From contig JARVKA010000001.1 in NCBI GenBank assembly GCA_029775915.1, forward strand, positions 162,594-226,593: 64,000 bases of DNA. The letters run 5' to 3'. Below the pieces are notes generated by a model. The model searched no databases. It was not told the DNA's origin and saw only the letters and a program-made list of their open reading frames with translations. How positions within the stretch are numbered: the stretch's first letter is position 1; every line of letters starts with the position of its first letter. The position numbers and the translations under genes are program-made. Positions 1-64,000 of this stretch are shown here, piece after piece. The DNA comes from Nitrososphaeria archaeon (GTDB lineage Archaea; Thermoproteota; Nitrososphaeria; Nitrososphaerales; JANXEG01).

Positions 1-1232
1 ACAATATGAATACTATTATTTAAATGTGCTTTAGCTTTAGCAAAAAGATTTTTCTCAATCTTCTTTAAAAGCTTTCTTACCTCTTGCACCATAAATTTTT
101 CTTCTACACTAACTCTTTCTGAAGTATCTCTACGTACTAATGTAACCTTACCTTCACGAAGATCACGAGGACCAATTTCAACCCTTATTGGTACACCTTT
201 TAATTCCCATTCATTAAACTTCCATCCAGGTGTGTATTCTTCCCGATTATCAAAAATTACTCTCAATTTTGCTTTATGTAAACGATTGAAAACCTCTTTC
301 CCCTTCATTTCCACTTTCTTTTTCTCTTCCTCATTATAAAATATAGGTATTATTACTATATGTAATGGTGCAACTTTTGGAGGTATAATAAGACCTTTAT
401 CATCACCATGAGTCATTATCATCGCGCCAATAAGACGCCAAGATATTCCCCATGATGTTTGCCATGCGTAATATTGCTTACCATCTCTACCAATAAATTT
501 AATATCAAAGGGCTTTGAGAAGTTCTGACCTAAATTATGGGAAGTACCCATTTGTAAAACTTTACCATCTGGCATAACCGCTTCTAATGTTGTGGTGTAT
601 AATGCTCCTACAAACTTCTCTTTGTCACTTTTAAAACCTTTTAACACTGGAATTAGTAAGTAATCTTCAATTAATCTTCTATACAATTCAAGTATTCGCA
701 TTACCTCTTTATCTGCATCCTCTTTCGTTTCATGCACCGTATGTCCCTCTTGCCACAAAAACTCAGATGTGCGAATAAATGGTTTTGTAGATTTAATCTC
801 AGCCCTCAAAACTGAATTCCAAAAATTTAATAATAAAGGTAAATCTCTCCAACTCTTAATCCATTTTGCATAAGATGCATACGCAATAGTTTCTGATGTG
901 GGTCTTACGGCGAGCCGTTCATTTAAAGGTGTATCTCCAGTATGAGTTACCCAAAATACTTCAGGTGTAAATCCTTTAAAATGCTCCTCTTCTTTCTTTA
1001 ATAAACTCTCAGGTATGAATAAGGGAAAGTATGCATTTTGATGACCAAGCTTCTTTATCATGCGATCGAAGATATTTTTAATATTCTCCCAAATCGCATA
1101 ACCGTAAGGCCTTAACACTATAAATCCCTTTATAAGTGAGTAATCAGCTAACTCCGCCTTAATTACAACTTGAGTATACCATTCAGAAAAATCTTCAGAT
1201 TTTTTAACAGTAATCCCAATCTCCTTACTCAA
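1..1232 (-). CDS. proS: Prolyl-tRNA synthetase, partial (C-terminus beyond window)
   Basis: This enzyme charges tRNA-Pro with proline in the cytoplasm. The reverse strand reads openly from a TTG at 1232 to the window edge, giving about 410 residues without a stop. The class II core is clear: a motif 2 region with RPTSETIAYASYAKW and a loop with RAEIKSTKPFIRTSEFLWQE, then the histidine-rich HTVHETKEDAD stretch, and a motif 3-type GTSHNLGQNFSKPF segment. The anticodon-binding domain begins around residue 300 (PPKVAPLHIVIIP). The arrangement matches the archaeal/eukaryotic ProRS type. The missing part should be the end of the anticodon-binding domain and the C-terminal zinc-like domain. The TTG start is inferred; no ATG lies near it in frame. 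Confidence 0.93.
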   Translation of the reverse strand, partial: MSKEIGITVKKSEDFSEWYTQVVIKAELADYSLIKGFIVLRPYGYAIWENIKNIFDRMIKKLGHQNAYFPLFIPESLLKKEEEHFKGFTPEVFWVTHTGDTPLNERLAVRPTSETIAYASYAKWIKSWRDLPLLLNFWNSVLRAEIKSTKPFIRTSEFLWQEGHTVHETKEDADKEVMRILELYRRLIEDYLLIPVLKGFKSDKEKFVGALYTTTLEAVMPDGKVLQMGTSHNLGQNFSKPFDIKFIGRDGKQYYAWQTSWGISWRLIGAMIMTHGDDKGLIIPPKVAPLHIVIIPIFYNEEEKKKVEMKGKEVFNRLHKAKLRVIFDNREEYTPGWKFNEWELKGVPIRVEIGPRDLREGKVTLVRRDTSERVSVEEKFMVQEVRKLLKKIEKNLFAKAKAHLNNSIHI

Positions 1233-1441
1233 ATCTTATCACCAATTTTATTGCTAACATTAACAAAAGGATTATTTAATATGAAAAGATCGTTAATCAA
1301 CCTCCTCAGATTAAAAAACGATTATTCACTATTTAATAACTTTTTCTTAAGAGTGTGTTTTATGTTTTAGGAAAATATTTAATTCGAATCGAGCTTAAAA
1401 CTATTAAAACTTAACATTCAAAAGTATTTTCCAATAGACTA

Positions 1442-2332
1442 TTATTGTATAGGTTGCAAATTTTTATATAGCAACTCAGCCTCAGAATAAATCTTTTTAG
1501 ATTCGGGAATCTTGGCTAAACCTCTATATTGAATAGATATTGAAGATGCTGTTGTGGCAACACAAGCTGACCAAAGTGGATCATTACACTTTAAATAAGT
1601 TGTAAGAAAAGCACCTGCAAAAATATCACCCGCACCCGTTGTGTCTATCACTTTAACACTTGGTGTTGGAATTTTATAGCTATTATTCTCATAAAATAGT
1701 AATACACATCGCTTATCAGTGGCTAATACTATGCTTACCCCCTTCTTCCTCAAAATGATAGAAGCTTGCTTCAAATCTTTTTGCCCAGTAATTTGAAAAG
1801 CTTCTTCATTATCTACCTTCATTATCTTCGCCCATTTTTCTATCTCATACTCGATAGGTTTTAAATAGCATTTACCATAAGAGTTAAAGGCTCTGAGAAA
1901 GCCTTGAGGATCTAAATAAATAATTGATGATACTTTTGATGCTCTTTTCAAAAAATCAAGACTTATTTCACCTACTATGGGGCTTACAATCATACCATCA
2001 AAACTTAATGAATCCAATTGAGTAACTTCAATATCTTCACATTTGGCTTGTAAATAAAGCTCTCTTTCATTATCTTTCAAAATTATTTTAAAATGAGTAG
2101 TGGGCTTAATTTGCGATCTAAAATCTTTTGCGAAATTAAGTTGATTTTTGGATAGCCAAACCATATATTGATCGGGAAAGTCATACCCTATCTTTGTAAT
2201 GAGCCACACATTTGAGTTTAAGTTCCTAGCTGTGAGTCCAGCGTAGCACGGTGGTCCTCCTAATGATGTAATTTGAAAATCTTTTGAAATTATTGTATCA
2301 ATCGCCACATGCCCTGCTATAGCTATTTTCAT
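1442..2332 (-). CDS. PfkB-family carbohydrate/nucleoside kinase
   Basis: This is a ribokinase-like sugar or nucleoside kinase that transfers the ATP gamma phosphate to a hydroxymethyl group. The N-terminal strand KIAIAGHVAIDTI, the GGPPCYAG substrate loop and the C-terminal signature IDTTGAGDIFAGAF, which holds the catalytic aspartate and the anion hole, are all present. The open frame extends ten codons upstream to 2362, but I place the start at ATG 2332 because family members start just before the first strand and an AAGGAG stretch lies about ten bases upstream. The substrate cannot be told from sequence. The gene is divergent from rps26e, with AT-rich promoter-like sequence between them. 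Confidence 0.85.
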   Translation of the reverse strand: MKIAIAGHVAIDTIISKDFQITSLGGPPCYAGLTARNLNSNVWLITKIGYDFPDQYMVWLSKNQLNFAKDFRSQIKPTTHFKIILKDNERELYLQAKCEDIEVTQLDSLSFDGMIVSPIVGEISLDFLKRASKVSSIIYLDPQGFLRAFNSYGKCYLKPIEYEIEKWAKIMKVDNEEAFQITGQKDLKQASIILRKKGVSIVLATDKRCVLLFYENNSYKIPTPSVKVIDTTGAGDIFAGAFLTTYLKCNDPLWSACVATTASSISIQYRGLAKIPESKKIYSEAELLYKNLQPIQ

Positions 2333-2445
2333 TCTTCCAGTGCTCCTTACTACTACTTTCATTATTCGTTATATAATTAGATATATTATTATTTTCGAGG
2401 TAAAATTTTAAATAAAGTGGATTAGATAAATAAATTTGATTTAAA

Positions 2446-2721
2446 TTGCCAAAGAAAAGGAAGAGTAGGGGAAGAGCTAAAGGTGGTAAGGGAAGGTCGG
2501 ATTATGTCCATTGTAGCAATTGTGGCGCTCTTATACCAAAGGATAAGGCTAAAAAAATAACTACAAGGGTTAGTTTAGTAGAACCTTCATTGGCTAAAGA
2601 ATTAAAAGATGCAGGTGCTTACATCGCTTCAACCACTATGTTGAAGTACTATTGTATCAGTTGCGCTGTTCATTTTGGTGCAGTTAAAGTAAGGGCTAAA
2701 GAGGAAAGGCGATTAAAGTAA
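2446..2721 (+). CDS. rps26e: 30S ribosomal protein S26e
   Basis: This is a small-subunit ribosomal protein shared by eukaryotes and part of the archaea, which supports a TACK-type host. The 91-residue product has the basic N-terminus PKKRKSRGRAKGG, a first CxxC in HCSNCGALIPKDKA and a second in YYCISCAVHFG, forming the S26e zinc site. Length is normal for archaeal S26e. The start codon is TTG, giving MPKKRK after initiation. It is transcribed away from the PfkB-family kinase and ends close to the convergent phospholipid synthase gene. Confidence 0.95.
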   Translation: MPKKRKSRGRAKGGKGRSDYVHCSNCGALIPKDKAKKITTRVSLVEPSLAKELKDAGAYIASTTMLKYYCISCAVHFGAVKVRAKEERRLK

Positions 2722-2737
2722 TTAAATGATAAAATCT

Positions 2738-3313
2738 TCAATTAGCCTTAAGTAATAAAATCGATTTAAAAACCCTTTCAATAAAGGTGATTAGAGCGAG
2801 TATTAATACTATTAAGACACCTAGGTATACATGCCCCATTATACTTAAAATAGCAAGGGCGAGTATTCTTTCAGCCCTTTCTCCTAAACCTACTCCAGCT
2901 AAATTTATACCTAAACCCTCAGCTCTTGCTCTTGTATAACTTACCATTATAGAAAAGGATAGTGCGAGAAGAGTGATCAAAGGCTCAATACCACTTATTA
3001 ATATGCCAGTAAAAACAAAAATCTCTGATAATCGATCAAAGATAGAATCTAAAAAAGCTCCTTTTGAAGATGTAGTTTTGGTTAAGCGAGCTACAGAACC
3101 ATCTATTACATCCATCAAACCAGATATTAAAAGAAGAAAGCCTCCAAAAACTCCATTACCAAAAAATAATTTAGAGTATGCCAAACTTGAGAGAAATGCG
3201 AATATAACCCCAAAAATCGTCCACATTATTGCAGGTAAGCCAGTTTTAGTGGCGATAAAGCCTAACCGATTTACCACTGGTTCAACCATTTTTCTTATTC
3301 GGTTAATCAACAA
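2738..3313 (-). CDS. CDP-alcohol phosphatidyltransferase (archaetidylinositol-phosphate-synthase-like)
   Basis: This membrane enzyme joins a CDP-activated lipid to a polar alcohol during phospholipid synthesis. The family signature DVIDGSVAR followed by G and two aspartates in KGAFLDSIFDRLSE is complete (about residues 65-95), so the metal site should work. About six hydrophobic segments are visible. The tail RARAEGLGINLAGVGLGERAER is typical of archaeal members that act on inositol phosphate, so archaetidylinositol phosphate synthase is the best guess. A different polar head group cannot be excluded. It is convergent with rps26e. Confidence 0.82.
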   Translation of the reverse strand: MLINRIRKMVEPVVNRLGFIATKTGLPAIMWTIFGVIFAFLSSLAYSKLFFGNGVFGGFLLLISGLMDVIDGSVARLTKTTSSKGAFLDSIFDRLSEIFVFTGILISGIEPLITLLALSFSIMVSYTRARAEGLGINLAGVGLGERAERILALAILSIMGHVYLGVLIVLILALITFIERVFKSILLLKAN

Positions 3314-3368
3314 AATAAGAAAAAGAGTTAGTTATATATAATCAACACGCTCATATTTATGATCTTAT

Positions 3369-3578
3369 TTGGGTAAGGTTAAAAAGGGTGTGAAGTGCTC
3401 AATTAATGGCTGTAATAATTTAGCCATAAAATCTCTTAGTAAAGATGAATTATCAAAAGGCGGGTTAAAAGTATTAAGTGAAGGTAGGAGGGCATATCTT
3501 TGTGATACACATTACAAGTTGTGGAAGAAGGGTGCAAAAAAGAGTAAAGAGTTAGAAAGAATTAGATATGGATTATGA
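3369..3578 (+). CDS. Small zinc-finger-like conserved archaeal protein
   Basis: This 69-residue basic protein contains a probable metal site: CSINGCNN near residue 10 and CDTHYKLWKKG near residue 45, together a Cx4C plus CxxH pattern. It has a KSLSKDELSKGG linker and a lysine-rich C-terminal helix. The start is TTG. I do not recognise a characterised family, but the charge and metal ligands suggest an RNA- or ribosome-related role. It lies just upstream of thrS on the same strand with about 85 bases between them. Confidence 0.7.
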   Translation: MGKVKKGVKCSINGCNNLAIKSLSKDELSKGGLKVLSEGRRAYLCDTHYKLWKKGAKKSKELERIRYGL

Positions 3579-3664
3579 ATGTAAAATGGTTTTCAAAATT
3601 CATTTATGTATATTTAGCAATCCAAAACCTTTTAATCTAGATCTTAAATGTGAAGATATGGAGA

Positions 3665-5524
3665 ATGAGGCTATTACAATTACATGCAGATTTCATTGAG
3701 TATGAGCCAATTAAAAAAGAAGTTCCTATCGCTGAAGAGATTGAAATTAAAAAGTTTCAACTAAATGAAATTGTTGTTGTCTTCGTTAGTGTAGAAGATA
3801 ATGATGATGAATCAACAGCTTATAAAGCCATAGATGAGATTAAAGTATCAATGAATCGACTTGAATCAAATAGATTATTAATTTATCCATATTCACACCT
3901 TAGTGATAAACTCGCACCACTCAATACCGCTTTAAATATTTTGAGAAAAATGGAAGATTATGCGAAAAAGTTAGGTTTAGAGGTTTATAGAGCACCATTC
4001 GGTTGGACAAAAGCATTTAATATTAGAGTTAAAGGCCATCCTTTAGCTGAGCAATTAAAGGTAATAACAACGAGCAAGATTGAAGAAGAGATTCCTCAAG
4101 CTTTAAAGCTTGAAGAGAAGCTTATCTCAGAATGGTATATTATAAAACCTAGTGGAGAGTTAATTCCGGTTAAAGATTTTGACTTTACTGAACATAGTAA
4201 GTTAGAGCAATTAACTAAGTATGAAATGGAGAAGGTAAGAGCGGTTCATCAAATACCACCACATGTAACTTTAATGAAGAGGCTTGAATTGGCTGATTAT
4301 GAACCGGGTTCAGATCCGGGAAATCTTAGATTTTATCCAAAGGGAAGATTGATAAAATCATTAATTGAGCAATACGTTACACAAATGGTTCGTGATTATG
4401 GTGGTCTTGAAGTAGAGACGCCTATTATGTATGATATGAATCATCCAAGTTTAGCTGATTATCTTAATAGATTTCCAGCTAGACAGTATGTAATAAAATC
4501 TGAGGATAAAGATTTATTTCTTAGATTTAGTGCTTGCTTCGGTCAATTCCTTATGATGAAGGATGCTCAATTCTCTTATAAACAATTACCAATTAGAATT
4601 TATGAGCTTACTCGATATAGCTTCAGAAGAGAGAAGAGTGGTGAACTTGTTGGGTTAAGAAGGCTTAGAGCCTTTACCATGCCAGATTGTCATGCATTTT
4701 GTGCCGATCTTAATCAAGCTAAAAAGGAGCTTATAAATCGCTTTAAACTCTCTATGAATATTCTTCAAGGCATTGGGTTAGAAAAAGATGATTATGAGCT
4801 TGCTATTCGATTTACAAAAGACTTTTATGATGAAAATAAAGATTTTATTATTCAATTAATTCAAATTTATGGTAAACCAGCACTTGTTGAGATGTGGAGT
4901 CAAAAATTCTTTTATTTTATTATGAAGTGGGAATTCAATTTTATAGATAATCTTGGTAAAGCATCAGCTTTATCAACCGATCAAATCGATGTAGAAAATG
5001 CTAAGAGATATGGCATTACGTATATAGATGAAAAAGGTGATAAAAAATATCCAATAATACTTCACAACTCACCTAGTGGTGCTATTGAGCGGTGCATTTA
5101 TGCCCTTTTAGAGAAAGCTTATCGTATGAAACAAGAAGGCAAAGTACCAACTTTACCATTATGGCTCTCACCAACTCAAGTTCACTTTATACCTGTTTCC
5201 AATAAGCATTTAAGTAAAGCTGAAGAATTAGCTGATAAAATTAAAGCTGCTCAAATACGTGTTACAATCGATGATCGTGAGGAAACTGTAGAAAAGAGGA
5301 TTCGGGATTCTGAGCGTGAATGGATAAGATATACAATCGTTATTGGAGAAAAAGAGCTTAATGCAATTAAACTTCCAATAAGAGATAGAATTCTTAGGAG
5401 AATAAGGGAATTAACGATTGATGAGCTTATAAGTGAAATTTGTGAACAAGTAAAAGATAAACCATTTATTGATATTCCACATCCAAGATTGATTTCAAAA
5501 AAGCCTTTGTTTGTTAGCAGTTAA
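3665..5524 (+). CDS. thrS: Threonyl-tRNA synthetase, archaeal type
   Basis: This charges tRNA-Thr and clears mischarged Ser-tRNA. The first ~140 residues (MRLLQLHADFIEYEP onward) form the archaeal editing domain, related to D-aminoacyl-tRNA deacylases, rather than the bacterial N1/N2 domains. The class II core follows, with zinc ligands expected at the Cys of RFSACFG, the His of PDCHAF and the His of ILHNSPSG, and motif 2 arginine in ELTRYSFRRE. The anticodon-binding domain starts near LPLWLSPTQVHFIPVS. The open frame reaches a GTG at 3650, but ATG 3665 gives the usual family N-terminus. Length is typical of archaeal ThrRS. Confidence 0.96.
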   Translation: MRLLQLHADFIEYEPIKKEVPIAEEIEIKKFQLNEIVVVFVSVEDNDDESTAYKAIDEIKVSMNRLESNRLLIYPYSHLSDKLAPLNTALNILRKMEDYAKKLGLEVYRAPFGWTKAFNIRVKGHPLAEQLKVITTSKIEEEIPQALKLEEKLISEWYIIKPSGELIPVKDFDFTEHSKLEQLTKYEMEKVRAVHQIPPHVTLMKRLELADYEPGSDPGNLRFYPKGRLIKSLIEQYVTQMVRDYGGLEVETPIMYDMNHPSLADYLNRFPARQYVIKSEDKDLFLRFSACFGQFLMMKDAQFSYKQLPIRIYELTRYSFRREKSGELVGLRRLRAFTMPDCHAFCADLNQAKKELINRFKLSMNILQGIGLEKDDYELAIRFTKDFYDENKDFIIQLIQIYGKPALVEMWSQKFFYFIMKWEFNFIDNLGKASALSTDQIDVENAKRYGITYIDEKGDKKYPIILHNSPSGAIERCIYALLEKAYRMKQEGKVPTLPLWLSPTQVHFIPVSNKHLSKAEELADKIKAAQIRVTIDDREETVEKRIRDSEREWIRYTIVIGEKELNAIKLPIRDRILRRIRELTIDELISEICEQVKDKPFIDIPHPRLISKKPLFVSS

Positions 5525-5633
5525 TTATATATGAACTAACTTTTTCTTCACATTTTGCTTGAAAGGTATGATAAATGATATTGTACAAGAATTAACAAAT
5601 GGCAAAAATGATCTAAATACTAATAATATACCA

Positions 5634-6530
5634 TCAAATTTCCATGTTTTTCACTTTACCTAAATAGGTTAAGCAAGTAAGTTCAGCTAATAACTTTGCT
5701 GCTACACAAGCGGTTGAACCATTATCGTAAGGTGGTGAAAGCTCCATAATATCGAAGCCTATAATTTCCTTTCCTTTTAAGGTGTATAAAAATTCTAAAA
5801 GTTGGCGTGTTGAAATCCCAATAGGTTCAGGGTTACCAACAGCTGGTGCATAAGCAGGATCGAGAACATCTAAATCAATACTAATATACACTTTTTCAAA
5901 ATCGGAGATAAAATCCTTAAGGAGTTTTTGAGGATTTTTTAATGCATATAATGAGTCTGCAGATATAATGGTTAAACCAATTTTATCAGCCATTCTCCAT
6001 TCCTCACTAGATGCAGCTCTAGATCCTATAATGATTGTATTTTGAGCATCTTTTTTCTCTAATAAACGGCGAAGAAATGTTGCATGACTCAGTTTAAGAT
6101 CAGCGAAGCTATCCCTAAGGTCTAAATGTGCATCAAACACAATCAATGCGCTATCTTTTGGCATCGCTGAGCATGCACCAAATGTAGCTGTATGCTCACC
6201 ACCAAGCATGGCAAATGCTTTTCCCTCATGGATTAATTCATATACAACCTTCTCTACCGAATATACCATTTGATCTATTGAAGTTGTGTAACGAAGGTTA
6301 CCTAAATCCTCAATGCTAAGATCCTCTAAATCAATACCAAGCATAGTGGAATAAACTTCAATATTCATAAAGGCCTCTCGAATTGCATTAGCTCCAAATC
6401 TTGAGCCAGGTCTGTATGTTGAGGTTGCATCAAAAGGAACTCCAAATACTCTAACTATTGGTGGAACTCCTTCTTTTAACATAGTTATAAGTGGATCACG
6501 TGCTATGAAAAATTCCCTATACGTCATCAT
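5634..6530 (-). CDS. speB: Agmatinase (ureohydrolase family)
   Basis: This is predicted to hydrolyse agmatine to putrescine and urea. The dimanganese ligands of the arginase fold are present: GGEHT near residue 110, DAHLDLRD near 133 and SIDLDVLDPAYAP near 217. The final motif FDIMELSPPYDNG is also typical. Length (298) is normal for archaeal agmatinases. The start is one of two adjacent ATG codons. Upstream on the same strand a TTTATACC box stands just before the start, so the transcript may be nearly leaderless. TiaS, which uses agmatine to modify tRNA-Ile, is also encoded in this window, so the two enzymes would draw on the same metabolite. Confidence 0.88.
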   Translation of the reverse strand: MMTYREFFIARDPLITMLKEGVPPIVRVFGVPFDATSTYRPGSRFGANAIREAFMNIEVYSTMLGIDLEDLSIEDLGNLRYTTSIDQMVYSVEKVVYELIHEGKAFAMLGGEHTATFGACSAMPKDSALIVFDAHLDLRDSFADLKLSHATFLRRLLEKKDAQNTIIIGSRAASSEEWRMADKIGLTIISADSLYALKNPQKLLKDFISDFEKVYISIDLDVLDPAYAPAVGNPEPIGISTRQLLEFLYTLKGKEIIGFDIMELSPPYDNGSTACVAAKLLAELTCLTYLGKVKNMEI

Positions 6531-6703
6531 TTAAAGGTATAAATAATGTGGGATATAAAGGCACTACTTTTTAACTAAAGATAAAGGAAGCGTTTCCAAT
6601 AAATCCATTAACGCTTTATATCAAATATATTACTTAAGCAAGCTTTAGTAATGCTTAAATAAATATTAATTTAAGTGAGCATATTAATGGTAGTGAATAT
6701 GAA

Positions 6704-7591
6704 TTGTTAAATGAGCTTAAAAGAAAAGCTTTAGAGCATAATTGTGAAGATATGCTAAATCTCTTAAATGATATTAAAGGATTGAGTAAAGAATTTTCGA
6801 CATATATTGTAGATGGCACACTGATACGGATTCAAGATGAGTGCAAATTAATAGCTTTAGGCGACATTCATGGCGATTTTGATAACCTCATTAAAATTTT
6901 AGAGCATTCAAATTTGGATGAAATATTGGGAACAAAAACCGGCTTAATTTTATTTCTCGGGGATTACATTGATAGAGGTCAATACTCTTTAGAGGTTCTC
7001 TACTTTCTCATTAGCCTTAAATCTTTATACCCAGATAGAGTTATACTCTTAAGAGGAAATCATGAGCCCCCACCTTATCTCATACCCCATCCCCACGATT
7101 TACCTCATGATGTTAGAATGAAATATGGTAATAAAAGTCGAGAGATGTATAATGCCATTATGGAATTTTTCCAATCTCTACCAATAGCTAGCGTAGATCC
7201 AAGAAAGATCTTTTATGTGCATGGAGGTATACCAATTAAAGCACCGAGCCTTACAGAGATTTCAAAAGCCCCTGAGAATCCAAATCTTATGGAGGAGCTC
7301 TTATGGAATGATCCAGTTGAACATATCGATTATTGGGAACCTTCTGTTAGAGGTGCTGGTTTTCACTTTGGTAAAAAAGTAACAGAATCATTTCTCAAAA
7401 ATAATGAATTATCTTTTATTGTATCTGGCCATAGACCATGTGAAGGCTTTATGTTGAATCACAATGGTAAAATACTTACCATTTTTTCTAGAAAAGGTGA
7501 GCCTTATTATAACTCAAAAGTAGCATATCTTCGCTTACCTCATGGAAAATTAAAAGATCACATTCGAAATTATGTAGTTTGCATTGATTAA
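6704..7591 (+). CDS. PPP-family serine/threonine protein phosphatase
   Basis: This is a metal-dependent protein phosphatase related to eukaryotic PP1/PP2A. All core motifs occur in order: GDIHGDF near residue 53, GDYIDRG near 86, LLRGNHEP near 119, VHGGIP near 175 and SGHRPCEGF near 246. The length matches archaeal PP1-type enzymes of about 295 residues. The best start is TTG 6704, as an in-frame stop lies further upstream and no ATG or GTG intervenes. It is convergent with polB, with a four-base overlap of the two stop regions. The target proteins are unknown. Confidence 0.92.
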   Translation: MLNELKRKALEHNCEDMLNLLNDIKGLSKEFSTYIVDGTLIRIQDECKLIALGDIHGDFDNLIKILEHSNLDEILGTKTGLILFLGDYIDRGQYSLEVLYFLISLKSLYPDRVILLRGNHEPPPYLIPHPHDLPHDVRMKYGNKSREMYNAIMEFFQSLPIASVDPRKIFYVHGGIPIKAPSLTEISKAPENPNLMEELLWNDPVEHIDYWEPSVRGAGFHFGKKVTESFLKNNELSFIVSGHRPCEGFMLNHNGKILTIFSRKGEPYYNSKVAYLRLPHGKLKDHIRNYVVCID

Positions 7592-10122
7592 CTCGACCAA
7601 AAGAAATCTTCGAGTTTTGTAGCGCCAAGAATTTCATCAAATTCATAACCTAAAGCATCCAATAATTGTTCAAATGTTCCTCGTAAATAATCGAGATACT
7701 TACTCACATCGATTTCATCTACCTTCGCTAATTCAACAGGCTTTACACCTGGAGGGGTTGTAGTCTTTACAAAAGATATAATATCACCAGCCTTTACCTC
7801 TTTACCTCGACTCATTAGAAGTCTTGCTGCTCTCACATGTTGTGGCGTAGTTTTCACATACTTATCTGGAGGCTTACTAGTCATTACATTGAATGCTAAA
7901 TCCTTTAAAGGTATCTCTTTATTTTTCAATGCGAGAAATCTTTGCCTAAGATCTCTTTTAATCTCCTCACGCGCTTTTTCAAATTCATCTGGAGATTTTA
8001 CTTTACTCAAAGTATTTACCGAATTATAAAAAGCATCTTTGATAAATGTTGGGATATGGCTCTTCTTACCAGTCAATCCTTTTACATCTACACTACCATC
8101 TGGTAAAACTCCTAAATAATTCTTCTTTCTTTGGCTAAAAGCTACATATCTGTAACTCTTATCCAAGTCTAACTCAATTCCCAACTCTCGATCTGCCCAA
8201 TTCGAGATTTCCTCTATTTGATTTTGAGTAGGATTCTTCAAGAATAAACTATCGGTATCACCATAAACAACTTCAATGCCCAATTCATCACACTTTTTAA
8301 TAGTTTTAGATATTATGTATCTGCCTATAGCTGCTGTAGCATCAGCAACTGGTAAGTAGTATAAAGGAAAGATTTCAGCACCCATCACACCATACGATGC
8401 ATTTAAAATCACCTTTAACGCTTGTGAGACTACATTGTAAAGTGTTCTATCCTCAATTGTAAGTAATGGATTCTTTGATAAGGGTTTGTAATACTTTACT
8501 CTAAGGTCTCTAAGTGAACCTATAATGAGTGACGCTAAACCTCTTCGCTTCTTACATACCCAATGCTCAGTATCCGGGACTAAATTACTTTTGCAATCTT
8601 CATGTATACAACGAACAGTCTCAAAAGAAAGATTGTGTACTTTGATTATACTTGGGTATAGTGAAGCAAAGTCTAAAACTACAACATTGAAATGTACACC
8701 AGCTTTAGGTACTACTACTAAACCGCCTTTATACTTCTTCCCTTTTGTAATAGATTCTGAAACCTTACCAGTTCTCTCTTCCAACTCCTCCTTTCTCGGT
8801 ATTAATGCATTCATCCTTCTTAATTCAAAATAAAATAAACTTCTAATCCAATTCGAAACACCAACTCTTGCGGCATCATCAATCGGCATTCTTGCAATCC
8901 TTGCAATTACGAGAAGCAACTTCATTAATAAATCGTCATTAAAGCTGGTTAATTTGTAAGTAATTTGAGCATCGTTGTAACAATACTTGGCTAAATCATA
9001 TAAAGGTAATGTAGCTAACGGTTCTTCAAACTCTAACTTTTTCTGCCCAATTAATGCCTCACTTACACCGTTAAGAGTATGATCAACATATTTGTTGCTA
9101 AACGCATAAACTTGTATCGATTTATTCATAAATACTTTATATAAGTCTAAATGAACTCCATGCCTTACATACGCTACATCTTTACCTAAAGAGATTGGTA
9201 TTTGCTCCTTTTTGAAACCGAGTTTTAAAGCTCTATGATATAAATATTTAAGATCAAAATCATCACCATTAAATGTTATGAGGAATGGATAGTTAATAAT
9301 GCGCTCAAATATTGCAGAAATCATTTCCTTCTCTTCATCAAAGAATATAATCCTTACATTCTTTGGAAGTGTATTTTCACCCAATTTTACATCACGTTTT
9401 AAAATAAAAACTTCGTGTAACTCATCGCTACTTACAAAAGATGCAGCCACTACTGGTTGTTGAGCTTCGGTAGCATCGGGAATTCTATTCTCCTCGGTGA
9501 ATACTTCGATATCTAAAGCTACTCGATGTAAAGTTGGCAATGGTTGATTAAGGAGCTTAGCCCAACCCAATATATGCTCTTTGAAGTCTGGATGTGATTC
9601 TTCTAAAGTTTTCTTTAAACTCTCATGAACAAATTTTGGAATTTCATATTCCACTGGAATTATTTTCGAATCCCTTATTTCATAATAAGCCCCTACAAGT
9701 AGATTATTATCATATAAAAAGTTCTCATAATACTTTATATCAGCCTCCCATGCCTCAATGACATTTCTTATACTCTTCTCTGATGGTGAACCTCCTATAG
9801 CTAATGGATCTGTAGCTATAATCTTTGTAACTTTTATTTTAGTATCATTTAGCAAATCGATTTTCTCTTCTATTTCTAAACCTATAATGTCTGCACGATT
9901 CTTAAAATCTTCAAGCGCTTCTTTGGGAAGTTTAGAATAGCAATAGGGTTTATGACCCGTATTATCATACCAAAGGTGAATAGTTTTAGATGTTGGGTTA
10001 TAAAACTTCAATACTGCAACTTTAGAATCTCCATCATACGTTGCTGAAATTAATAAAGATGGTGGTAAATCACTTGTATGTTTTAATAATTCCTTCATCC
10101 TTTCATAATAAGCCCCATTCAA
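7588..10122 (-). CDS. polB: DNA polymerase, family B
   Basis: This is a replicative-type family-B polymerase with proofreading. The 3'-5' exonuclease motifs are LDIEVFTE (D204, E206), TFNGDDFDLKYL (near 285) and YCYNDAQ (Y380-D384). Polymerase motifs are A, LDFASLYPSI (484-492), B, KVILNASYG (570-578), and C, YGDTDS (620-625). All catalytic carboxylates are present. A Cys pair pattern CIHEDC with a later WVCKKR (505-523) sits in the palm insertion, a possible small metal site. The 844 residues fit the PolB1/PolB3 range of TACK archaea. Confidence 0.96.
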   Translation of the reverse strand: MNGAYYERMKELLKHTSDLPPSLLISATYDGDSKVAVLKFYNPTSKTIHLWYDNTGHKPYCYSKLPKEALEDFKNRADIIGLEIEEKIDLLNDTKIKVTKIIATDPLAIGGSPSEKSIRNVIEAWEADIKYYENFLYDNNLLVGAYYEIRDSKIIPVEYEIPKFVHESLKKTLEESHPDFKEHILGWAKLLNQPLPTLHRVALDIEVFTEENRIPDATEAQQPVVAASFVSSDELHEVFILKRDVKLGENTLPKNVRIIFFDEEKEMISAIFERIINYPFLITFNGDDFDLKYLYHRALKLGFKKEQIPISLGKDVAYVRHGVHLDLYKVFMNKSIQVYAFSNKYVDHTLNGVSEALIGQKKLEFEEPLATLPLYDLAKYCYNDAQITYKLTSFNDDLLMKLLLVIARIARMPIDDAARVGVSNWIRSLFYFELRRMNALIPRKEELEERTGKVSESITKGKKYKGGLVVVPKAGVHFNVVVLDFASLYPSIIKVHNLSFETVRCIHEDCKSNLVPDTEHWVCKKRRGLASLIIGSLRDLRVKYYKPLSKNPLLTIEDRTLYNVVSQALKVILNASYGVMGAEIFPLYYLPVADATAAIGRYIISKTIKKCDELGIEVVYGDTDSLFLKNPTQNQIEEISNWADRELGIELDLDKSYRYVAFSQRKKNYLGVLPDGSVDVKGLTGKKSHIPTFIKDAFYNSVNTLSKVKSPDEFEKAREEIKRDLRQRFLALKNKEIPLKDLAFNVMTSKPPDKYVKTTPQHVRAARLLMSRGKEVKAGDIISFVKTTTPPGVKPVELAKVDEIDVSKYLDYLRGTFEQLLDALGYEFDEILGATKLEDFFWSS

Positions 10123-10214
10123 TCTACTCTCTTGCCACCATTAAATAAAACAAAAGTTGGATATAATAACTTTAGTAAAAGGTTAAATGGTAAAAGTTCA
10201 TACTTTATGGCGCA

Positions 10215-10646
10215 TTGGCAACAAATTTGCATATTAAACCTAACATAATGCTATCAATCATTTTCCTCATTATGGGGATATTTTGGATACTCGCTTCTCT
10301 TCTTGGTGAAGGGAGTAACTTATTAATCGCTCCAGGTATTATGAATTTGATAGTTGCAAGCCTTTTGTTATTCAAGGTGCAGAAAATTCTTTTAAGAATT
10401 TTACTCTTACCAACCGCTTTATACAATTTGATAATTTTGATTTATCAAGCTTACTCCATTTACATCTTATTAACCTTCAACCTAACAATATTCAATTTAC
10501 TTAGCTTAATAATTTATAGTATAATCTCAATCTCCTTTCTATTAATCTCTCTCATCGCATACTCTAAGCCTCAGATTTTAATTCCTCAGTATCCAACCTT
10601 TGGAGAAAGTAAAAACCATAAAAAGCAAGAACCGTCAAAACTGTGA
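10215..10646 (+). CDS. Small integral membrane protein, unknown
   Basis: This 143-residue product consists almost wholly of four hydrophobic segments (about residues 10-30, 38-58, 62-85 and 90-115), ending in a polar tail with SKNHKKQEPSKL. The start is TTG; the reverse frame also has a shorter open frame, but the membrane-protein pattern favours this strand. Its 3' end overlaps antisense by 83 bases with the following convergent membrane protein, so its last 28 codons are constrained or the true end differs. I recognise no family. Confidence 0.5.
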   Translation: MATNLHIKPNIMLSIIFLIMGIFWILASLLGEGSNLLIAPGIMNLIVASLLLFKVQKILLRILLLPTALYNLIILIYQAYSIYILLTFNLTIFNLLSLIIYSIISISFLLISLIAYSKPQILIPQYPTFGESKNHKKQEPSKL

Positions 10647-11124
10647 AGAATTTTGTTGCAAATACTATATTCCAAGGCGTTTTTGGATTTGGAAATGGAT
10701 TTTTAATCAAATCGGGATTTAACTCACCTCTAATTTCAGCAGCAGATATTAAACCACTCCATAAAGTGAAGTTAAACATTACCTCATAAAGTGCCATAGC
10801 TCCCACGAAGAATAGAAAGAAGCGAAGAAAATCTCTTATAGGCTTTCGAATTTTAGCGATTCTTTTTTTATTCAACTCAAGCATAGTAAATGTAAATGTT
10901 ATTAATGATGCTACCATCCATGTTACGGGTTTAGCATAAAAAAGTGGGAAAGCGCTTATGTAAGGGAACTCAATTGTTACCAATGTTTCTCCTACTACTT
11001 CCACACCTTGTATTAATGAAGCTACAATTCCATAAATACTCGTCCCAATCATAATTACTAACGAGATAATAGCAAGTATTTTATAGACCTTCCTAATGGA
11101 TGGATTGCACTCTCTAACGTTCAT
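10564..11124 (-). CDS. Conserved archaeal membrane protein, unknown
   Basis: This 186-residue protein has four membrane segments (around residues 15-37, 60-80, 97-117 and 150-172) and conserved-looking loops with ELNPDLIKNPFPNPKTPWN between segments three and four, which may form a surface-exposed substrate or cofactor site. The C-terminal tail QRLDTEELKSEA is acidic and cytosolic-looking. The start is ATG. I do not recognise a named family. The 3' end overlaps the convergent small membrane protein gene. Confidence 0.72.
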   Translation of the reverse strand: MNVRECNPSIRKVYKILAIISLVIMIGTSIYGIVASLIQGVEVVGETLVTIEFPYISAFPLFYAKPVTWMVASLITFTFTMLELNKKRIAKIRKPIRDFLRFFLFFVGAMALYEVMFNFTLWSGLISAAEIRGELNPDLIKNPFPNPKTPWNIVFATKFFTVLTVLAFYGFYFLQRLDTEELKSEA

Positions 11125-11229
11125 TTACTCTTATATTTGGAATGGTTATAAAAAAATCTTACTTTAATAAAACCCCACTCCCTCCATTTAGTAAAGTATT
11201 TAAACATTTACATATTCACATAAAACTCA

Positions 11230-11283
11230 AGCGGGTGGTGGTCCTCCCACCGTTCCGCTATAAAAACCCCGGTTGGGAGGTGA
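11230..11283 (+). promoter_or_regulatory. Candidate preQ1/preQ0-class translational riboswitch upstream of queT
   Basis: The leader holds AGCGG (11230-11234) and its complement CCGCT (11255-11259), forming an outer stem. It is followed by ATAAAAAC (11260-11267), the same layout as the stem and A-rich tail of preQ1-I riboswitches. Inside the stem, GGTGG (11233 onward region) can pair with CCACC. The loop contains CCTCCCA (11243-11249), a perfect seven-base complement of TGGGAGG (11274-11280), which is the Shine-Dalgarno of the next gene. Ligand binding could thus decide whether the ribosome site is free. The structure is visible; the ligand is inferred from the downstream QueT transporter. Confidence 0.6.
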
Positions 11284-11290
11284 TTATAAT

Positions 11291-11773
11291 TTGAAAAGTA
11301 AGGATTTAGCACTTGTAGCACTTTTCACTAGCTTATATGTTGTAGCTGTGATTTTATTGGCTCCAATTAGCTTTGAAGTATTTCAAGTAAGAGTGGCTGA
11401 TATTTTAATGCCTTTATCCATCATTTTTGGTATGCCCGCAATTTTTGGATTAACGATTGGTGCATTTATAGCGAATTTTGCCAGCCCCTTCGGTATTATT
11501 GATGTGATAGGTGGGAGTGTAGCAAATTTTATAGCATCTTACACAGCTTGGATAATTGGTAGGAGAAATTTTAAAGGTTCATGGATTATCGCTATATTTG
11601 TAGAGAATTTAATCATAACTCTTATAGTCGGCACTTATCTTTCATACCTTCTCACATTGCCTCTTGTAGTAGGATGGTTTGGTATATTTCTTGGCTCATT
11701 AATCAGTATGAATATTGGAGGGTATTTATTATTAAAGGTCTTAAGAATTAGATTGATTCAAACCCATCCTTAA
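11291..11773 (+). CDS. queT: QueT-family transporter (queuosine/archaeosine precursor ECF S-component)
   Basis: QueT proteins are small membrane S-components of ECF transporters that import precursors of 7-deazaguanine tRNA bases. The sequence has the family block LAPISFEVFQVRVADI followed by the ASPFGIIDVIGGSVAN loop, and five to six hydrophobic helices. I set the start at TTG 11291, because a GGAGGTGAT ribosome site lies about ten bases upstream and the open frame's earlier TTG at 11273 falls inside that site. In archaea the likely substrate is preQ0 for archaeosine. No ECF ATPase or T-component is in the window, so it may share a common module. The structured leader described above lies directly upstream. 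Confidence 0.85.
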   Translation: MKSKDLALVALFTSLYVVAVILLAPISFEVFQVRVADILMPLSIIFGMPAIFGLTIGAFIANFASPFGIIDVIGGSVANFIASYTAWIIGRRNFKGSWIIAIFVENLIITLIVGTYLSYLLTLPLVVGWFGIFLGSLISMNIGGYLLLKVLRIRLIQTHP

Positions 11774-11849
11774 AATAAAGCTAACAATTTAATAATATGT
11801 AAGTTTTTCAATACTGTAGTATTCATTAAATATCTCAAGTGAAAAATCT

Positions 11850-13538
11850 TTGAAGAATCGCTATATAGTGGTGGCTGAAAAGCCGAGTGTAGCAAAAGCG
11901 ATAAAACGAGTACTTAACCAAATCGATTCAAAAGTCTTCATAACATCTCTTAAAGGGCATTTAATGGATTCTAACCTTCCACAAGGGTTTGAATGGGGCA
12001 AAGTTGATCCAAAAGAGATTTTAAATTTAAGAAAAATCCCCATGATAATAAAAGATGTTAAAAAGTATAGAGAGTTAAAGAAAGTCCTTGAAAGTGTAAA
12101 AGGGGAGCTTGTAATAGCAACTGATAACGATCCAGAAGGTGAGTTGATAGGTTATGAAATCTTAAGGGTTAAAAAGAGTATTAAAGAAGAATCAAAAGTC
12201 TTAAGGATGAGGTTCAATAGTGTTGATGAAGCTGAAATACTTAAAGCTTGGAATAATCTTGAAGAAGGGTTAAAGTGGAGATGGGTTTACAAAGCTCTTT
12301 TTAGGCAAATCTTTGACCTTATTACCGGTTTCGCTTTTACACGATTATTAACAAGTTTAACGAATAAACTCATTTCTTGGGGCAGTTGCCAAACCCCAAC
12401 TCTTTATTTTATTGTAGAAAGGGAAAGGGAGATAATGAACTTTAAACCTAAAAAATTTTGGTTTATTGAAGCTATACTTGAGCATAACCTTTCAGTAAGG
12501 TCTGAAATATTTTATGAAAAAGAAGAAGCAGAAATGGCTTATAAGATAGTTAAAAATGCTCATTATGCTTCAATATCTTCATATTCAGAGTTTAAAAGTG
12601 TTGTAAAAAGACCATTGCCTTTAATTACTGATGATCTTTTAAGAGACTTTGTAAAGATATCTCGAATAACTTCAGCGAAGGTTTTAAATCTTGCTGAAGA
12701 GCTTTATTCAAATGGGTATATTTCATATCCGAGAACAGAAACCAATATTTATTATGAAGGCTTTGATTTTGAAAAATGCTTAAAAGCGATTTTAAGCTCA
12801 AAATTAGGAGAAGAAGTAACTCATAAAATAGAGAAGTTAGCTCCTTTAAATGGTAAGCTCGACGATAAAGCTCATCCTCCTATCCACCCTTTAAAACCAT
12901 ACCCAATGGATAAATCTTTAAAGTGGAAGCTTTGGGAGTATGTGGCGAGAAGATTTTTAGCTAATGCATATTGTAAAAATGCATTAAAGCTTTTTCAAAG
13001 AATCGAGTTAATAATTGAAGGTATCAATTTCTTTACTGAAGGTTCATATTTTTTAGAAGAAGGCTTTTATAAAGTATTTTATTACTTTAAACCAAATGAG
13101 AAACCCTTACCAAAGTTGAAAGAAGGAAAGATTATTAGAGTTATTGAAATCGAGTTAAAAGAAGGGATTACGAAACCTCCTAGTAGAATGAAAGAGTCTG
13201 AACTTTTATCAGCTATGATTAAGAATAATATCGGCACTGATGCTACAAGAGCTATATTCCCACAATTGATAGTAAAAAGGGGTTATGCGTTAAGGAGTGA
13301 TGTATTCATTCCAACTAAACTCGGAATGCGTTTCATAGAAGTATTAGAAAAGGTTGATAAAAAGCTCGTTACCCCTGAAACAAGAAGGTTTGTTGAGGAA
13401 CTTATGAATAGAATAGAAGGAGGAGAGATAGGAATGAATGAAGCACTCGATAAATCCCTTAATTTATATAAAGAGCTTTACTTAAAGTGTGAGAGTATGA
13501 AGGATGAAATAAAGAGTGGTTTTCTTTCTTGTTTGTAA
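11850..13538 (+). CDS. Type IA DNA topoisomerase without zinc fingers
   Basis: This relaxes or decatenates DNA through a 5' phosphotyrosine. The Toprim domain has VVAEKPSVAKAI with E10 and TDNDPEGELIG with D92, D94 and E97. The active-site region YISYPRTETNIY carries the catalytic Y293. The protein ends at 562 residues soon after the core, with no C-terminal Cys4 zinc fingers, unlike bacterial TopA and more like compact topoisomerase III forms. The start is TTG 11850, a few bases after another possible in-frame-free start. It follows queT by about 76 bases on the same strand. Confidence 0.92.
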   Translation: MKNRYIVVAEKPSVAKAIKRVLNQIDSKVFITSLKGHLMDSNLPQGFEWGKVDPKEILNLRKIPMIIKDVKKYRELKKVLESVKGELVIATDNDPEGELIGYEILRVKKSIKEESKVLRMRFNSVDEAEILKAWNNLEEGLKWRWVYKALFRQIFDLITGFAFTRLLTSLTNKLISWGSCQTPTLYFIVEREREIMNFKPKKFWFIEAILEHNLSVRSEIFYEKEEAEMAYKIVKNAHYASISSYSEFKSVVKRPLPLITDDLLRDFVKISRITSAKVLNLAEELYSNGYISYPRTETNIYYEGFDFEKCLKAILSSKLGEEVTHKIEKLAPLNGKLDDKAHPPIHPLKPYPMDKSLKWKLWEYVARRFLANAYCKNALKLFQRIELIIEGINFFTEGSYFLEEGFYKVFYYFKPNEKPLPKLKEGKIIRVIEIELKEGITKPPSRMKESELLSAMIKNNIGTDATRAIFPQLIVKRGYALRSDVFIPTKLGMRFIEVLEKVDKKLVTPETRRFVEELMNRIEGGEIGMNEALDKSLNLYKELYLKCESMKDEIKSGFLSCL

Positions 13539-13686
13539 ATTTTTTAATATAACTTGTAATTATTAAATCGTGATTATTTGAGTAAATGGGATAAATTTGG
13601 TTAATTTTTAATCAATTTATATTCATGAATGGTGAAATTTTATTATTAAAGCTAACTCATAAATACCACATAATAATCTTAATTTT

Positions 13687-14622
13687 TTGATCTTGCCAAT
13701 TCTTTGTGTTAAATGTAAAAACCAACCTGCTGAGACTAGTGCGGTAGAGGGTAGATTAAAGTTATGCCCTAAGTGCTTTATAGAGTATTTTGAAAGAAGG
13801 GTAAAAGAAAGTGTTCAAAAGTTTCACATGTTTACCCATGAAGAAAGGGTTGCAGTAGCGGTATCTGGTGGTAAGGATAGTGGTGCACTTTTACGTTCCT
13901 TAAAGAGAGCTTTTCCTAACCTTGATATTGTTGCGCTACATATAAACTTGGGGATTAACGGTTATTCAGAGCATTGTGAAAGTAAAGTAAGAGAGCTTGT
14001 AAAAGAAGAATGTGTAGAGTTAAATGTTTTTAAACTAAGTGAAGAAGGATTCACTATCGATGACTTTAGAAAAACTCTTTATAAGAATGAGGTTTGCTCA
14101 CCTTGTGGGATTGTAAAGAGGCACATATTGGATCGAATGGCTTTGGAAGTGGGTGCAAAGGTTCTTGCTACAGGCCATAATCTCGATGATATTCTTTCTA
14201 CTTTACTTCATACATTTTTCTCGGGCGATTTTGTTCAACTTGTAAGGCTTAAACCAGTATTAATGCCACAACACCCTTATCAAACAAAAAAGGTTAAACC
14301 TTTAATAAAGATGAGTGAGTTTGAAGATTATCAATACGCTTTATACACAGAGATACCAATTAGAGAGCTTAATTGTCCTCATTCGATAGGGACTAAATCG
14401 AGAGAGGGAAAGAAAATTCTTGAATCTTTAAGTAAAGGCAATCCAAACTTCAAGTATCAAACTCTTTCTCTATTTTTAAAGAAGCTTATACCTATGATTG
14501 AAGATAAGGTTAAGCAACCGAATTTAATGAGTTGTATAAGGTGTGGATTTCCAAGCTCGACTGAAGTTTGTGCTTATTGTAAAAGGGTTGAGATGGTGAA
14601 GAGAGTTGGTAAAAGAGCTTAA
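13687..14622 (+). CDS. ttuA: TtuA/Ncs6-family tRNA 2-thiolation enzyme
   Basis: This PP-loop enzyme adds sulfur to a uridine of tRNA (position 54 in TtuA, 34 in the Ncs6 branch). The P-loop SGGKDSG is near residue 59, N-terminal zinc ligands are CVKC and CPKC, and C-terminal ones are CIRC and CAYC. The [4Fe-4S]-type cysteines are CSPCG with a later single Cys in ELNCPHS. Length is normal. The start is TTG 13687 or TTG 13693. Its last 17 bases overlap the TudS-like gene, so the two are probably co-translated. Which uridine is modified cannot be decided from sequence alone. Confidence 0.88.
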   Translation: MILPILCVKCKNQPAETSAVEGRLKLCPKCFIEYFERRVKESVQKFHMFTHEERVAVAVSGGKDSGALLRSLKRAFPNLDIVALHINLGINGYSEHCESKVRELVKEECVELNVFKLSEEGFTIDDFRKTLYKNEVCSPCGIVKRHILDRMALEVGAKVLATGHNLDDILSTLLHTFFSGDFVQLVRLKPVLMPQHPYQTKKVKPLIKMSEFEDYQYALYTEIPIRELNCPHSIGTKSREGKKILESLSKGNPNFKYQTLSLFLKKLIPMIEDKVKQPNLMSCIRCGFPSSTEVCAYCKRVEMVKRVGKRA

Positions 14623-15121
14623 ATTCGTAGCGGTAGCTCATTGCATTCTCAATCGAGGAACGAGGTGGTGGATAGAAGGTAAGCGTGTAGAGGGAGGTAT
14701 TGTAAAAAAGGTTGTTGATAAATTAGCTGAAATAAATATAGGGATTTATCAATTACCTTGCCCTGAATTTACATTCCTTGGCAATCCTAGAGCTCAAATG
14801 ACGAAGGATGAATATGAGTCTCTTAAGTGTTATAAAAAGCATGTAAGAAAACTTGCAAAAAAAGTAAGCATGGAGATAGAATCTTTAATAAAGATGGGGA
14901 AAGAGCCTAAACTCAAAATTGTAGGGCTTATAGGGATTGCTCGTTCACCAAGTTGTGCAACGAAATGTATACCTGTTGGCAATGGTTATCGTGAAGGGAT
15001 GGGAATTTTCTTCGAAGAGCTTATACGTTATTTAAATAGAAAAGGAATTACAGTATTAACATTTGAAATAGATATTAAGGATTTGGAAAGAAGTACTCTT
15101 GCTTTAAAAGCTCTACTTTAA
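14606..15121 (+). CDS. TudS/DUF523-related putative desulfidase
   Basis: TudS proteins remove sulfur from thiouracil using an [4Fe-4S] cluster held by three cysteines. This 171-residue protein has matching Cys motifs: AHCILNRGT near residue 12, LPCPEFTF near 49 and SPSCATKC near 113. The RARSPSC-type loop and the general length agree with the CD3072-like subgroup rather than classic TudS. It starts with TTG inside the end of the TtuA gene. Its position suggests a role in thionucleobase repair or sulfur recycling linked to tRNA thiolation. That link is inferred. Confidence 0.72.
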   Translation: MVKELKFVAVAHCILNRGTRWWIEGKRVEGGIVKKVVDKLAEINIGIYQLPCPEFTFLGNPRAQMTKDEYESLKCYKKHVRKLAKKVSMEIESLIKMGKEPKLKIVGLIGIARSPSCATKCIPVGNGYREGMGIFFEELIRYLNRKGITVLTFEIDIKDLERSTLALKALL

Positions 15122-15196
15122 TTATTACAGCCAAAGAATTCACACATCATTTTTCATAAAAAATATATATGCATGCTCAAATTAATTCTATTATAA

Positions 15197-15871
15197 TTGA
15201 AGTTAAAAGCGATTCTATTCGATTTAGATGGAACGTTAATCGAATTTTTATTAGATTATCAAAAGGCTAAGCGTAAAGCTTTAGAGATTTTTAAAAAGTT
15301 TGATCTTAAAGGTGTAAAACTTGATGAGAATGCTAGCATATATATGTTATTAAAGAAAGTTGAGCATGTGTTGGATTTTTCAACCTTTAACTCATTAAAA
15401 AAAATGGTATATCAATTTTTTGAGGAAGTTGAAATAGAAGCAGCTGAAAAAATTAAACCAAATCCTTCCATTAATAAATTGATAAAAACTCTTCGTGATA
15501 TGAATTTAAAGCTTGGGTTAGTAACGAATAATGGAAGAGTTGGTGTGATGAAGAGTTTAGAAAAAATGGAGCTAGTTGATGCATTCGATGTAATCATTAC
15601 TCGTGATGACTCTAATGAATTAAAGCCTGATAAAGGAGGTTTAATGAAAGCTTTGGAGTTATTAAACGTAAAGCCTAATGAAGCGTTATTCGTGGGTGAT
15701 GGGGTTATGGATATAATTGCAGCAAAGTCTGTAGGTATAATATCTGTGGCGGTACCGACTGGACCATTTAGTGTGGATAAGTTATTGGAATTAGCTCCAG
15801 ATTATTTAATGGATTCTGTACACTCTTTGCTAACTCTTATTCAATACTTAAACGAGCTAGATGAAGAATAG
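15197..15871 (+). CDS. HAD-family phosphatase
   Basis: This is a haloacid-dehalogenase-type phosphatase similar to phosphoglycolate phosphatases. Motif I is ILFDLDGTLIE (nucleophile Asp near residue 8), motif II VTNNGR near 106, motif III lysine in ELKPDKGG and motif IV FVGDGVMDIIAA near 164. A helical C1 cap occupies residues 15-85. The start is TTG. The substrate is unknown; removal of phosphoglycolate or a pyrimidine nucleotide are usual roles for such enzymes. Confidence 0.85.
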   Translation: MKLKAILFDLDGTLIEFLLDYQKAKRKALEIFKKFDLKGVKLDENASIYMLLKKVEHVLDFSTFNSLKKMVYQFFEEVEIEAAEKIKPNPSINKLIKTLRDMNLKLGLVTNNGRVGVMKSLEKMELVDAFDVIITRDDSNELKPDKGGLMKALELLNVKPNEALFVGDGVMDIIAAKSVGIISVAVPTGPFSVDKLLELAPDYLMDSVHSLLTLIQYLNELDEE

Positions 15872-15913
15872 ATAATTGAATAATTGGAAGTCCCTTTCTA
15901 TATTTCTATTAAT

Positions 15914-16882
15914 CTAAGCGATATTTGTGATTATCTCACAAATAATTCGATGCGTTTCTAAAGGTGGGGGTATTGCATTCACCATAAAGATTTTTGTTCT
16001 TTCAAAGAACTCTTTAAAGAATCTCTTTCTTAATTTTGTTTTTCTTTCATTTATCACCAATAAATGAGGATTGCAAAAATTTGTTCTCTCCATATAATTT
16101 ACAGCCTCATCTACTTCAATCTTTCTTGATAAAACTTCATCACTCAAATCTCTTTTTAATAAAATTACTCCTCTTACAGTTGTTAAAGGTAAAATCTTAC
16201 CCTTCCCTACCACACTCCTAACATTTACAATACCTCTACCTCTTGAGTCAAACTCTACATCTTTAACCAATTTATCATACTCACCCCACACATTTGCAAT
16301 ATCGGCTTGAACATAGAAATTCTTCTCTGAGCCAAATGCTATCACATCATTATCTTGAAACCTTATGAAGAACCAATCATCAGCTACAACTCTCACACCA
16401 TTCAATCTTAAAAGTCCATAAGTATGAGTAGTTTTACCTATACCTGATGGTGCGATTAAACATATTCCATACCCTTTCAAATCTACACAAGCTCCATGCA
16501 CAGGGTAAATGTAATGTTCATCTTCTGTAATATCTCCAGCCACACTTAAAGCGATTGATTTAATCCAACCATAATAATCCATATTGAGTACAAAAGCGGT
16601 TTTTGATAAAGGTTCGTAAATAACCTTTGGCTCACTTATTTTTTCATCATTAGTTACAAGAAGCCTACCATGTGAACGAATATTTGCAGACATTGGATAA
16701 AAATTATCTTCCCATTTTTCTTTAACATACTTTTGATCAGTTAATAACTTAATGCAACACCCATAAATATCAGCCTTTTCTTCAAAAATAACTTTACTTG
16801 CATACTTTGTGAATAACTCATCCTTCTTTTCGATAGGGATTATTTCCTTTATATAGCGAGAAGGTTTAGTCAAATTTATCAT
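15914..16882 (-). CDS. HPr-kinase-like P-loop protein
   Basis: The central part reads GICLIAPSGIGKTTHTYGLL (about residues 160-178), a Walker A with the GKTT ending used by the HPr kinase/PEP carboxykinase group, followed by VVADDWFFIR, which supplies the acidic metal-binding residues. Before it lie about 150 residues of beta-rich sequence with an SFDVNRSHGR-like segment. Such proteins phosphorylate protein side chains or small metabolites; no partner HPr is known here. The stop almost touches the start of the htrA gene upstream (one base), so the two are an operon. The function is unassigned. Confidence 0.7.
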   Translation of the reverse strand: MINLTKPSRYIKEIIPIEKKDELFTKYASKVIFEEKADIYGCCIKLLTDQKYVKEKWEDNFYPMSANIRSHGRLLVTNDEKISEPKVIYEPLSKTAFVLNMDYYGWIKSIALSVAGDITEDEHYIYPVHGACVDLKGYGICLIAPSGIGKTTHTYGLLRLNGVRVVADDWFFIRFQDNDVIAFGSEKNFYVQADIANVWGEYDKLVKDVEFDSRGRGIVNVRSVVGKGKILPLTTVRGVILLKRDLSDEVLSRKIEVDEAVNYMERTNFCNPHLLVINERKTKLRKRFFKEFFERTKIFMVNAIPPPLETHRIICEIITNIA

Positions 16883-16883
16883 C

Positions 16884-18113
16884 TCAAGTAGGCGGTGGTC
16901 GCTCCCCTAAAATTACATCAAAATTTAATAATTTATTTTCACGGATAATGGTAATTTTTACATGCTCACCAGCTCTTTTATTTCTTTGTAAATATACTAA
17001 GATATCTTCAATACCTCTAACTTTATTATCATCTATTCCTATAATTACATCACCACCTATTATTACATTAACCCCACCAATCCGTATCACACGATTCCCA
17101 CCCTTTATTCCAGCTTTATCAGCTGGCCCCCCTTTTACTACATCTGTTACTAAAAAGCCTTTAGACTCATTCAACTTCATAATACTTGCAATTTCAGGTG
17201 TAACATCTAAACCTAAGATGCCTAACCATGGATGTTCATACTTTCCTTTTGATATGAGTGATGGAACGACTTTCTTCACCAAGTTTGATGGTATTGCAAA
17301 TCCCACACCTGCAAAAGCTCCTGTAGGCGATATAATTGCAGTATTCACACCAATTACTTCACCATCCATATTCATCAAAGGCCCACCTGAGTTTCCGGGA
17401 TTAATCGCTGCATCCACTTGAATCACATCCACAATGAGAAAACCTTGTTCCGTTTGAAGTTGCCTTCCCAATTGGCTCACAATACCTTCTGTCATAGAAT
17501 TACTCAACCCAAATGGATTTCCTATAGCTGCAACTCTTTGCCCAACAACTAATTTAGAAGAATCACCAAGTGGTAAAGGGTTGAGCTTATCTGCCGGAGC
17601 ATCTATCTTTATTACAGCTAAATCGCTATAAGGGTCTGTACCTACCAACTTAGCTGGATATGAAGAACCATCTGGAAATTTCACTCTAATTACATCCGCA
17701 CCCTTTACTACATGATAATTGGTTATAATATGACCTAATCGATCATAAACGAAACCTGAACCCCCACCAGATGAAACTCCTAAAAGATTTTCAATTCTTA
17801 CTAATACAGCCACTACCGATGGGCTCGCTCTTTTAAATACTTCAATCGAGTTTGAGTATGAAGGTGTGAATGTTAAATTTACGTTAGTGCGTAATTGCGA
17901 TTCAATACTTATTAACTTAGATTCAATAAGTTGGAGTTGGTATCGAATCTTCTCATTCTGCAATTGAAGTTCAGTGTAACGTGCTTGAGCATCAAAGTGT
18001 ATATATAATAAACTAACGATTAGAATGATAATAATCATCCATGATGCATATAGCCACTTCAAGCCTCCAGTACCGCTTAACTCTTTATGAGTAGAGGTGT
18101 TCAAATTCACCAA
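16884..18113 (-). CDS. HtrA/DegP-type membrane-anchored serine protease
   Basis: This surface quality-control protease has one N-terminal membrane anchor (residues 22-40), a short coiled-coil (44-75) and a trypsin-like domain with the catalytic triad H134 (TNYHVV), D164 (SDLAVI) and S242 (GNSGGPL). A single PDZ domain covers about residues 290-400. The protease domain therefore faces outside the cytoplasm. Length is usual for DegS/HtrA forms with one PDZ. It is the upstream gene of the HPrK-like protein. A stress role is known for the family; the substrate is unknown. Confidence 0.92.
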   Translation of the reverse strand: MVNLNTSTHKELSGTGGLKWLYASWMIIIILIVSLLYIHFDAQARYTELQLQNEKIRYQLQLIESKLISIESQLRTNVNLTFTPSYSNSIEVFKRASPSVVAVLVRIENLLGVSSGGGSGFVYDRLGHIITNYHVVKGADVIRVKFPDGSSYPAKLVGTDPYSDLAVIKIDAPADKLNPLPLGDSSKLVVGQRVAAIGNPFGLSNSMTEGIVSQLGRQLQTEQGFLIVDVIQVDAAINPGNSGGPLMNMDGEVIGVNTAIISPTGAFAGVGFAIPSNLVKKVVPSLISKGKYEHPWLGILGLDVTPEIASIMKLNESKGFLVTDVVKGGPADKAGIKGGNRVIRIGGVNVIIGGDVIIGIDDNKVRGIEDILVYLQRNKRAGEHVKITIIRENKLLNFDVILGERPPPT

Positions 18114-18226
18114 ATTTTATATTAAATCGCAAATATAAGATTTAATAAATGGGAGAGGAGAGTTTAATCCATATGTAATTGTTAAATATGATATCTTCCT
18201 TAATGATATAGGAAGGTTGATGTTAC

Positions 18227-18463
18227 TTGCCCATCGCATTTGTGTTAATAAATGCGGACTTAGGTGCTGAGGAAGAGTTGGTAAAGGAATTAAAGGAGAT
18301 TCCAAATGTAAAAGAAGTTCATGCAGTGTATGGTGTTTATGATATTATTGTTAAAGTTGAGGCTGAGAGTATGGAGAAGGTAAAGGAAACGGTCACGTGG
18401 AAGATTAGAAGGCTCGATAAGGTTCGCTCTACACTCACTATGATTGTAATAGAATCTGGTTAA
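18227..18463 (+). CDS. Stand-alone Lrp/AsnC RAM domain
   Basis: This 78-residue protein consists of only the ligand-binding RAM (AsnC C-terminal) domain: the start PIAFVLINADLG, the loop VHAVYGVYDIIVKVEAES and the ending STLTMIVIES are characteristic. It lacks the helix-turn-helix, so it cannot bind DNA itself. Such proteins sense amino acids and may assemble with full-length Lrp proteins. The start is TTG 18227. It lies between divergent htrA and tiaS. Confidence 0.88.
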   Translation: MPIAFVLINADLGAEEELVKELKEIPNVKEVHAVYGVYDIIVKVEAESMEKVKETVTWKIRRLDKVRSTLTMIVIESG

Positions 18464-18566
18464 TCATACCTCGGTAGTAAAAATGTAATGTTGCAAAACT
18501 TAATAAAAATGTAGCGATTAATATCAAAATAAGCGAAATACAATTAAAGAGCATAATTTTAAATTA

Positions 18567-19967
18567 ATGATGCCATTGTATACTATTCACATAGGAATAG
18601 ATGATACAGATAGTCTTGAAAAATCTTGTACCACTTACTTAGCCTCATTAATAGTACAATTTCTTCTTGAGGATGGAGCTATATTTTTAGATTATCCTAA
18701 TCTCATTCGATTAAATCCGAATGTACCTTGGAAGACTCGTGGGAATGGTGCTGTTGCATTGAGGGTAATGGTGAATGATCCCGAATTTACTTTTCAAAAG
18801 ATTTTGAAGATAGTTGATGAAAATTCAGAGATTGAAAGTAGTAATCCAGGCATAGTATTATTAAAAACTACTCAAATACCCTCTCGTATTAAGATGTTTG
18901 GTGAGCTTGCTTTGTATCAAATTGTAAAGAAAAGGCAAGCATTGCAACTTATCAATGAGTATAATGGAGAGTATGAAGAATTTGGAGATGGTAGAGGAAT
19001 AATTGGGGCTTTAGCAGCTATTGGAAATACTCTAGATGGTGATCATACTTTCGAATTTCTCGCTTATCGCTCAATTAAGGAAAGAAGTAGAGATAGGGGT
19101 GTAGATTCAAATTCAGTTATATTCATGAGTAGAGAGACCTATCCTCGAACCTTTAACAATTATGATTTTGAGGTAAATAGAGTTTTAATCACACCGAGAG
19201 GGCCTGATCCTGTACTTTTCGGTATAAGAGGTGAGGATCCAAAAATAGTTCTCAAAGCGGCAAGTTTAATTAAGGTATCCCAACCTATAGAGAGGTATAT
19301 GATTTTTCGAACGAATCAAGGTACAAATTCACATTTAACTCATAAACTCGATTTAAGCCGATTAAAGCCTTATACTTCTGGATATGTTATAGGCTATGTC
19401 TCACAACTTCCTATTATTGGCCAAGGTGGTCATGTATATTTTAAAATTAAAAACGAGGTGGGAGAAGCATGGTGTGCTGTATACGAACCAACAAGTAGAT
19501 TGAGGAAAATTGCATCACTATTAATAGTTAATGATTTAATCGAAGTTGGTGGTGGTGTAAGAAGAAAGTATGCATATCATCCTCACATTATCAATGTTGA
19601 GTATATAAGAGTGATAAAGTTAGCCGCTAAAATAATTTATGAAAACCCAACTTGCAATAAATGTGGTAAAAGAATGGTCTCTGAGGGTAAAGAAAAAGGT
19701 TATAGTTGCCCATATTGTGGATTTAAGGATAAAATGGCTCGAAAAATACCTAAAGAAATTCCTCGAAGTCTTAAACTTGGATTATACCTTCCACCAGCTC
19801 ATTCACAAAGGCATTTAACAAAACCCTTCCAACGCTTTGGATTAGAGAAGAATGGTTTCACATATCATTTAATTAAAGATTGGTTCGGTTTAATGAATAA
19901 GCCTTTTAATTTCATAAATGGAAGTTTTAATACTTCAATACCACTTCTTGATATTAAAAATACTTAA
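18567..19967 (+). CDS. tiaS: tRNA(Ile2) 2-agmatinylcytidine synthetase
   Basis: TiaS joins agmatine to cytidine 34 of tRNA-Ile2 so that it reads AUA. The N-terminal signature HIGIDDTDSLEKSCTTYL is present, followed by the VPWKTRGNGAVALRV block, an OB-fold region near residue 270 and a C-terminal zinc ribbon CNKCGK and CPYCGF. Length (466) is a little longer than common because of the C-terminal tail. The start is ATG 18567 or the adjacent ATG. It is convergent with the protein-kinase gene, three bases apart. Its substrate agmatine is also the substrate of the agmatinase at 5.6-6.5 kb. Confidence 0.94.
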   Translation: MMPLYTIHIGIDDTDSLEKSCTTYLASLIVQFLLEDGAIFLDYPNLIRLNPNVPWKTRGNGAVALRVMVNDPEFTFQKILKIVDENSEIESSNPGIVLLKTTQIPSRIKMFGELALYQIVKKRQALQLINEYNGEYEEFGDGRGIIGALAAIGNTLDGDHTFEFLAYRSIKERSRDRGVDSNSVIFMSRETYPRTFNNYDFEVNRVLITPRGPDPVLFGIRGEDPKIVLKAASLIKVSQPIERYMIFRTNQGTNSHLTHKLDLSRLKPYTSGYVIGYVSQLPIIGQGGHVYFKIKNEVGEAWCAVYEPTSRLRKIASLLIVNDLIEVGGGVRRKYAYHPHIINVEYIRVIKLAAKIIYENPTCNKCGKRMVSEGKEKGYSCPYCGFKDKMARKIPKEIPRSLKLGLYLPPAHSQRHLTKPFQRFGLEKNGFTYHLIKDWFGLMNKPFNFINGSFNTSIPLLDIKNT

Positions 19968-19969
19968 AT

Positions 19970-20767
19970 TTATTTTGAGAGTTTATAAAGCCTTAAACAT
20001 TTCAATAAATTTTTATAACTCTCCTCATTTTTTAATCTTTTATATTCTCTTAATGCGTTAACAATTTCATTAACATCTTTTAGTTTGATTAATCTTCTTA
20101 TTCTATTCGCTATTGGGCCACCAATATACAAGTATTGTACACTCGACGTTAAATTCGAGGTTCTTCTTATAAAACTCGCAGTTTCAAAATCTATTATGAT
20201 CGCTTTATCCCTTATTAATATATGCTTCTTCAAATTGCTTAATTCACCATGATCGATACCTAACTTATCTAAAGTGTAGCATTGCTCAATAATATCTCTT
20301 AAAATGAATTTTAATTTAATTATTGAGCCTTTGCCCTTTAAGCCCTTTACCCATTCAATAATATTCGCACCATCTATAAACTCCATTATTAAAAAGTCTT
20401 GTGAAGAATGAAATAATTTAGGCCCAATATTCACATTATTTACCATTTTTAAAATCTCACTCTCATTTTTTAAACTCTCTCTATTCGCATCAACCCTTCT
20501 AATTTTTAAAGCGCAATTTTTACCACACCATATTCCTTTAACCACAATACCTACACATCCTTTACCCAAAACATTCAATTTACCGATTTGAGTCTTACCT
20601 TCAAAAATAATCCTTTCTACACCAATTTTTTTTAAGCACTCAACTCTAAATTTCGCTATATTCTCATTTGGATTTGGATAGCAAAGTATATAGGAGTATG
20701 GTAAATAAATTAAATCATCAACCGATACGGAGACCGAACCCATCTTTACAGATAATTCCATATGCAA
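19970..20767 (-). CDS. Putative serine/threonine protein kinase (COG2112-like)
   Basis: This short archaeal kinase has GKGCVGIV as glycine-rich loop (about residue 69), CALKIRR as the ATP lysine, IDHGELSNLKKHI as a catalytic loop with HGELSN in place of HRD, and DFETAS as the metal-binding DFG equivalent. Such proteins are close to the Rio/Bud32 shape. It starts within the final 50 bases of cca, so the two genes overlap and are probably translated together. Its targets are unknown; neighbours suggest a link to tRNA maturation. Confidence 0.8.
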   Translation of the reverse strand: MHMELSVKMGSVSVSVDDLIYLPYSYILCYPNPNENIAKFRVECLKKIGVERIIFEGKTQIGKLNVLGKGCVGIVVKGIWCGKNCALKIRRVDANRESLKNESEILKMVNNVNIGPKLFHSSQDFLIMEFIDGANIIEWVKGLKGKGSIIKLKFILRDIIEQCYTLDKLGIDHGELSNLKKHILIRDKAIIIDFETASFIRRTSNLTSSVQYLYIGGPIANRIRRLIKLKDVNEIVNALREYKRLKNEESYKNLLKCLRLYKLSK

Positions 20768-22109
20768 CCTCAGCCAACCAACTTTTATTCTTAGCTACTT
20801 TTAATACTTCATCACCAATATGAATCTTAAAGCTTTGCTCAATATCTGAAATTAAGCCTGGTGCTATACCTGAACTTGGGGCATTCTTGCTTAATAAATC
20901 GTTAAGGAAATCTCTTATTAATGGGTATTTTCTCTTCACCAAACCATAAATTCTTAAATCATCCCCAATCCACAAAATTTTCGCATCCTGATTCTTCAAT
21001 AAAAATCGCTCTACATCCTTACTCATAAAGACTTTTGGACCTATTTTCACTACTTCATTTGGTAAGTTTATTTCTTCTAAAAGATAGAGAAAAGCACTCA
21101 TTCTTTTATTATCACTACAACATGCCATTCTAAATACTTTGAAATTATTTAATTCCATTTGGCGTTTTAAATGTACCAAGCTTCTTCTTAATTGGCCCCA
21201 TAAAATATCAACACTTCTAGGTTTATGCTTAAATGTTATAGCTACAAGATTCTTAATTAATGATGAAGCTTTTAATTCTTCTAAGGTTTTCACTATTTTA
21301 ATACCAGTAAAGTATCGTATATCAGGATGAGTTAAAAATGATCTTGAAGCTAATATGAATTTACCAACATTCTCAGGTGAAATTGCTGCACCTAAATTCC
21401 TTCTATAATCAATTGGGTCAAGAATTATTAATGGGCTTTTATGTAATTTTATTAACCCTTCATCAACCTTCTCTAAACTTATTATTTGCCGATCTTTAAA
21501 GTTTGAAGCTTCTTTAATGGTAGATAGGAATGAACCATACTTTAAAATAAGAACTTCACAAACATATCCACTAAAGCCTTGAATGGCCACTTCCGCACCA
21601 TAAATACCAATTCCTTTCATAAATTTTTTCAATAATCTCGTTTCTCTTCTTAATTCATCATTAAATTTATCTTTAATCAAAATCGTATGATAAGGTGAGC
21701 GATCAGCAGCACTTTTCCATTCACCTTTACGAACATCATAACAACCAACTATATTCACTCTAACTCCATTCACATAAGCCTCTACATAAGGATGTTCCGC
21801 ATACCTTAAAGTTGGCTTATAATCCTTTAAAGCGGTTCTTCCTATTTTTACCGCTAACTTCTCTAAAGCATCTTTATCAACATCTAAAGGAAATTTCATA
21901 AAAACATCTATATCAGCCTCGCCCTTTAACCATGTACCTTTCGCATATGAACCTCCTAATACTACTTGAGGTTTTACCTTACATTTCTCAATCTCTTTTT
22001 TTATAAGCTCCAAAGTTTTCTCAGTTGCTTTTTGAACTATCTCTTCCTCTTCTTTTGATGGTTCTACAAGCTTAATCGCTTCATTCAAAACTTCTTGAAT
22101 TTTATCCAT
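20718..22109 (-). CDS. cca: CCA-adding tRNA nucleotidyltransferase, archaeal class I
   Basis: This enzyme builds or repairs the CCA end of tRNA without a nucleic-acid template. The nucleotidyltransferase signature GGSYAKGTWL and the metal carboxylates EADIDVF (about residues 48-66) are clear, and the downstream ADRSPYHT block is typical of the archaeal class. The length of 463 is normal. It begins two bases after thpR stops and overlaps the kinase, in an apparent operon thpR-cca-kinase. The tRNA-Met gene of this window encodes its CCA, so repair is at least one use. Confidence 0.95.
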   Translation of the reverse strand: MDKIQEVLNEAIKLVEPSKEEEEIVQKATEKTLELIKKEIEKCKVKPQVVLGGSYAKGTWLKGEADIDVFMKFPLDVDKDALEKLAVKIGRTALKDYKPTLRYAEHPYVEAYVNGVRVNIVGCYDVRKGEWKSAADRSPYHTILIKDKFNDELRRETRLLKKFMKGIGIYGAEVAIQGFSGYVCEVLILKYGSFLSTIKEASNFKDRQIISLEKVDEGLIKLHKSPLIILDPIDYRRNLGAAISPENVGKFILASRSFLTHPDIRYFTGIKIVKTLEELKASSLIKNLVAITFKHKPRSVDILWGQLRRSLVHLKRQMELNNFKVFRMACCSDNKRMSAFLYLLEEINLPNEVVKIGPKVFMSKDVERFLLKNQDAKILWIGDDLRIYGLVKRKYPLIRDFLNDLLSKNAPSSGIAPGLISDIEQSFKIHIGDEVLKVAKNKSWLAEVAYGIICKDGFGLRIG

Positions 22110-22111
22110 AA

Positions 22112-22672
22112 TTAACCCTCTATAAATGGGAAGGTGTAAAGATCTGTGTAAATAGGCCCCTTAGGTGTTAATTCACTCTTCTTCAGCTTAAGGCTCGTTA
22201 ATATATCATTACCAAATACATAATCTTGATAATTCATAATCACATTCAATAATCGATCCTTATTTTTATTACTCCTCACCCTTGAGATAGTTATATGGGG
22301 TTGGAAAGGTTTATCATCCTTATGTCCAAATCCAATTAATAATTCATCAACTTGTTTTACAACTTCATACAACTTTTCTTTACTCTTTTCATCAACACCA
22401 ATCCAAATCACAGATATATGTCTTAAATTTGGAAAGACACCAATGCCCTTATAAGTTACAGTAATTGGTTTAATGTGAATATTTTTAAGCCTTTCAGTTA
22501 AATTCTTTACATGTAACTCATTCAACTCACCAAAAAATTTAATTGTAAAATGTAAATTTTGTGATTCTACTAATTTCAAATCAGCACCACTTTCCAACAT
22601 CTTCCTTTGCAAATTCACCATTTCCCTTATAGCTTCTTTATTATTCACATCAATTGCAAGGAAAGTCCTCAT
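22112..22672 (-). CDS. thpR: RNA 2',3'-cyclic phosphodiesterase (2H family)
   Basis: The two HxT motifs, LHFTIKFFGE (near residue 45) and PHITISRVR (near 130), define the 2H phosphoesterase fold. In archaea this protein opens cyclic phosphate ends and was earlier called 2'-5' RNA ligase. Length (186) is standard. It is the first gene of the operon with cca and the kinase, which suggests a role in RNA end processing. Confidence 0.92.
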   Translation of the reverse strand: MRTFLAIDVNNKEAIREMVNLQRKMLESGADLKLVESQNLHFTIKFFGELNELHVKNLTERLKNIHIKPITVTYKGIGVFPNLRHISVIWIGVDEKSKEKLYEVVKQVDELLIGFGHKDDKPFQPHITISRVRSNKNKDRLLNVIMNYQDYVFGNDILTSLKLKKSELTPKGPIYTDLYTFPFIEG

Positions 22673-22796
22673 TCTCAGCTAATATACAAAAAGGAGGCTA
22701 AAGTCTTTTTCTTTTTAAATTTTCAACAAAACACTTTTCCATAAAAACTATAATTTAGTCTAATTAAAGGAGAAAGTATTAAATTCTTAATAACTT

Positions 22797-23396
22797 ATGG
22801 ATTTAAAGATGATAAATCGGCGCCTCATAATTTGTATTACAGGTATGCCAGGCTCAGGTAAATCAACAGTTGCAGAAGCGCTTCAAAGAAATGGGTTTGA
22901 AATAATAAGTATGGGAGATGTGATTAGATCAGAGGTTGAGAAAAAAGGTTTAGAGTTGAATGATAAAAATTTGGGGATTGTGATGGAAGCGGTGAGAAAA
23001 GAATTGGGATTAGGAGCGGTAGCTAAACTTTGCTTACCTAAGATTCTTAAATCAGAATCTAAATACATAGCTATAGATGGTATTAGAAGTATGCATGAAG
23101 TGGAGGTTTTTAAGCAATTTGGTGAAGTTAAGTTATTAGCTATTCACGCTTCTCCTATCAGACGCTTTCAATTACTTAAAAAGAGAGGTAGGCTTGATGA
23201 TCCAGAATCTTGGATAGCTTTTCAAAATCGAGATCAGAGAGAGTTAAATGTGGGGGTTGGCGAGGCGATAGCGCTTGCTGATGAAGTTATTTCCAACAAT
23301 AGTGTTACAAAAGAGGAGCTTCAAGTAGAGGCTATAAAAATAGTGAGGAGGTGGTTAAACTTATTTGAAAATCCAACCATTCCCATATCAAATTAA
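22797..23396 (+). CDS. UPF0200-family P-loop kinase-like protein
   Basis: The N-terminal sequence CITGMPGSGKSTVAEAL is a Walker A of the adenylate/dephospho-CoA-kinase group, and the MGDVIRSEVEKKG block matches archaeal UPF0200 proteins. A KKRGRLDDPESW segment forms the lid. The true substrate is unknown; it is not the characterised archaeal dephospho-CoA kinase. The stop lies inside the start of the next gene, so translation is coupled with UPF0201. The start is ATG 22797 or the ATG nine bases later. Confidence 0.85.
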   Translation: MDLKMINRRLIICITGMPGSGKSTVAEALQRNGFEIISMGDVIRSEVEKKGLELNDKNLGIVMEAVRKELGLGAVAKLCLPKILKSESKYIAIDGIRSMHEVEVFKQFGEVKLLAIHASPIRRFQLLKKRGRLDDPESWIAFQNRDQRELNVGVGEAIALADEVISNNSVTKEELQVEAIKIVRRWLNLFENPTIPISN

Positions 23397-23769
23397 AGTA
23401 AAGATACAAGTTATTGTTAATCCTTCAGAAGATGTAGAGAAAATTAAGGATGCGGTGAGAAAAATCTTTGGGGATATAATCCTTAATCCTCTTAATAATG
23501 GTATGTTACAAGGGGAGAGTGAAGATCAAAAATGCTTGTATATAATATATGAGCAAGTAAGAGCAAGACAGATAATGGGCGTAGTTCGAAGATTACTTAT
23601 TGAAAATTCTTCAGGTGAGTGTACATGGCTTTATCTCAATCGGCAAGCAGCATATGTGGGTGTAGTAGCAATTTGTGAAGAAGAGACTGAGTCTCCACTC
23701 GGTCCAATAAAATTAGAAATTTGTACCCCTAAAATTTCTGAATTTATAGATTGGTTAGTGCCATTGTGA
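23365..23769 (+). CDS. UPF0201-family RNA-binding-like protein
   Basis: This 134-residue protein matches archaeal UPF0201 by its strand order: an N-terminal PYQIKVKIQVIVNPSED, a QGESEDQKCLYIIYEQVRAR segment, and the central YLNRQAAYVGVVAIC block. The fold has been proposed to bind RNA. It starts (TTG) inside the UPF0200 gene, with 32 bases shared, and ends overlapping the start of the TIM-barrel gene. The two UPF families are commonly neighbours in archaea, implying related roles. Confidence 0.8.
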   Translation: MKIQPFPYQIKVKIQVIVNPSEDVEKIKDAVRKIFGDIILNPLNNGMLQGESEDQKCLYIIYEQVRARQIMGVVRRLLIENSSGECTWLYLNRQAAYVGVVAICEEETESPLGPIKLEICTPKISEFIDWLVPL

Positions 23770-24569
23770 TGCTTATGGTTTTAATAGGAATGTCCACACT
23801 TTATATTAACTTATCCAACGCTCCTTACTCCAAATTGTTGGATGAGATTAAAAAAGAGAGAGATTATAAAGAGAAGCCTGATGTGTGGGAGATAGTGGAT
23901 AATAGTAATTATTCTCTTAATAGAGAGAGAGTAAAAATCTTTCGCTCATTAGTGGATGAGGGTTATAAATTCACTATTCATTGCCCTTACAATGAAACGA
24001 TTAATTTATGCAATCCTGAACCTAGTAAAAGGAAAGAAGTGATTAAGAGGGTTAAAACTTCTATTCATTTCGCTGCAGATATTGAAGCTCTTACATACAT
24101 TTTACACCCTGGTTTTAAGCCAAATATTAATGTTGATGATAAATTAATCCGTACTTTGAATCAAGAATCTATAGTTACCTTATTTGATTATGCAGATTCA
24201 ATTGGTATTGAAATGGCTTTAGAAAATATGCCTCCAAGCCCTTTTTCTACGATGGTTTACCCAATCGAATTTGAAGAATTGATTGAAAGTATAGGTTTGG
24301 ATTTGAAATTAACTTTTGATGTAGCTCACGCATATATTGGAGGATTAATTAGGGAGTTTTTAGCAAAATTGTCAAATCGTTTTCTTATTGTGCATGTACA
24401 TGATACAAGAGGGAGTTATGATGAGCATTTAAATATAGGTGAAGGTTCGATCGATTGGAAATATATTATTTCTAAATTGAAAAACAGCTTTTATGGCTTT
24501 TATATTGTGGAAGCTTGTAAAGAACCTTTCAAATCTCTTACTATATTAAAAGATATGATCCTCAAATGA
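23769..24569 (+). CDS. Xylose-isomerase-like TIM-barrel protein
   Basis: This has the sugar-phosphate isomerase/AP-endonuclease-2 fold: IHCPYNETIN, YILHPGF (His metal ligand), MALENMPPSP (Glu), TFDVAHAYIGG (Asp and His) and VHVHDTRG with a final GEGSIDW, matching the usual metal-site order. I place the start at ATG 23769, which overlaps the TGA of the UPF0201 gene; the frame itself opens earlier at 23751. It could act as an isomerase or endonuclease; sequence alone does not separate them. Confidence 0.8.
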   Translation: MLMVLIGMSTLYINLSNAPYSKLLDEIKKERDYKEKPDVWEIVDNSNYSLNRERVKIFRSLVDEGYKFTIHCPYNETINLCNPEPSKRKEVIKRVKTSIHFAADIEALTYILHPGFKPNINVDDKLIRTLNQESIVTLFDYADSIGIEMALENMPPSPFSTMVYPIEFEELIESIGLDLKLTFDVAHAYIGGLIREFLAKLSNRFLIVHVHDTRGSYDEHLNIGEGSIDWKYIISKLKNSFYGFYIVEACKEPFKSLTILKDMILK

Positions 24570-24570
24570 T

Positions 24571-25479
24571 TTAATCAGGGTAAGGAATATCTATAATTAA
24601 TGAATCATAAGCAGCAGTAACATTTGGATGTATAGCTGAAGCTTGAGCTATAAGTGAATTCACATCATCATACCTTGCACTAAAATGAGTTAATGCGAGT
24701 AATTTTGCACCAGCTTCTTTAGCGATAATTCCAGCTTCCTTTGCTGTAGAGTGAAAATTCTCTACAGCTTTATCCGCATACTCATCACCATATGTAGAAT
24801 CAAAGATTAATAAATCCACACCACGGAAAAACTCTATTAATTTTGAGCTAGGTCTTGTATCTCCTGAAATACCAATACTTCTACCTCGCCTTTTCGGACC
24901 TGTAACTTGTTCAGGTCTTATTATTTTATCACCTATCTTTACACATTCACCATGTTGAAGCTTAGACCATAAAATACCCTTTGGTACACCTAATGCTAAT
25001 GCTTTTTCTGGATAAAAAACTCCAGGGCGCTCAAATTCATCTAAACGATAAGCGTAAGCCTTAATGGAATGTTCAGCTAAAGCCGCTTTAATAACATAAT
25101 CCTTTTCTCTAACTACCACACCTTGCTTCACATTTTGAATATGTAAAGGGTATGTTAAGTGGAATTTCAAATGCTTTATATTATCATTTAAAAATCCTAC
25201 TATTCCTCTCGGTCCGTAAATATAAAGTGGTTTCTCTCTTAACATCATTGATAAAGTTTGCATTAAACCTAAAAGTCCAATACAATGATCGCCATGTAAA
25301 TGAGTGATAAATACTTTCTCCACTTTATTGGGATTTAAATTCGAAATGATCATAGACCTTTGAGCACCTTCACCAACATCGAAAAGAATGATCTCACCCC
25401 CTCTAATAACAGCTACAGAGCTTAAACCCCTTTGTGTAGTAGGTACAGATGATGCAGTACCAAGAAATACAACTCTCAT
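24571..25479 (-). CDS. rnz: Ribonuclease Z (tRNA 3' endonuclease)
   Basis: RNase Z trims tRNA 3' trailers. The metallo-beta-lactamase signature THLHGDHCIGL (near residues 60-70) and the N-terminal FLGTASSVPTTQRGLSS are typical. The later SGDTRPSS and ALTHFSARYD blocks supply the other metal ligands. I choose ATG 25479, three codons inside the open frame, because it gives the family start MRVVFLG. It is convergent with the TIM-barrel gene, with a one-base gap. Confidence 0.93.
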   Translation of the reverse strand: MRVVFLGTASSVPTTQRGLSSVAVIRGGEIILFDVGEGAQRSMIISNLNPNKVEKVFITHLHGDHCIGLLGLMQTLSMMLREKPLYIYGPRGIVGFLNDNIKHLKFHLTYPLHIQNVKQGVVVREKDYVIKAALAEHSIKAYAYRLDEFERPGVFYPEKALALGVPKGILWSKLQHGECVKIGDKIIRPEQVTGPKRRGRSIGISGDTRPSSKLIEFFRGVDLLIFDSTYGDEYADKAVENFHSTAKEAGIIAKEAGAKLLALTHFSARYDDVNSLIAQASAIHPNVTAAYDSLIIDIPYPD

Positions 25480-25508
25480 CTGCACCACTTTATAAACCCC
25501 CCTTAAAT

Positions 25509-26408
25509 CTAATATTCTCTACTCATAAGGGATTTGAAATATTCAGCAACAATTGGTGTCACATCAACTTTGCTAATTGGGCTAGGGATGGTATTCGTAC
25601 CTATTACTTCTTCCACACCCGCAGAAGTTATTCTTTCTAAAGCATTGCTTACCATTATTGGATGTGTACATGCAGTGATTATTTTACGTGCACCATATTT
25701 CTTTAATAATAATGCAGCTTTTTGTACACTCCCTCCTGTACTGATAATATCATCTATAATTACCACATCCCTATCTTCTAAATTCAAAGTTTTATCTTCA
25801 ATACTTACTTCACCAGTTAATCTATCTCTCTTTTTGCTTAAAACAATATACTCTGAGTTGATGAGTTGAGCTAAACCTTCTGCTCGTGCAGATGCGCCAA
25901 AATCTGGTGAAACGACTACTGGCTTATTAAGATGGTAATTCTCATTTACATACTTAGCAATTGCGGGAATAGCTGATACACTGTAGGCTGGAAAAGGAAA
26001 GTACCCCAACCCTTCACTACTATGTATATCTACGGTGATTAACCTTTTCACACCTACAGATCTTAACAATCGAGCAATAACAGCCAAGCTTACAACTTCT
26101 CCTTTAAGAAATTCTTTATCTTGTCGTGCATAACCTAAATATGGTATTAATGCGTAAACTTCACCACCATCTTGACTGATTTTATATGAGAGCATAAGTG
26201 CTTGCATAATATGAACATCAGTTGGTGGGTATGTTGATTGTACCATAATCACACGCTTATTTCGAACATCTTCAATAACACGAATCTTACTTTCACCATC
26301 TGGAAAGGTTGTAAATTCGATAGTTAGTAAAGACACATTTATTCTATTAGCGAAGAGTTCTGCAAACTCTCTTGATGCTGGTCCTGGAGCTACATACCAT
26401 TCTTCCAT
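25509..26408 (-). CDS. prs: Ribose-phosphate pyrophosphokinase
   Basis: This makes PRPP from ribose 5-phosphate and ATP for nucleotide and amino acid synthesis. The catalytic region TVDIHSSEG (binding Mg-ATP) and the PRPP-binding loop VIIDDIISTGGS are present. The flexible loop YLGYARQDKEF is present too. The length of about 299 residues is the short archaeal form. Adjacent to rnz on the same strand with 29 bases between. Confidence 0.95.
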   Translation of the reverse strand: MEEWYVAPGPASREFAELFANRINVSLLTIEFTTFPDGESKIRVIEDVRNKRVIMVQSTYPPTDVHIMQALMLSYKISQDGGEVYALIPYLGYARQDKEFLKGEVVSLAVIARLLRSVGVKRLITVDIHSSEGLGYFPFPAYSVSAIPAIAKYVNENYHLNKPVVVSPDFGASARAEGLAQLINSEYIVLSKKRDRLTGEVSIEDKTLNLEDRDVVIIDDIISTGGSVQKAALLLKKYGARKIITACTHPIMVSNALERITSAGVEEVIGTNTIPSPISKVDVTPIVAEYFKSLMSREY

Positions 26409-26503
26409 ATTCTACACAACATAAAGCAAAAACCACATATATAAGAAGAATCTCTTATTTTTGAGATAAACTTTTAAAATAGCTCATATCATTCACAATT
26501 GGT

Positions 26504-26713
26504 ATGTCAAGTAACTTTTGCCCTGAGTGTGGTGGAGTATTATTTTACGATAATCTATCACGAAGGTATGTATGCAAAAGTTGTGGATTATATGCCACTA
26601 GAGAAGAGATTTCAGATATTAAAGAACGCATGAAGGAAGAAGAAATTCGAGAGAAGAAGAAAAAGCGGGAGTATAAAGAGTATCTTGAATGGTGGCTTAA
26701 GAGTAATAAATAA
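26504..26713 (+). CDS. Small zinc-ribbon protein (transcription-factor-S/Rpb9-like N-terminus)
   Basis: Cysteines in FCPECGGVL and YVCKSCGLY (residues 6-9 and 25-28) make a classic zinc ribbon of the RPC10/TFIIS type. The rest is a highly charged helix (IKERMKEEEIREKKKKREY). It is too short to be a full subunit, and the helix suggests a coiled-coil or RNA-polymerase-binding tail. Its exact family is not clear to me. Confidence 0.7.
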   Translation: MSSNFCPECGGVLFYDNLSRRYVCKSCGLYATREEISDIKERMKEEEIREKKKKREYKEYLEWWLKSNK

Positions 26714-26938
26714 TTATGAAGGTATTAGCGTATGCATAATACTTCAATATCTAATTTTAATGAATCCTCTCTAATTGTAAAAATGTAATTTTTACATTAT
26801 TTTAATTCCATAACAAATAATTATATTATCGAAATATTTTTCGCTTTAATTAAAAGTTAAATTGAAGAGAATTATCCTAATCGTCAAATGAGTTTGACTT
26901 TCCATCTCTTAGCTCTTTATATCAATTAGTTTAAAGGT

Positions 26939-27235
26939 ATGGGCATACTTACACTAATCAAAAGTTGGTTTGGTAATTCAAGTAGTGTACAAGCTCCTGT
27001 TAAAACGGTAGTTGAAGAAAAAAAGCAAGAAGAGGTAACAATTACCACAACGGTACCAACAGTAACAGCACAACCAAATGTTACTACCACTACACCAAAA
27101 GCTTATTGTTTCAAGTGTAGAAGTAAGGTGGAGATACAGAACCCTATGGATAAAATAACAAAGAACGGTAAAATTGGGATACAAGGTACTTGTCCTAATT
27201 GTGGAGCTAAAGTGTTTAAGCTAGGCAAGGCATAA
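26939..27235 (+). CDS. DUF5679-type zinc-ribbon protein
   Basis: The C-terminal half has AYCFKCRSKVEI and GTCPNCGAKVFKLGKA, matching the DUF5679 zinc-ribbon domain common in archaeal small proteins. The N-terminal 50 residues hold a short hydrophobic start MGILTLIKSWFG and a threonine/valine-rich linker. The function is unknown. The intergenic regions on both sides are long. Confidence 0.75.
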   Translation: MGILTLIKSWFGNSSSVQAPVKTVVEEKKQEEVTITTTVPTVTAQPNVTTTTPKAYCFKCRSKVEIQNPMDKITKNGKIGIQGTCPNCGAKVFKLGKA

Positions 27236-27561
27236 ATTATTCAAAATCATACAGCACTATATAGATGCTTAGATTGGAAATTCATTCAATTTCTAATTAA
27301 ATAATATAATGCTAAAAACTTAATATCGTAGGAAACGTACCATATGAACTTGATTTTATAATTTTTTGTGTAGCAAAAAGCATTATGCTATATTTAGATA
27401 ATTTGAAATTAAAATTTAAAGTTTTTAACTTCAATTGTAAAAAGTAAGATTGAGTACTTCTTAATAGTTAACTAAAACAATATTTACTCAATTGAGTAAG
27501 GTAGTTTACCAAGGTAGATAAGTGTATTATATTTTGTAAGAAAAAATGGGGAGGGTTTAGT
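27236..27561. other. Non-coding upstream region of cdvA
   Basis: No open frame of note is present in these 326 bases. It contains a palindrome (listed separately), a half-copy TTGAGTA at 27450, an AT-rich TATA-like stretch TGTATTATATT before the gene, and the strong ribosome site GGGGAGGG at 27549. I see no tRNA or other structured RNA in it. Confidence 0.6.
27484..27499. promoter_or_regulatory. Perfect 16-bp palindrome, candidate operator of cdvA
   Basis: The sequence TTACTCAATTGAGTAA is a perfect inverted repeat, starting 78 bases before the cdvA ATG. A further half-site TTGAGTA lies about 35 bases upstream (27450). Symmetric sites of this size usually bind a dimeric regulator. Which protein binds is unknown. 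Confidence 0.45.
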
Positions 27562-28203
27562 ATGATGAGTTTAGAAGCGGTTAGAAGTTTAATAGGTAAG
27601 CCAGTGAAGGATGCTTATGGCAGATATGTAGGGTATGTTATCGGGATGTATATAGATGCACTCGGTCAATTGAAAGCAATTGGTGTGGATGAAGGAAAGG
27701 GTAGTTTTAGTGAGTATAATAGCGATCGTATTTTAATTGATAATGAATCTTTAATCATTCTCCCAAATTGGAAAATAGATGTAGATAAATTGAAGAAAGA
27801 GAAGCAGCAAACTGAGTTAAGAACTAAAGCTTTAGAGGAATTACATAATTCAGGTGAAATACCTCGTTATGTATATGAAGATCTTCGTAAACAATATGAA
27901 GATGATCTTAAAAAGCTCCAATCTGCATATAACTCACTTATAGAATCACTACAAAAGAGAATTGTGGAGCTCGATCAACAAAAAGAGAATTTGGAGAAGT
28001 TTTTAGGTAGAATCAAGGTTCAAAACAAGACTGGAGAGATTGATGAAAGAACTTACAAAGTTATGAGCGATTATATTCTCTCTATACTTGAGAAGAATTA
28101 TTTAGAAAAGCGGGATATTGAGACCATACTTAACTCATTTTCATCACCTTCAGAGTCTGAAGAGATGAAAAATTTAATCGAACAAGAATTACCAACACAA
28201 TAA
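27562..28203 (+). CDS. cdvA: CdvA-like cell-division protein
   Basis: CdvA marks the mid-cell membrane and recruits ESCRT-III CdvB in archaeal division. Residues 5-70 form a PRC-barrel-like unit (VRSLIGKPVKDAYGRYVGYV), followed by a long coiled coil with KALEELHNSGEIPRYVYEDL, a phrase very like crenarchaeal CdvA, and a second coiled coil to about 195. The short acidic tail PSESEEMKNLIEQE would be the CdvB-contact region. The start is the first of two ATG codons after GGGGAGGG. CdvB and CdvC do not lie nearby; a permease-ATPase pair follows instead. Confidence 0.82.
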   Translation: MMSLEAVRSLIGKPVKDAYGRYVGYVIGMYIDALGQLKAIGVDEGKGSFSEYNSDRILIDNESLIILPNWKIDVDKLKKEKQQTELRTKALEELHNSGEIPRYVYEDLRKQYEDDLKKLQSAYNSLIESLQKRIVELDQQKENLEKFLGRIKVQNKTGEIDERTYKVMSDYILSILEKNYLEKRDIETILNSFSSPSESEEMKNLIEQELPTQ

Positions 28204-28261
28204 AATTGTATCTTAAATTCGGTAGATTCGCACCATCAACAAAAAGAGGTAGATAAAGTAA

Positions 28262-28750
28262 TTGATAGTATCCAAAATGATAATCAAAGGGTTGCAAATT
28301 GGAAGTTTTCAATCAAGCCTTATAGGAGTTATTACATTAATTGTAGCCGCCAATTCAGTCAGTTTATTGATTATGGCTGAAAGTAATAAATGGTATCTCG
28401 CTTCCACATTAGCTTTTGCATTTATATCGATACCTATTATATTAATTATTCGAAGTTTAATTAATGATCAAAATCAAGGTGCACAACTCTTCAAAATTTT
28501 AGGTACTAAAGAAAAGGTTTTAATAATTTCAATTATTGCTGAGTGGATTTTAATAGGAATTATAAGCTCATTTATAGGATCGATATTAGGTTTGTTAATA
28601 ATTGCAAGTTCTTCCCAAACATTTTTTGAACGAATCATTAGCATGTCTATAATTGAGGCGATTAAAAGTGCAATCTTCATTTCAACTTCATGTATATTCG
28701 GTATGATAATTGGTATTATAGCAGGAGTATATTTGGCTTGGAAACGTTGA
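28262..28750 (+). CDS. Minimal FtsX-like ABC permease
   Basis: Four membrane segments occur (about residues 15-35, 45-65, 85-112 and 130-157). The stretch RSLINDQNQGAQLFKILGT followed by KEKVLIISIIAEWIL is the C-terminal FtsX/LolC/MacB permease pattern, in which the motif couples to the ATPase. No extracytoplasmic domain exists, so the protein is far shorter than MacB or FtsX. The stop overlaps the start of the ATPase gene. It lies 58 bases after cdvA with a GAGGT ribosome site. Confidence 0.72.
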   Translation: MIVSKMIIKGLQIGSFQSSLIGVITLIVAANSVSLLIMAESNKWYLASTLAFAFISIPIILIIRSLINDQNQGAQLFKILGTKEKVLIISIIAEWILIGIISSFIGSILGLLIIASSSQTFFERIISMSIIEAIKSAIFISTSCIFGMIIGIIAGVYLAWKR

Positions 28751-29439
28751 TTTATAAAAAAGATGCGCGAAAAGTATCTCCAACAATCCAAATGAAGCAT
28801 GTTCAAAAAATCTATAATAGTTCAAACCAACATGTAGTATTCCAAAATCTCAATCTTGAGATTAAAAGTGGCGAATTTGTAGCTGCGATAGGGCCTATAG
28901 GTTGTGGTAAGACTACACTTATTAACCTCATTGCAGGTTTTGAACGGCCAAATTCAGGCAATATCTTTTTAAATGGTCTCGATATTACCAAACTTAATGA
29001 CACTCAACTTGCAGATTTGCGCGCCACAAAGATTGGCGTAGTTCATCAAGTTCAAAAACTATTTCCAGAACTCACAGTTTTACAAAATGTTGAAATGCCT
29101 TTATTATTAAGAGGGATTAAAAACGAGGAGCGTAAAACTAAAGCTATGGATATTTTAAACCGATTAGGAATAAGTGGACAAAAGGACAAGAAAGTTTCAA
29201 CATTGAGTGTAGGTGAAAGACAAATGGTTTGCATCGCTAGAGCTTTAGTTTTTAACCCTCCCCTTATATTAATGGATGAACCTACTGAGATGTTAGATCC
29301 AGTGATTAGAGAACTTGTACTTAGCTTTATTCGAGGTGATAATTTAATTAGAGGTAAGACTATTTTAATCGCAACTCATGATCGAAAAATAATGGAGATG
29401 GCGGATCGAATTATAAGAGTTAAGAAATCCATTCCTTAA
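28747..29439 (+). CDS. FtsE/LolD-type ABC ATPase
   Basis: This is the ATPase partner of the permease. Walker A is GPIGCGKTT, the Q-loop VHQVQKLFPELT, signature LSVGERQM (valine replaces the usual second glycine), Walker B LILMDEPTE and H-loop IATHD. I set the start at TTG 28747, which overlaps the permease stop, since the longer frame beginning at 28690 only reads through the permease gene. Length and motif spacing fit the FtsE/LolD/MacB type. It ends four bases into the convergent tfb gene. Confidence 0.88.
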   Translation: MIYKKDARKVSPTIQMKHVQKIYNSSNQHVVFQNLNLEIKSGEFVAAIGPIGCGKTTLINLIAGFERPNSGNIFLNGLDITKLNDTQLADLRATKIGVVHQVQKLFPELTVLQNVEMPLLLRGIKNEERKTKAMDILNRLGISGQKDKKVSTLSVGERQMVCIARALVFNPPLILMDEPTEMLDPVIRELVLSFIRGDNLIRGKTILIATHDRKIMEMADRIIRVKKSIP

Positions 29440-30317
29440 TTAACTCCCAATAAGCGTTGCAAATCTTTATATCTATTCCTTATAGTTACAGTTGTAACAC
29501 CAGCTGCTCGTGCAATATCTTTTTGCATAACAGATTCACCTTCTTTTAAAGCTGCCATATAAAGAGCTGCCGCAGCTATACCTATTGGTAATTTGCCAGT
29601 AAGCTCCAATTTATTAGCTCCCTCTCTTAATATTTTTAATGCACTTCTTCCTGTTTTCTCAGATAAACCTACTTTATTTGCAATCACCGATATCCATTTA
29701 GCTGGATCAATCGATGGGATTTTTAAACCCATCTTATTCATAAGAATTCGATAACTTCTTGAAGATTCTTTAATATTGGCATTACCAGCTTTTGCTACTT
29801 CCCTCAAACTTCGAGCTATACCCATTTCACGACATGCTATATAAATTGCAGCTATTATAAATGGTAGTGAAGCTCGCCCCTTTATAAGCCCGTTTATTAC
29901 AGCTTTGTAATAAATTTGAGCTGCTCTATCAATCGCTGCATCACTTATAGCTAATTTATCAGAAATTCCCTTAATCACTATTAAAGCTCTCTTCAAACTT
30001 TGTTTAATATATCCTTGTGCTGTGCTTCTAACATCCAACACTCTAAGCCTATTTAAGTCAGTTTCGAAAGGTATTTGACCATATATATCCTTTTTACCAA
30101 TTGTTGTAGAACTTCCTATATCAAACTTGGATAAAGTAGTGGATTTTTTGAAATCGAATGATTCAGGTAATGATTGTTTCCATTCCTCAACTCTATATCC
30201 AATTACATATCCACAATTGTGGCAAAAAATTTCATCAGTTACAGTATCCACTATCAACGATCCCTTTCCACAACTAGGGCAAATATTCGCACTCTTTTGC
30301 GTAATCAGTACCAACAC
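29436..30317 (-). CDS. tfb: Transcription initiation factor B
   Basis: TFB recruits RNA polymerase to TATA-bound TBP. The N-terminal zinc ribbon has C13 and C16 (CPSC) and C32 and C35 (CHNC). The B-reader and linker follow in residues 60-90, then two cyclin-like repeats (about 105-190 and 200-290). Length (293) is usual. The B-finger region is present but its sequence differs somewhat from model TFBs, so it may be one of several TFB paralogues. Start GTG/ATG is uncertain by a few codons. Confidence 0.92.
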   Translation of the reverse strand: MLVLITQKSANICPSCGKGSLIVDTVTDEIFCHNCGYVIGYRVEEWKQSLPESFDFKKSTTLSKFDIGSSTTIGKKDIYGQIPFETDLNRLRVLDVRSTAQGYIKQSLKRALIVIKGISDKLAISDAAIDRAAQIYYKAVINGLIKGRASLPFIIAAIYIACREMGIARSLREVAKAGNANIKESSRSYRILMNKMGLKIPSIDPAKWISVIANKVGLSEKTGRSALKILREGANKLELTGKLPIGIAAAALYMAALKEGESVMQKDIARAAGVTTVTIRNRYKDLQRLLGVN

Positions 30318-30511
30318 TCTCCCTTTTGAAAATTTTATTTATATAACGCAGTAAAACTTTAATTTTTCGAATATTTATAATACTTAGTCCTTAATAAAGG
30401 CTGCGCTTTACAATTTGAGTTTCAAAAAGATTGCAAATAAATTATGAATTGATGAAGACATATAAGAGTGCATTTAAAATATCTTCTTAGATTTATAGCA
30501 AGGTGTTATAA

Positions 30512-31687
30512 GTGACTACACCACCCCTTTCTACCACCGTCTTCGGGTTGAGTAGTGAAGGTTATCAAATCGCTTTAACTCTAACAAAAAATCATATTCC
30601 CACAATTATTATAGATGAAAATCTTAAAGTTGGGATGGAGTTAAAGCCTGAGGATGTTGAAAATTACACTTCTATCCAAGCTTTACAAGAAGGTGAGCCT
30701 CTTTTAAGAGTAAAACCATTTGAAAAAGCTTTAAGTGAATCGAAATATATCTTCTTTGTCCCTAAGATTCGGAGTTTTGGTGAAGAAGTGAAGATTGAGA
30801 TTAATTCACGATTACGTGAGTTGGCAAAATACCTTCCTAAAGGATCGACTTTAATAAATAGTGTGCCAACGGGCATAGGTGGAAATCTTGAGAATATTAG
30901 ATTAATAGAAAGAATCAGTGGCTTTAAATGGTGTGAGAGTTTTTATTATGTATATTGCCCATTTATTCCTTGTAGTAAAAATCCTATTGTGATTGGTTTC
31001 GATAAACCAAAAATGGATAAAGAGCTTTTAGAAATTCTCCAACTTGCTGGTATTAAACCTTCACCATTATTACCTTTAAAAATATCTGAATTCGCTCATG
31101 CTAAACAAGTAATATTTCACTTAGTAGATATGGTTACAAATTTTGAACTTATAAAAAAAGCAAAAGAAGAAGGTATTGAGTATTTAAATAAGGTAAAATC
31201 TTTTAGTTATCGTGAAGTGTATTTGGATGATTTAATTAAGCATACTTTCGATTTAAAAATTTTCACAGAGAGTTTTAGCACAGGTGAGCCTCTTCTTTAT
31301 CTCTCAACAGGAATATTAAGAAGTATAAGTAGTTACATTAAATATTTATTCGATGAGTTAAAGTATTTCATTAAAACTCGTGAGTTAAAAGCTAGTAAAA
31401 CAAGAATTATATTGGTATGGTCTTTAGATCATTTTGAGATAAGAGGTGATCGTTTAATGAATTTGAAAAATGTAGCTGAAAGGTTTAGAGATTATGTTGG
31501 TGATACCATTGTAATTAGTAAGAGAGATGAGTTAGCAAATATGATTCAACCAATTGATAAAGTCCATATTATAATCGCTTGCTCTAAACAAGATTTTGAA
31601 ATAATTTCAAAGATGGTAAAAGATAAGATTATAGCAGGGGGATTTATAGTAAAAGCTAATTTACCAGTTGAGTTAATAGCAGAGTGA
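30512..31687 (+). CDS. Divergent UDP-sugar-dehydrogenase-like protein
   Basis: The N-terminal Rossmann strand TTVFGLSSEGYQIALTLT and the later TLINSVPTGIGGNLENIRL resemble UDP-N-acetylglucosamine/mannosamine 6-dehydrogenases. However, the catalytic cysteine motif (GGxCxPKD) expected in the middle of such enzymes is not found; the central region instead reads KISEFAHAKQ. The C-terminal nucleotide-sugar-binding-like part (ASKTRIILVWSLDHF) is recognisable. It may act as a non-catalytic partner or a different oxidoreductase. It heads a three-gene sugar cluster and overlaps the next gene by four bases. Confidence 0.6.
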   Translation: MTTPPLSTTVFGLSSEGYQIALTLTKNHIPTIIIDENLKVGMELKPEDVENYTSIQALQEGEPLLRVKPFEKALSESKYIFFVPKIRSFGEEVKIEINSRLRELAKYLPKGSTLINSVPTGIGGNLENIRLIERISGFKWCESFYYVYCPFIPCSKNPIVIGFDKPKMDKELLEILQLAGIKPSPLLPLKISEFAHAKQVIFHLVDMVTNFELIKKAKEEGIEYLNKVKSFSYREVYLDDLIKHTFDLKIFTESFSTGEPLLYLSTGILRSISSYIKYLFDELKYFIKTRELKASKTRIILVWSLDHFEIRGDRLMNLKNVAERFRDYVGDTIVISKRDELANMIQPIDKVHIIIACSKQDFEIISKMVKDKIIAGGFIVKANLPVELIAE

Positions 31688-32631
31688 TAAAATTGGTAAA
31701 GGTTGGAGTTATTGGAGTTGGAGGTTGGGGTAAGAATCATTTACGAGTATTAAAAGAATTGAATGTATTATCATCATTTTGTGATATAGATATTACAAAA
31801 GTTAAGATGTATGAAGAGCGCTATGGGATAAAAGGTTATACATCTGTTGATGAGATGTTAAAAAATGAAGATCTCGATGCTGTTACTATTTGCACCCCTA
31901 CATCTACTCATTATGAGATAGGTATGAAGACTATTGGCTTAGGGCTTGATACATTTATTGAAAAGCCTTTAACATATTCATCCCGTGAAGGTGAAGAATT
32001 AGTTTCTTTAGCCAGAGAGAAGAATGTAATTCTTACCGTTGGTTATATTGAACGCTTTAATCCAGCTGTAATTGAGTTAAAAAAAATCTTGAAAAATGGT
32101 GAAGTAGGTGAGCCTCTTCTTCTTGAATTTCATCGAGAAAATAGATGGGCAGGTCAAGTGCGTGATGTTGGTGTAGTTATGGATACGTCTGTTCATGATA
32201 TCGATACTGCTCGATGGATTTTTGAAAAAGAGCCAAAATTAGTTTTTGCAAGAACTGGTAAGGTAATTAGTGATTATGAAGATTTTGCTACAATCATTCT
32301 TGGATTTGATCGAGAAAAAACCGCTTTTATAACGTCAAATTGGGTTACTCCAAAAAGAGTTAGGCAATTAATTACCGTTTGTACCAACGGTATAGTAACG
32401 ATTGATTTTATTACCCAAGAGATTAAAATTGATGATAATGAGAGAACAATAATACCCCGTAAAGAGTGGCAAGAGCCTTTAATGTTAGAATTAAAAAGTT
32501 TTATAGATTGTGTGAGAAGACGAGAGCCACCCTTAATCAAAGGTGAGGATGGGGTGAATATTACAAAGATTGCAGAAGCTGCTTTAATTTCTAGTCAAAT
32601 TGGTTCACCAATTTATCTTCAATTGGGGTGA
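31684..32631 (+). CDS. Gfo/Idh/MocA oxidoreductase (WlbA/WbpB-like)
   Basis: This NAD(P)-dependent sugar oxidoreductase has the N-terminal nucleotide fold KVGVIGVGGWGKNH and the family EKPLTYSS motif near residue 98. In bacterial relatives it oxidises the 3-OH of UDP-GlcNAc uronate. A possible histidine/lysine active pair is in DTSVHDIDTARW. It starts with GTG overlapping the previous stop, so the genes are co-translated. Length is normal. The aminotransferase that should follow it (WbpE type) is not in the window. Confidence 0.85.
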   Translation: MIKLVKVGVIGVGGWGKNHLRVLKELNVLSSFCDIDITKVKMYEERYGIKGYTSVDEMLKNEDLDAVTICTPTSTHYEIGMKTIGLGLDTFIEKPLTYSSREGEELVSLAREKNVILTVGYIERFNPAVIELKKILKNGEVGEPLLLEFHRENRWAGQVRDVGVVMDTSVHDIDTARWIFEKEPKLVFARTGKVISDYEDFATIILGFDREKTAFITSNWVTPKRVRQLITVCTNGIVTIDFITQEIKIDDNERTIIPRKEWQEPLMLELKSFIDCVRRREPPLIKGEDGVNITKIAEAALISSQIGSPIYLQLG

Positions 32632-32635
32632 TAAT

Positions 32636-32917
32636 ATGAAGAGAAAATTACTTGATATACTTGCTTGCCCGATAGACAAACATTACCCATTGGAATTGAT
32701 TGAGTTGAATGTGAGTGATGAGACAATTATTGATGGTATACTTTTTTGCTCAAAGTGTGGAAGGTATTATCCAATTATGGATGAAATTCCTATTATGCTA
32801 CCAGATGATTTAAGGGATGAAAAAGAGGATCTTGATTTTTTAAAGAAGTGGATGGAAAAGATACCAGAAAAGATTCTTTATAATGGTAAACCACATCACC
32901 TTAATAGAAAGCAATAA
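32636..32917 (+). CDS. Trm112-family zinc protein
   Basis: This matches Trm112-like zinc-binding proteins, which activate methyltransferases acting on tRNA, rRNA or release factors. The cysteines lie in LLDILACPIDKHYPL and GILFCSKCGRYYPI, and the YPIMDEIPIMLPDDL ending is diagnostic. I start it at ATG 32636, after a GGGGTGAT ribosome site, not at the earlier open frame that overlaps the previous gene. It has a C-terminal extension beyond the domain (about residues 65-94). Its presence inside a nucleotide-sugar cluster is unusual. Confidence 0.82.
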   Translation: MKRKLLDILACPIDKHYPLELIELNVSDETIIDGILFCSKCGRYYPIMDEIPIMLPDDLRDEKEDLDFLKKWMEKIPEKILYNGKPHHLNRKQ

Positions 32918-32944
32918 AATTCACAAGATATTTATTTTATATGT

Positions 32945-33436
32945 ATGATGGAGCAGAAGGTAATAAACTTCATTGGTAAGAATGTGAAGATAGGAAAAGG
33001 TGTTAAAATATGGCACTTTGCTTATGTGGGAGATAATGTAGAATTGGGGGATGGTGTAGTAATCGGATCTTTAGCACATATAGATAGAGGGGTGAAGATT
33101 GGGGATAATACGCGAGTAGAAGGCTCAGTTTACATACCACCACTTACAATTATAGGTAAGGATGTATTCATCGGTCCAGCTGTAACCTTTACTAACGATC
33201 CTTACCCACCAAGTAAACGCATGATAGGTGTAGTTGTAGAAGATGGTGCTATTATAGGCGCAAGTTCAGTAATTAAAGCTGGTGTAAGAATTGGTAAAAA
33301 TAGTGTTATAGCCATGGGAGCTGTTGTGACAAAGGACGTTCCTCCAAATACAGTCGTAGCTGGTATACCTGCAAGGCCTCTTTATTCACGCCAAGAATAT
33401 GAGAAAAGGAAGAAAAAGTGGGAGAGTGCTAAATAA
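32945..33436 (+). CDS. Left-handed beta-helix (hexapeptide) N-acetyltransferase, WbpD/WlbB-like
   Basis: Repeats of the I-G-x4 type (IGKNVKIGKGVKIWHFAYVG onward) build a left-handed beta helix and a coenzyme-A loop appears in TFTNDPYPPSKRM. The 163-residue size and the ENVxIGxxSVIxAG-style turns are typical of enzymes acetylating the 3-amino group of UDP-sugar. It forms a small operon with the WbpA-like and WbpB-like genes. Confidence 0.85.
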   Translation: MMEQKVINFIGKNVKIGKGVKIWHFAYVGDNVELGDGVVIGSLAHIDRGVKIGDNTRVEGSVYIPPLTIIGKDVFIGPAVTFTNDPYPPSKRMIGVVVEDGAIIGASSVIKAGVRIGKNSVIAMGAVVTKDVPPNTVVAGIPARPLYSRQEYEKRKKKWESAK

Positions 33437-33480
33437 ACACAACGATGTATTAAATTGCGTAGCTATTGAGGCAAATTTAG

Positions 33481-34338
33481 GTGTTAATTGTGGTTTTTAT
33501 AGAAGTTTCAAAATGGGGCTTAATTTCGAATGAGCAAGTTAACTTTGTTTTAGAAGTAATGGAAGAATGTTACAAAAGGTTAGAGCCACACGATGTATCT
33601 TTAATCGATCTCCTTCTATTTGATACATCCTCTAATTTAGAAGTTTTCATCATTAATGAATATCAAAGATTAAAGATAAATTCACAACGCTTTGATGAAA
33701 ACTTTCCAGCTATGCATGATGCATGGTTCGGTACACCAAGAATAATCGTATGCTTTGAAAGACTCGATAAATTGGAGAAGATTATTCAAAGAGCTATTAT
33801 TCAACATGAAGTGGCCCACTCAATTTTACATGGATCGCCTTTATACTATATATTTACTCTTCCACAAATTTTAATCCAAATACGTGAGCGGTATAATTTA
33901 TCACAAGAGTATGTAGTAAATCTGCTTTACTTAATCTCTATCGCTGTTAAGGATTATCAAGTGACAAAACTTCTTATAAATAAAGGATTTAAGGAAGATC
34001 AAAGAGCATATATTAAGACTTTACTCAAACCTTCAAATGAAGATTTAACTTCATGGATTATTGCTAAGAATAAGCCAAAAATTCAAATCCTTTGTTTAAT
34101 AAGCCGTTTAAAAGATTTAAGTTGCGCTGCACCTTTCATAATGGATGAAGTTTATCATAATGAAATTAAAGAAGAGATAAAATTAAGTTTAGCTTATCTT
34201 CCGAAAGAATACGCAAATAAGCTATTTGAGATTATCTCTAAATACCATCAATTAATTGGTGATGATACTTTTAAGGCTATAGAAAATGTCACTTATACCT
34301 TATCTAAAGAGTTGATCGAACCGATTTTGAACTCTTAA
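33481..34338 (+). CDS. Unknown protein with HExxH metallopeptidase-like motif
   Basis: The 285-residue protein carries AIIQHEVAHSILHGS (about residues 110-125), a zincin HExxH with a small residue after the second His. A conserved PAMHDAWFGTPRIIV stretch precedes it. A third zinc ligand, usually Glu or His after 18-65 residues, is not obvious, so peptidase activity is uncertain. No signal peptide is seen. The start is GTG 33481 or GTG 33490. Confidence 0.6.
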   Translation: MLIVVFIEVSKWGLISNEQVNFVLEVMEECYKRLEPHDVSLIDLLLFDTSSNLEVFIINEYQRLKINSQRFDENFPAMHDAWFGTPRIIVCFERLDKLEKIIQRAIIQHEVAHSILHGSPLYYIFTLPQILIQIRERYNLSQEYVVNLLYLISIAVKDYQVTKLLINKGFKEDQRAYIKTLLKPSNEDLTSWIIAKNKPKIQILCLISRLKDLSCAAPFIMDEVYHNEIKEEIKLSLAYLPKEYANKLFEIISKYHQLIGDDTFKAIENVTYTLSKELIEPILNS

Positions 34339-34398
34339 ATCGTTGAGTTTAATATTTTTGGAAAAGTAAGATTTATCTTACTTTTTAAAAAAGTTTGA

Positions 34399-35199
34399 TT
34401 AAGTTGGTTTGAGAGAAATTCTCTCCGGATGAGAGTAAATTCTTAATTCACCTCTTGTAAAGGTTATATAAGTTATACCAGTCTTTTGTGCAGCAAAAAC
34501 TCCTGAGTGGATAGGTCCTCTAATAGAAATGAGAATAGGTATGCCAACTCGAGCTACTTTTAATACCATACTTGCAGGTTGCCGACCAGTCCCTATTAAT
34601 ACACATTTTGAAAAATCTATATTATTTAATGCTGATGCGCCTATCACTTTATCCGTAGCATTATGACGCCCTACATCTTCAGCGAATGCTACAAGTTTAC
34701 CCATATAGAAAATAGCTGCTGAGTGAACCGCTCCACATTGATTAAAAATCTTTGAGTTTTTATTCAATTCTTTTATCATACTAATTAATTCTTTAACATT
34801 AATTGTATAATCTGACTTAACTATTGGCTTATCTATTCGATCTAACAATCGATAAAAATCCTCAATAGAACCACATGCCGTTTCCACAATCTTAACCATT
34901 TTAGCCGCTTTTAATCTCAAACTTAAATCTACATTAGTTGTAACATAAACTCCACTATTTCTAATCTTAACTTCAGTTAACTCATTAATTGATTTTATAA
35001 TACCCTCAGCAAGTAAATAGCCTATTACCAACTCCTTTATCATTAAAGGAGTCGAAAATAATGTTACAAAATGCTCTTTATTAACATAAATGTTTATAGG
35101 AATCTCTACTGCAACCTTACCAATTTGATATTTCAAAGTATTGGATGAGGGTTTAACAATGTAATAACCAATATCTACCATTCCATTATTAAACTCCAA
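34399..35199 (-). CDS. fdhD: Formate-dehydrogenase accessory sulfurtransferase FdhD
   Basis: FdhD hands sulfur to the molybdenum cofactor of formate dehydrogenase. The fold is clear: GYLLAEGIIKS, FNQCGAVHSA, EDVGRHNATDKVIG and TGRQPASMVLKVA. The usual CxxC sulfur-carrier motif reads TACGSIED here (only C109 is kept), so the persulfide site has one Cys, with another Cys in NQCG. No formate dehydrogenase gene is present in the window. The length is normal. Confidence 0.88.
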   Translation of the reverse strand: MEFNNGMVDIGYYIVKPSSNTLKYQIGKVAVEIPINIYVNKEHFVTLFSTPLMIKELVIGYLLAEGIIKSINELTEVKIRNSGVYVTTNVDLSLRLKAAKMVKIVETACGSIEDFYRLLDRIDKPIVKSDYTINVKELISMIKELNKNSKIFNQCGAVHSAAIFYMGKLVAFAEDVGRHNATDKVIGASALNNIDFSKCVLIGTGRQPASMVLKVARVGIPILISIRGPIHSGVFAAQKTGITYITFTRGELRIYSHPERISLKPT

Positions 35200-35336
35200 A
35201 GTTTAATCACTCATCAAACTTATTTTATCATATAGAGATAAATCTATCCTATCCTCCTTTTTCATTTAATCCATATTAAATGAATAATATTTTTACCACA
35301 GTATTTTTAAAGATGTTTAATTTAAATTAACATAGC

Positions 35337-36548
35337 ATGTCTGCAAGAGTTTTAACAATTGAAGATTTAGATTTAAAAGGTAAAACCGTATTTGTGAGAG
35401 TTGATATAAACACACCAATCGATGATTCTGGCAAACTTATGGAATTAAGTAGAATTGAAGAAGCTTCTATAACTCTTCGTGATTTGAAAGAATCTAAAGT
35501 CGTTGTTGCTTCACATCAAGGGCGTGTAGGACGCCCAGATTACATTTCTATGGAGCAACATGCAGAAGCATTAAATAAAATTCTTGGTGGGAATGTGAAA
35601 TTTGTTGATGATATATGTGGTCCAACTGCGAGAAATGAAATATCTTCATTAAAAGTTGGAGAAATATTGCTACTTGATAATCTTCGCTTTATGGCAGAAG
35701 AAAATGTAGAATTCACACCAGAAGAAGCATCGAAAACAATCTTTGTACAACGCCTTTACAAATATTTTGATGCTTGCGTATTAGATGCTTTCCCTACAGC
35801 TCATCGTGCTCATCCATCTATTATAGGTTTCTCCTACCTTCTCCCAACATGTGGAGGTAGATTAGTAGTTAAGGAGTTAAAAGCACTTAGTAGAATTCTT
35901 CAAGTTGCTAAAGCGCCATACACTGCTGTACTCGGTGGAGCGAAAATATCAGATAGATTGGAGGCTATTGAAGCTTTGATTAAAAATAGGAGAGCTGATA
36001 AAGTTCTTCTATGTGGCTTAATAGCGAATGTGTTTTTAAAAGCTACCGGTAAGATTAATTATCCATTAGGAATAAAGGATGAGGAAAAATACATCACAAA
36101 AGCGGTAAGCTTAATGGAAGAATACCCTGGAGTATTTGAATTACCAATTGATGTAGCTATAGATCGTGATGGTGAACGTGTAGAGGTTGAGGTTGATAAG
36201 TTAAAAGGAGAGTCAATTTTAGATATTGGATTTAAAACTATCGATAAATATTCACGCATAATTCGTGGATCAGGGACTGTATTTATGAGTGGGCCAGCTG
36301 GTAAGTTTGAAAAAGCTGGTTTTAATAAAGGTACTGAAGCATTACTTAAATCGATGGCTTCATCCTTAGCTACTACTATAGTGAGTGGTGGCCATTTAAA
36401 TGCATCACTTCAACAACTTGGTATAAAGGATTGGATCGATCATGTGAGTACGGCTGGAGGTGCTTTAGTACTTTATTTAGCTGGTAAGCGATTGCCTATG
36501 ATTGAGGCTTTAGAAAGAGCTGCAGAGAGATTTAGTAATAAAAGTTGA
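35337..36548 (+). CDS. pgk: Phosphoglycerate kinase
   Basis: This glycolytic enzyme interconverts 1,3-bisphosphoglycerate and 3-phosphoglycerate. The N-terminal substrate motif VFVRVDINTPIDDSG, the SHQGRVGRPDY stretch and the GAKISDR block are present. The C-terminal hinge region and adenine-binding segment (GPAGKFE, VSTAGGAL) are intact. Archaeal-type sequence. Its promoter has TATTTTTAAAGAT about 30 bases before the start. It is followed by gap on the same strand. Confidence 0.95.
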   Translation: MSARVLTIEDLDLKGKTVFVRVDINTPIDDSGKLMELSRIEEASITLRDLKESKVVVASHQGRVGRPDYISMEQHAEALNKILGGNVKFVDDICGPTARNEISSLKVGEILLLDNLRFMAEENVEFTPEEASKTIFVQRLYKYFDACVLDAFPTAHRAHPSIIGFSYLLPTCGGRLVVKELKALSRILQVAKAPYTAVLGGAKISDRLEAIEALIKNRRADKVLLCGLIANVFLKATGKINYPLGIKDEEKYITKAVSLMEEYPGVFELPIDVAIDRDGERVEVEVDKLKGESILDIGFKTIDKYSRIIRGSGTVFMSGPAGKFEKAGFNKGTEALLKSMASSLATTIVSGGHLNASLQQLGIKDWIDHVSTAGGALVLYLAGKRLPMIEALERAAERFSNKS

Positions 36549-36646
36549 GCTTAATATAATTACTTGCGTAAGCGTAATTAATGATAAATCACGAGTTAGA
36601 ATAAAAGTTAGTTTATTTCACTATCGAATTTTAGGAAGTTTTTTAA

Positions 36647-37699
<1,053 letters not shown>

Positions 37700-37765
37700 A
37701 AATTAAAGATTAAAGAATTAGCGCGAATAAAATTTGTAGGAATGTGTGGTTTATAGTGCTATAGC

Positions 37766-38359
37766 TTATATTTTGGATAAACGATTTAGTAAACTTAACA
37801 TTAAAAAAGTCCTTGCATTATCCTCCAACCATTCCGCCACATTTAATAAATCATTCAAATTTTGTCCAGTACATACCACACCGTGATTTTTTAATAAAAC
37901 TGCTTTAACATCTCGATCTTTAAAAGCTTCAATTACGTAATGAGCTAATTCTTCACTACCTGAAGGTGCATACTCTACCAAAGGAATCTTTTTTAAATAA
38001 ACCTTAGCAGGCCATGTAACCATAGGCATTTCATAACCAGCTAAGGCTAAGGTTGTAGCGTAAGGGGGATGGCCGTGAATAATTGCACATAATTCATTTC
38101 TCAATTTATATATGCCTAAGTGGAAGCGATATTCTTTAGAAGGTTCACCTACCCCTTTTATTTTATTTCCTTCCAAATCTAAAGCTACAAGATCATTTAA
38201 ATGTATATCACTTACTCGACTCCCCGTTTTTTTAATATAAATCATGCCTTCATCTTTTATTAAAATACTGAAGTTTCCACTACTTCCAGGGAACCAACCT
38301 TGAGTTGCTAACTTCCTTACTCGTGTGCATAAATCCTTTAATAATGCTTTACTCTGCAT
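37766..38359 (-). CDS. Class II aldolase/adducin-family protein
   Basis: This is similar to fuculose-phosphate aldolase and methylthioribulose-1-phosphate dehydratase. Motifs: GNFSILIKDE, a KTGSRVSD phosphate loop, IIHGHPPYATT with the HxH zinc ligands and KNHGVVCTG with a third His. I choose ATG 38359, since the longer frame starts 14 codons earlier in hydrophobic non-family sequence. The sugar substrate is not clear. It is convergent with gap, about 65 bases away. Confidence 0.85.
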   Translation of the reverse strand: MQSKALLKDLCTRVRKLATQGWFPGSSGNFSILIKDEGMIYIKKTGSRVSDIHLNDLVALDLEGNKIKGVGEPSKEYRFHLGIYKLRNELCAIIHGHPPYATTLALAGYEMPMVTWPAKVYLKKIPLVEYAPSGSEELAHYVIEAFKDRDVKAVLLKNHGVVCTGQNLNDLLNVAEWLEDNARTFLMLSLLNRLSKI

Positions 38360-38942
38360 AATTAAAATAGCAATAATGCGAATATAAAAATCATGTGACA
38401 TGGAATATTGAGATTTTAAAATTCTTAAGATACAGCTTATAAAATGAAGATGGTTACGAAGATACTAAAAAAGTTGTTAAGAGGATGGTGTAACAATGCT
38501 AAAAAATATTTTCCTAGATCGGCTTTTTTAATTTTTTAATCTAGTGATAATTTTTTATCACCTTTAATTATCAAAAAGTTTACTACCTAGTGTATACTTT
38601 TCTATTACAGAGTTGCAATAGTTTTATAGAATCTTGATTCTATAATAAACCTTAGTAAGCTTTCCTTTAATGATATTTTTCTATCAATAAATTATACATA
38701 AGTTTAAATGGTTTAGCTATCTATCCTATTAATTTCTGGCCTTAAGAATGCTCTTTAGCGTTATGAAGCTTATTTATGATTTAGCCTTTCTAATTGAATC
38801 TTTTTCAATAAGCATCAATTCAAACTTTACAAATCTCTTTATAAATCCATTGCATAAAACTCCATCGTTTCATTTAATTCAACAAAATTTATATTTTATA
38901 AATTTTCATTCTTACTTAGAACCTTCCCAAAGGTAAAGATTA
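38360..38942. other. Long non-coding region with palindrome
   Basis: About 540 bases with no supported gene between the aldolase and the TackOD1-like gene. A palindrome at 38625-38644 is visible (TATAGAATC, two bases, GATTCTATA), a nine-base-pair stem. A 62-codon open frame here has no protein-like features. T-rich stretches occur at 38522-38560. I see no tRNA or known RNA. Confidence 0.6.
38625..38644. repeat. Palindromic hairpin
   Basis: A nine-base stem, TATAGAATC with GATTCTATA, separated by two bases, lies between the two divergent genes. It could be an operator or a hairpin; the sequence alone does not tell. Confidence 0.4.
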
Positions 38943-39917
38943 ATGACTGAATCAAAGAAAAGTAATGATAAAAATCGTATTAATATCCCATTAGAGATTA
39001 TTATATCGATAGTGGAAAAGATTGATAAAGAAAAAGAGCTAATTCCTACTCGTACATCTGATGGGCAATTTACATATGCAACTTTAGATGAGTTAAAACT
39101 TAGCATCGAGCAAACTGAATTATTAGAGTATATAAGAAATGAAGGATTGATTAGTGAAGAGGTTATTGAGACAACCCTACTTTGTCCAAAATGTAGTAAA
39201 TCGAACTTTATTCCCATCTTTAAATGCTTAAATTGTGGCTCTTCTGCAATTATTAGAGACCGTTTAATTGAGCATAAAGCTGGAGGGCATATGCACCCTG
39301 AGTCTACATTTAAAAAAGGCGATTTGCTCATTTGCCCAAGTTGTGGTAAAGTCTTAAAGAATCCAACCGAGTATATAGTTTTGGGCTCATGGTTCGTTTG
39401 TAAGAAATGTGGTGCAAAGTATGCACAACTTATACCCGAGTTTAAATGCTTAAATGATGGTACAATATTCTCGCTTACAACTAGTGATTTTAAAAGCCTT
39501 AATAAAATCACATTAACCGATAAAGGGCGTCGCTTACTTACTATTGATAAAGCATTATTAATTGGAGAAATTGTAAAAAATTTAGAGAAAATTGGTAAAG
39601 TAGAAAGAGAAGTTACGATTCAAGGTAAAAGTGGCACGAAACATGTTTTCGATTTATCTCTTACTTTAAAGGAGCAAAGATTGCTTATTGATGTCGCTTT
39701 TGAAAAGGATTTTGTAGATACCCAAATTATATTAAGCAATTTTGCAAAGATTATTGATGTTGAAATCAATGATTATCTTATTATAGTTTGGCCTAAACTT
39801 ACACCTTCAGCTCTCTCACTTGTAAACTTTTATAAACTCAAATACATTGAAATTTCAAATCTCAATGAACTTGGAAAAATTAATAATGTTTTAACGGGCA
39901 ACTTAAAATCACAATAA
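38943..39917 (+). CDS. TackOD1-like zinc protein with helix-turn-helix and nuclease-like tail
   Basis: The N-terminal ~50 residues look like a winged-helix. They are followed by TLLCPKCSKSN and FKCLNCGSS, the LIEHKAGGHMHPES block, LICPSCGKVL and FVCKKCGAK: a set of at least four CxxC pairs resembling the archaeal TackOD1 output domain. The C-terminal third has beta strands with LIDVAFEKDFVDTQIILS and YLIIVWPKLTP, possibly a degenerate restriction-nuclease-like fold. Its role is probably in signalling or transcription. The start is ATG. Confidence 0.55.
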   Translation: MTESKKSNDKNRINIPLEIIISIVEKIDKEKELIPTRTSDGQFTYATLDELKLSIEQTELLEYIRNEGLISEEVIETTLLCPKCSKSNFIPIFKCLNCGSSAIIRDRLIEHKAGGHMHPESTFKKGDLLICPSCGKVLKNPTEYIVLGSWFVCKKCGAKYAQLIPEFKCLNDGTIFSLTTSDFKSLNKITLTDKGRRLLTIDKALLIGEIVKNLEKIGKVEREVTIQGKSGTKHVFDLSLTLKEQRLLIDVAFEKDFVDTQIILSNFAKIIDVEINDYLIIVWPKLTPSALSLVNFYKLKYIEISNLNELGKINNVLTGNLKSQ

Positions 39918-40137
39918 TCGAGTTTAATGATATAAACAAGATAATTGAATTTTGCAACTATATCCCATTGTAATATGAGTTATGGTTTCATCCTTTCAAG
40001 CTTCTATTGTGATTCTATAGCTTTTAATTCCATGTAAGTATATAACATCTTTTGTTTTAAACAATTCTTCTATCCTTTTGGCATTAATTTAATCAAACCG
40101 TATTTATTTAAATCTTTATTGAATTGCTAACAATGCT

Positions 40138-43100
40138 TTAACCGATCTCTTCTGAGAGCTCTTTTTCATACGCTCTTCTCTTGCTTACATATATGAATAT
40201 TAAAACTCCTACAACACAAATTAATGCAAATGCTATTAATGGTATAAATATTCTTTGCCAAAATGCTGGAAGTGTAAGAAGTTCTTGGATGGTGAAAGGT
40301 CTAATTTCTATAAGGAGTGAAGATTCGGTTGGTAAATAACCCTTCTTTGATGCTTTAACATCTATAGTTGCAAACTCACTAGAGAATTTTATAACATCGA
40401 ATTTAGGGGTAAATACCACGTGAGACATGCCATTGCTATCTGTAATAGTTTTTGAAGGCTTCAAAATACCCATACTTGCAACCCAAGATATAGTAGCATC
40501 AGCTACAGGTTTGCCATCACTAGTAACCATCGCTATTATCTCAACCTCTTCATCCGCTCTCATAACACTTCTCCCTATTTGTAATGATAAAACCATCGGC
40601 TTAGGCTTTACAATAATCGTTGTTGAAGCGGTAGCATTTAAGAATCGATCCTTCACAGCTTTTACAGTAATTTTAAAGTTACCATCGATATTTGAAGAGA
40701 AGATGGCAGAACCTTTGCCTTCCACATTTGTAATATTTGAAATATTCGTTAAAGAACCATTGGTTATTACCCAAGTTAAAGATGCGCCTTCTATAGGCTT
40801 ACCTTCACTCGTAACCCTTATTATTACTTCATTAATCGATTCTATTATAATCTCCTTAGCCACTTTTATGAAATCGATCGTTAATGGTGAATTTAAAAAG
40901 TTAAGTTTCACAGTAATATTTGCTTTAGTAAATCCAACTTTCGTAACAATGGCAGTAATCGATGCACTTCCTTTTACAGGAGGATAAAAGTATGCGAAAG
41001 CTTTACCCATTCGATCCGTTACCTTTTGTTCATTAAATATCCCTGTTGTATTAGAGCTCCATATTACACTCGCATTTGGAATCGGTTGACCCATACTTTC
41101 CGCAGTAAGATTGAGTAATAAAATTGAAGTTCGCTTAGATTGATATACCAATCCCACTTTTGTTGCATTCATCCATAATTGCAATGATATAGGATAAAGA
41201 ATAGTTTTGATTTTAATCGAGCTACTAATGAATCCAGATGCATGTGCAGTTATCTCTGTTTCACCAGCAATATCCTTAACATAAAGAAAAGTTTTGGTAA
41301 AAGTTTCGCCTTTTCGAAGAAGAATCGTTGGCTCCACTATACCCACATTCGGATTTGTAGATGATAAAGTAATAATAATATCATCTCGTGCTCTTGCTGG
41401 TGCTATATCAAGAGAGTCTCTCAACTCCACCGCTATAATCTTATGGCTTTTACCATCCGCAGGTATTACATTTGGGGATGCGTATAACTTAAGTTTAGTT
41501 GGTAATGGCTCAATTGTAGATATAACTTTCCATCCTGGTAAGAAGCCTGATGCGAAAACGGTAATATTCGTTGAACCTGATAATACCGTTGAATAAAATT
41601 TAGTTACAGCATAATTTTCACCTTGGTGGATAACAACTATTTCATCAACACTTCCTACATCCACTCTTGATGATGATAAATAAATATTTATATCAATAGG
41701 AGCTTCAACAGGCCTTCCTTGATAATCTTGAAGCTCTATAATTAAAGATTCATAAGTTTTACCATCCGCAGGAAGAATAGGAGGCGTAGCATATATAGCG
41801 AGTTTATATGGCACAATTCCAATAACACGCATAATTGATGAGTCAGACTCATAATTTTCAGCAATAGCAGTTATAATGGTATCACCTTGCATACCTGTTG
41901 ATGTAAACCATGCAGTACCTGAGTTCTCACCAGCATTGATTACAATCGATGATTGAACAATCCCTACATTAGGGTTTGATGATGTTATATGAACCTTAAC
42001 ATTCTGTGTAGCTCTTACAGGATATCCTGTTTTATTAACGAGTTGCACTGTGATAGCTTTAGTGAAATTCTCTTTATCTGTTAAAGTTGAGTTTGGTGCT
42101 AATATAAGTTTTATATACCCAAAGGATGCATATATTGGCTCAACCACTTCTATATTCGCTATGCTAGCTTCATGACCGAATGATGTAGCTGTAATTGATG
42201 CATTACCAATTGCTAAAGCTTGAATAGTAGTTATAGCATAACTCCCGCCACGCCTAATCCATATAACTTTCTCATCCAATTTTGCTACAGATTCATTGGA
42301 TGAAGATAGCTTTACTTCAATATCTTTTAATGCTTTTGTAGGTAAGCCATTTGAATCTAGTAATTGAATAACAACATTTGCACGACTCAAAAATCCTGTT
42401 AATGAGCTTGGGAGTTTTGATGGTGCAATATAAATGGCGAGCTTTGTCGCAACTCTACCGAATGTTCGTAATAAGTTAGAGCCTGATATATACCCTGATG
42501 CGGATGCTGTAATTCTCGCTTCACCAGGTATGTTTGTTACATAATAGCGAGCTTCAGCAAATGTTTTACCTTTCGGTATTATTACTTTAGGATCGACTCT
42601 TACCACTCTATCCAAACTCGATGATAAAGTTACAATCACATCATATTCAGCTCTAGCTGGTTGATGATTTACATCCTCCAATTGTATTATTACTTTACCT
42701 TGATAGCTTTCTTTAGCTAATATTTGTGATGGGCTTAAATATACTGCTAAGCTTCGAGGGTATGTGGTTGGTGTGATAGTCTCAATCTCTACAAAGCCCG
42801 TTTTGTAACCTTGAGCTGAAGCGGTTATAATCGTGGTGCCTGTACTCTCCGTTGATGTAAAGTTAGCTATAGCATAATTCTCCCCTTTCATTATAATTAC
42901 TGATTTTTGCACAATACCCACACTTGGTTTGGATGAGGATAAAGTAATTAAAACATCATCAGGTGCAGGTATTAAATTACCATCCTCACTTTGAATTTGA
43001 ATTACGATACATTCATAAGTTTTACCATCTGCAGGGACTTTTGGTGGTAATGATGATAATACAAGTTTATAACTTTCAAAACCTTCAGCTTTCGTTAAAT

Positions 43101-43212
43101 TTATCGGGTTATTGAAAATTGATGGAAATGATGCAATGATTAAAGAGATTAAAATAAAGACTTTTAATAGCTTTTTAATACTACGCAATTTGAATTTATT
43201 AAATTTGATCAT
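40138..43212 (-). CDS. Giant surface protein with Ig-like (Big_1-type) repeats
   Basis: This 1024-residue protein has an N-terminal signal (VFILISLIIASFPSIF), about six tandem ~105-residue beta domains and about three shorter Big-like domains (VTSDGKPVADATISW near 890), and a C-terminal membrane anchor (FIPLIAFALICVVGVLIFIYV) with a positive tail. Each repeat starts like YKLVLSSLPPKVPADGKTYE and carries a YAIANFTST-type strand. Many N-glycosylation sequons are visible. It is exported and anchored, probably an adhesin or S-layer-associated stalk. The pilin genes lie divergently beside it. Confidence 0.9.
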   Translation of the reverse strand: MIKFNKFKLRSIKKLLKVFILISLIIASFPSIFNNPINLTKAEGFESYKLVLSSLPPKVPADGKTYECIVIQIQSEDGNLIPAPDDVLITLSSSKPSVGIVQKSVIIMKGENYAIANFTSTESTGTTIITASAQGYKTGFVEIETITPTTYPRSLAVYLSPSQILAKESYQGKVIIQLEDVNHQPARAEYDVIVTLSSSLDRVVRVDPKVIIPKGKTFAEARYYVTNIPGEARITASASGYISGSNLLRTFGRVATKLAIYIAPSKLPSSLTGFLSRANVVIQLLDSNGLPTKALKDIEVKLSSSNESVAKLDEKVIWIRRGGSYAITTIQALAIGNASITATSFGHEASIANIEVVEPIYASFGYIKLILAPNSTLTDKENFTKAITVQLVNKTGYPVRATQNVKVHITSSNPNVGIVQSSIVINAGENSGTAWFTSTGMQGDTIITAIAENYESDSSIMRVIGIVPYKLAIYATPPILPADGKTYESLIIELQDYQGRPVEAPIDINIYLSSSRVDVGSVDEIVVIHQGENYAVTKFYSTVLSGSTNITVFASGFLPGWKVISTIEPLPTKLKLYASPNVIPADGKSHKIIAVELRDSLDIAPARARDDIIITLSSTNPNVGIVEPTILLRKGETFTKTFLYVKDIAGETEITAHASGFISSSIKIKTILYPISLQLWMNATKVGLVYQSKRTSILLLNLTAESMGQPIPNASVIWSSNTTGIFNEQKVTDRMGKAFAYFYPPVKGSASITAIVTKVGFTKANITVKLNFLNSPLTIDFIKVAKEIIIESINEVIIRVTSEGKPIEGASLTWVITNGSLTNISNITNVEGKGSAIFSSNIDGNFKITVKAVKDRFLNATASTTIIVKPKPMVLSLQIGRSVMRADEEVEIIAMVTSDGKPVADATISWVASMGILKPSKTITDSNGMSHVVFTPKFDVIKFSSEFATIDVKASKKGYLPTESSLLIEIRPFTIQELLTLPAFWQRIFIPLIAFALICVVGVLIFIYVSKRRAYEKELSEEIG

Positions 43213-43538
43213 GAAGCTCTAATAAAATTTAGAGTGTTGCATACTTAAGATTTATGTTTTATAATTCAAGGATAAGTAACAAGAATGAAAATTTAACTAT
43301 GCATCCTTGAAACATAAATTAATTATTTTGCCCAAGCTTGAACTCTTGACAATCTTTAACTCAATGCCATAAGTTTAATTGCAGTATTTGTGAAATGCGT
43401 TTATAACACTCTTAAACTCTTAAAAAGTTTTAAATGTTAAAAGATTTAAAGGAAAAGATAGACTCAATGAATAAAAGGTTGTTATTGAACTTAATTGATA
43501 AAAGTTATATAAATAATGATTGTATAATTATTTTAGCG
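43213..43538. other. Divergent promoter region of surface protein and pilin genes
   Basis: About 326 bases. It holds an imperfect long inverted repeat (listed separately) near the surface-protein start and AT-rich sequence before the pilin. The pilin frame is open further upstream to 43434, but codons before 43539 are unlike a signal peptide. No other gene is seen. Confidence 0.5.
43251..43318. repeat. Inverted repeat upstream of the surface protein
   Basis: TTTATGTTT (43251-43259), then six bases, TCAAGGAT (43266-43273), are complementary in order to ATCCTTGA and AACATAAA (43303-43318). The arm is 16-17 pairs with a six-base bulge. It stands about 40 bases before the surface-protein ATG on that gene's strand, so it may form a leader hairpin. 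Confidence 0.45.
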
Positions 43539-44018
43539 ATGGTATTTAAAAAGAATCATAAAGGTATAAGCCCGATTATCTCAACACTTTTAATGGCTGC
43601 AATCGTTATTGGTATAGGTACGGTTATAGTTGCATGGGGTACACAAGCATTCAATTTGTATGAAGGTGGGATAATGGTATTTTATTTAAATAGAGGAGAG
43701 GCATTAAAGGAGCGTATCGTTATTGAGAATGTTCAATTTTTGGGCGATAATGGTATAAAGATATACATACGTAATGTAGGTGGGATTGAGGTTAATATAG
43801 CACTTGTAATTATAGCGAATGCAAGTAATACATCGATACCTCAAAGTAATTATACACGATTAAAGAGTGAGCTTTATGGTATTGATCAAGGGAAGGTTAT
43901 TGTGATAGAATACTCTTTACCATCATCTTGGAAATGGGAATCTGGTAAGATGTATGAGATTATCATTGGGACTGCTCGTGGCAATAAGCATACTGAACTT
44001 TGGAGGTGTAGAGCTTAA
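43539..44018 (+). CDS. Archaeal type IV pilin-like protein
   Basis: The N-terminus FKKNHKG then ISPIISTLLMAAIVIGIG is a class III (prepilin peptidase) signal, cleaved after the glycine at about residue 9, leaving a hydrophobic helix. The rest is a beta-rich soluble domain with NVGGIEVNIALV. I start at ATG 43539; the longer frame to 43434 adds residues with no signal character. Its last base overlaps the start of the next pilin-like gene, with a GGAGGTG ribosome site in between. It is probably a pilus or archaellum-related subunit. Confidence 0.85.
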   Translation: MVFKKNHKGISPIISTLLMAAIVIGIGTVIVAWGTQAFNLYEGGIMVFYLNRGEALKERIVIENVQFLGDNGIKIYIRNVGGIEVNIALVIIANASNTSIPQSNYTRLKSELYGIDQGKVIVIEYSLPSSWKWESGKMYEIIIGTARGNKHTELWRCRA

Positions 44019-45694
44019 TGAATAAAAAGCATGATTCAATAGGTGTTAGTACAATTTTAGGAGCATTATTATTCATTATTCTCATGTTATCATTTCTCAC
44101 ACTCTTTTTTAACATATCCTCATATTATGATATTTATCAACAAACTGTTCGTGAGATGAATAAATGGGATATCGATCGATTTAATGAAAAGTTGGATATA
44201 ACATCCGCTTATTTAGATATGCATAAACATTTGATTATCAACATGAGTAATAAAGGCTCTGTAACAGCAGTTTTAAAAAGGGTGTGGATAATCAATCGGA
44301 CTGATAATCAACACTCATACATCGACTTACCACCACTTTATCTCGAGCCAGGGCTTAATACAAGTTATAATACGAGTGCTGTTGGTATAACCATTAAGCC
44401 ACGTAAGGATTATACAATTCGCGTTATATCGGAAAGAGGGAATAAGGTTAATTATCATCTTGCACATTCAATCAAAGCTAGGTTGAGTCTTTACGCTCCA
44501 CCATCAGCTTATCGAGGTGAGGATATAGCAATATTCTTCTTCATTACGAATAATGATACCTCAGGTAACAGTCTTTATAATGTAATACCGATACTGGAGG
44601 TTAATGGAGTACCATATCAAGATTTGACTAATGAGACTGCTTTAGGCTATAAGTCAGGCCCCGATCCTATATACATTCCTTTAATCCGACCAGGAGAAAC
44701 AGGGATATTTTATTGGGTTCTTAACGTTACTGGAACTAGCCCTGAAGTGATTCTTAATGCTACTTATGTAGATGCACCAGAGGGAAATTATGTAATCGCT
44801 AAAGTCCGTATATATGAACCGATAATGGAGATAGAGCCTACTGTATTACCTCTCTCAAGGCTTGAAGTATTTGCAGGGATACCAAACCCTACTGAAAAAT
44901 CGTCTACCAAGAGGTCTAATTGGGGAATAATAATAGGGAACCCACTCAATCGACCTGTAATTATCTATTCTGTAGCGATTAGTACATCTGGAGTTTCTAT
45001 AATCGATAAAACAAAGTGGGATCCCGTGTATCCTATTACTGGATGGGATGTAGTACTCAGTTCCCTTGTTATATGGAAATCAGCCAATGGGATCATTGTT
45101 CCACCTCGCTCTACATACAACTTCACAATTAAGCTTTCAGCAACCGATGCTGGAGCTTACGAAATCGTAACATTAATAGAGGCTTTAACGAGTGAGGGAA
45201 AACTCACTAAATCGTTTGCAACTACATGGATTGGAACAAAGGCAAGCCCTATGATTAGCCTATATTATACAAGCGATCCAATTAAAAATAAAACTTATTG
45301 GACATATGCTATAAACAACATCTCATCAGCAACGATCAAAACTTTTAATGTCACACTTTATAATAGTGGGAGTGCAGCATTAAATTCAAAAGTTAAGCTT
45401 GTGATACTCATACCAATAGGTTGGACATCAGTTTCAGCTGAGGCTAATCAAGCAGGAGGTTATTGGGGTATACCAACTATTATTAAAAACAAGGATGGGA
45501 GTACACTTATCATAGTAGAGTCTACTACATCAACTTTGGGTGTTGATAAAAGTAAGGTCTTCACATTCACAGCTAAAAGCCCTAATGTATCCACAGAAAC
45601 CATTTATCGATTCCCAACTGTTGCTTATTATCCACAATATGATTATCCTATTGCTTCAGCTCATTGTAGCGCTTTGATTCAAGTAGTCCCTTAA
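44018..45694 (+). CDS. Large pilin-like surface protein
   Basis: The start MNKKHDSIG then VSTILGALLFIILMLSFL is again a prepilin-type signal. The 558-residue body is rich in beta structure and N-glycosylation sequons, with about three Ig-like segments (AFFFITNNDTSG, NPLNRPVIIYSVAIST, LYNSGSAALNSKVKL). It is much larger than usual pilins, so it may cap or decorate a pilus. The start codon overlaps the preceding stop, so the two are co-translated. Confidence 0.85.
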   Translation: MNKKHDSIGVSTILGALLFIILMLSFLTLFFNISSYYDIYQQTVREMNKWDIDRFNEKLDITSAYLDMHKHLIINMSNKGSVTAVLKRVWIINRTDNQHSYIDLPPLYLEPGLNTSYNTSAVGITIKPRKDYTIRVISERGNKVNYHLAHSIKARLSLYAPPSAYRGEDIAIFFFITNNDTSGNSLYNVIPILEVNGVPYQDLTNETALGYKSGPDPIYIPLIRPGETGIFYWVLNVTGTSPEVILNATYVDAPEGNYVIAKVRIYEPIMEIEPTVLPLSRLEVFAGIPNPTEKSSTKRSNWGIIIGNPLNRPVIIYSVAISTSGVSIIDKTKWDPVYPITGWDVVLSSLVIWKSANGIIVPPRSTYNFTIKLSATDAGAYEIVTLIEALTSEGKLTKSFATTWIGTKASPMISLYYTSDPIKNKTYWTYAINNISSATIKTFNVTLYNSGSAALNSKVKLVILIPIGWTSVSAEANQAGGYWGIPTIIKNKDGSTLIIVESTTSTLGVDKSKVFTFTAKSPNVSTETIYRFPTVAYYPQYDYPIASAHCSALIQVVP

Positions 45695-45711
45695 CTTAAC
45701 CTCAATAATAT

Positions 45712-46208
45712 TGGATATGAAAAGTTATTCTCAAGGTATGGATTCATGTATATATTCTAATCTTAAGCTATTGAATACATCAATATACAAGATCCTTTAT
45801 TTACAATGAATAATGGCTTATTATTGCAATATTGTAATATATCATTAATGAAAAGCTCAGCGTCCAATGATGATCTTGTGAATGAGTATCTGAATGTTAA
45901 AACTTCTTTACTATCTATATCTCTAGCAGTCCATATGAATAAATGCTCTTCCCAGCTTAGTCTTTATCTCATCTATAGCTATACATCTTCTATACTTCTT
46001 CTCAGGCTTTGGTAATCATCCTTTAATGCATTATACCATAGCCTTACAGCTTTATAAGAGAAATCTCTTAATGAAGAGATCTTCCTATATGATAATCAAA
46101 GAAGTAAATCAAAGCTGTAAGGACTTTTGGTCTTCAAAGCCACTTTATCCCTTTTAAATACCTTTGATGCTTTAACCCTTTCTAGCAGAACATTAAGGGC
46201 AAGCATAA
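45712..46208 (-). pseudogene. Decayed IS6/IS240-like DDE transposase
   Basis: On the reverse strand fragments read as SYRKISSLRDFSYKAVRLWYNAL, KKYRRCIAIDEIKTK, DIDSKEVLTFRYSFTRSSLDA and NDILQYCNNKPLFIV, then RLEYIHESI in other frames. They line up in the order of IS6-family DDE domains (D of AIDE; the second D of the DKG motif is N here). Several frameshifts and stops interrupt it, so it is inactive. The coordinates are approximate at both ends. Confidence 0.8.
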
Positions 46209-46294
46209 GCCTATATTAGGGCAGTTGAGATAAAATATAATGGCTCAAGCATTTAGACAAAAAAGTAAAACCTTATCTTGACATCATCTATAGT

Positions 46295-46972
46295 TTATAG
46301 CTTTGTATACACCTCTATCGATAATCTTCTCGCTACTTCTTGAGCTTTCTCATCCACATAAGGTGTTACGATTATCACTCGATCTGGCTTCTTACCAGTC
46401 TTCTTTTGATAAATTTGAGCCTTTTTATTAAGAATTACTATATCGGAAGCTCTAACATGAGATTTAACCTCAATCAATACAATTCTTTCATTCTGTATCG
46501 CTACATCAATCTCCACATCCGCTGGATAGCCATAAACCAAACCATCCTCATCCCTCCCTATCCATCTCTCTACCTTTACACCCAACTCTTTACTCAATAA
46601 GCCTTTAATCCCTTCTCTAAATGCTTCCTCACTCATAACTCCCCATCTCACACCTAAAGCACTGATTCTCCTTTCAATAAGATCAAAGCCTCTCATCATA
46701 TCCTCTCTCAATTTTATCAATTGTGCTTCATGCTTATCCAATCTATTTACAATCTCAACAAACCTTTCCTCATGCTTATCCAATCTTTTCACTATCTCTA
46801 TCAATTGTGCTTCATGCTTATCCAATCTTTCTATAATTTCAACAAATCGTTCTTCATGCTTATCCATCCTCTTCAAGATTTCAGCCAATCCGATGAGTCC
46901 AGCAATGGTATATCTGAATTCCTCATCTTCCTTTAAAAGCTTTAAAATCTCTCTTTTAATCTCCATAACCAT
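46295..46972 (-). CDS. DUF3782-like coiled-coil nuclease-fold protein
   Basis: The N-terminal part has four ~14-residue repeats, RLDKHEERFVEI alternating with RLDKHEAQLIEI, a coiled coil. The C-terminal half has DVEIDVAIQNERIVLIEVKSHV, the D...ExK core of PD-(D/E)xK nucleases, and a WIGRDEDGLVYGYPADVE strand. This domain plan is common in crenarchaeal DUF3782 proteins. The substrate is unknown. The repeated coil is also visible as DNA repeats of 42 bases. It lies between transposase remnants. Confidence 0.82.
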   Translation of the reverse strand: MVMEIKREILKLLKEDEEFRYTIAGLIGLAEILKRMDKHEERFVEIIERLDKHEAQLIEIVKRLDKHEERFVEIVNRLDKHEAQLIKLREDMMRGFDLIERRISALGVRWGVMSEEAFREGIKGLLSKELGVKVERWIGRDEDGLVYGYPADVEIDVAIQNERIVLIEVKSHVRASDIVILNKKAQIYQKKTGKKPDRVIIVTPYVDEKAQEVARRLSIEVYTKL

Positions 46973-47166
46973 CCTTAAACCAACTTCATATATACATAAC
47001 TTTATTTCTTTTATATAGTTATCGTCGATTCAGCAAGATTGTTAAAATAAAGTAACGAAAAGACAAAAATCATTGATACATTTTTGAAATAGAATTTATC
47101 TATTTCTAAGCTTAAACTTATTATCTTGATAATTTAGCTTTGTGGCTTAATTAATTTTTTGGTTTA
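46973..47166. other. Intergenic stretch containing the left copy of an inverted repeat
   Basis: The 194 bases contain no gene. The left arm of an inverted repeat pair (47042-47132) and a GCTTTGTGGCTTAA copy (47138-47151) lie here. Confidence 0.5.
47042..47132 (+). repeat. Inverted repeat, left copy (A)
   Basis: This ~91-base stretch is similar to the reverse complement of 49922-49999. Shared blocks are GTTAAAATAA, ACAAAAAT, ATAGAATTTA, CTATTT, AAGCTT and ACTTATTATCTTGA, in the same order. The core is about 42 bases at 47090-47130. It sits just before an IS5-like transposase remnant and may be the end of a lost transposon. Confidence 0.65.
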
Positions 47167-47399
47167 TTGAATCTTTGGTTTATGGATTGGAGGGCTGTTG
47201 ATGAGCGCTTGCGCAGTGAGCTTTTACTTAGCTTGGACTTTCTTGAAAGCTATGATACTGAGCTTATGGATTTGAATAATGGTAAGGTCATCATTCCTTC
47301 AAGATTACCAGTAGGTATATTAAGTTCCTCATGGTTGTATGTTATCTTTTCTTCATACCTTACAGGCAAATTATGTGGTTAAGAGAACAGAATGATTAA
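47167..47399 (+). pseudogene. Decayed IS5-like transposase N-terminus
   Basis: The frame starts FMDWRAVDERL, SELLLSLDFLESY and LNNGKV, the N-terminal pattern of archaeal IS5-like transposases. After IIPSRL it shifts; the match continues in another frame as YIKFLMVVCYLFFIPYRQIMW to a stop at 47399. The DDE domain is missing, so it is a fragment. The boundaries are approximate. Confidence 0.7.
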
Positions 47400-47454
47400 G
47401 CACTTTTATTAAAAGATTAAATCTTCTTAACTCTGTATTTTGTTTTGAAGGTAA

Positions 47455-47803
47455 ATGATTAAGTGCGGAATTTGCGGTGCTGAGCTTAAAAGCATGCAAG
47501 GATTGCAAGCCACACTAGAATCATGCATAAAGTAGCTTGGAAGGATTATAGTGAGCGATTTATGAAAGAACAATCAAAAGAAAGGAAGCAAGTACAAACA
47601 CAGAACAATTAAGCAAAGGAGAAGGAAAAATTTTTGAAATTGATTATGATTTGCTTGCAAAAAAGTTAGCTGAGATTTTAAAATCTCAAAATTTAAAATT
47701 TAAAGCTTTTGAATTGAATCTTCCAAAAGGTGTTGAGCTATTAGAAGTTGAAGATGTTGAGGTTGTAGGCTTTCAATTCCCTTTATTGGGATTTTCCTTA
47801 TGA
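47455..47803 (+). pseudogene. Frameshifted C2H2 zinc-finger gene
   Basis: From ATG 47455 the frame reads MIKCGICGAELKSMQGLQ, then in another frame SHTRIMHKVAWKDYSERF, completing a C2H2 finger, then in a third frame TEQLSKGEGKIFEIDYDLLAKKLAEIL and ELNLPKGVELLEVEDVEVV to a stop at 47801-47803. Two frameshifts thus split one plausible ~115-residue protein. The finger type is common in archaeal plasmids and viruses, which fits an accessory origin. Confidence 0.6.
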
Positions 47804-47937
47804 ATTCGATACCTTTTCCTGGCTTTTCGCCTGGAGAAGGTATCTTCTTAGCGTCTTGCCGACCTCCTCGATTACCTATTGATTGCAAAACCTTTATAAA
47901 GATAATCGAAAAATTAATCAACACTTTTCATTAAATT

Positions 47938-48632
47938 CTAAAAACCATTATATACAATCTTTTCCACCCCTTTCGTAAGTGGTATATGCGCTATGTCCTC
48001 TTCACCACATGAGAATACGCTATTATAACTGTATCCTTCCTAGACTCACTATCAATACATTTAATTTGCTTTGCTTCAAACTCAAGTAGCTCATAAGATC
48101 TATCCATTACAGCGTACATTGGGTACATAAAATGGCTTTCATAAACTATGTAACTCCTCCTTACGGATACCATGCAGGGTATATAGTATATTGGCCGATT
48201 TGCTAAAACCAAGCTCTAATTTAGGGTCTCCTAAGCTAAAAGACCTTCTTGTTAATATATTGCATCAAGCTCTTTTGAAACTGGTACAATTGCTAAAAGA
48301 TCATCCCCACCCGCATATACTACGATACCTTTACAATCTTTTTCGATTATCTTTGCGTCTCTAATAGCCGCTCTCATTAAAGATCTGCTAATGGCTATAT
48401 GATAAGCGATACTCATTATAAATTCACTACCCTTCACACCATACAACACGTAGTAGAGAAGGTCTTTGATACGCATAACTTTACTTTTTGCATCACGTAA
48501 TCCATGCGAATTAATGATTTCACATGCTCCATCTATATCATTTTCTAATGCGTCTAAAGCACATGACCAAATGGTGAAACAAACTTTTGGGACATAACGG
48601 ATCACGTTATAATCAATTCCATTTTCTATTTT
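47938..48632 (-). pseudogene. cas10: Decayed Cas10 (type III CRISPR) fragment
   Basis: The central frame (48252-48632) has FTIWSCALDALE, SLMRAAIRDAKIIEKDCKG and VVYAGGDDLLAIVPV, the Cas10 palm with the GGDD motif that makes cyclic oligoadenylate. After a stop and shift, LGDPKLELGFSKSANILYTL and then SYIVYESHFMYPMYAVM follow in other frames, matching the palm end, with a third frame DIAHIPLTKGVEKIV near 47940-48000. The N-terminal HD nuclease domain and zinc region are missing. No other cas gene or array is visible, so the system is dead here. Confidence 0.85.
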
Positions 48633-48702
48633 TTATTTCTTTGACAATTTATTTTTTCAAAAAAATTTAAATAACTCCTTTTAATAAACTTACTGGATAA
48701 AT

Positions 48703-49197
48703 ATGAGTAAAGTGGGAAAATGGAAAAATAAAGGGGTAAGCCCAGTTATAGCTGTTTTACTACTTATCGCAATCGCAATCTCTATAGGTATACTCACATA
48801 TGTATGGGCATCTGGATTAGCTGGAACGTTAACAACTGGTTATCACACAGCACAAATAACTGAGAGCTTAACAATGGTGGTATATGATGCAAAGAAGAAT
48901 TTAAGTGCGGTTAACATGACCTTAAGAAATGTTGGAGACTCAATAGTAAATATATCGAGAGTATATTTTGATGGTACGTTGCTAAGTATGGATACTGATG
49001 GTGGTGATGGTGAGGCTGATGATGGATGTGTGGATGGAGGTGAAGTGGGTTGGATTGGTATTCCTCCTGCAACTGATCGGTGGATAATCATAAATCCTCC
49101 AGACACGATAGCTCCTGGAACTGCACATAAGGTCTTAATCGTCACGCATAGTGGAGCAAAATTTCAATTCATAATAATATGGGGTAGGGTAGGATAA
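48703..49197 (+). CDS. Archaeal type IV pilin-like protein
   Basis: The start MSKVGKWKNKG then VSPVIAVLLLIAIAISIGIL is a prepilin signal with cleavage after the glycine. The soluble part ends in HSGAKFQFIIIWGRVG and carries a loop rich in aspartate and glycine (TDGGDGEADDG), a possible metal-binding site. It is intact although inside a decayed island. A TATA-like TTTAAATAA lies about 40 bases upstream. It probably makes a filament with the nearby TadA/B/C-type motor. Confidence 0.85.
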   Translation: MSKVGKWKNKGVSPVIAVLLLIAIAISIGILTYVWASGLAGTLTTGYHTAQITESLTMVVYDAKKNLSAVNMTLRNVGDSIVNISRVYFDGTLLSMDTDGGDGEADDGCVDGGEVGWIGIPPATDRWIIINPPDTIAPGTAHKVLIVTHSGAKFQFIIIWGRVG

Positions 49198-49220
49198 TAA
49201 AGTTATATACTTTGGATAAT

Positions 49221-49281
49221 GTCCGGATAAGGTTTTGATTAAGAGTTATAAGAGTAAACGTAGAAAAGTCTTTATCCGGAC
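49221..49281. repeat. Ten-base perfect inverted repeat
   Basis: GTCCGGATAA (49221-49230) is repeated inverted as TTATCCGGAC (49272-49281), with 41 bases between. It starts 24 bases after the pilin stop. It may be a transcript end structure or the terminal repeat of a small element. Confidence 0.5.
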
Positions 49282-49921
49282 GTTATCTTTTGCTAACTCT
49301 CTATTTTTTTACCATAAGATACATAATATGGCAGAGCTGAGTGGAATAAATTTTGCTATTACCCTTTAACCGTAATAATTATTGGTTTAGTGGATTGGAT
49401 AAGATGCTATGATGGGAGCCTTCTATGTAGAGAAGGTTGTATCGATTATTCGAGGGGTAAGAGATGGAAATGATGTTAAATATCAAAGAACTCGATTGTG
49501 ATTTTATTCTTAAAATTATACACGGAGTTTAGCACTCTTATACGCTAATAGCATTGGGAAAGTGTGGCTAAACTGATAAGGTATACGTTCATTCAAGAGA
49601 GAAAGATAAGCAAAGAAAGAAAGCATCAAGTAAAGAGAGCTTGAGATGAGGATAAGCCTCCATCCTTTTAAAAGGAGAGAAAGTTTTTGGTATGAAGACT
49701 TAAAGAATATCAAGGTGAAACTGAAGGAGTTATAGGGATTATAATGTTCAGATACTACTCTACAAGGATATATTAACTTCTTAAGTTTAATCCTCAACGA
49801 AAGAAGTAGATAGTTACGTTATTCTCTTCGACAGCTTAGAAGACAAGCTTAACCATTGAAATTTATTCAATATAGTGGAGTAAACAAACATCGCTTTTAT
49901 GCTAAAACCTATAAGGGAGAT

Positions 49922-49999
49922 TGTCAAGATAATAAGTCCAAGCTTAAACAAATAGATTAAATTCTATCCCAAGGATGTAAAATTTTTGTTTATTTTAAC
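49922..49999 (-). repeat. Inverted repeat, right copy (B)
   Basis: The reverse strand of this stretch matches copy A in blocks (see 47042-47132). A 12-base gap near the outer end and scattered substitutions separate the two copies. Together they bracket about 3 kb. Confidence 0.65.
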
Positions 50000-50244
50000 T
50001 TTGTAGCTTAATTTCGAATTCGTATTTTGTGATTAAAATTTAATTTTTCTAAATTTTTATGGTTAATTCTTACAATTATTTTAAGGAGATATATAAAGAT
50101 TTAAAAGTTAAAAATAAGCCACAAAGCATTATTTTCACTTTATCTTGATAAAGCCAAACTATATAGCATAAATTTTTTATTTAAGCAAGTCCATCTCTTA
50201 AATGGACTCTAGTTGGTCTATTCACGTTTTGCTAATAGGAATCA

Positions 50245-50486
50245 TTATATAAACACATTTTTACGCACAGATTTAATCTTCTTCACCATCATACCTTTAG
50301 CTCGTTCAAAAATACCTTCTTAATAGTGATTTAGAATGATCTTAAAGCTCTTTACTAGTTTGGCACTAATCTTCCTCATAGTAAGTATCTTCTCCCTTTT
50401 CCGAATAGAGAACCTTATCTTGTATTTACCATTAATCTTCATATGCTTAGGGTTGCTTACATCGAGTGTAATGAACTCATAAATTT
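50245..50486 (-). pseudogene. Decayed reading frame, unassigned
   Basis: The reverse strand reads IYEFITLDVSNPKHM, IRKREKILTMRKISAKLVKSFKIILNHY, a stop, then EGIFERAKGMMVKKIKSVRK to a stop. It has protein-like residue use but no start and an internal stop, so it looks like a decayed gene, perhaps a transposase end. No family is recognised. Confidence 0.3.
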
Positions 50487-50517
50487 AGCTTTATTGAAAA
50501 TAGTTAAAATCCTAATA

Positions 50518-51363
50518 TTACCTCCAAATGAAAAAGTAAAATATGAGAATGCAACTAACTAACAATACAACAACATGCTTCAATCCAGCCATCATCGAGC
50601 CTTCGCCCATCTTCCCAGCTACCAATCCACTTACAAGAGCTTGAATTATGGACATATGGAAGAATAATCGAGTCGTTGTAGGCAAATCTAAACCGAATTG
50701 AATCAATCCACCCAACTCTTTATAAGCCTCTTGTATTGTCATCATGGGAGCAAAGAAGCTTTTTAAAAGCATGGTATCTATCGCTAAAAAAGTAAAGAAA
50801 GCTATGTATACATATCCAATGTAAGGCCTCATTAAAGCTCTTCTCTCTTGGAAAGTGATTTGCATCTCACTTAAGTGTTTGTAAAGTGCTAACATCATCT
50901 CCTCAATATCACCACCAGTTCTATACGCAGTTAAAATCAATTTAAACGCTCTTCTTGATAAAGGTGTATCAGTTTTTTTTATAATATCATCAATCGCATC
51001 CTCAATAGTTAAGCCCCATGACATTTGCGTTACCATCCTTCTCAACTCCTTAGTTAAAGGCCCTAAATTTTGCTCTGATGCTTTTACAATCGCTTGAGGG
51101 ATGGATATGCCTATCCTACCAGACTCGTATATAGTTCTCAACATCTTTGGTATATTTCTATCAATTCCCCTTCTCCAAATTACATTCAAAAGATGTGTAA
51201 ATCCAGGTGGAAATAAAGCTATACCTATCGCCATAATGGTGATCAAGTCTCTATCCAACGGTAGTTTTATACCAGGTATGATGATGATTGAAAAGATTGA
51301 TAAAGCTGTTGCAAAAGATGATATCAAAATCCTCTTTTCCATCTCTTTACTCACTCTTGGCAT
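50518..51363 (-). CDS. Pilus assembly membrane protein, TadC/FlaJ-like
   Basis: This is a type II secretion F-domain platform protein. It has a cytosolic segment with IGISIPQAIVKASEQNLGPLTKELRRM and MSWGLTIEDAIDDI, the F-domain pattern, flanked by membrane helices at about 10-45, 195-215 and 245-280. The stop is one or two bases before the start region of the TadB-like gene. In archaea such proteins anchor the pilus motor in the membrane. Confidence 0.85.
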   Translation of the reverse strand: MPRVSKEMEKRILISSFATALSIFSIIIIPGIKLPLDRDLITIMAIGIALFPPGFTHLLNVIWRRGIDRNIPKMLRTIYESGRIGISIPQAIVKASEQNLGPLTKELRRMVTQMSWGLTIEDAIDDIIKKTDTPLSRRAFKLILTAYRTGGDIEEMMLALYKHLSEMQITFQERRALMRPYIGYVYIAFFTFLAIDTMLLKSFFAPMMTIQEAYKELGGLIQFGLDLPTTTRLFFHMSIIQALVSGLVAGKMGEGSMMAGLKHVVVLLVSCILIFYFFIWR

Positions 51364-51365
51364 CT

Positions 51366-52238
51366 TTATTCACCTCTCGGCATAATGGCATCGAGCCCGA
51401 TTAAAAATGCGATACCTAAAAGTGGTATCAATAAGTATGTAATATATGATGCAAGTAGATCGATACTAATCCCCATAATCGTTCGGCTAACGAGAGACAT
51501 CACTGAGAACATAACAAGTAGAAAGAGGGGAAAGACGACAAGTAGAATTAAGTAAAATTCAGCGAGTGTGCTCAATGTCTCACTAAACTCTCTTGCAGCG
51601 ATCTCTCTCGTAGCCATTAAAGTGGTGCTTTGAGAAATGAGAAAAGCTTTCAAATCCCCACCCCTCCTTATAATACCTATGAGTTCATCTAAAAACTCAG
51701 TAAAGCCTCTCGATGGTGATCTCTCTCTTGCTAATTCCAAACTTGTGACTAAATCTTTGCCAAAGAGATCGATATCTCTAATAATATGCTTAGCGAAATC
51801 ACCGATAGCATCTCTTGGTGCAGCCTCAGCGAGTGAGCGAAAGATACTCTCAGGGGTTGCACCTGATGCTGCTAAAACTGCCATATGACCTACAGCGAAA
51901 GGTAGCTCTTCATTTATTCTTCTACCAATAGAATTTGCTTTAAGGCTCGGATATGTGTAAAGTATTGCGAAAACGGTAGCATAACCAAGCATACTTGAAG
52001 CGATACTGAAAAGAGTATTGAGCCATAATGGAAGATGATAAACAAAACCTATTAATAAACCAATTATGAAAGAGGTTATGGAGGCCAATATTGAGAAGAA
52101 TATAATGGTGCTTGCATAAGCTTCCAAACTAACCTTTAACCCTGATTTTAAAAGCTTAGGCCTTAAGTCTTGAAGATATGGTAGAAGAAAATCCACCTTT
52201 ATGAATTTATAACCAATAAACCAAATGTTAGATTTCAA
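51366..52238 (-). CDS. Pilus assembly membrane protein, TadB-like
   Basis: The first platform protein of the pair. The F-domain reads INEELPFAVGHMAVLAASGATPESIFRSLAE with GDFAKHIIRDIDLFGKDLVTSLELA. It has four membrane helices (40-80 twice, 230-255 and 265-285). The split into two genes is typical of Tad-type motors. It is adjacent to tadA- and tadC-like genes in one operon, 15 and 2 bases away. Confidence 0.85.
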   Translation of the reverse strand: MKSNIWFIGYKFIKVDFLLPYLQDLRPKLLKSGLKVSLEAYASTIIFFSILASITSFIIGLLIGFVYHLPLWLNTLFSIASSMLGYATVFAILYTYPSLKANSIGRRINEELPFAVGHMAVLAASGATPESIFRSLAEAAPRDAIGDFAKHIIRDIDLFGKDLVTSLELARERSPSRGFTEFLDELIGIIRRGGDLKAFLISQSTTLMATREIAAREFSETLSTLAEFYLILLVVFPLFLLVMFSVMSLVSRTIMGISIDLLASYITYLLIPLLGIAFLIGLDAIMPRGE

Positions 52239-52253
52239 AATTTTATACCTCTT

Positions 52254-53969
52254 TTACACCATTAACATTAACTTAGCTTTCTCATATGCTGCTTTAGGAT
52301 TCGCATAATACTCTTTAATAGCGTTACCAACTTGCTTATAATTCCTTATACCCTCTTTAACGAGCCATCTCAAATAAACCTTTCTCCTTTCTATCTCTTC
52401 TAAAGCATCCTCTAATTTTATACCAATTCTTTCACAAATCGATTGAATGGTAATGCTCTTCCCTGAATATTTAAACTCATCACTCTTTGGATCCCAACTA
52501 AACACATTATTCACTAATAATTTACCAGATGCTCTCTCAATATATGGCTCAGCCACCTCTATTATTCTTCTATGCACACCACCCTTAAGCCTAACTCTAG
52601 CCTCAACCGCTATGATATTCATTATCGGTATTATCTCTGGAGGGATATTCATCGGCCTCGTCGTTAACCTCTCGATAGCAGCTTTTACAGACTCCGCATG
52701 AAGTGATCCCATACCACCATGACCAGTCGCCATCGCTTGAAAGAGTGTATAAGCCTCTTCACCCCTCACCTCTCCCACGATAATATAATCGGGCCTTTGC
52801 CTTATTGCAGCTTTCAATAAATCGAAGAGTCCCAATTCAGCCTCCTTACCACCAACACCGAATCCTACACGTGTAATTGATTGTATCCAATTTGTGTGAG
52901 GTAAGTTAAGTTCTGGTGTATCCTCTATCGTTACAATCTTGCTTTCAGGTTTGATAAACATTGAGAGAGCATTGAGTGTCGTTGTTTTTCCAGATGCTGT
53001 TCCACCTACAATCAAGACACATGCTTTATGCTCTATCACATACCAAAAGAAAGCTGCTAATTCGTCTGAAAGTGTGTTAAAATTAATCAAGTCAGATATC
53101 GTGAATGGATCAGTTCTAAACTTCCTTATCGTAAAGGTACTTCCCCTCTTCGTTACCTCTTTACCATACGTTATATTAACACGGTTCCCATCCGGTAAAC
53201 CTGCATCCACTATAGGTGAGGCTATTGAAACGTGGCGCCCTGCTTTATAAGCTAACTTCATGATAAAATCCTCTAACTCCTTAGGATCGTAAACTATGTT
53301 AGTCGGTAAGGACTCATATAGAGTATGCCATACGTATACAGGTATGTTTGGCCCATTACAACTTATATCTTCAATCAAAGGATCTCGCATCAATACATCA
53401 ATCTTTCCATAATGAACAAAGTCTCTAATGAGATAGTAATTAATTTTCTTTAACTCTTCTCCCTTTATTCCAAGACGATGCCTTTTAATCAACTCGATTA
53501 TCTTTTCTCTTAAATAATTCTCCGCTTCACCATCCGTTTTGATAGCCTCAAAGTTTACATCTAACTCCTCATATAAAAGTTGGCGTATTCTCTCTATATC
53601 CTTCTTATTTTTTTCAGTTAAAGTTGGTTCCATCACCACATACTTAGGCATTCCATTCTCTATAGCAATAGCAGAATAAGCATATGGTGGGTTTATGGTA
53701 TAAATTGCTTGGAATGCTGATGTAATTTCAGCTTCTTTTTTCAAAGTTTCTAAAGTTGGTTTTACTTGCTTTTTAACCATAACCTTATGAGTTCTTCTTA
53801 TAATTATAAATGAAGAAATAGTTAAATATGCGATAAGAATGATAAGTAAAAAGTATGAGTAAATTGAGTGGATAGTAGGGCCTATAAGAGCTATATAAGA
53901 GAGAGTAATGAAGAGGATTATACCTAAGCCCATGTAAATTGAAAGTACCTTTAAAATTTCCATCTTCAA
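52254..53969 (-). CDS. Type IV pilus/secretion ATPase, TadA-like, with N-terminal membrane segments
   Basis: This motor ATPase drives pilus assembly. Walker A is VGGTASGKTT, the Asp box reads VTIEDTPELNLPH, Walker B IIVGEVRGEEAY and the His box GHGGMGSLHAES. The N-terminal 60 residues contain two hydrophobic helices (5-30 and 35-55), which is unusual: the family's ATPases are normally cytosolic. They would tether the motor to the membrane beside TadB/TadC. It is the first gene of the operon tadA-tadB-tadC. Length 571 is slightly long. Confidence 0.9.
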   Translation of the reverse strand: MKMEILKVLSIYMGLGIILFITLSYIALIGPTIHSIYSYFLLIILIAYLTISSFIIIRRTHKVMVKKQVKPTLETLKKEAEITSAFQAIYTINPPYAYSAIAIENGMPKYVVMEPTLTEKNKKDIERIRQLLYEELDVNFEAIKTDGEAENYLREKIIELIKRHRLGIKGEELKKINYYLIRDFVHYGKIDVLMRDPLIEDISCNGPNIPVYVWHTLYESLPTNIVYDPKELEDFIMKLAYKAGRHVSIASPIVDAGLPDGNRVNITYGKEVTKRGSTFTIRKFRTDPFTISDLINFNTLSDELAAFFWYVIEHKACVLIVGGTASGKTTTLNALSMFIKPESKIVTIEDTPELNLPHTNWIQSITRVGFGVGGKEAELGLFDLLKAAIRQRPDYIIVGEVRGEEAYTLFQAMATGHGGMGSLHAESVKAAIERLTTRPMNIPPEIIPIMNIIAVEARVRLKGGVHRRIIEVAEPYIERASGKLLVNNVFSWDPKSDEFKYSGKSITIQSICERIGIKLEDALEEIERRKVYLRWLVKEGIRNYKQVGNAIKEYYANPKAAYEKAKLMLMV

Positions 53970-54136
53970 TATTCAAAAATTAAATTATTATTAATAAATT
54001 TTATCACTCTTATTTTTTGTCACAAAACTCAATTAAGTATTACATTAAGCATCTCAAATAAATGGTTAATATCACCTCTAAGAATACAAAAAGGTTGTAG
54101 TGATCATAATGTGTTAGCGGTAAGAGCAACTTAATA

Positions 54137-54367
54137 TTAATCACTAAGGTTGAGTTTTTCAACTATCATTCTTGCTTTATCAATAAGAGCTTTAATTCTC
54201 GTTCGTTCTTTTGTAAAATCTATCTTTTGCAAGATTATTTCATTATCTGTAGCAATTAATAAAAACTTGCATCCACATTTTAAATTCATCCTCTCTCTCA
54301 CTTCTTTAGGAATAACGAGTTGACCTTTCTCTGAGAGTTTTGTAGTTTCAATTATCAATTCAGACAT
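54137..54367 (-). CDS. AbrB/SpoVT-family DNA-binding protein
   Basis: The N-terminal TTKLSEKGQLVIPKEVRERMNLK is the swapped-hairpin AbrB DNA-binding fold. The remaining ~30 residues form a helix. Such proteins are regulators or antitoxins. No toxin gene is next to it, so a stand-alone regulator is more likely. It lies near the pilus operon but is separated by about 170 bases. Confidence 0.88.
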   Translation of the reverse strand: MSELIIETTKLSEKGQLVIPKEVRERMNLKCGCKFLLIATDNEIILQKIDFTKERTRIKALIDKARMIVEKLNLSD

Positions 54368-54630
54368 TTTTCCTCTTATGGAATTTTTCTTACTTTTCTT
54401 ACATATAAGTATTTTGTGTGAAAGTTCTGTTTAAAACTCAGTTGTTGATAAATGGTTGGTGATAGAACAAAGCTTATAATCTCTACTTATTACTTGAAGT
54501 AATCGGCAAAAATCATATGGCAATCAGAAAATCAATGTGAAATGCAAACCATTAAGAATATTATTATCATATAATCTTTGAACTCGCTATAATTTACGAC
54601 TAAGTGTATTTATGAAGGTACTATATGTTA

Positions 54631-55251
54631 TTATGTTGAAGCTTCAGCAACGATCTTTATGAAGTATTGATGTAACCTACTATCATTCGTCAGCTCTGGA
54701 TGAAAAGCTGTTCCAATGATATTCCCTTGCTGAACAGCTATAATGGAATCATTCAGTTTTGAAAGTACTTGAACATTAGGTCCCACCTCCCTCACTATAG
54801 GCGCTCTGATAAAAACCCCTCTAAATTTCTTCTCTCCAATTATCGGTATGTCAAGATCTACTTCAAATGATTCTCTCTGCCTACCAAAGGCATTTCTCTC
54901 CACTACAACATCTAGAACTCCTAGAGTGGGTTGATTTGTTTCACCAACAACTCTATCATAAACCCTCGAGGCGAGCATTATTAAACCACTACAAGTCCCC
55001 ATAACAGGCATCCCTTCTCGAATTTTCTCCTTCATTATGGTAATGGTTTGATTAAAAATTGAGAGTCTACCCATTACAGTACTCTCTCCTCCAGGTATGA
55101 TTAAGCCGTTTAAAGCCTCTAAATCACAATTTTTCTTCACAATTATCACTCTACCGTTAAATTGGAGTTCCTTCAATGCGAGTTTCGATATAGTGATATG
55201 CTCCTCTATATCTCCTTGAAAGCCTAAAACACCTATAACCAACTCTCTCAA
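54631..55251 (-). CDS. pdxT: Pyridoxal 5'-phosphate synthase glutaminase subunit
   Basis: PdxT releases ammonia from glutamine for PdxS. The GATase motif has GGESTVMG, the nucleophile Cys in [10 protein letters not shown], and TAFHPEL for the His-Glu pair. Length 206 is normal. It overlaps pdxS by four bases and is translated after it. The two genes form the ribose-5-phosphate route to vitamin B6. Confidence 0.95.
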
Positions 55252-56213
55252 TCTATGCCTCTCTCCTGCATCTTTAATTCTAAACTCTTGATATCCAATC
55301 CAACCATAGACTTCTTTTCATCTATCATCTTCTGAGCTTCAGCGACTATTGATGGATCATCATAAAATGTAGTTGCAAGAACTATAGCTTGAGCTCTTTG
55401 CTTTGGATCTGAGGATTTAAAAATACCAGAGCCAACAAAGATACCGTCACAACCAAGACTCATCATTAGTGCTGCATCCGCAGGTGTGGCTATGCCTCCA
55501 GCCGCGAAATTTACAACAGGCAATCTTCCCAATCTTGCGGTCTCTACTAATATTTCATATGAAACTCTTAATTCTCTTGCAACCTTGATTAACTCTTGCT
55601 CATCCCCCGCCTCATAAATAGATTTAACCCTATTGATTTCAGCGTTTACTATTCGTATGTGTCTTATAGCCTCAGCTACATTTCCCGTTCCAGGTTCACC
55701 CTTAGTCCTAATCATCGATGCTCCCTCTTCTATTCTTCTCAACGCTTCTCCAAGGTCTCTTGCTCCACATACAAATGGTGTTGTAAAATCCCATTTCCAA
55801 ATATGCCTCTCTTCATCAGCTGGTGTTAAAACCTCAGACTCATCAATCATATCTACACCTATAGCTTCAAGAACCTTTGCTTCATATGTATGCCCTATTC
55901 TACACTTCGCCATTACTGGTATTGTAACATGATCAAGTATTTCTTCTATAATCTTTAATCCTGCTGTTCTAGCCACACCTCCCTCTTTCCTCACATCGTA
56001 AGGAAGCTTATCTAATACCATTACTGCTACAGCTCCAGCCTCCTCAGCTATTTGAGCTTGCTCCACATTTGTAACATCCATAATCACCCCATGCTTTTGC
56101 ATATGAGCAAAACCACGTTTCACAAGAGTCGTCCCCTTAACTAACTTGATATCCCCTACTCTTTCTATACGTTGACCTTTTGGTTGAAGAATAGTACTTA
56201 AAGTGGAAATCAT
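55248..56213 (-). CDS. pdxS: Pyridoxal 5'-phosphate synthase subunit PdxS
   Basis: PdxS makes PLP from ribose 5-phosphate, glyceraldehyde 3-phosphate and ammonia. Typical segments are [19 protein letters not shown], the lysine loop of [13 protein letters not shown], and [24 protein letters not shown]. Its start may be the ATG at 56213 or a later one; the first 20 residues (up to [11 protein letters not shown]) are less conserved. The promoter is described separately. Confidence 0.95.
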
Positions 56214-56240
56214 TTTCTTGTGATATATTTAGTAACCAAA

Positions 56241-56252
56241 AATATATATAAG
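56241..56252 (-). promoter_or_regulatory. TATA box of pdxS-pdxT
   Basis: CTTATATATATT on the reverse strand lies about 32 bases before the pdxS ATG and has an A-rich BRE-like sequence on its upstream side. The spacing implies a very short or missing leader. Confidence 0.6.
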
Positions 56253-56324
56253 TTTTAACCTATATATATGATTAGGAGTTTCGCTCTGATATAAGAATAT
56301 TGTAGAGTTTTGATTATTAGCCTT

Positions 56325-56575
56325 ATGATAGGTAGAATAGAGCCGCTTTCAGGATTTATGAAAGGTAGTTATGCTTTAAAGGTAAAGGGCGAGGAAGGAA
56401 AAAGAAAATTAATTTCTCAATTCGATCTTTATGGTCAAAATTTTGGCTAATATTTTTGGTATTGGAGATATCCTTGAAGATCATTGTATAATAATTAAAC
56501 CCAGAAATTCTTGAGGGCGAGTTAAAAGTAAAGCCTTTTGATAAAATAGACTTCAATAAAATTAGAATGGCATAA
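56325..56575 (+). pseudogene. Frameshifted unassigned gene fragment
   Basis: From ATG 56325 the frame reads MIGRIEPLSGFMKGSYALKV, EEGKRKLISQFDLYGQ and stops at 56450. It continues in another frame as NIFGIGDILEDHCIIIKPR and in a third as EGELKVKPFDKIDFNKIRM to 56575. This looks like one decayed protein of about 80 residues. No family is recognised. Confidence 0.4.
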
Positions 56576-56606
56576 AGAACATACGCAAATATAGGGTAGT
56601 AAGAGT

Positions 56607-56699
56607 TGGTAGCGGGGGGTAGATTTGAACTACCGATCTGCGGGTCTCTTACAGAATAGTTATGAGCCCGCCGGGATAACCTGGCTTCCCCACCCCGCT
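56607..56699 (-). tRNA. Initiator tRNA-Met (CAU) with a 15-base intron and encoded CCA
   Basis: The reverse strand folds as a tRNA with the acceptor stem AGCGGGG/CCCCGCT, discriminator A at 56610, and CCA encoded at 56607-56609. A1-U72 and the run of three G-C pairs in the anticodon stem (GCGGG/CCCGC) mark it as initiator. The anticodon loop CTCATAA has CAT as anticodon. A 15-base insertion (56648-56662 region, ACTATTCTGTAAGAG) follows the anticodon at the usual 37/38 position, as in archaeal bulge-helix-bulge introns. The mature length is 75 plus CCA. Confidence 0.93.
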
Positions 56700-57007
56700 A
56701 ACTGGAGTTTTTCTATTTTTATCATTATTAAGGATGAGCTTAAAATATTTTATCTTGATAAACTGAAGCAAACTTTTTGGTGATTTTATTTAATAAGGTT
56801 TGTTTCAAATCTTTATGACTATGACTCATTAACTTTGGAATATAACAATTGAGACCAATCGTTACTAATTAAAATTTGGAGCATTAAAAGATTTTATAAT
56901 CCTCTACAATCCCAATTATAATAAAACTTATTTCTAAGTTTTACATATTATATTTTGCTTTTTGAGATTTGTTATAACCTCTCGATTTAACATAAGGTGT
57001 TGGTTTA
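56700..57007. other. Non-coding region before radical-SAM gene
   Basis: About 308 bases of AT-rich DNA with no supported gene. It contains a TTATCTTGATAA block (56750-56761), a block also seen near 47.1 and 50.15 kb, and a T-rich tract. A TATA-like stretch may serve the tRNA on the reverse strand. Confidence 0.5.
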
Positions 57008-58447
57008 TTGATTATTGATGCATTAAGAATGATAAGGTTTGGAATGGCCAATCCACTCTTCCGAATATTTTTAAGAATTGGTACTTTACGTTCTACTAAA
57101 GGTTACTCACTTTTAGAATTAGCCTTAGCTAATTATGCAGGAGAAAGCTCCCCAAGCTCCATAATTGAATACACATATTCTTTAATAATTAAATTGCTAT
57201 TTGATAGGGCTGCCGAAGCCTTTGGTGTAAATCGAGTAGCGGTTCAAGATTTTTTACGCCCTTTTGTGATAAGAAGAGGTATTGCGAATATATTGATAGG
57301 GATTGCGATTAATGGTGTAACAAAACCACAAATTATTAACGCTCCCTTCCTTGTAGTTTGGAATTTAACCAATATGTGCAATTTGAGGTGTAAGCATTGT
57401 TATCAATCTGCAGGAAAACCTTCACCCGATGAACTCACATTAAATGAAAAACTTCAAGTAGTGAATCAACTTGCAGATGCAGGCGTTGTTGTAATCGCTT
57501 TATCTGGTGGCGAACCGATTATGCACCCCCATTTTCTCCCAGTAGTTAAAGAAGCGAGGAGGAGGGGGATTTACGTAGCGGTTGCAACAAATGGCACACT
57601 TATAACTAAGGATATGGCAAAAAAGATGAAGGAAGCTGGTGTATGCTATGTTGAGGTAAGTCTTGATTCTATAAAGCCTGAAGTTCATGATAATTTTAGG
57701 GGTGTAAAAGGTGCGTGGGAAAGAGCTATACAAGGAATTAAGAATTGTGTAGAGCAAGGTATATTCACAGCTGTTGCTACTACAGTTACAAAATTAAATA
57801 TGAGAGATGTGCCAGATTTAATAAGGTTAGCAAAGAAGTTAGGTGCAAGGCGTTTCATACATTTTAACTTTATTCCAACAGGAAGGGGCAAAGAGGTTAT
57901 CGAGCTAGATTTATCACCTTTGGAGAGAGAGGAGTTATTAAAATTACTCTATAAAGAGTCAGAAGAGGTTCAAATTGAGGTTATGTCTACAGCACCCCAA
58001 TATGCTCGAGTTGTTCTACAAACCTCTATTGGCAAATCGATATCGCCCACTCATTTTTACATAGGTGAAGAGAGTTCTTGGCGTATACAAACACTCGCAG
58101 ATTTTATAGGTGGGTGTGGATCTGGTAGATTATATTGTGCTATTCAACCGAATGGTGATGTTACACCTTGTGTATTTATACCCCAATTAATACTTGGCAA
58201 CTTACGTAAGAGATCATTTATGGATATTTGGCATAACAATAAAGTATTGAAAAAATTTCAATGTAGAGAGCATATGGAAGGATTTTGTAATAAATGTAAA
58301 TATAAGTATGTGTGTGGCGGGTGTAGAGCGAGATCAATCAGCTACTTTAATAGAATATTAGCTCCAGATGTGGGTTGCATATACAATCAACAAATTTGGG
58401 GAATGGTAACAAAAGGCATTAGGGCTAAACTTACCAAAAGGTGGTGA
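57008..58447 (+). CDS. Radical-SAM protein with SPASM-type C-terminal cluster domain
   Basis: The radical-SAM motif is CNLRCKHC (about residues 122-129) and VVIALSGGEP supplies the SAM-binding glycine strand. The C-terminal third has cysteines in CGSGRLYC, VTPCVFIP and GFCNKCKYKYVCGGC, a SPASM/twitch layout that can hold two extra Fe-S clusters. The first 110 residues are helical and hydrophobic, with no clear homology. Reaction is unknown; candidates are peptide or heme-like tailoring or lipid modification. It overlaps the next gene by seven bases. Confidence 0.85.
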   Translation: MIIDALRMIRFGMANPLFRIFLRIGTLRSTKGYSLLELALANYAGESSPSSIIEYTYSLIIKLLFDRAAEAFGVNRVAVQDFLRPFVIRRGIANILIGIAINGVTKPQIINAPFLVVWNLTNMCNLRCKHCYQSAGKPSPDELTLNEKLQVVNQLADAGVVVIALSGGEPIMHPHFLPVVKEARRRGIYVAVATNGTLITKDMAKKMKEAGVCYVEVSLDSIKPEVHDNFRGVKGAWERAIQGIKNCVEQGIFTAVATTVTKLNMRDVPDLIRLAKKLGARRFIHFNFIPTGRGKEVIELDLSPLEREELLKLLYKESEEVQIEVMSTAPQYARVVLQTSIGKSISPTHFYIGEESSWRIQTLADFIGGCGSGRLYCAIQPNGDVTPCVFIPQLILGNLRKRSFMDIWHNNKVLKKFQCREHMEGFCNKCKYKYVCGGCRARSISYFNRILAPDVGCIYNQQIWGMVTKGIRAKLTKRW

Positions 58448-59934
58448 TATCAATTTTAATTTTATTAATAAATCCACCCGATCGTTCTGAGATTCGAAGA
58501 TCATTAAATTTAAGAGCACCTCCTTTAGGCTTATTATACATTGCAGCAGCTCTTGAAAAAGCTGGTTTTCCAACCCATATTTTAGATGCAAATCTTTACA
58601 ACTTATCAGATTTACAAATAGAAAGGGAGATATCAAAAAGAAGCCCTGATATTGTAGGAGTAACTGCAACAACCAATTTAATTAAAGAGGCAGAGAAAAT
58701 CGTAACTATAGCGAAAAAAGTGCTACCTGATGTAATCACAGTTATTGGAGGTGCACATGTTACATTTCTTCCAATTAGAACTCTTAATGAATGCCCAGCT
58801 TTAGATATAGTAGTTATAGGTGAGGGAGAAGAGACGATAGTTGAGCTAACTAAAGTATTGGATCAAATTATGCGCCAAGGCGGTAAATACAATTCAAATC
58901 AAACTTATAGTGAATTATCAAAGGTTAAAGGGATCGCTTATCGCCTTCGTAATAATCAAGATGAGATTAAAGTTACCCCACCACGACCACTCATTACTGA
59001 TTTAGATAAATTACCATTTCCAGCAAGGCATTTAGTTCATTATGAGCATTATGGTTATCTTAATCGTTCGATATTGGTTGGTACTTTAATAACTAGTAGA
59101 GGTTGCCCTTATAGTTGCACTTATTGTTCATCATCACTTTTAGCTGGGAAAAGATTTCGAAGTCGATCTGCTGATAATATTTTGGATGAAATCGAGTTTT
59201 TATACACGAAGTATAAGATTCGGAGATTCGAATTTCTTGATGATATTTTTACTTTGAATCAAAAGCGAGCTTTTGAATTTGCACGTAAAGTTCGTGAACG
59301 TGGATTGGATATTAGTTGGGAAGCTTCATCTAGAGTTGATACGATTACAAAAGAGCTTCTACATGAGTTATGCAAATCGGGATTATCAACCATTTATTAT
59401 GGAGCTGAATCTGGATCTCAACGAGTATTAAACTTAATGCAAAAAAGAATTACTCTTGAGCAAATTGAAAAAGCCTTTAAGATCACGAAAGAAGCTAAAG
59501 TTAAAGTTTTAGGATCTTTTATGATTGGGTATCCTACTGAAACGTTAGATGAGATGAAACAAACGATAAAATTCTCAATAAAGCTTGATCCAGATTATGC
59601 ACAATTTTGTATTACAACACCATATCCTGGCACTGCATTATACAAAGAGTTGGAGTTAAAGGGGTTATTAGCAACTTATGATTGGTCAAAATACACTGCA
59701 CTTAATCCTGTTATCAAATATGAGGTATTCGGGTACCCTATGAAGACCGTTAAACGTATGATAACCAGATGCTATACATCCTTTTACTTAAGGCCGAAAT
59801 ATTATGTAAAACACAGGTATATGATCCCTACTTGCATTTACGCATTAATGAGTAATTTTATTTCCAATTTAAAATATTTATTTACTCTAATAAAACCTAT
59901 TAACATTACGCAAAGGATTTCTCGAATAACTTAA
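58441..59934 (+). CDS. B12-binding-domain radical-SAM protein
   Basis: The N-terminal 140 residues form a B12-binding-like domain (INPPDRSE, DIVGVTATTN, VIGGAHVTFLP), and the radical-SAM cluster motif is CPYSCTYC (about residue 222). The last ~100 residues include basic and hydrophobic segments that may sit on the membrane. Methyl-transfer or C-C chemistry on a lipid or tailoring of a small molecule are typical of the family. It starts inside the preceding radical-SAM gene, so the two likely act in one pathway. Confidence 0.85.
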   Translation: MVISILILLINPPDRSEIRRSLNLRAPPLGLLYIAAALEKAGFPTHILDANLYNLSDLQIEREISKRSPDIVGVTATTNLIKEAEKIVTIAKKVLPDVITVIGGAHVTFLPIRTLNECPALDIVVIGEGEETIVELTKVLDQIMRQGGKYNSNQTYSELSKVKGIAYRLRNNQDEIKVTPPRPLITDLDKLPFPARHLVHYEHYGYLNRSILVGTLITSRGCPYSCTYCSSSLLAGKRFRSRSADNILDEIEFLYTKYKIRRFEFLDDIFTLNQKRAFEFARKVRERGLDISWEASSRVDTITKELLHELCKSGLSTIYYGAESGSQRVLNLMQKRITLEQIEKAFKITKEAKVKVLGSFMIGYPTETLDEMKQTIKFSIKLDPDYAQFCITTPYPGTALYKELELKGLLATYDWSKYTALNPVIKYEVFGYPMKTVKRMITRCYTSFYLRPKYYVKHRYMIPTCIYALMSNFISNLKYLFTLIKPINITQRISRIT

Positions 59935-59967
59935 TCCTCAATGATTTATACTTAATCTTAATTATGA

Positions 59968-60474
59968 TTAATGCATTTCAGCCTCAATTTGTTTTATCTT
60001 CCACTCTAACGCTTTTTTCAAATATGAAGTATCAATCGGAACCATCGTTTTTCCACACTTCGGACACTTAAAGAAGTATTCCATTGATTCCTCAAAGGTC
60101 ATGCTTTTACAACCATTTGTACCACAACTGTAAAATTGATGAGTATTTTCATACTCCAATCTACTCTTTAATCTATTCAAAGTCTTTTTCTTTTGTGTAA
60201 GAATAAAACTATCCACTTGATCCCTTTGCGCTCTCCATCTATAAACAAACCACCCCTTTCTTTGATCCCTTACTCTAACACCAGTTATTAAAGAGCGGCC
60301 AAATAATGTATACAAAGCTTTTCTTACTGTATTAATTTTAAGGCCTGTAGCACTCGCTATCTCTTCATCAGTAGCATTTTCATTATTGAGAACCGCTCGC
60401 GCTACACGTACGTAATCCTCACCACCTAAAAGGCCTGCTATCTTTACAAATGAATCTTCATATTCGATCTTCAA
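59968..60474 (-). CDS. tfe: Transcription initiation factor E
   Basis: TFE helps TFB and TBP open promoters. The N-terminal winged-helix (NENATDEEIASATGLKINTVRKALYTLF) and the C-terminal zinc ribbon with FYSCGTNGCKSM and FKCPKCGKTM (about residues 118-145) are present. Length 168 is normal. It is the last gene of the operon mbf1-hflX-trm56-tfe, with the genes nearly touching. Confidence 0.94.
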   Translation of the reverse strand: MKIEYEDSFVKIAGLLGGEDYVRVARAVLNNENATDEEIASATGLKINTVRKALYTLFGRSLITGVRVRDQRKGWFVYRWRAQRDQVDSFILTQKKKTLNRLKSRLEYENTHQFYSCGTNGCKSMTFEESMEYFFKCPKCGKTMVPIDTSYLKKALEWKIKQIEAEMH

Positions 60475-61002
60475 TTACTTTATCACCTCCAATTTTTTAC
60501 CACGCTCTGATGGTATTACTCTAATTTTATATTTATTGAACACACGTTTAAGCTCTTCTCCTCTAAAAAAGCGATCGAGAAAGATAGCAAGTGCAGCAAC
60601 TTCTGAGTGGGGTTGATGCCCAATAGCTACATTAAAATCACTAATCTTAAAAATCTCACCCGGTACTTTTTCTGCACCCACAATAATCAATAAATCCTTT
60701 TTATAATTCTTAATTTTCTCTATAACCTCATCTACATGAATTCCATACATCGTTAAATGTACTATTATACCTCCACTTTTTTTCCACTCTTTAATAACAC
60801 TTCTCCAATCGTTTATTAACTCTACAGTAAAATCTCCACCCCACATTTTACTTACGTTATCGATACTCTCCTTAATTCTTTGCTCACAATTTGCAATGAA
60901 GATTTTATTTGCACCAAAAGCCCTCGCTACCAAACCCACATGTGTAGTTATTCGATCATCCCTCACCAACCTATGCCCTAATCTTAATACACAAATATTC
61001 AA
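60475..61002 (-). CDS. trm56: tRNA (cytidine(56)-2'-O)-methyltransferase
   Basis: This SPOUT-fold enzyme methylates C56 of the tRNA T-loop. The start CVLRLGHRLVRDDRITTHVGLVARAFGA is highly typical, and the later VGAEKVPGEIF and FNVAIGHQPHSEVAALAIFLDR provide the knotted SAM site. Length is normal. Its neighbour hflX is two bases away, and tfe follows immediately. Confidence 0.95.
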   Translation of the reverse strand: MNICVLRLGHRLVRDDRITTHVGLVARAFGANKIFIANCEQRIKESIDNVSKMWGGDFTVELINDWRSVIKEWKKSGGIIVHLTMYGIHVDEVIEKIKNYKKDLLIIVGAEKVPGEIFKISDFNVAIGHQPHSEVAALAIFLDRFFRGEELKRVFNKYKIRVIPSERGKKLEVIK

Positions 61003-61004
61003 CT

Positions 61005-62261
61005 TTATACCACTCTTTTTTTAACTAAACTTTCATAAGATGCTTGAAAGCGATTAATCGCCCATAATGGCCCATTTACAATTAATGCAAGATTATAATC
61101 AGAACTTGAAGTTTTCACTATAGCGTTTTGCTTTAACCAATCAATCTCTTCAGCTAAACTCAAAGCTTCCTCTTGACTTAATGTTAACTTCAACTCACTA
61201 TACTTAAAGATAAGATTATGAATCTTTTCTTTCAACTCATTTATACCCATACCCGTTTTAGCAGATATTATTACATAATTTTCATTTAACTCTATCATTT
61301 TTAACTTCTTATCTAAATCATCTTTTGTAATAAGATCAGCTTTATTAAAAACGATTAATATGCGTGATGGTAAAACTTTAAGCTCTGAAAGTATTCTTAC
61401 ACAATCTTCATACTCCTTAATTAATTTAATAAGCGGTTTACTTATGTCCAGCATAAGAAGAATAAGGTTCGCATAAGCCAACTCTTCTAATGTTGATTTA
61501 AAGGATTCGATCATATAAGTTGGTAGCCTACTAATAAATCCTACAGTATCTGAAATGAGTGCTTTAGAGTTAAATAAATTCGTTACTCTTGTATATGTGG
61601 ATAAAGTGGTGAATGCCCCTTTATCAACCTCTTTTCTCTCACCCGTTAATAAGTTGAAAAGCGTAGTCTTACCCACACCTGTATAACCTGCAAGAGAAAT
61701 GATTGGCATATTCAATCTTTGTCTTTGTGCTCTATGCAAAGCTCTTGTTCTGCCAATCTCCATAAGTTTCTTTTTGAGAATTGAGATTCTTTTTTTAATT
61801 GTGTAGTAATAAACATCTACTTCATATTTACCCAATCCAAAGAAACCGGGTTGCTCACCCATTTTTGCCAATCGAACTTTCTCCTTTGCTCGAGGCATTT
61901 CATAATTAAGCTCAGCCAATTTCACTTGGATTTTTGCCTCAGCAGTAGTAGCCCTCTTATTAAATATCTCTAAAATAAGCTTCTCTCTATCTATTACCTC
62001 CACACCTGTGAGCTTCGCTAAATTATAAATTTGAACCGATCTTAATCTTTCATCGAATAAAATAACATCTACCTTTAAATCCTTTACCATTTTTCTTACT
62101 TCTTCAGCTTTACCAGAACCAATTCCAAACTTCGCCCTTTTAAGATATCTTTGTTTAACGATTTCAACTACTTCATATTCGGCCGCTTCCGCCAATCCTA
62201 AAGCTTCTTCAATCACATATTTATCGGGATAAGTGATTAATATGCATCTCTTTTTTTGCAA
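61005..62261 (-). CDS. hflX: HflX-family ribosome-associated GTPase
   Basis: The GTPase motifs are GYTGVGKTTLF (Walker A), DTVGFI with the following RLP, and NKADL. The N-terminal HflX domain includes GSGKAEEVRKMVKDL and ELNYEMPRAKE. HflX splits stalled ribosomes in bacteria; archaeal forms are less studied. Length of 418 is usual. It is the second gene of the operon after mbf1. Confidence 0.92.
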   Translation of the reverse strand: MQKKRCILITYPDKYVIEEALGLAEAAEYEVVEIVKQRYLKRAKFGIGSGKAEEVRKMVKDLKVDVILFDERLRSVQIYNLAKLTGVEVIDREKLILEIFNKRATTAEAKIQVKLAELNYEMPRAKEKVRLAKMGEQPGFFGLGKYEVDVYYYTIKKRISILKKKLMEIGRTRALHRAQRQRLNMPIISLAGYTGVGKTTLFNLLTGERKEVDKGAFTTLSTYTRVTNLFNSKALISDTVGFISRLPTYMIESFKSTLEELAYANLILLMLDISKPLIKLIKEYEDCVRILSELKVLPSRILIVFNKADLITKDDLDKKLKMIELNENYVIISAKTGMGINELKEKIHNLIFKYSELKLTLSQEEALSLAEEIDWLKQNAIVKTSSSDYNLALIVNGPLWAINRFQASYESLVKKRVV

Positions 62262-62282
62262 GTCTTACCCCTTAAAGATAAA

Positions 62283-62684
62283 TTATTCGCTTTCAACAGG
62301 CACTAATAACTCCACTTTAAGAGAGTGCTCTATCTTTCTCGCTAATACATTATCTGGCTTAAGTTTGCCACTCTCTAAAAGCTTAATTACAGAAGGCTTT
62401 TCATTAATCTTGCGACCCAATTGTTCTTGTGATAAACCAATTTTTTCACGTGCTTGCTTTATCACTTTAAAGTAATCCCTTCTTAACTCAAATTTGATTT
62501 CTTTAATCTCATACTTAATTGTGGAAGAAGGTTGTGAAGATTGTGATACTTTCTTCATAACCTTCTTTGGAGAACCCAATTTTGAACATGAATTACAAAC
62601 TATAAGTATTGCACCATCTACTTCAATATTTATACTTTGTCCATGTATCGCCCTTCCACAAATTTCACATCTTGCAGACATCAT
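62283..62684 (-). CDS. mbf1: Archaeal multiprotein bridging factor 1
   Basis: The N-terminal zinc ribbon has CEICGR and CNSCSK, and the C-terminal helix-turn-helix reads KVIKQAREKIGLSQEQLGRKI with KPSVIKLLESGKL. This is the aMBF1 architecture; in archaea the protein contacts the ribosome. It begins the operon with hflX, trm56 and tfe. Confidence 0.93.
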   Translation of the reverse strand: MMSARCEICGRAIHGQSINIEVDGAILIVCNSCSKLGSPKKVMKKVSQSSQPSSTIKYEIKEIKFELRRDYFKVIKQAREKIGLSQEQLGRKINEKPSVIKLLESGKLKPDNVLARKIEHSLKVELLVPVESE

Positions 62685-62838
62685 TGATCTTTCAACTTAA
62701 ACTAATTCACATTAAGCAAATCCATTTATTAAATTTACCTATTGCCTTAAAATACTTTTCTAAATTGGATTTACCTTTAAATTTAATACATCATTAATAA
62801 CACCTAAATAAGAATAAAGAGTTATATAATGTAGCACT

Positions 62839-63303
62839 TTGGACTATAAAGTTAAGATAGCGATGATTGTGGATTACCTCTTTGGTAAAGGAGTTAGTAA
62901 AAGCTTACCATTGGATGAATTGGAATTTATATTTTCACCAAAAACGAAAAGGTTAAGGAAAATTCTTTTGAATGGTAAGCTCGTAGCAACAGTAAGGCCT
63001 GATGGTGGTTTAGCCTTAACGGTTTTTGGTGCTGAGTTATTGAGTAAGAATGATAAATTTATGGAGAATTGTCTCATAATTCAAGATGATGCTATTAATT
63101 ATGTTTCACAAGGTCGTTCTGTATTTTGCAAGCATGTGGTGAAATGTGGAAAAAGGATTAAACCTAGTAGTGAAGTAGTTGTTTTAAATAGTTACGGTAG
63201 GGTATTAGCTGTGGGTAAAGCGATTCTTTCAGCTAAAATGATTAAAAAATTTAAGGAAGGAGTTGCTGTGAAAATTAGGCAAGGTGTTATGGATAATGTT
63301 TAG
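62839..63303 (+). CDS. PUA-domain RNA-binding protein
   Basis: The C-terminal half (SQGRSVFCKHVVKCGKRIKPSSEV onward, then GRVLAVGKA) is a PUA domain, which binds RNA. The N-terminal half has a strand-rich domain of the archaeal kind that precedes PUA. Start is TTG 62839. The stop overlaps the nac start. In many archaea such genes lie before nac. Confidence 0.85.
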   Translation: MDYKVKIAMIVDYLFGKGVSKSLPLDELEFIFSPKTKRLRKILLNGKLVATVRPDGGLALTVFGAELLSKNDKFMENCLIIQDDAINYVSQGRSVFCKHVVKCGKRIKPSSEVVVLNSYGRVLAVGKAILSAKMIKKFKEGVAVKIRQGVMDNV

Positions 63304-63628
63304 AGGTAGAGATATGAGGCGAATGCTTGAAAGAATGGGTGTAAATTTAGAACCCATACCAAATGTTGAAGAAGTAATTATTAAAACCTCTGATAAGGAG
63401 ATAATAATAAAAAATGCGAATGTTTCAGAAGTAAAAACAAAGGATTTCAGATTCTTTCAAGTAGTTGGTGGGGATGTTGAAGAAAAGATAAGGGAAAAGC
63501 CAAAGTTTTCAGAGGAGGATATATTATTGGTAGCTCAACAAGCTGGTGTTTCAAGAGAGAAAGCTTTAGCCGCATTAGAGGAGGCTAATGGAGAACCAGC
63601 AAAAGCAATTTTGAAGTTAATATCGTAA
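63296..63628 (+). CDS. nac: Nascent polypeptide-associated complex protein
   Basis: NAC binds emerging polypeptides at the ribosome. RDMRRMLERMGVNLEPI is the start of the archaeal NAC domain, and the C-terminal UBA domain reads EEDILLVAQQAGVSREKALAALEEANG. I start it at ATG 63296, inside the end of the PUA gene; the open frame extends four codons further. Length is normal at about 110 residues. Confidence 0.93.
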   Translation: MFRGRDMRRMLERMGVNLEPIPNVEEVIIKTSDKEIIIKNANVSEVKTKDFRFFQVVGGDVEEKIREKPKFSEEDILLVAQQAGVSREKALAALEEANGEPAKAILKLIS

Positions 63629-63715
63629 TTTTCATAACAACCAAATTGAGAGGCAATATATTCTTATTAGTTTAAGTTAAGGATATATATAAGTATGTAG
63701 AATTCCCAACTCGAA

Positions 63716-64000
63716 TTGTCAGTCGTGGCAATTGGTGATCCAACCTTTATAGCTGGCTTTAAAATGATAGGGGTTGAGGGATTAAAAGCCATGAATGCGA
63801 GTGAAGTTTTAACCATCCTTAATGAAGTTTTAAAAACCAATAAATATTCTCTGATTATACTACCCGATAGATATGTTGATGCAACTGCTGAAATTAGATC
63901 GAGAGTAATAAAAGAGGGTAGGGTAACTCCAATCTTCTCATTCATCCCAGATTATACTGGCATTAAGGGAAAAAGGATTGAGGAACTTAAAAAGAGTGTG
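63716..64000 (+). CDS. atpF: A-type ATP synthase subunit F, partial
   Basis: The start VVAIGDPTFIAGFKMIGV is typical of subunit F of A/V-type ATPases, which links the rotor to the catalytic head. The frame runs to the window end, so the C-terminus is missing. The start is TTG 63716, with no ATG nearby. The other atp genes should follow outside the window. Confidence 0.9.
   Translation, partial: MSVVAIGDPTFIAGFKMIGVEGLKAMNASEVLTILNEVLKTNKYSLIILPDRYVDATAEIRSRVIKEGRVTPIFSFIPDYTGIKGKRIEELKKSV

Follow-up and report, generated by a model that had tools for sequence, protein, structure and literature searches.

The leader of a queT gene from a Nitrososphaeria archaeon was found to contain a conserved RNA element, very probably an archaeal riboswitch not described before. 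The gene lies in the window, the whole stretch of 64,000 nucleotides that was analysed. Over its first ~55 nt, this mRNA is likely to form a riboswitch that turns translation off (an OFF switch) in response to preQ0 or a 7-deazaguanine very close to it. When the ligand is scarce, helix P1 would be kept, probably together with a small inner hairpin, the Shine-Dalgarno (SD) sequence would be free, and QueT would be made. When the ligand is plentiful, an H-type pseudoknot would be stabilised, with the CCUCCCACCG strand paired to CGGUUGGGAGG over the A-rich loop; the bound pseudoknot would bury the SD sequence and synthesis of the importer would stop. The sequence comparisons support the element itself, the helices P1 and P2, the location of the element at the mRNA 5' end and the link to preQ0 genes, while which ligand is bound, which way the switch turns and the alternative fold that the RNA adopts without ligand are what we infer from them.

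The open reading frame 3' of the leader encoded QueT (PF06177, 100.8 bits against a gathering cut-off of 33.7), and its start codon is most likely the TTG at 11291-11293, ten bases past GGAGG. The features of the locus were as follows.

11197-11204, + strand: TATA box TATTTAAA, 33 to 26 bases 5' of P1
11230-11234, + strand: P1 5' strand AGCGG, partner 11255-11259
11235-11242, + strand: loop L1 GTGGTGGT, conserved start GU(G/A)(A/G), which may also pair with CCAC (P1b)
11243-11252, + strand: P2 5' strand, anti-SD CCTCCCA plus CCG, complement of 11270-11280
11253-11254, + strand: loop L2, UU (UU or AU in most copies)
11255-11259, + strand: P1 3' strand CCGCT, partner 11230-11234
11260-11269, + strand: loop L3 ATAAAAACCC, A-rich, consensus n-AnAAAYCC
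11270-11280, + strand: P2 3' strand CGG-U-UGGGAGG, containing the SD sequence (GGGAGGTGA, 11275-11283)
11291-11773, + strand: queT, ECF transporter S component for queuosine/archaeosine precursors, most likely start TTG, PF06177

The first-pass annotation had described the stem AGCGG/CCGCT, the A-rich tail ATAAAAAC (11260-11267) and a loop CCTCCCA (11243-11249) exactly complementary to TGGGAGG (11274-11280), and reading the letters confirmed all three to the base. It had missed the pairing of CCG (11250-11252) with CGG (11270-11272), which brings P2 to about 10 pairs in total with a single bulged U at 11273. A rough energy estimate placed the two competing folds of the window near-isoenergetic; such level energies would suit a switch and are not proof of one. 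Anti-SD hairpins are common, and nested MFE folding of the window leader gave an ordinary stability (z = -0.92), both of which fit chance complementarity or an RNA thermometer. The case for the element rests on comparison.

The element lay directly 5' of queT in 14 of 16 queT loci of related genomes, which had been picked by protein family with no use of the motif, and the shared element spanned ~60 nt (RGCGG-GUGA-n-antiSD-CCG-WU-CCGCY-n-AnAAAYCC-CGG-n-SD). A pattern scan of GTDB contigs returned at least 118 loci, ~100 of them archaeal among the matches listed; those archaeal loci were mostly from Bathyarchaeota, Thaumarchaeota/Nitrososphaeria and Methanomethylicota, with one from Asgard. Eighteen bacterial loci among the matches listed had no 5' half, came to about the number estimated by chance, and were rejected. 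Two MAG contigs titled "bacterium" (L072 and L123) carried the archaeal element with queT and are probably archaeal bins under a misleading title. A covariance model with P1 as the sole structure was built from 41 sequences, and the window scored 59.6 bits with it (E about 1e-15); because the window was itself among the 41, it is the recurrence, and not this score, that counts as independent evidence. Of 398 Thermoproteota genomes the model reported 82, and ~79 of these were real after inspection. It also matched 11 of 228 Asgard genomes, where the element was present in all ten loci inspected and QueT was recognised by HMM in nine of them. Five weak matches in Thermoproteota (L216-L220, 18-22 bits) were discarded as chance, as were three in 200 Bacillota genomes (23-25 bits), which had no element. 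Among the matches listed from GTDB contigs and in the Thermoproteota, Asgard and Bacillota genomes searched with the model, archaeal genomes alone carried the element. The window element is thus not a chance occurrence, and it recurs before queT and que genes in two archaeal phyla.

The first-pass annotation had staked its proposal on covariation in homologous leaders, and both P1 and P2 were found to covary. In 69 sequences, P1 was 99.4% paired, three of its five pairs changed on both sides, and double-change cells numbered 15 compared with 1.2 in shuffles; the outer pair was seen as G-C, A-U, U-A and C-G. In the five Asgard copies L233, L235, L236, L237 and L238, P1 was lengthened to 6 bp and L2 had extra bases (CCG-UGCU-CCGC). 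The loops were also conserved: the GU of L1 and the AnAAA of L3 were each kept in 91 of the 91 copies found without a fixed pattern, and the base just 5' of the P1 3' strand was U in 190 of the 190 parsed copies, of which 99 had been chosen by a pattern with that U fixed and the other 91 had not. L3 was 10 nt long in 154 of the 190 copies and reached up to 21 nt in others.

For P2, each anti-SD strand was allowed its best duplex with the SD region of its own locus and with those of other loci, and the stabilities were compared. The own partner gave a mean of -11.7 kcal/mol, the swapped partners -9.6 kcal/mol; z was -9.3 at n = 83 and -6.2 among 32 copies that had diverged strongly, and none of 10,000 partner permutations was as stable; the permutation leaves some relatedness in, so these z values are guides and not probabilities. 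Three of the four controls, which used sequence from downstream, from upstream and from the other end of L1, were flat, and the reversed-strand control gave a weaker, intermediate signal (z = -3.4) because the two P2 strands track each other in base composition. P2 covaries strongly, and with it the leader can hide its own ribosome-binding site. The covariation could be read directly from copies with a changed SD, such as L005 (CAUCUC/GAGAUG), L014 (ACCUCG/CGAGGU) and L215 (GCUCCG/CGGAGC), and in Asgard L233 (CCUCGCA/UGCGAGG) and L237 (CCUCUCA/UGAGAGG). The inner hairpin P1b (GUGG/CCAC), a competitor of P2, showed weak covariation (z about -1.9, p about 0.03). Chance complementarity or an RNA thermometer is contradicted by the recurrence with the covariance model and by the covariation of P1 and P2, and the strict conservation of the loop bases GU, WU and AnAAAYCC and the gene-specific distribution leave this explanation with a negligible probability.

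Two departures from the common form of P2 were observed. Copies without a Shine-Dalgarno sequence occurred at L083:2428-2488 (the same place as L197) and at L034; in these copies P2 was nonetheless kept by a different sequence (UUUCCGAC/GUCGGAAA in L083), abutting the AUG, and an SD-less P2 that ends at the AUG suggests that access to the start codon is controlled. The CGG half of P2 was present in 187 of the 190 copies and missing in three. In L213, L214 and L215 the CGG was replaced (CCCCAAAA) and the anti-SD/SD helix covaried (GCUCCG/CGGAGC); in view of these variants the CCG may do something else as well, perhaps as part of the ligand pocket.

The element also held a fixed place relative to the promoter. 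An A-rich BRE at -40 to -36 and a TATA box at -34 to -27 (up to 92% A+T) stood at a fixed distance from P1 across 143 diverged copies, and a second A+T peak was found at -2 and -1 relative to P1. Because BRE and TATA keep this distance, the RNA probably starts at P1 or a few bases before it, and the element would make up the whole 5' leader; in the window, the position of the TATA box implies a putative transcription start at about 11225-11230. P1 is an inverted repeat in the DNA, as an operator for a transcription factor that overlaps the leader by coincidence would be. An operator is an extremely improbable explanation for an element that begins at the transcription start (TATA at about -30), is always on the coding strand, and has as its second helix an anti-SD strand that covaries with the SD beside the start codon.

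The genes under the leader pointed to one metabolite. A total of 198 loci with a match were tallied from the matches listed in the pattern-scan and covariance-model collections, in which some genomes occurred twice; 5 were chance and 193 were real. Without exception the 193 stood before one of four genes: queT in 176 (172 called by HMM, 4 picked out by eye in a different reading frame), queE in 5, queC in 1 and the gene of an uncharacterised membrane protein in 11. The arrays under the leader included queE-queC, queE-GAT-queC, queE then folE, queC-queT and queT-queC; these are preQ0 genes. Pfam and NCBIfam models supported the QueC, the GATase-QueC fusion and the GTP cyclohydrolase I of these arrays, whereas the QueE proteins scored best against QueE models yet fell under the curated cut-offs. 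In L010 and L066, QueT with the leader had no canonical in-frame start codon near the SD, for which a non-canonical start or an assembly error is possible. A conserved, structured leader, downstream genes of one metabolite and an SD sequence that can be masked, the features by which a translational riboswitch is recognised, were thus found together.

The uncharacterised membrane protein was ~240 residues long and multi-spanning, with the motif FIGGxGFIT...TMCELVTMNIGSISLL and no match above the Pfam gathering cut-offs. It was encoded at L135:1138-1869, L080:6865-7632, L047:5795-6541, L101:3678-4406, L189:567-1283, L098 and L194, and its gene was often followed by those of a small Cys-rich protein and a QueC-like protein. 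The family is a candidate new preQ0 transporter. A profile comparison with QueT gave one local match of 22 residues, and the AlphaFold model (mean pLDDT 50.6) was too poor to use.

The leader could instead be the binding site of a protein repressor, or a ribosome-stalling or attenuation element with no metabolite sensing, since a protein could contact its conserved single-stranded bases and ligand binding is deduced from the genes. This explanation is unlikely: the same sequence core is found in two archaeal phyla, one RNA stands before transport genes as well as synthesis genes for a single metabolite, much as known riboswitches do, and no repressor gene was seen in the arrays inspected. For a riboswitch, the OFF direction is proposed because the SD would be buried and importer or biosynthetic genes lie downstream, and preQ0 is proposed as the ligand because of the gene set and the absence of QueF from the window genome.

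In archaea, preQ0 is the base that TGT inserts en route to archaeosine. TGT was present in the window genome (G000, near-complete at 99%). A QueC search of this genome gave weak PP-loop-type matches alone (29.6 bits), a QueE query, run without a positive control, gave no match, and no QueF was found. As TGT is present with no convincing QueC, QueE or QueF, the organism probably imports preQ0 and would be a preQ0 auxotroph. The relatives G001, G012 and G035 likewise had queT with the motif and no convincing QueC.

The covariance-model search for preQ1-I, preQ1-II and preQ1-III that the first-pass annotation had proposed found no match. No Rfam family, these three included, matched the window even at E <= 10; a scan of six relatives gave nothing relevant, with none of the three classes at E <= 0.5; and the preQ1-I model (RF00522) did not pass its cut-off of 39 bits in any of 20 genomes that carry the motif, the best score being 19.9. 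The preQ1-II (RF01054) and preQ1-III (RF02680) classes have the ligand family, the gene class and SD control in common with the element, and their extra helices are absent from it. The likeness to preQ1-I is closer. Both have an H-type pseudoknot, in our element supported by covariation, in the same order: a 5-bp P1, L1, P2, a short L2, and an A-rich L3 that leads to the SD as the P2 3' strand; both precede queT or other preQ0/preQ1 genes, which preQ1-I controls and the archaeal element would control. The nearest type is type III, whose A-rich tail also varies in length and whose SD, AAGG, is buried (PMC11625349, PMC10622847). On these grounds the element could be a diverged true preQ1-I riboswitch that keeps the same pocket and senses preQ1. 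In preQ1-I, the specificity cytosine stands as UC or AC directly before the P1 3' strand (PMC11625349), and a C-to-U change in the E. coli type III riboswitch weakened the response about 311-fold (PMC10622847). Unlike preQ1-I, the archaeal element has UU or AU there, with the invariant U in place of the C that reads preQ1; its L1 starts with GUGA and not UU, its P2 of ~10 bp contains a full anti-SD, and it has an AnAAAYCC-CGG block and archaeal hosts. The window genome, moreover, has no QueF to make preQ1. A diverged preQ1-I riboswitch is therefore improbable on the covariance-model scores, the U and the absence of QueF. Since two tests for preQ1-I failed, the covariance model and the cytosine, the element was not filed as preQ1-I and is a candidate new class. 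The proposal of a preQ1-I-like device that would sense preQ0 or archaeosine precursors is supported by the covariation and by the links to que genes and folE. Membership in a known preQ1 class is not, given the missing Rfam match and the U for the specificity C. Other archaeal riboswitches such as the crcB RNAs (PMC2864571) are unrelated to the element in sequence, structure and genes.

On balance we favour a new class, so far restricted to archaea and common to Thermoproteota and Asgard, with preQ0 and not preQ1 as its natural ligand and a pocket without the preQ1-I cytosine. To our knowledge, archaea have so far yielded few classes of riboswitch. The literature searched, with subscription papers mostly outside its scope, contained no account of a preQ0/preQ1 riboswitch in archaea, and a 2024 review of preQ1 riboswitches did not mention archaea. 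If our reading is correct, a widespread archaea-restricted riboswitch class would exist, which either had an origin separate from that of the bacterial preQ1 classes or split from one of them very early. SD-masking translational riboswitches would then operate in archaea, and the supply of archaeosine precursors would be under RNA regulation. The element would also serve as a marker for missing preQ0 transporters, with one uncharacterised membrane-protein family already found by it.
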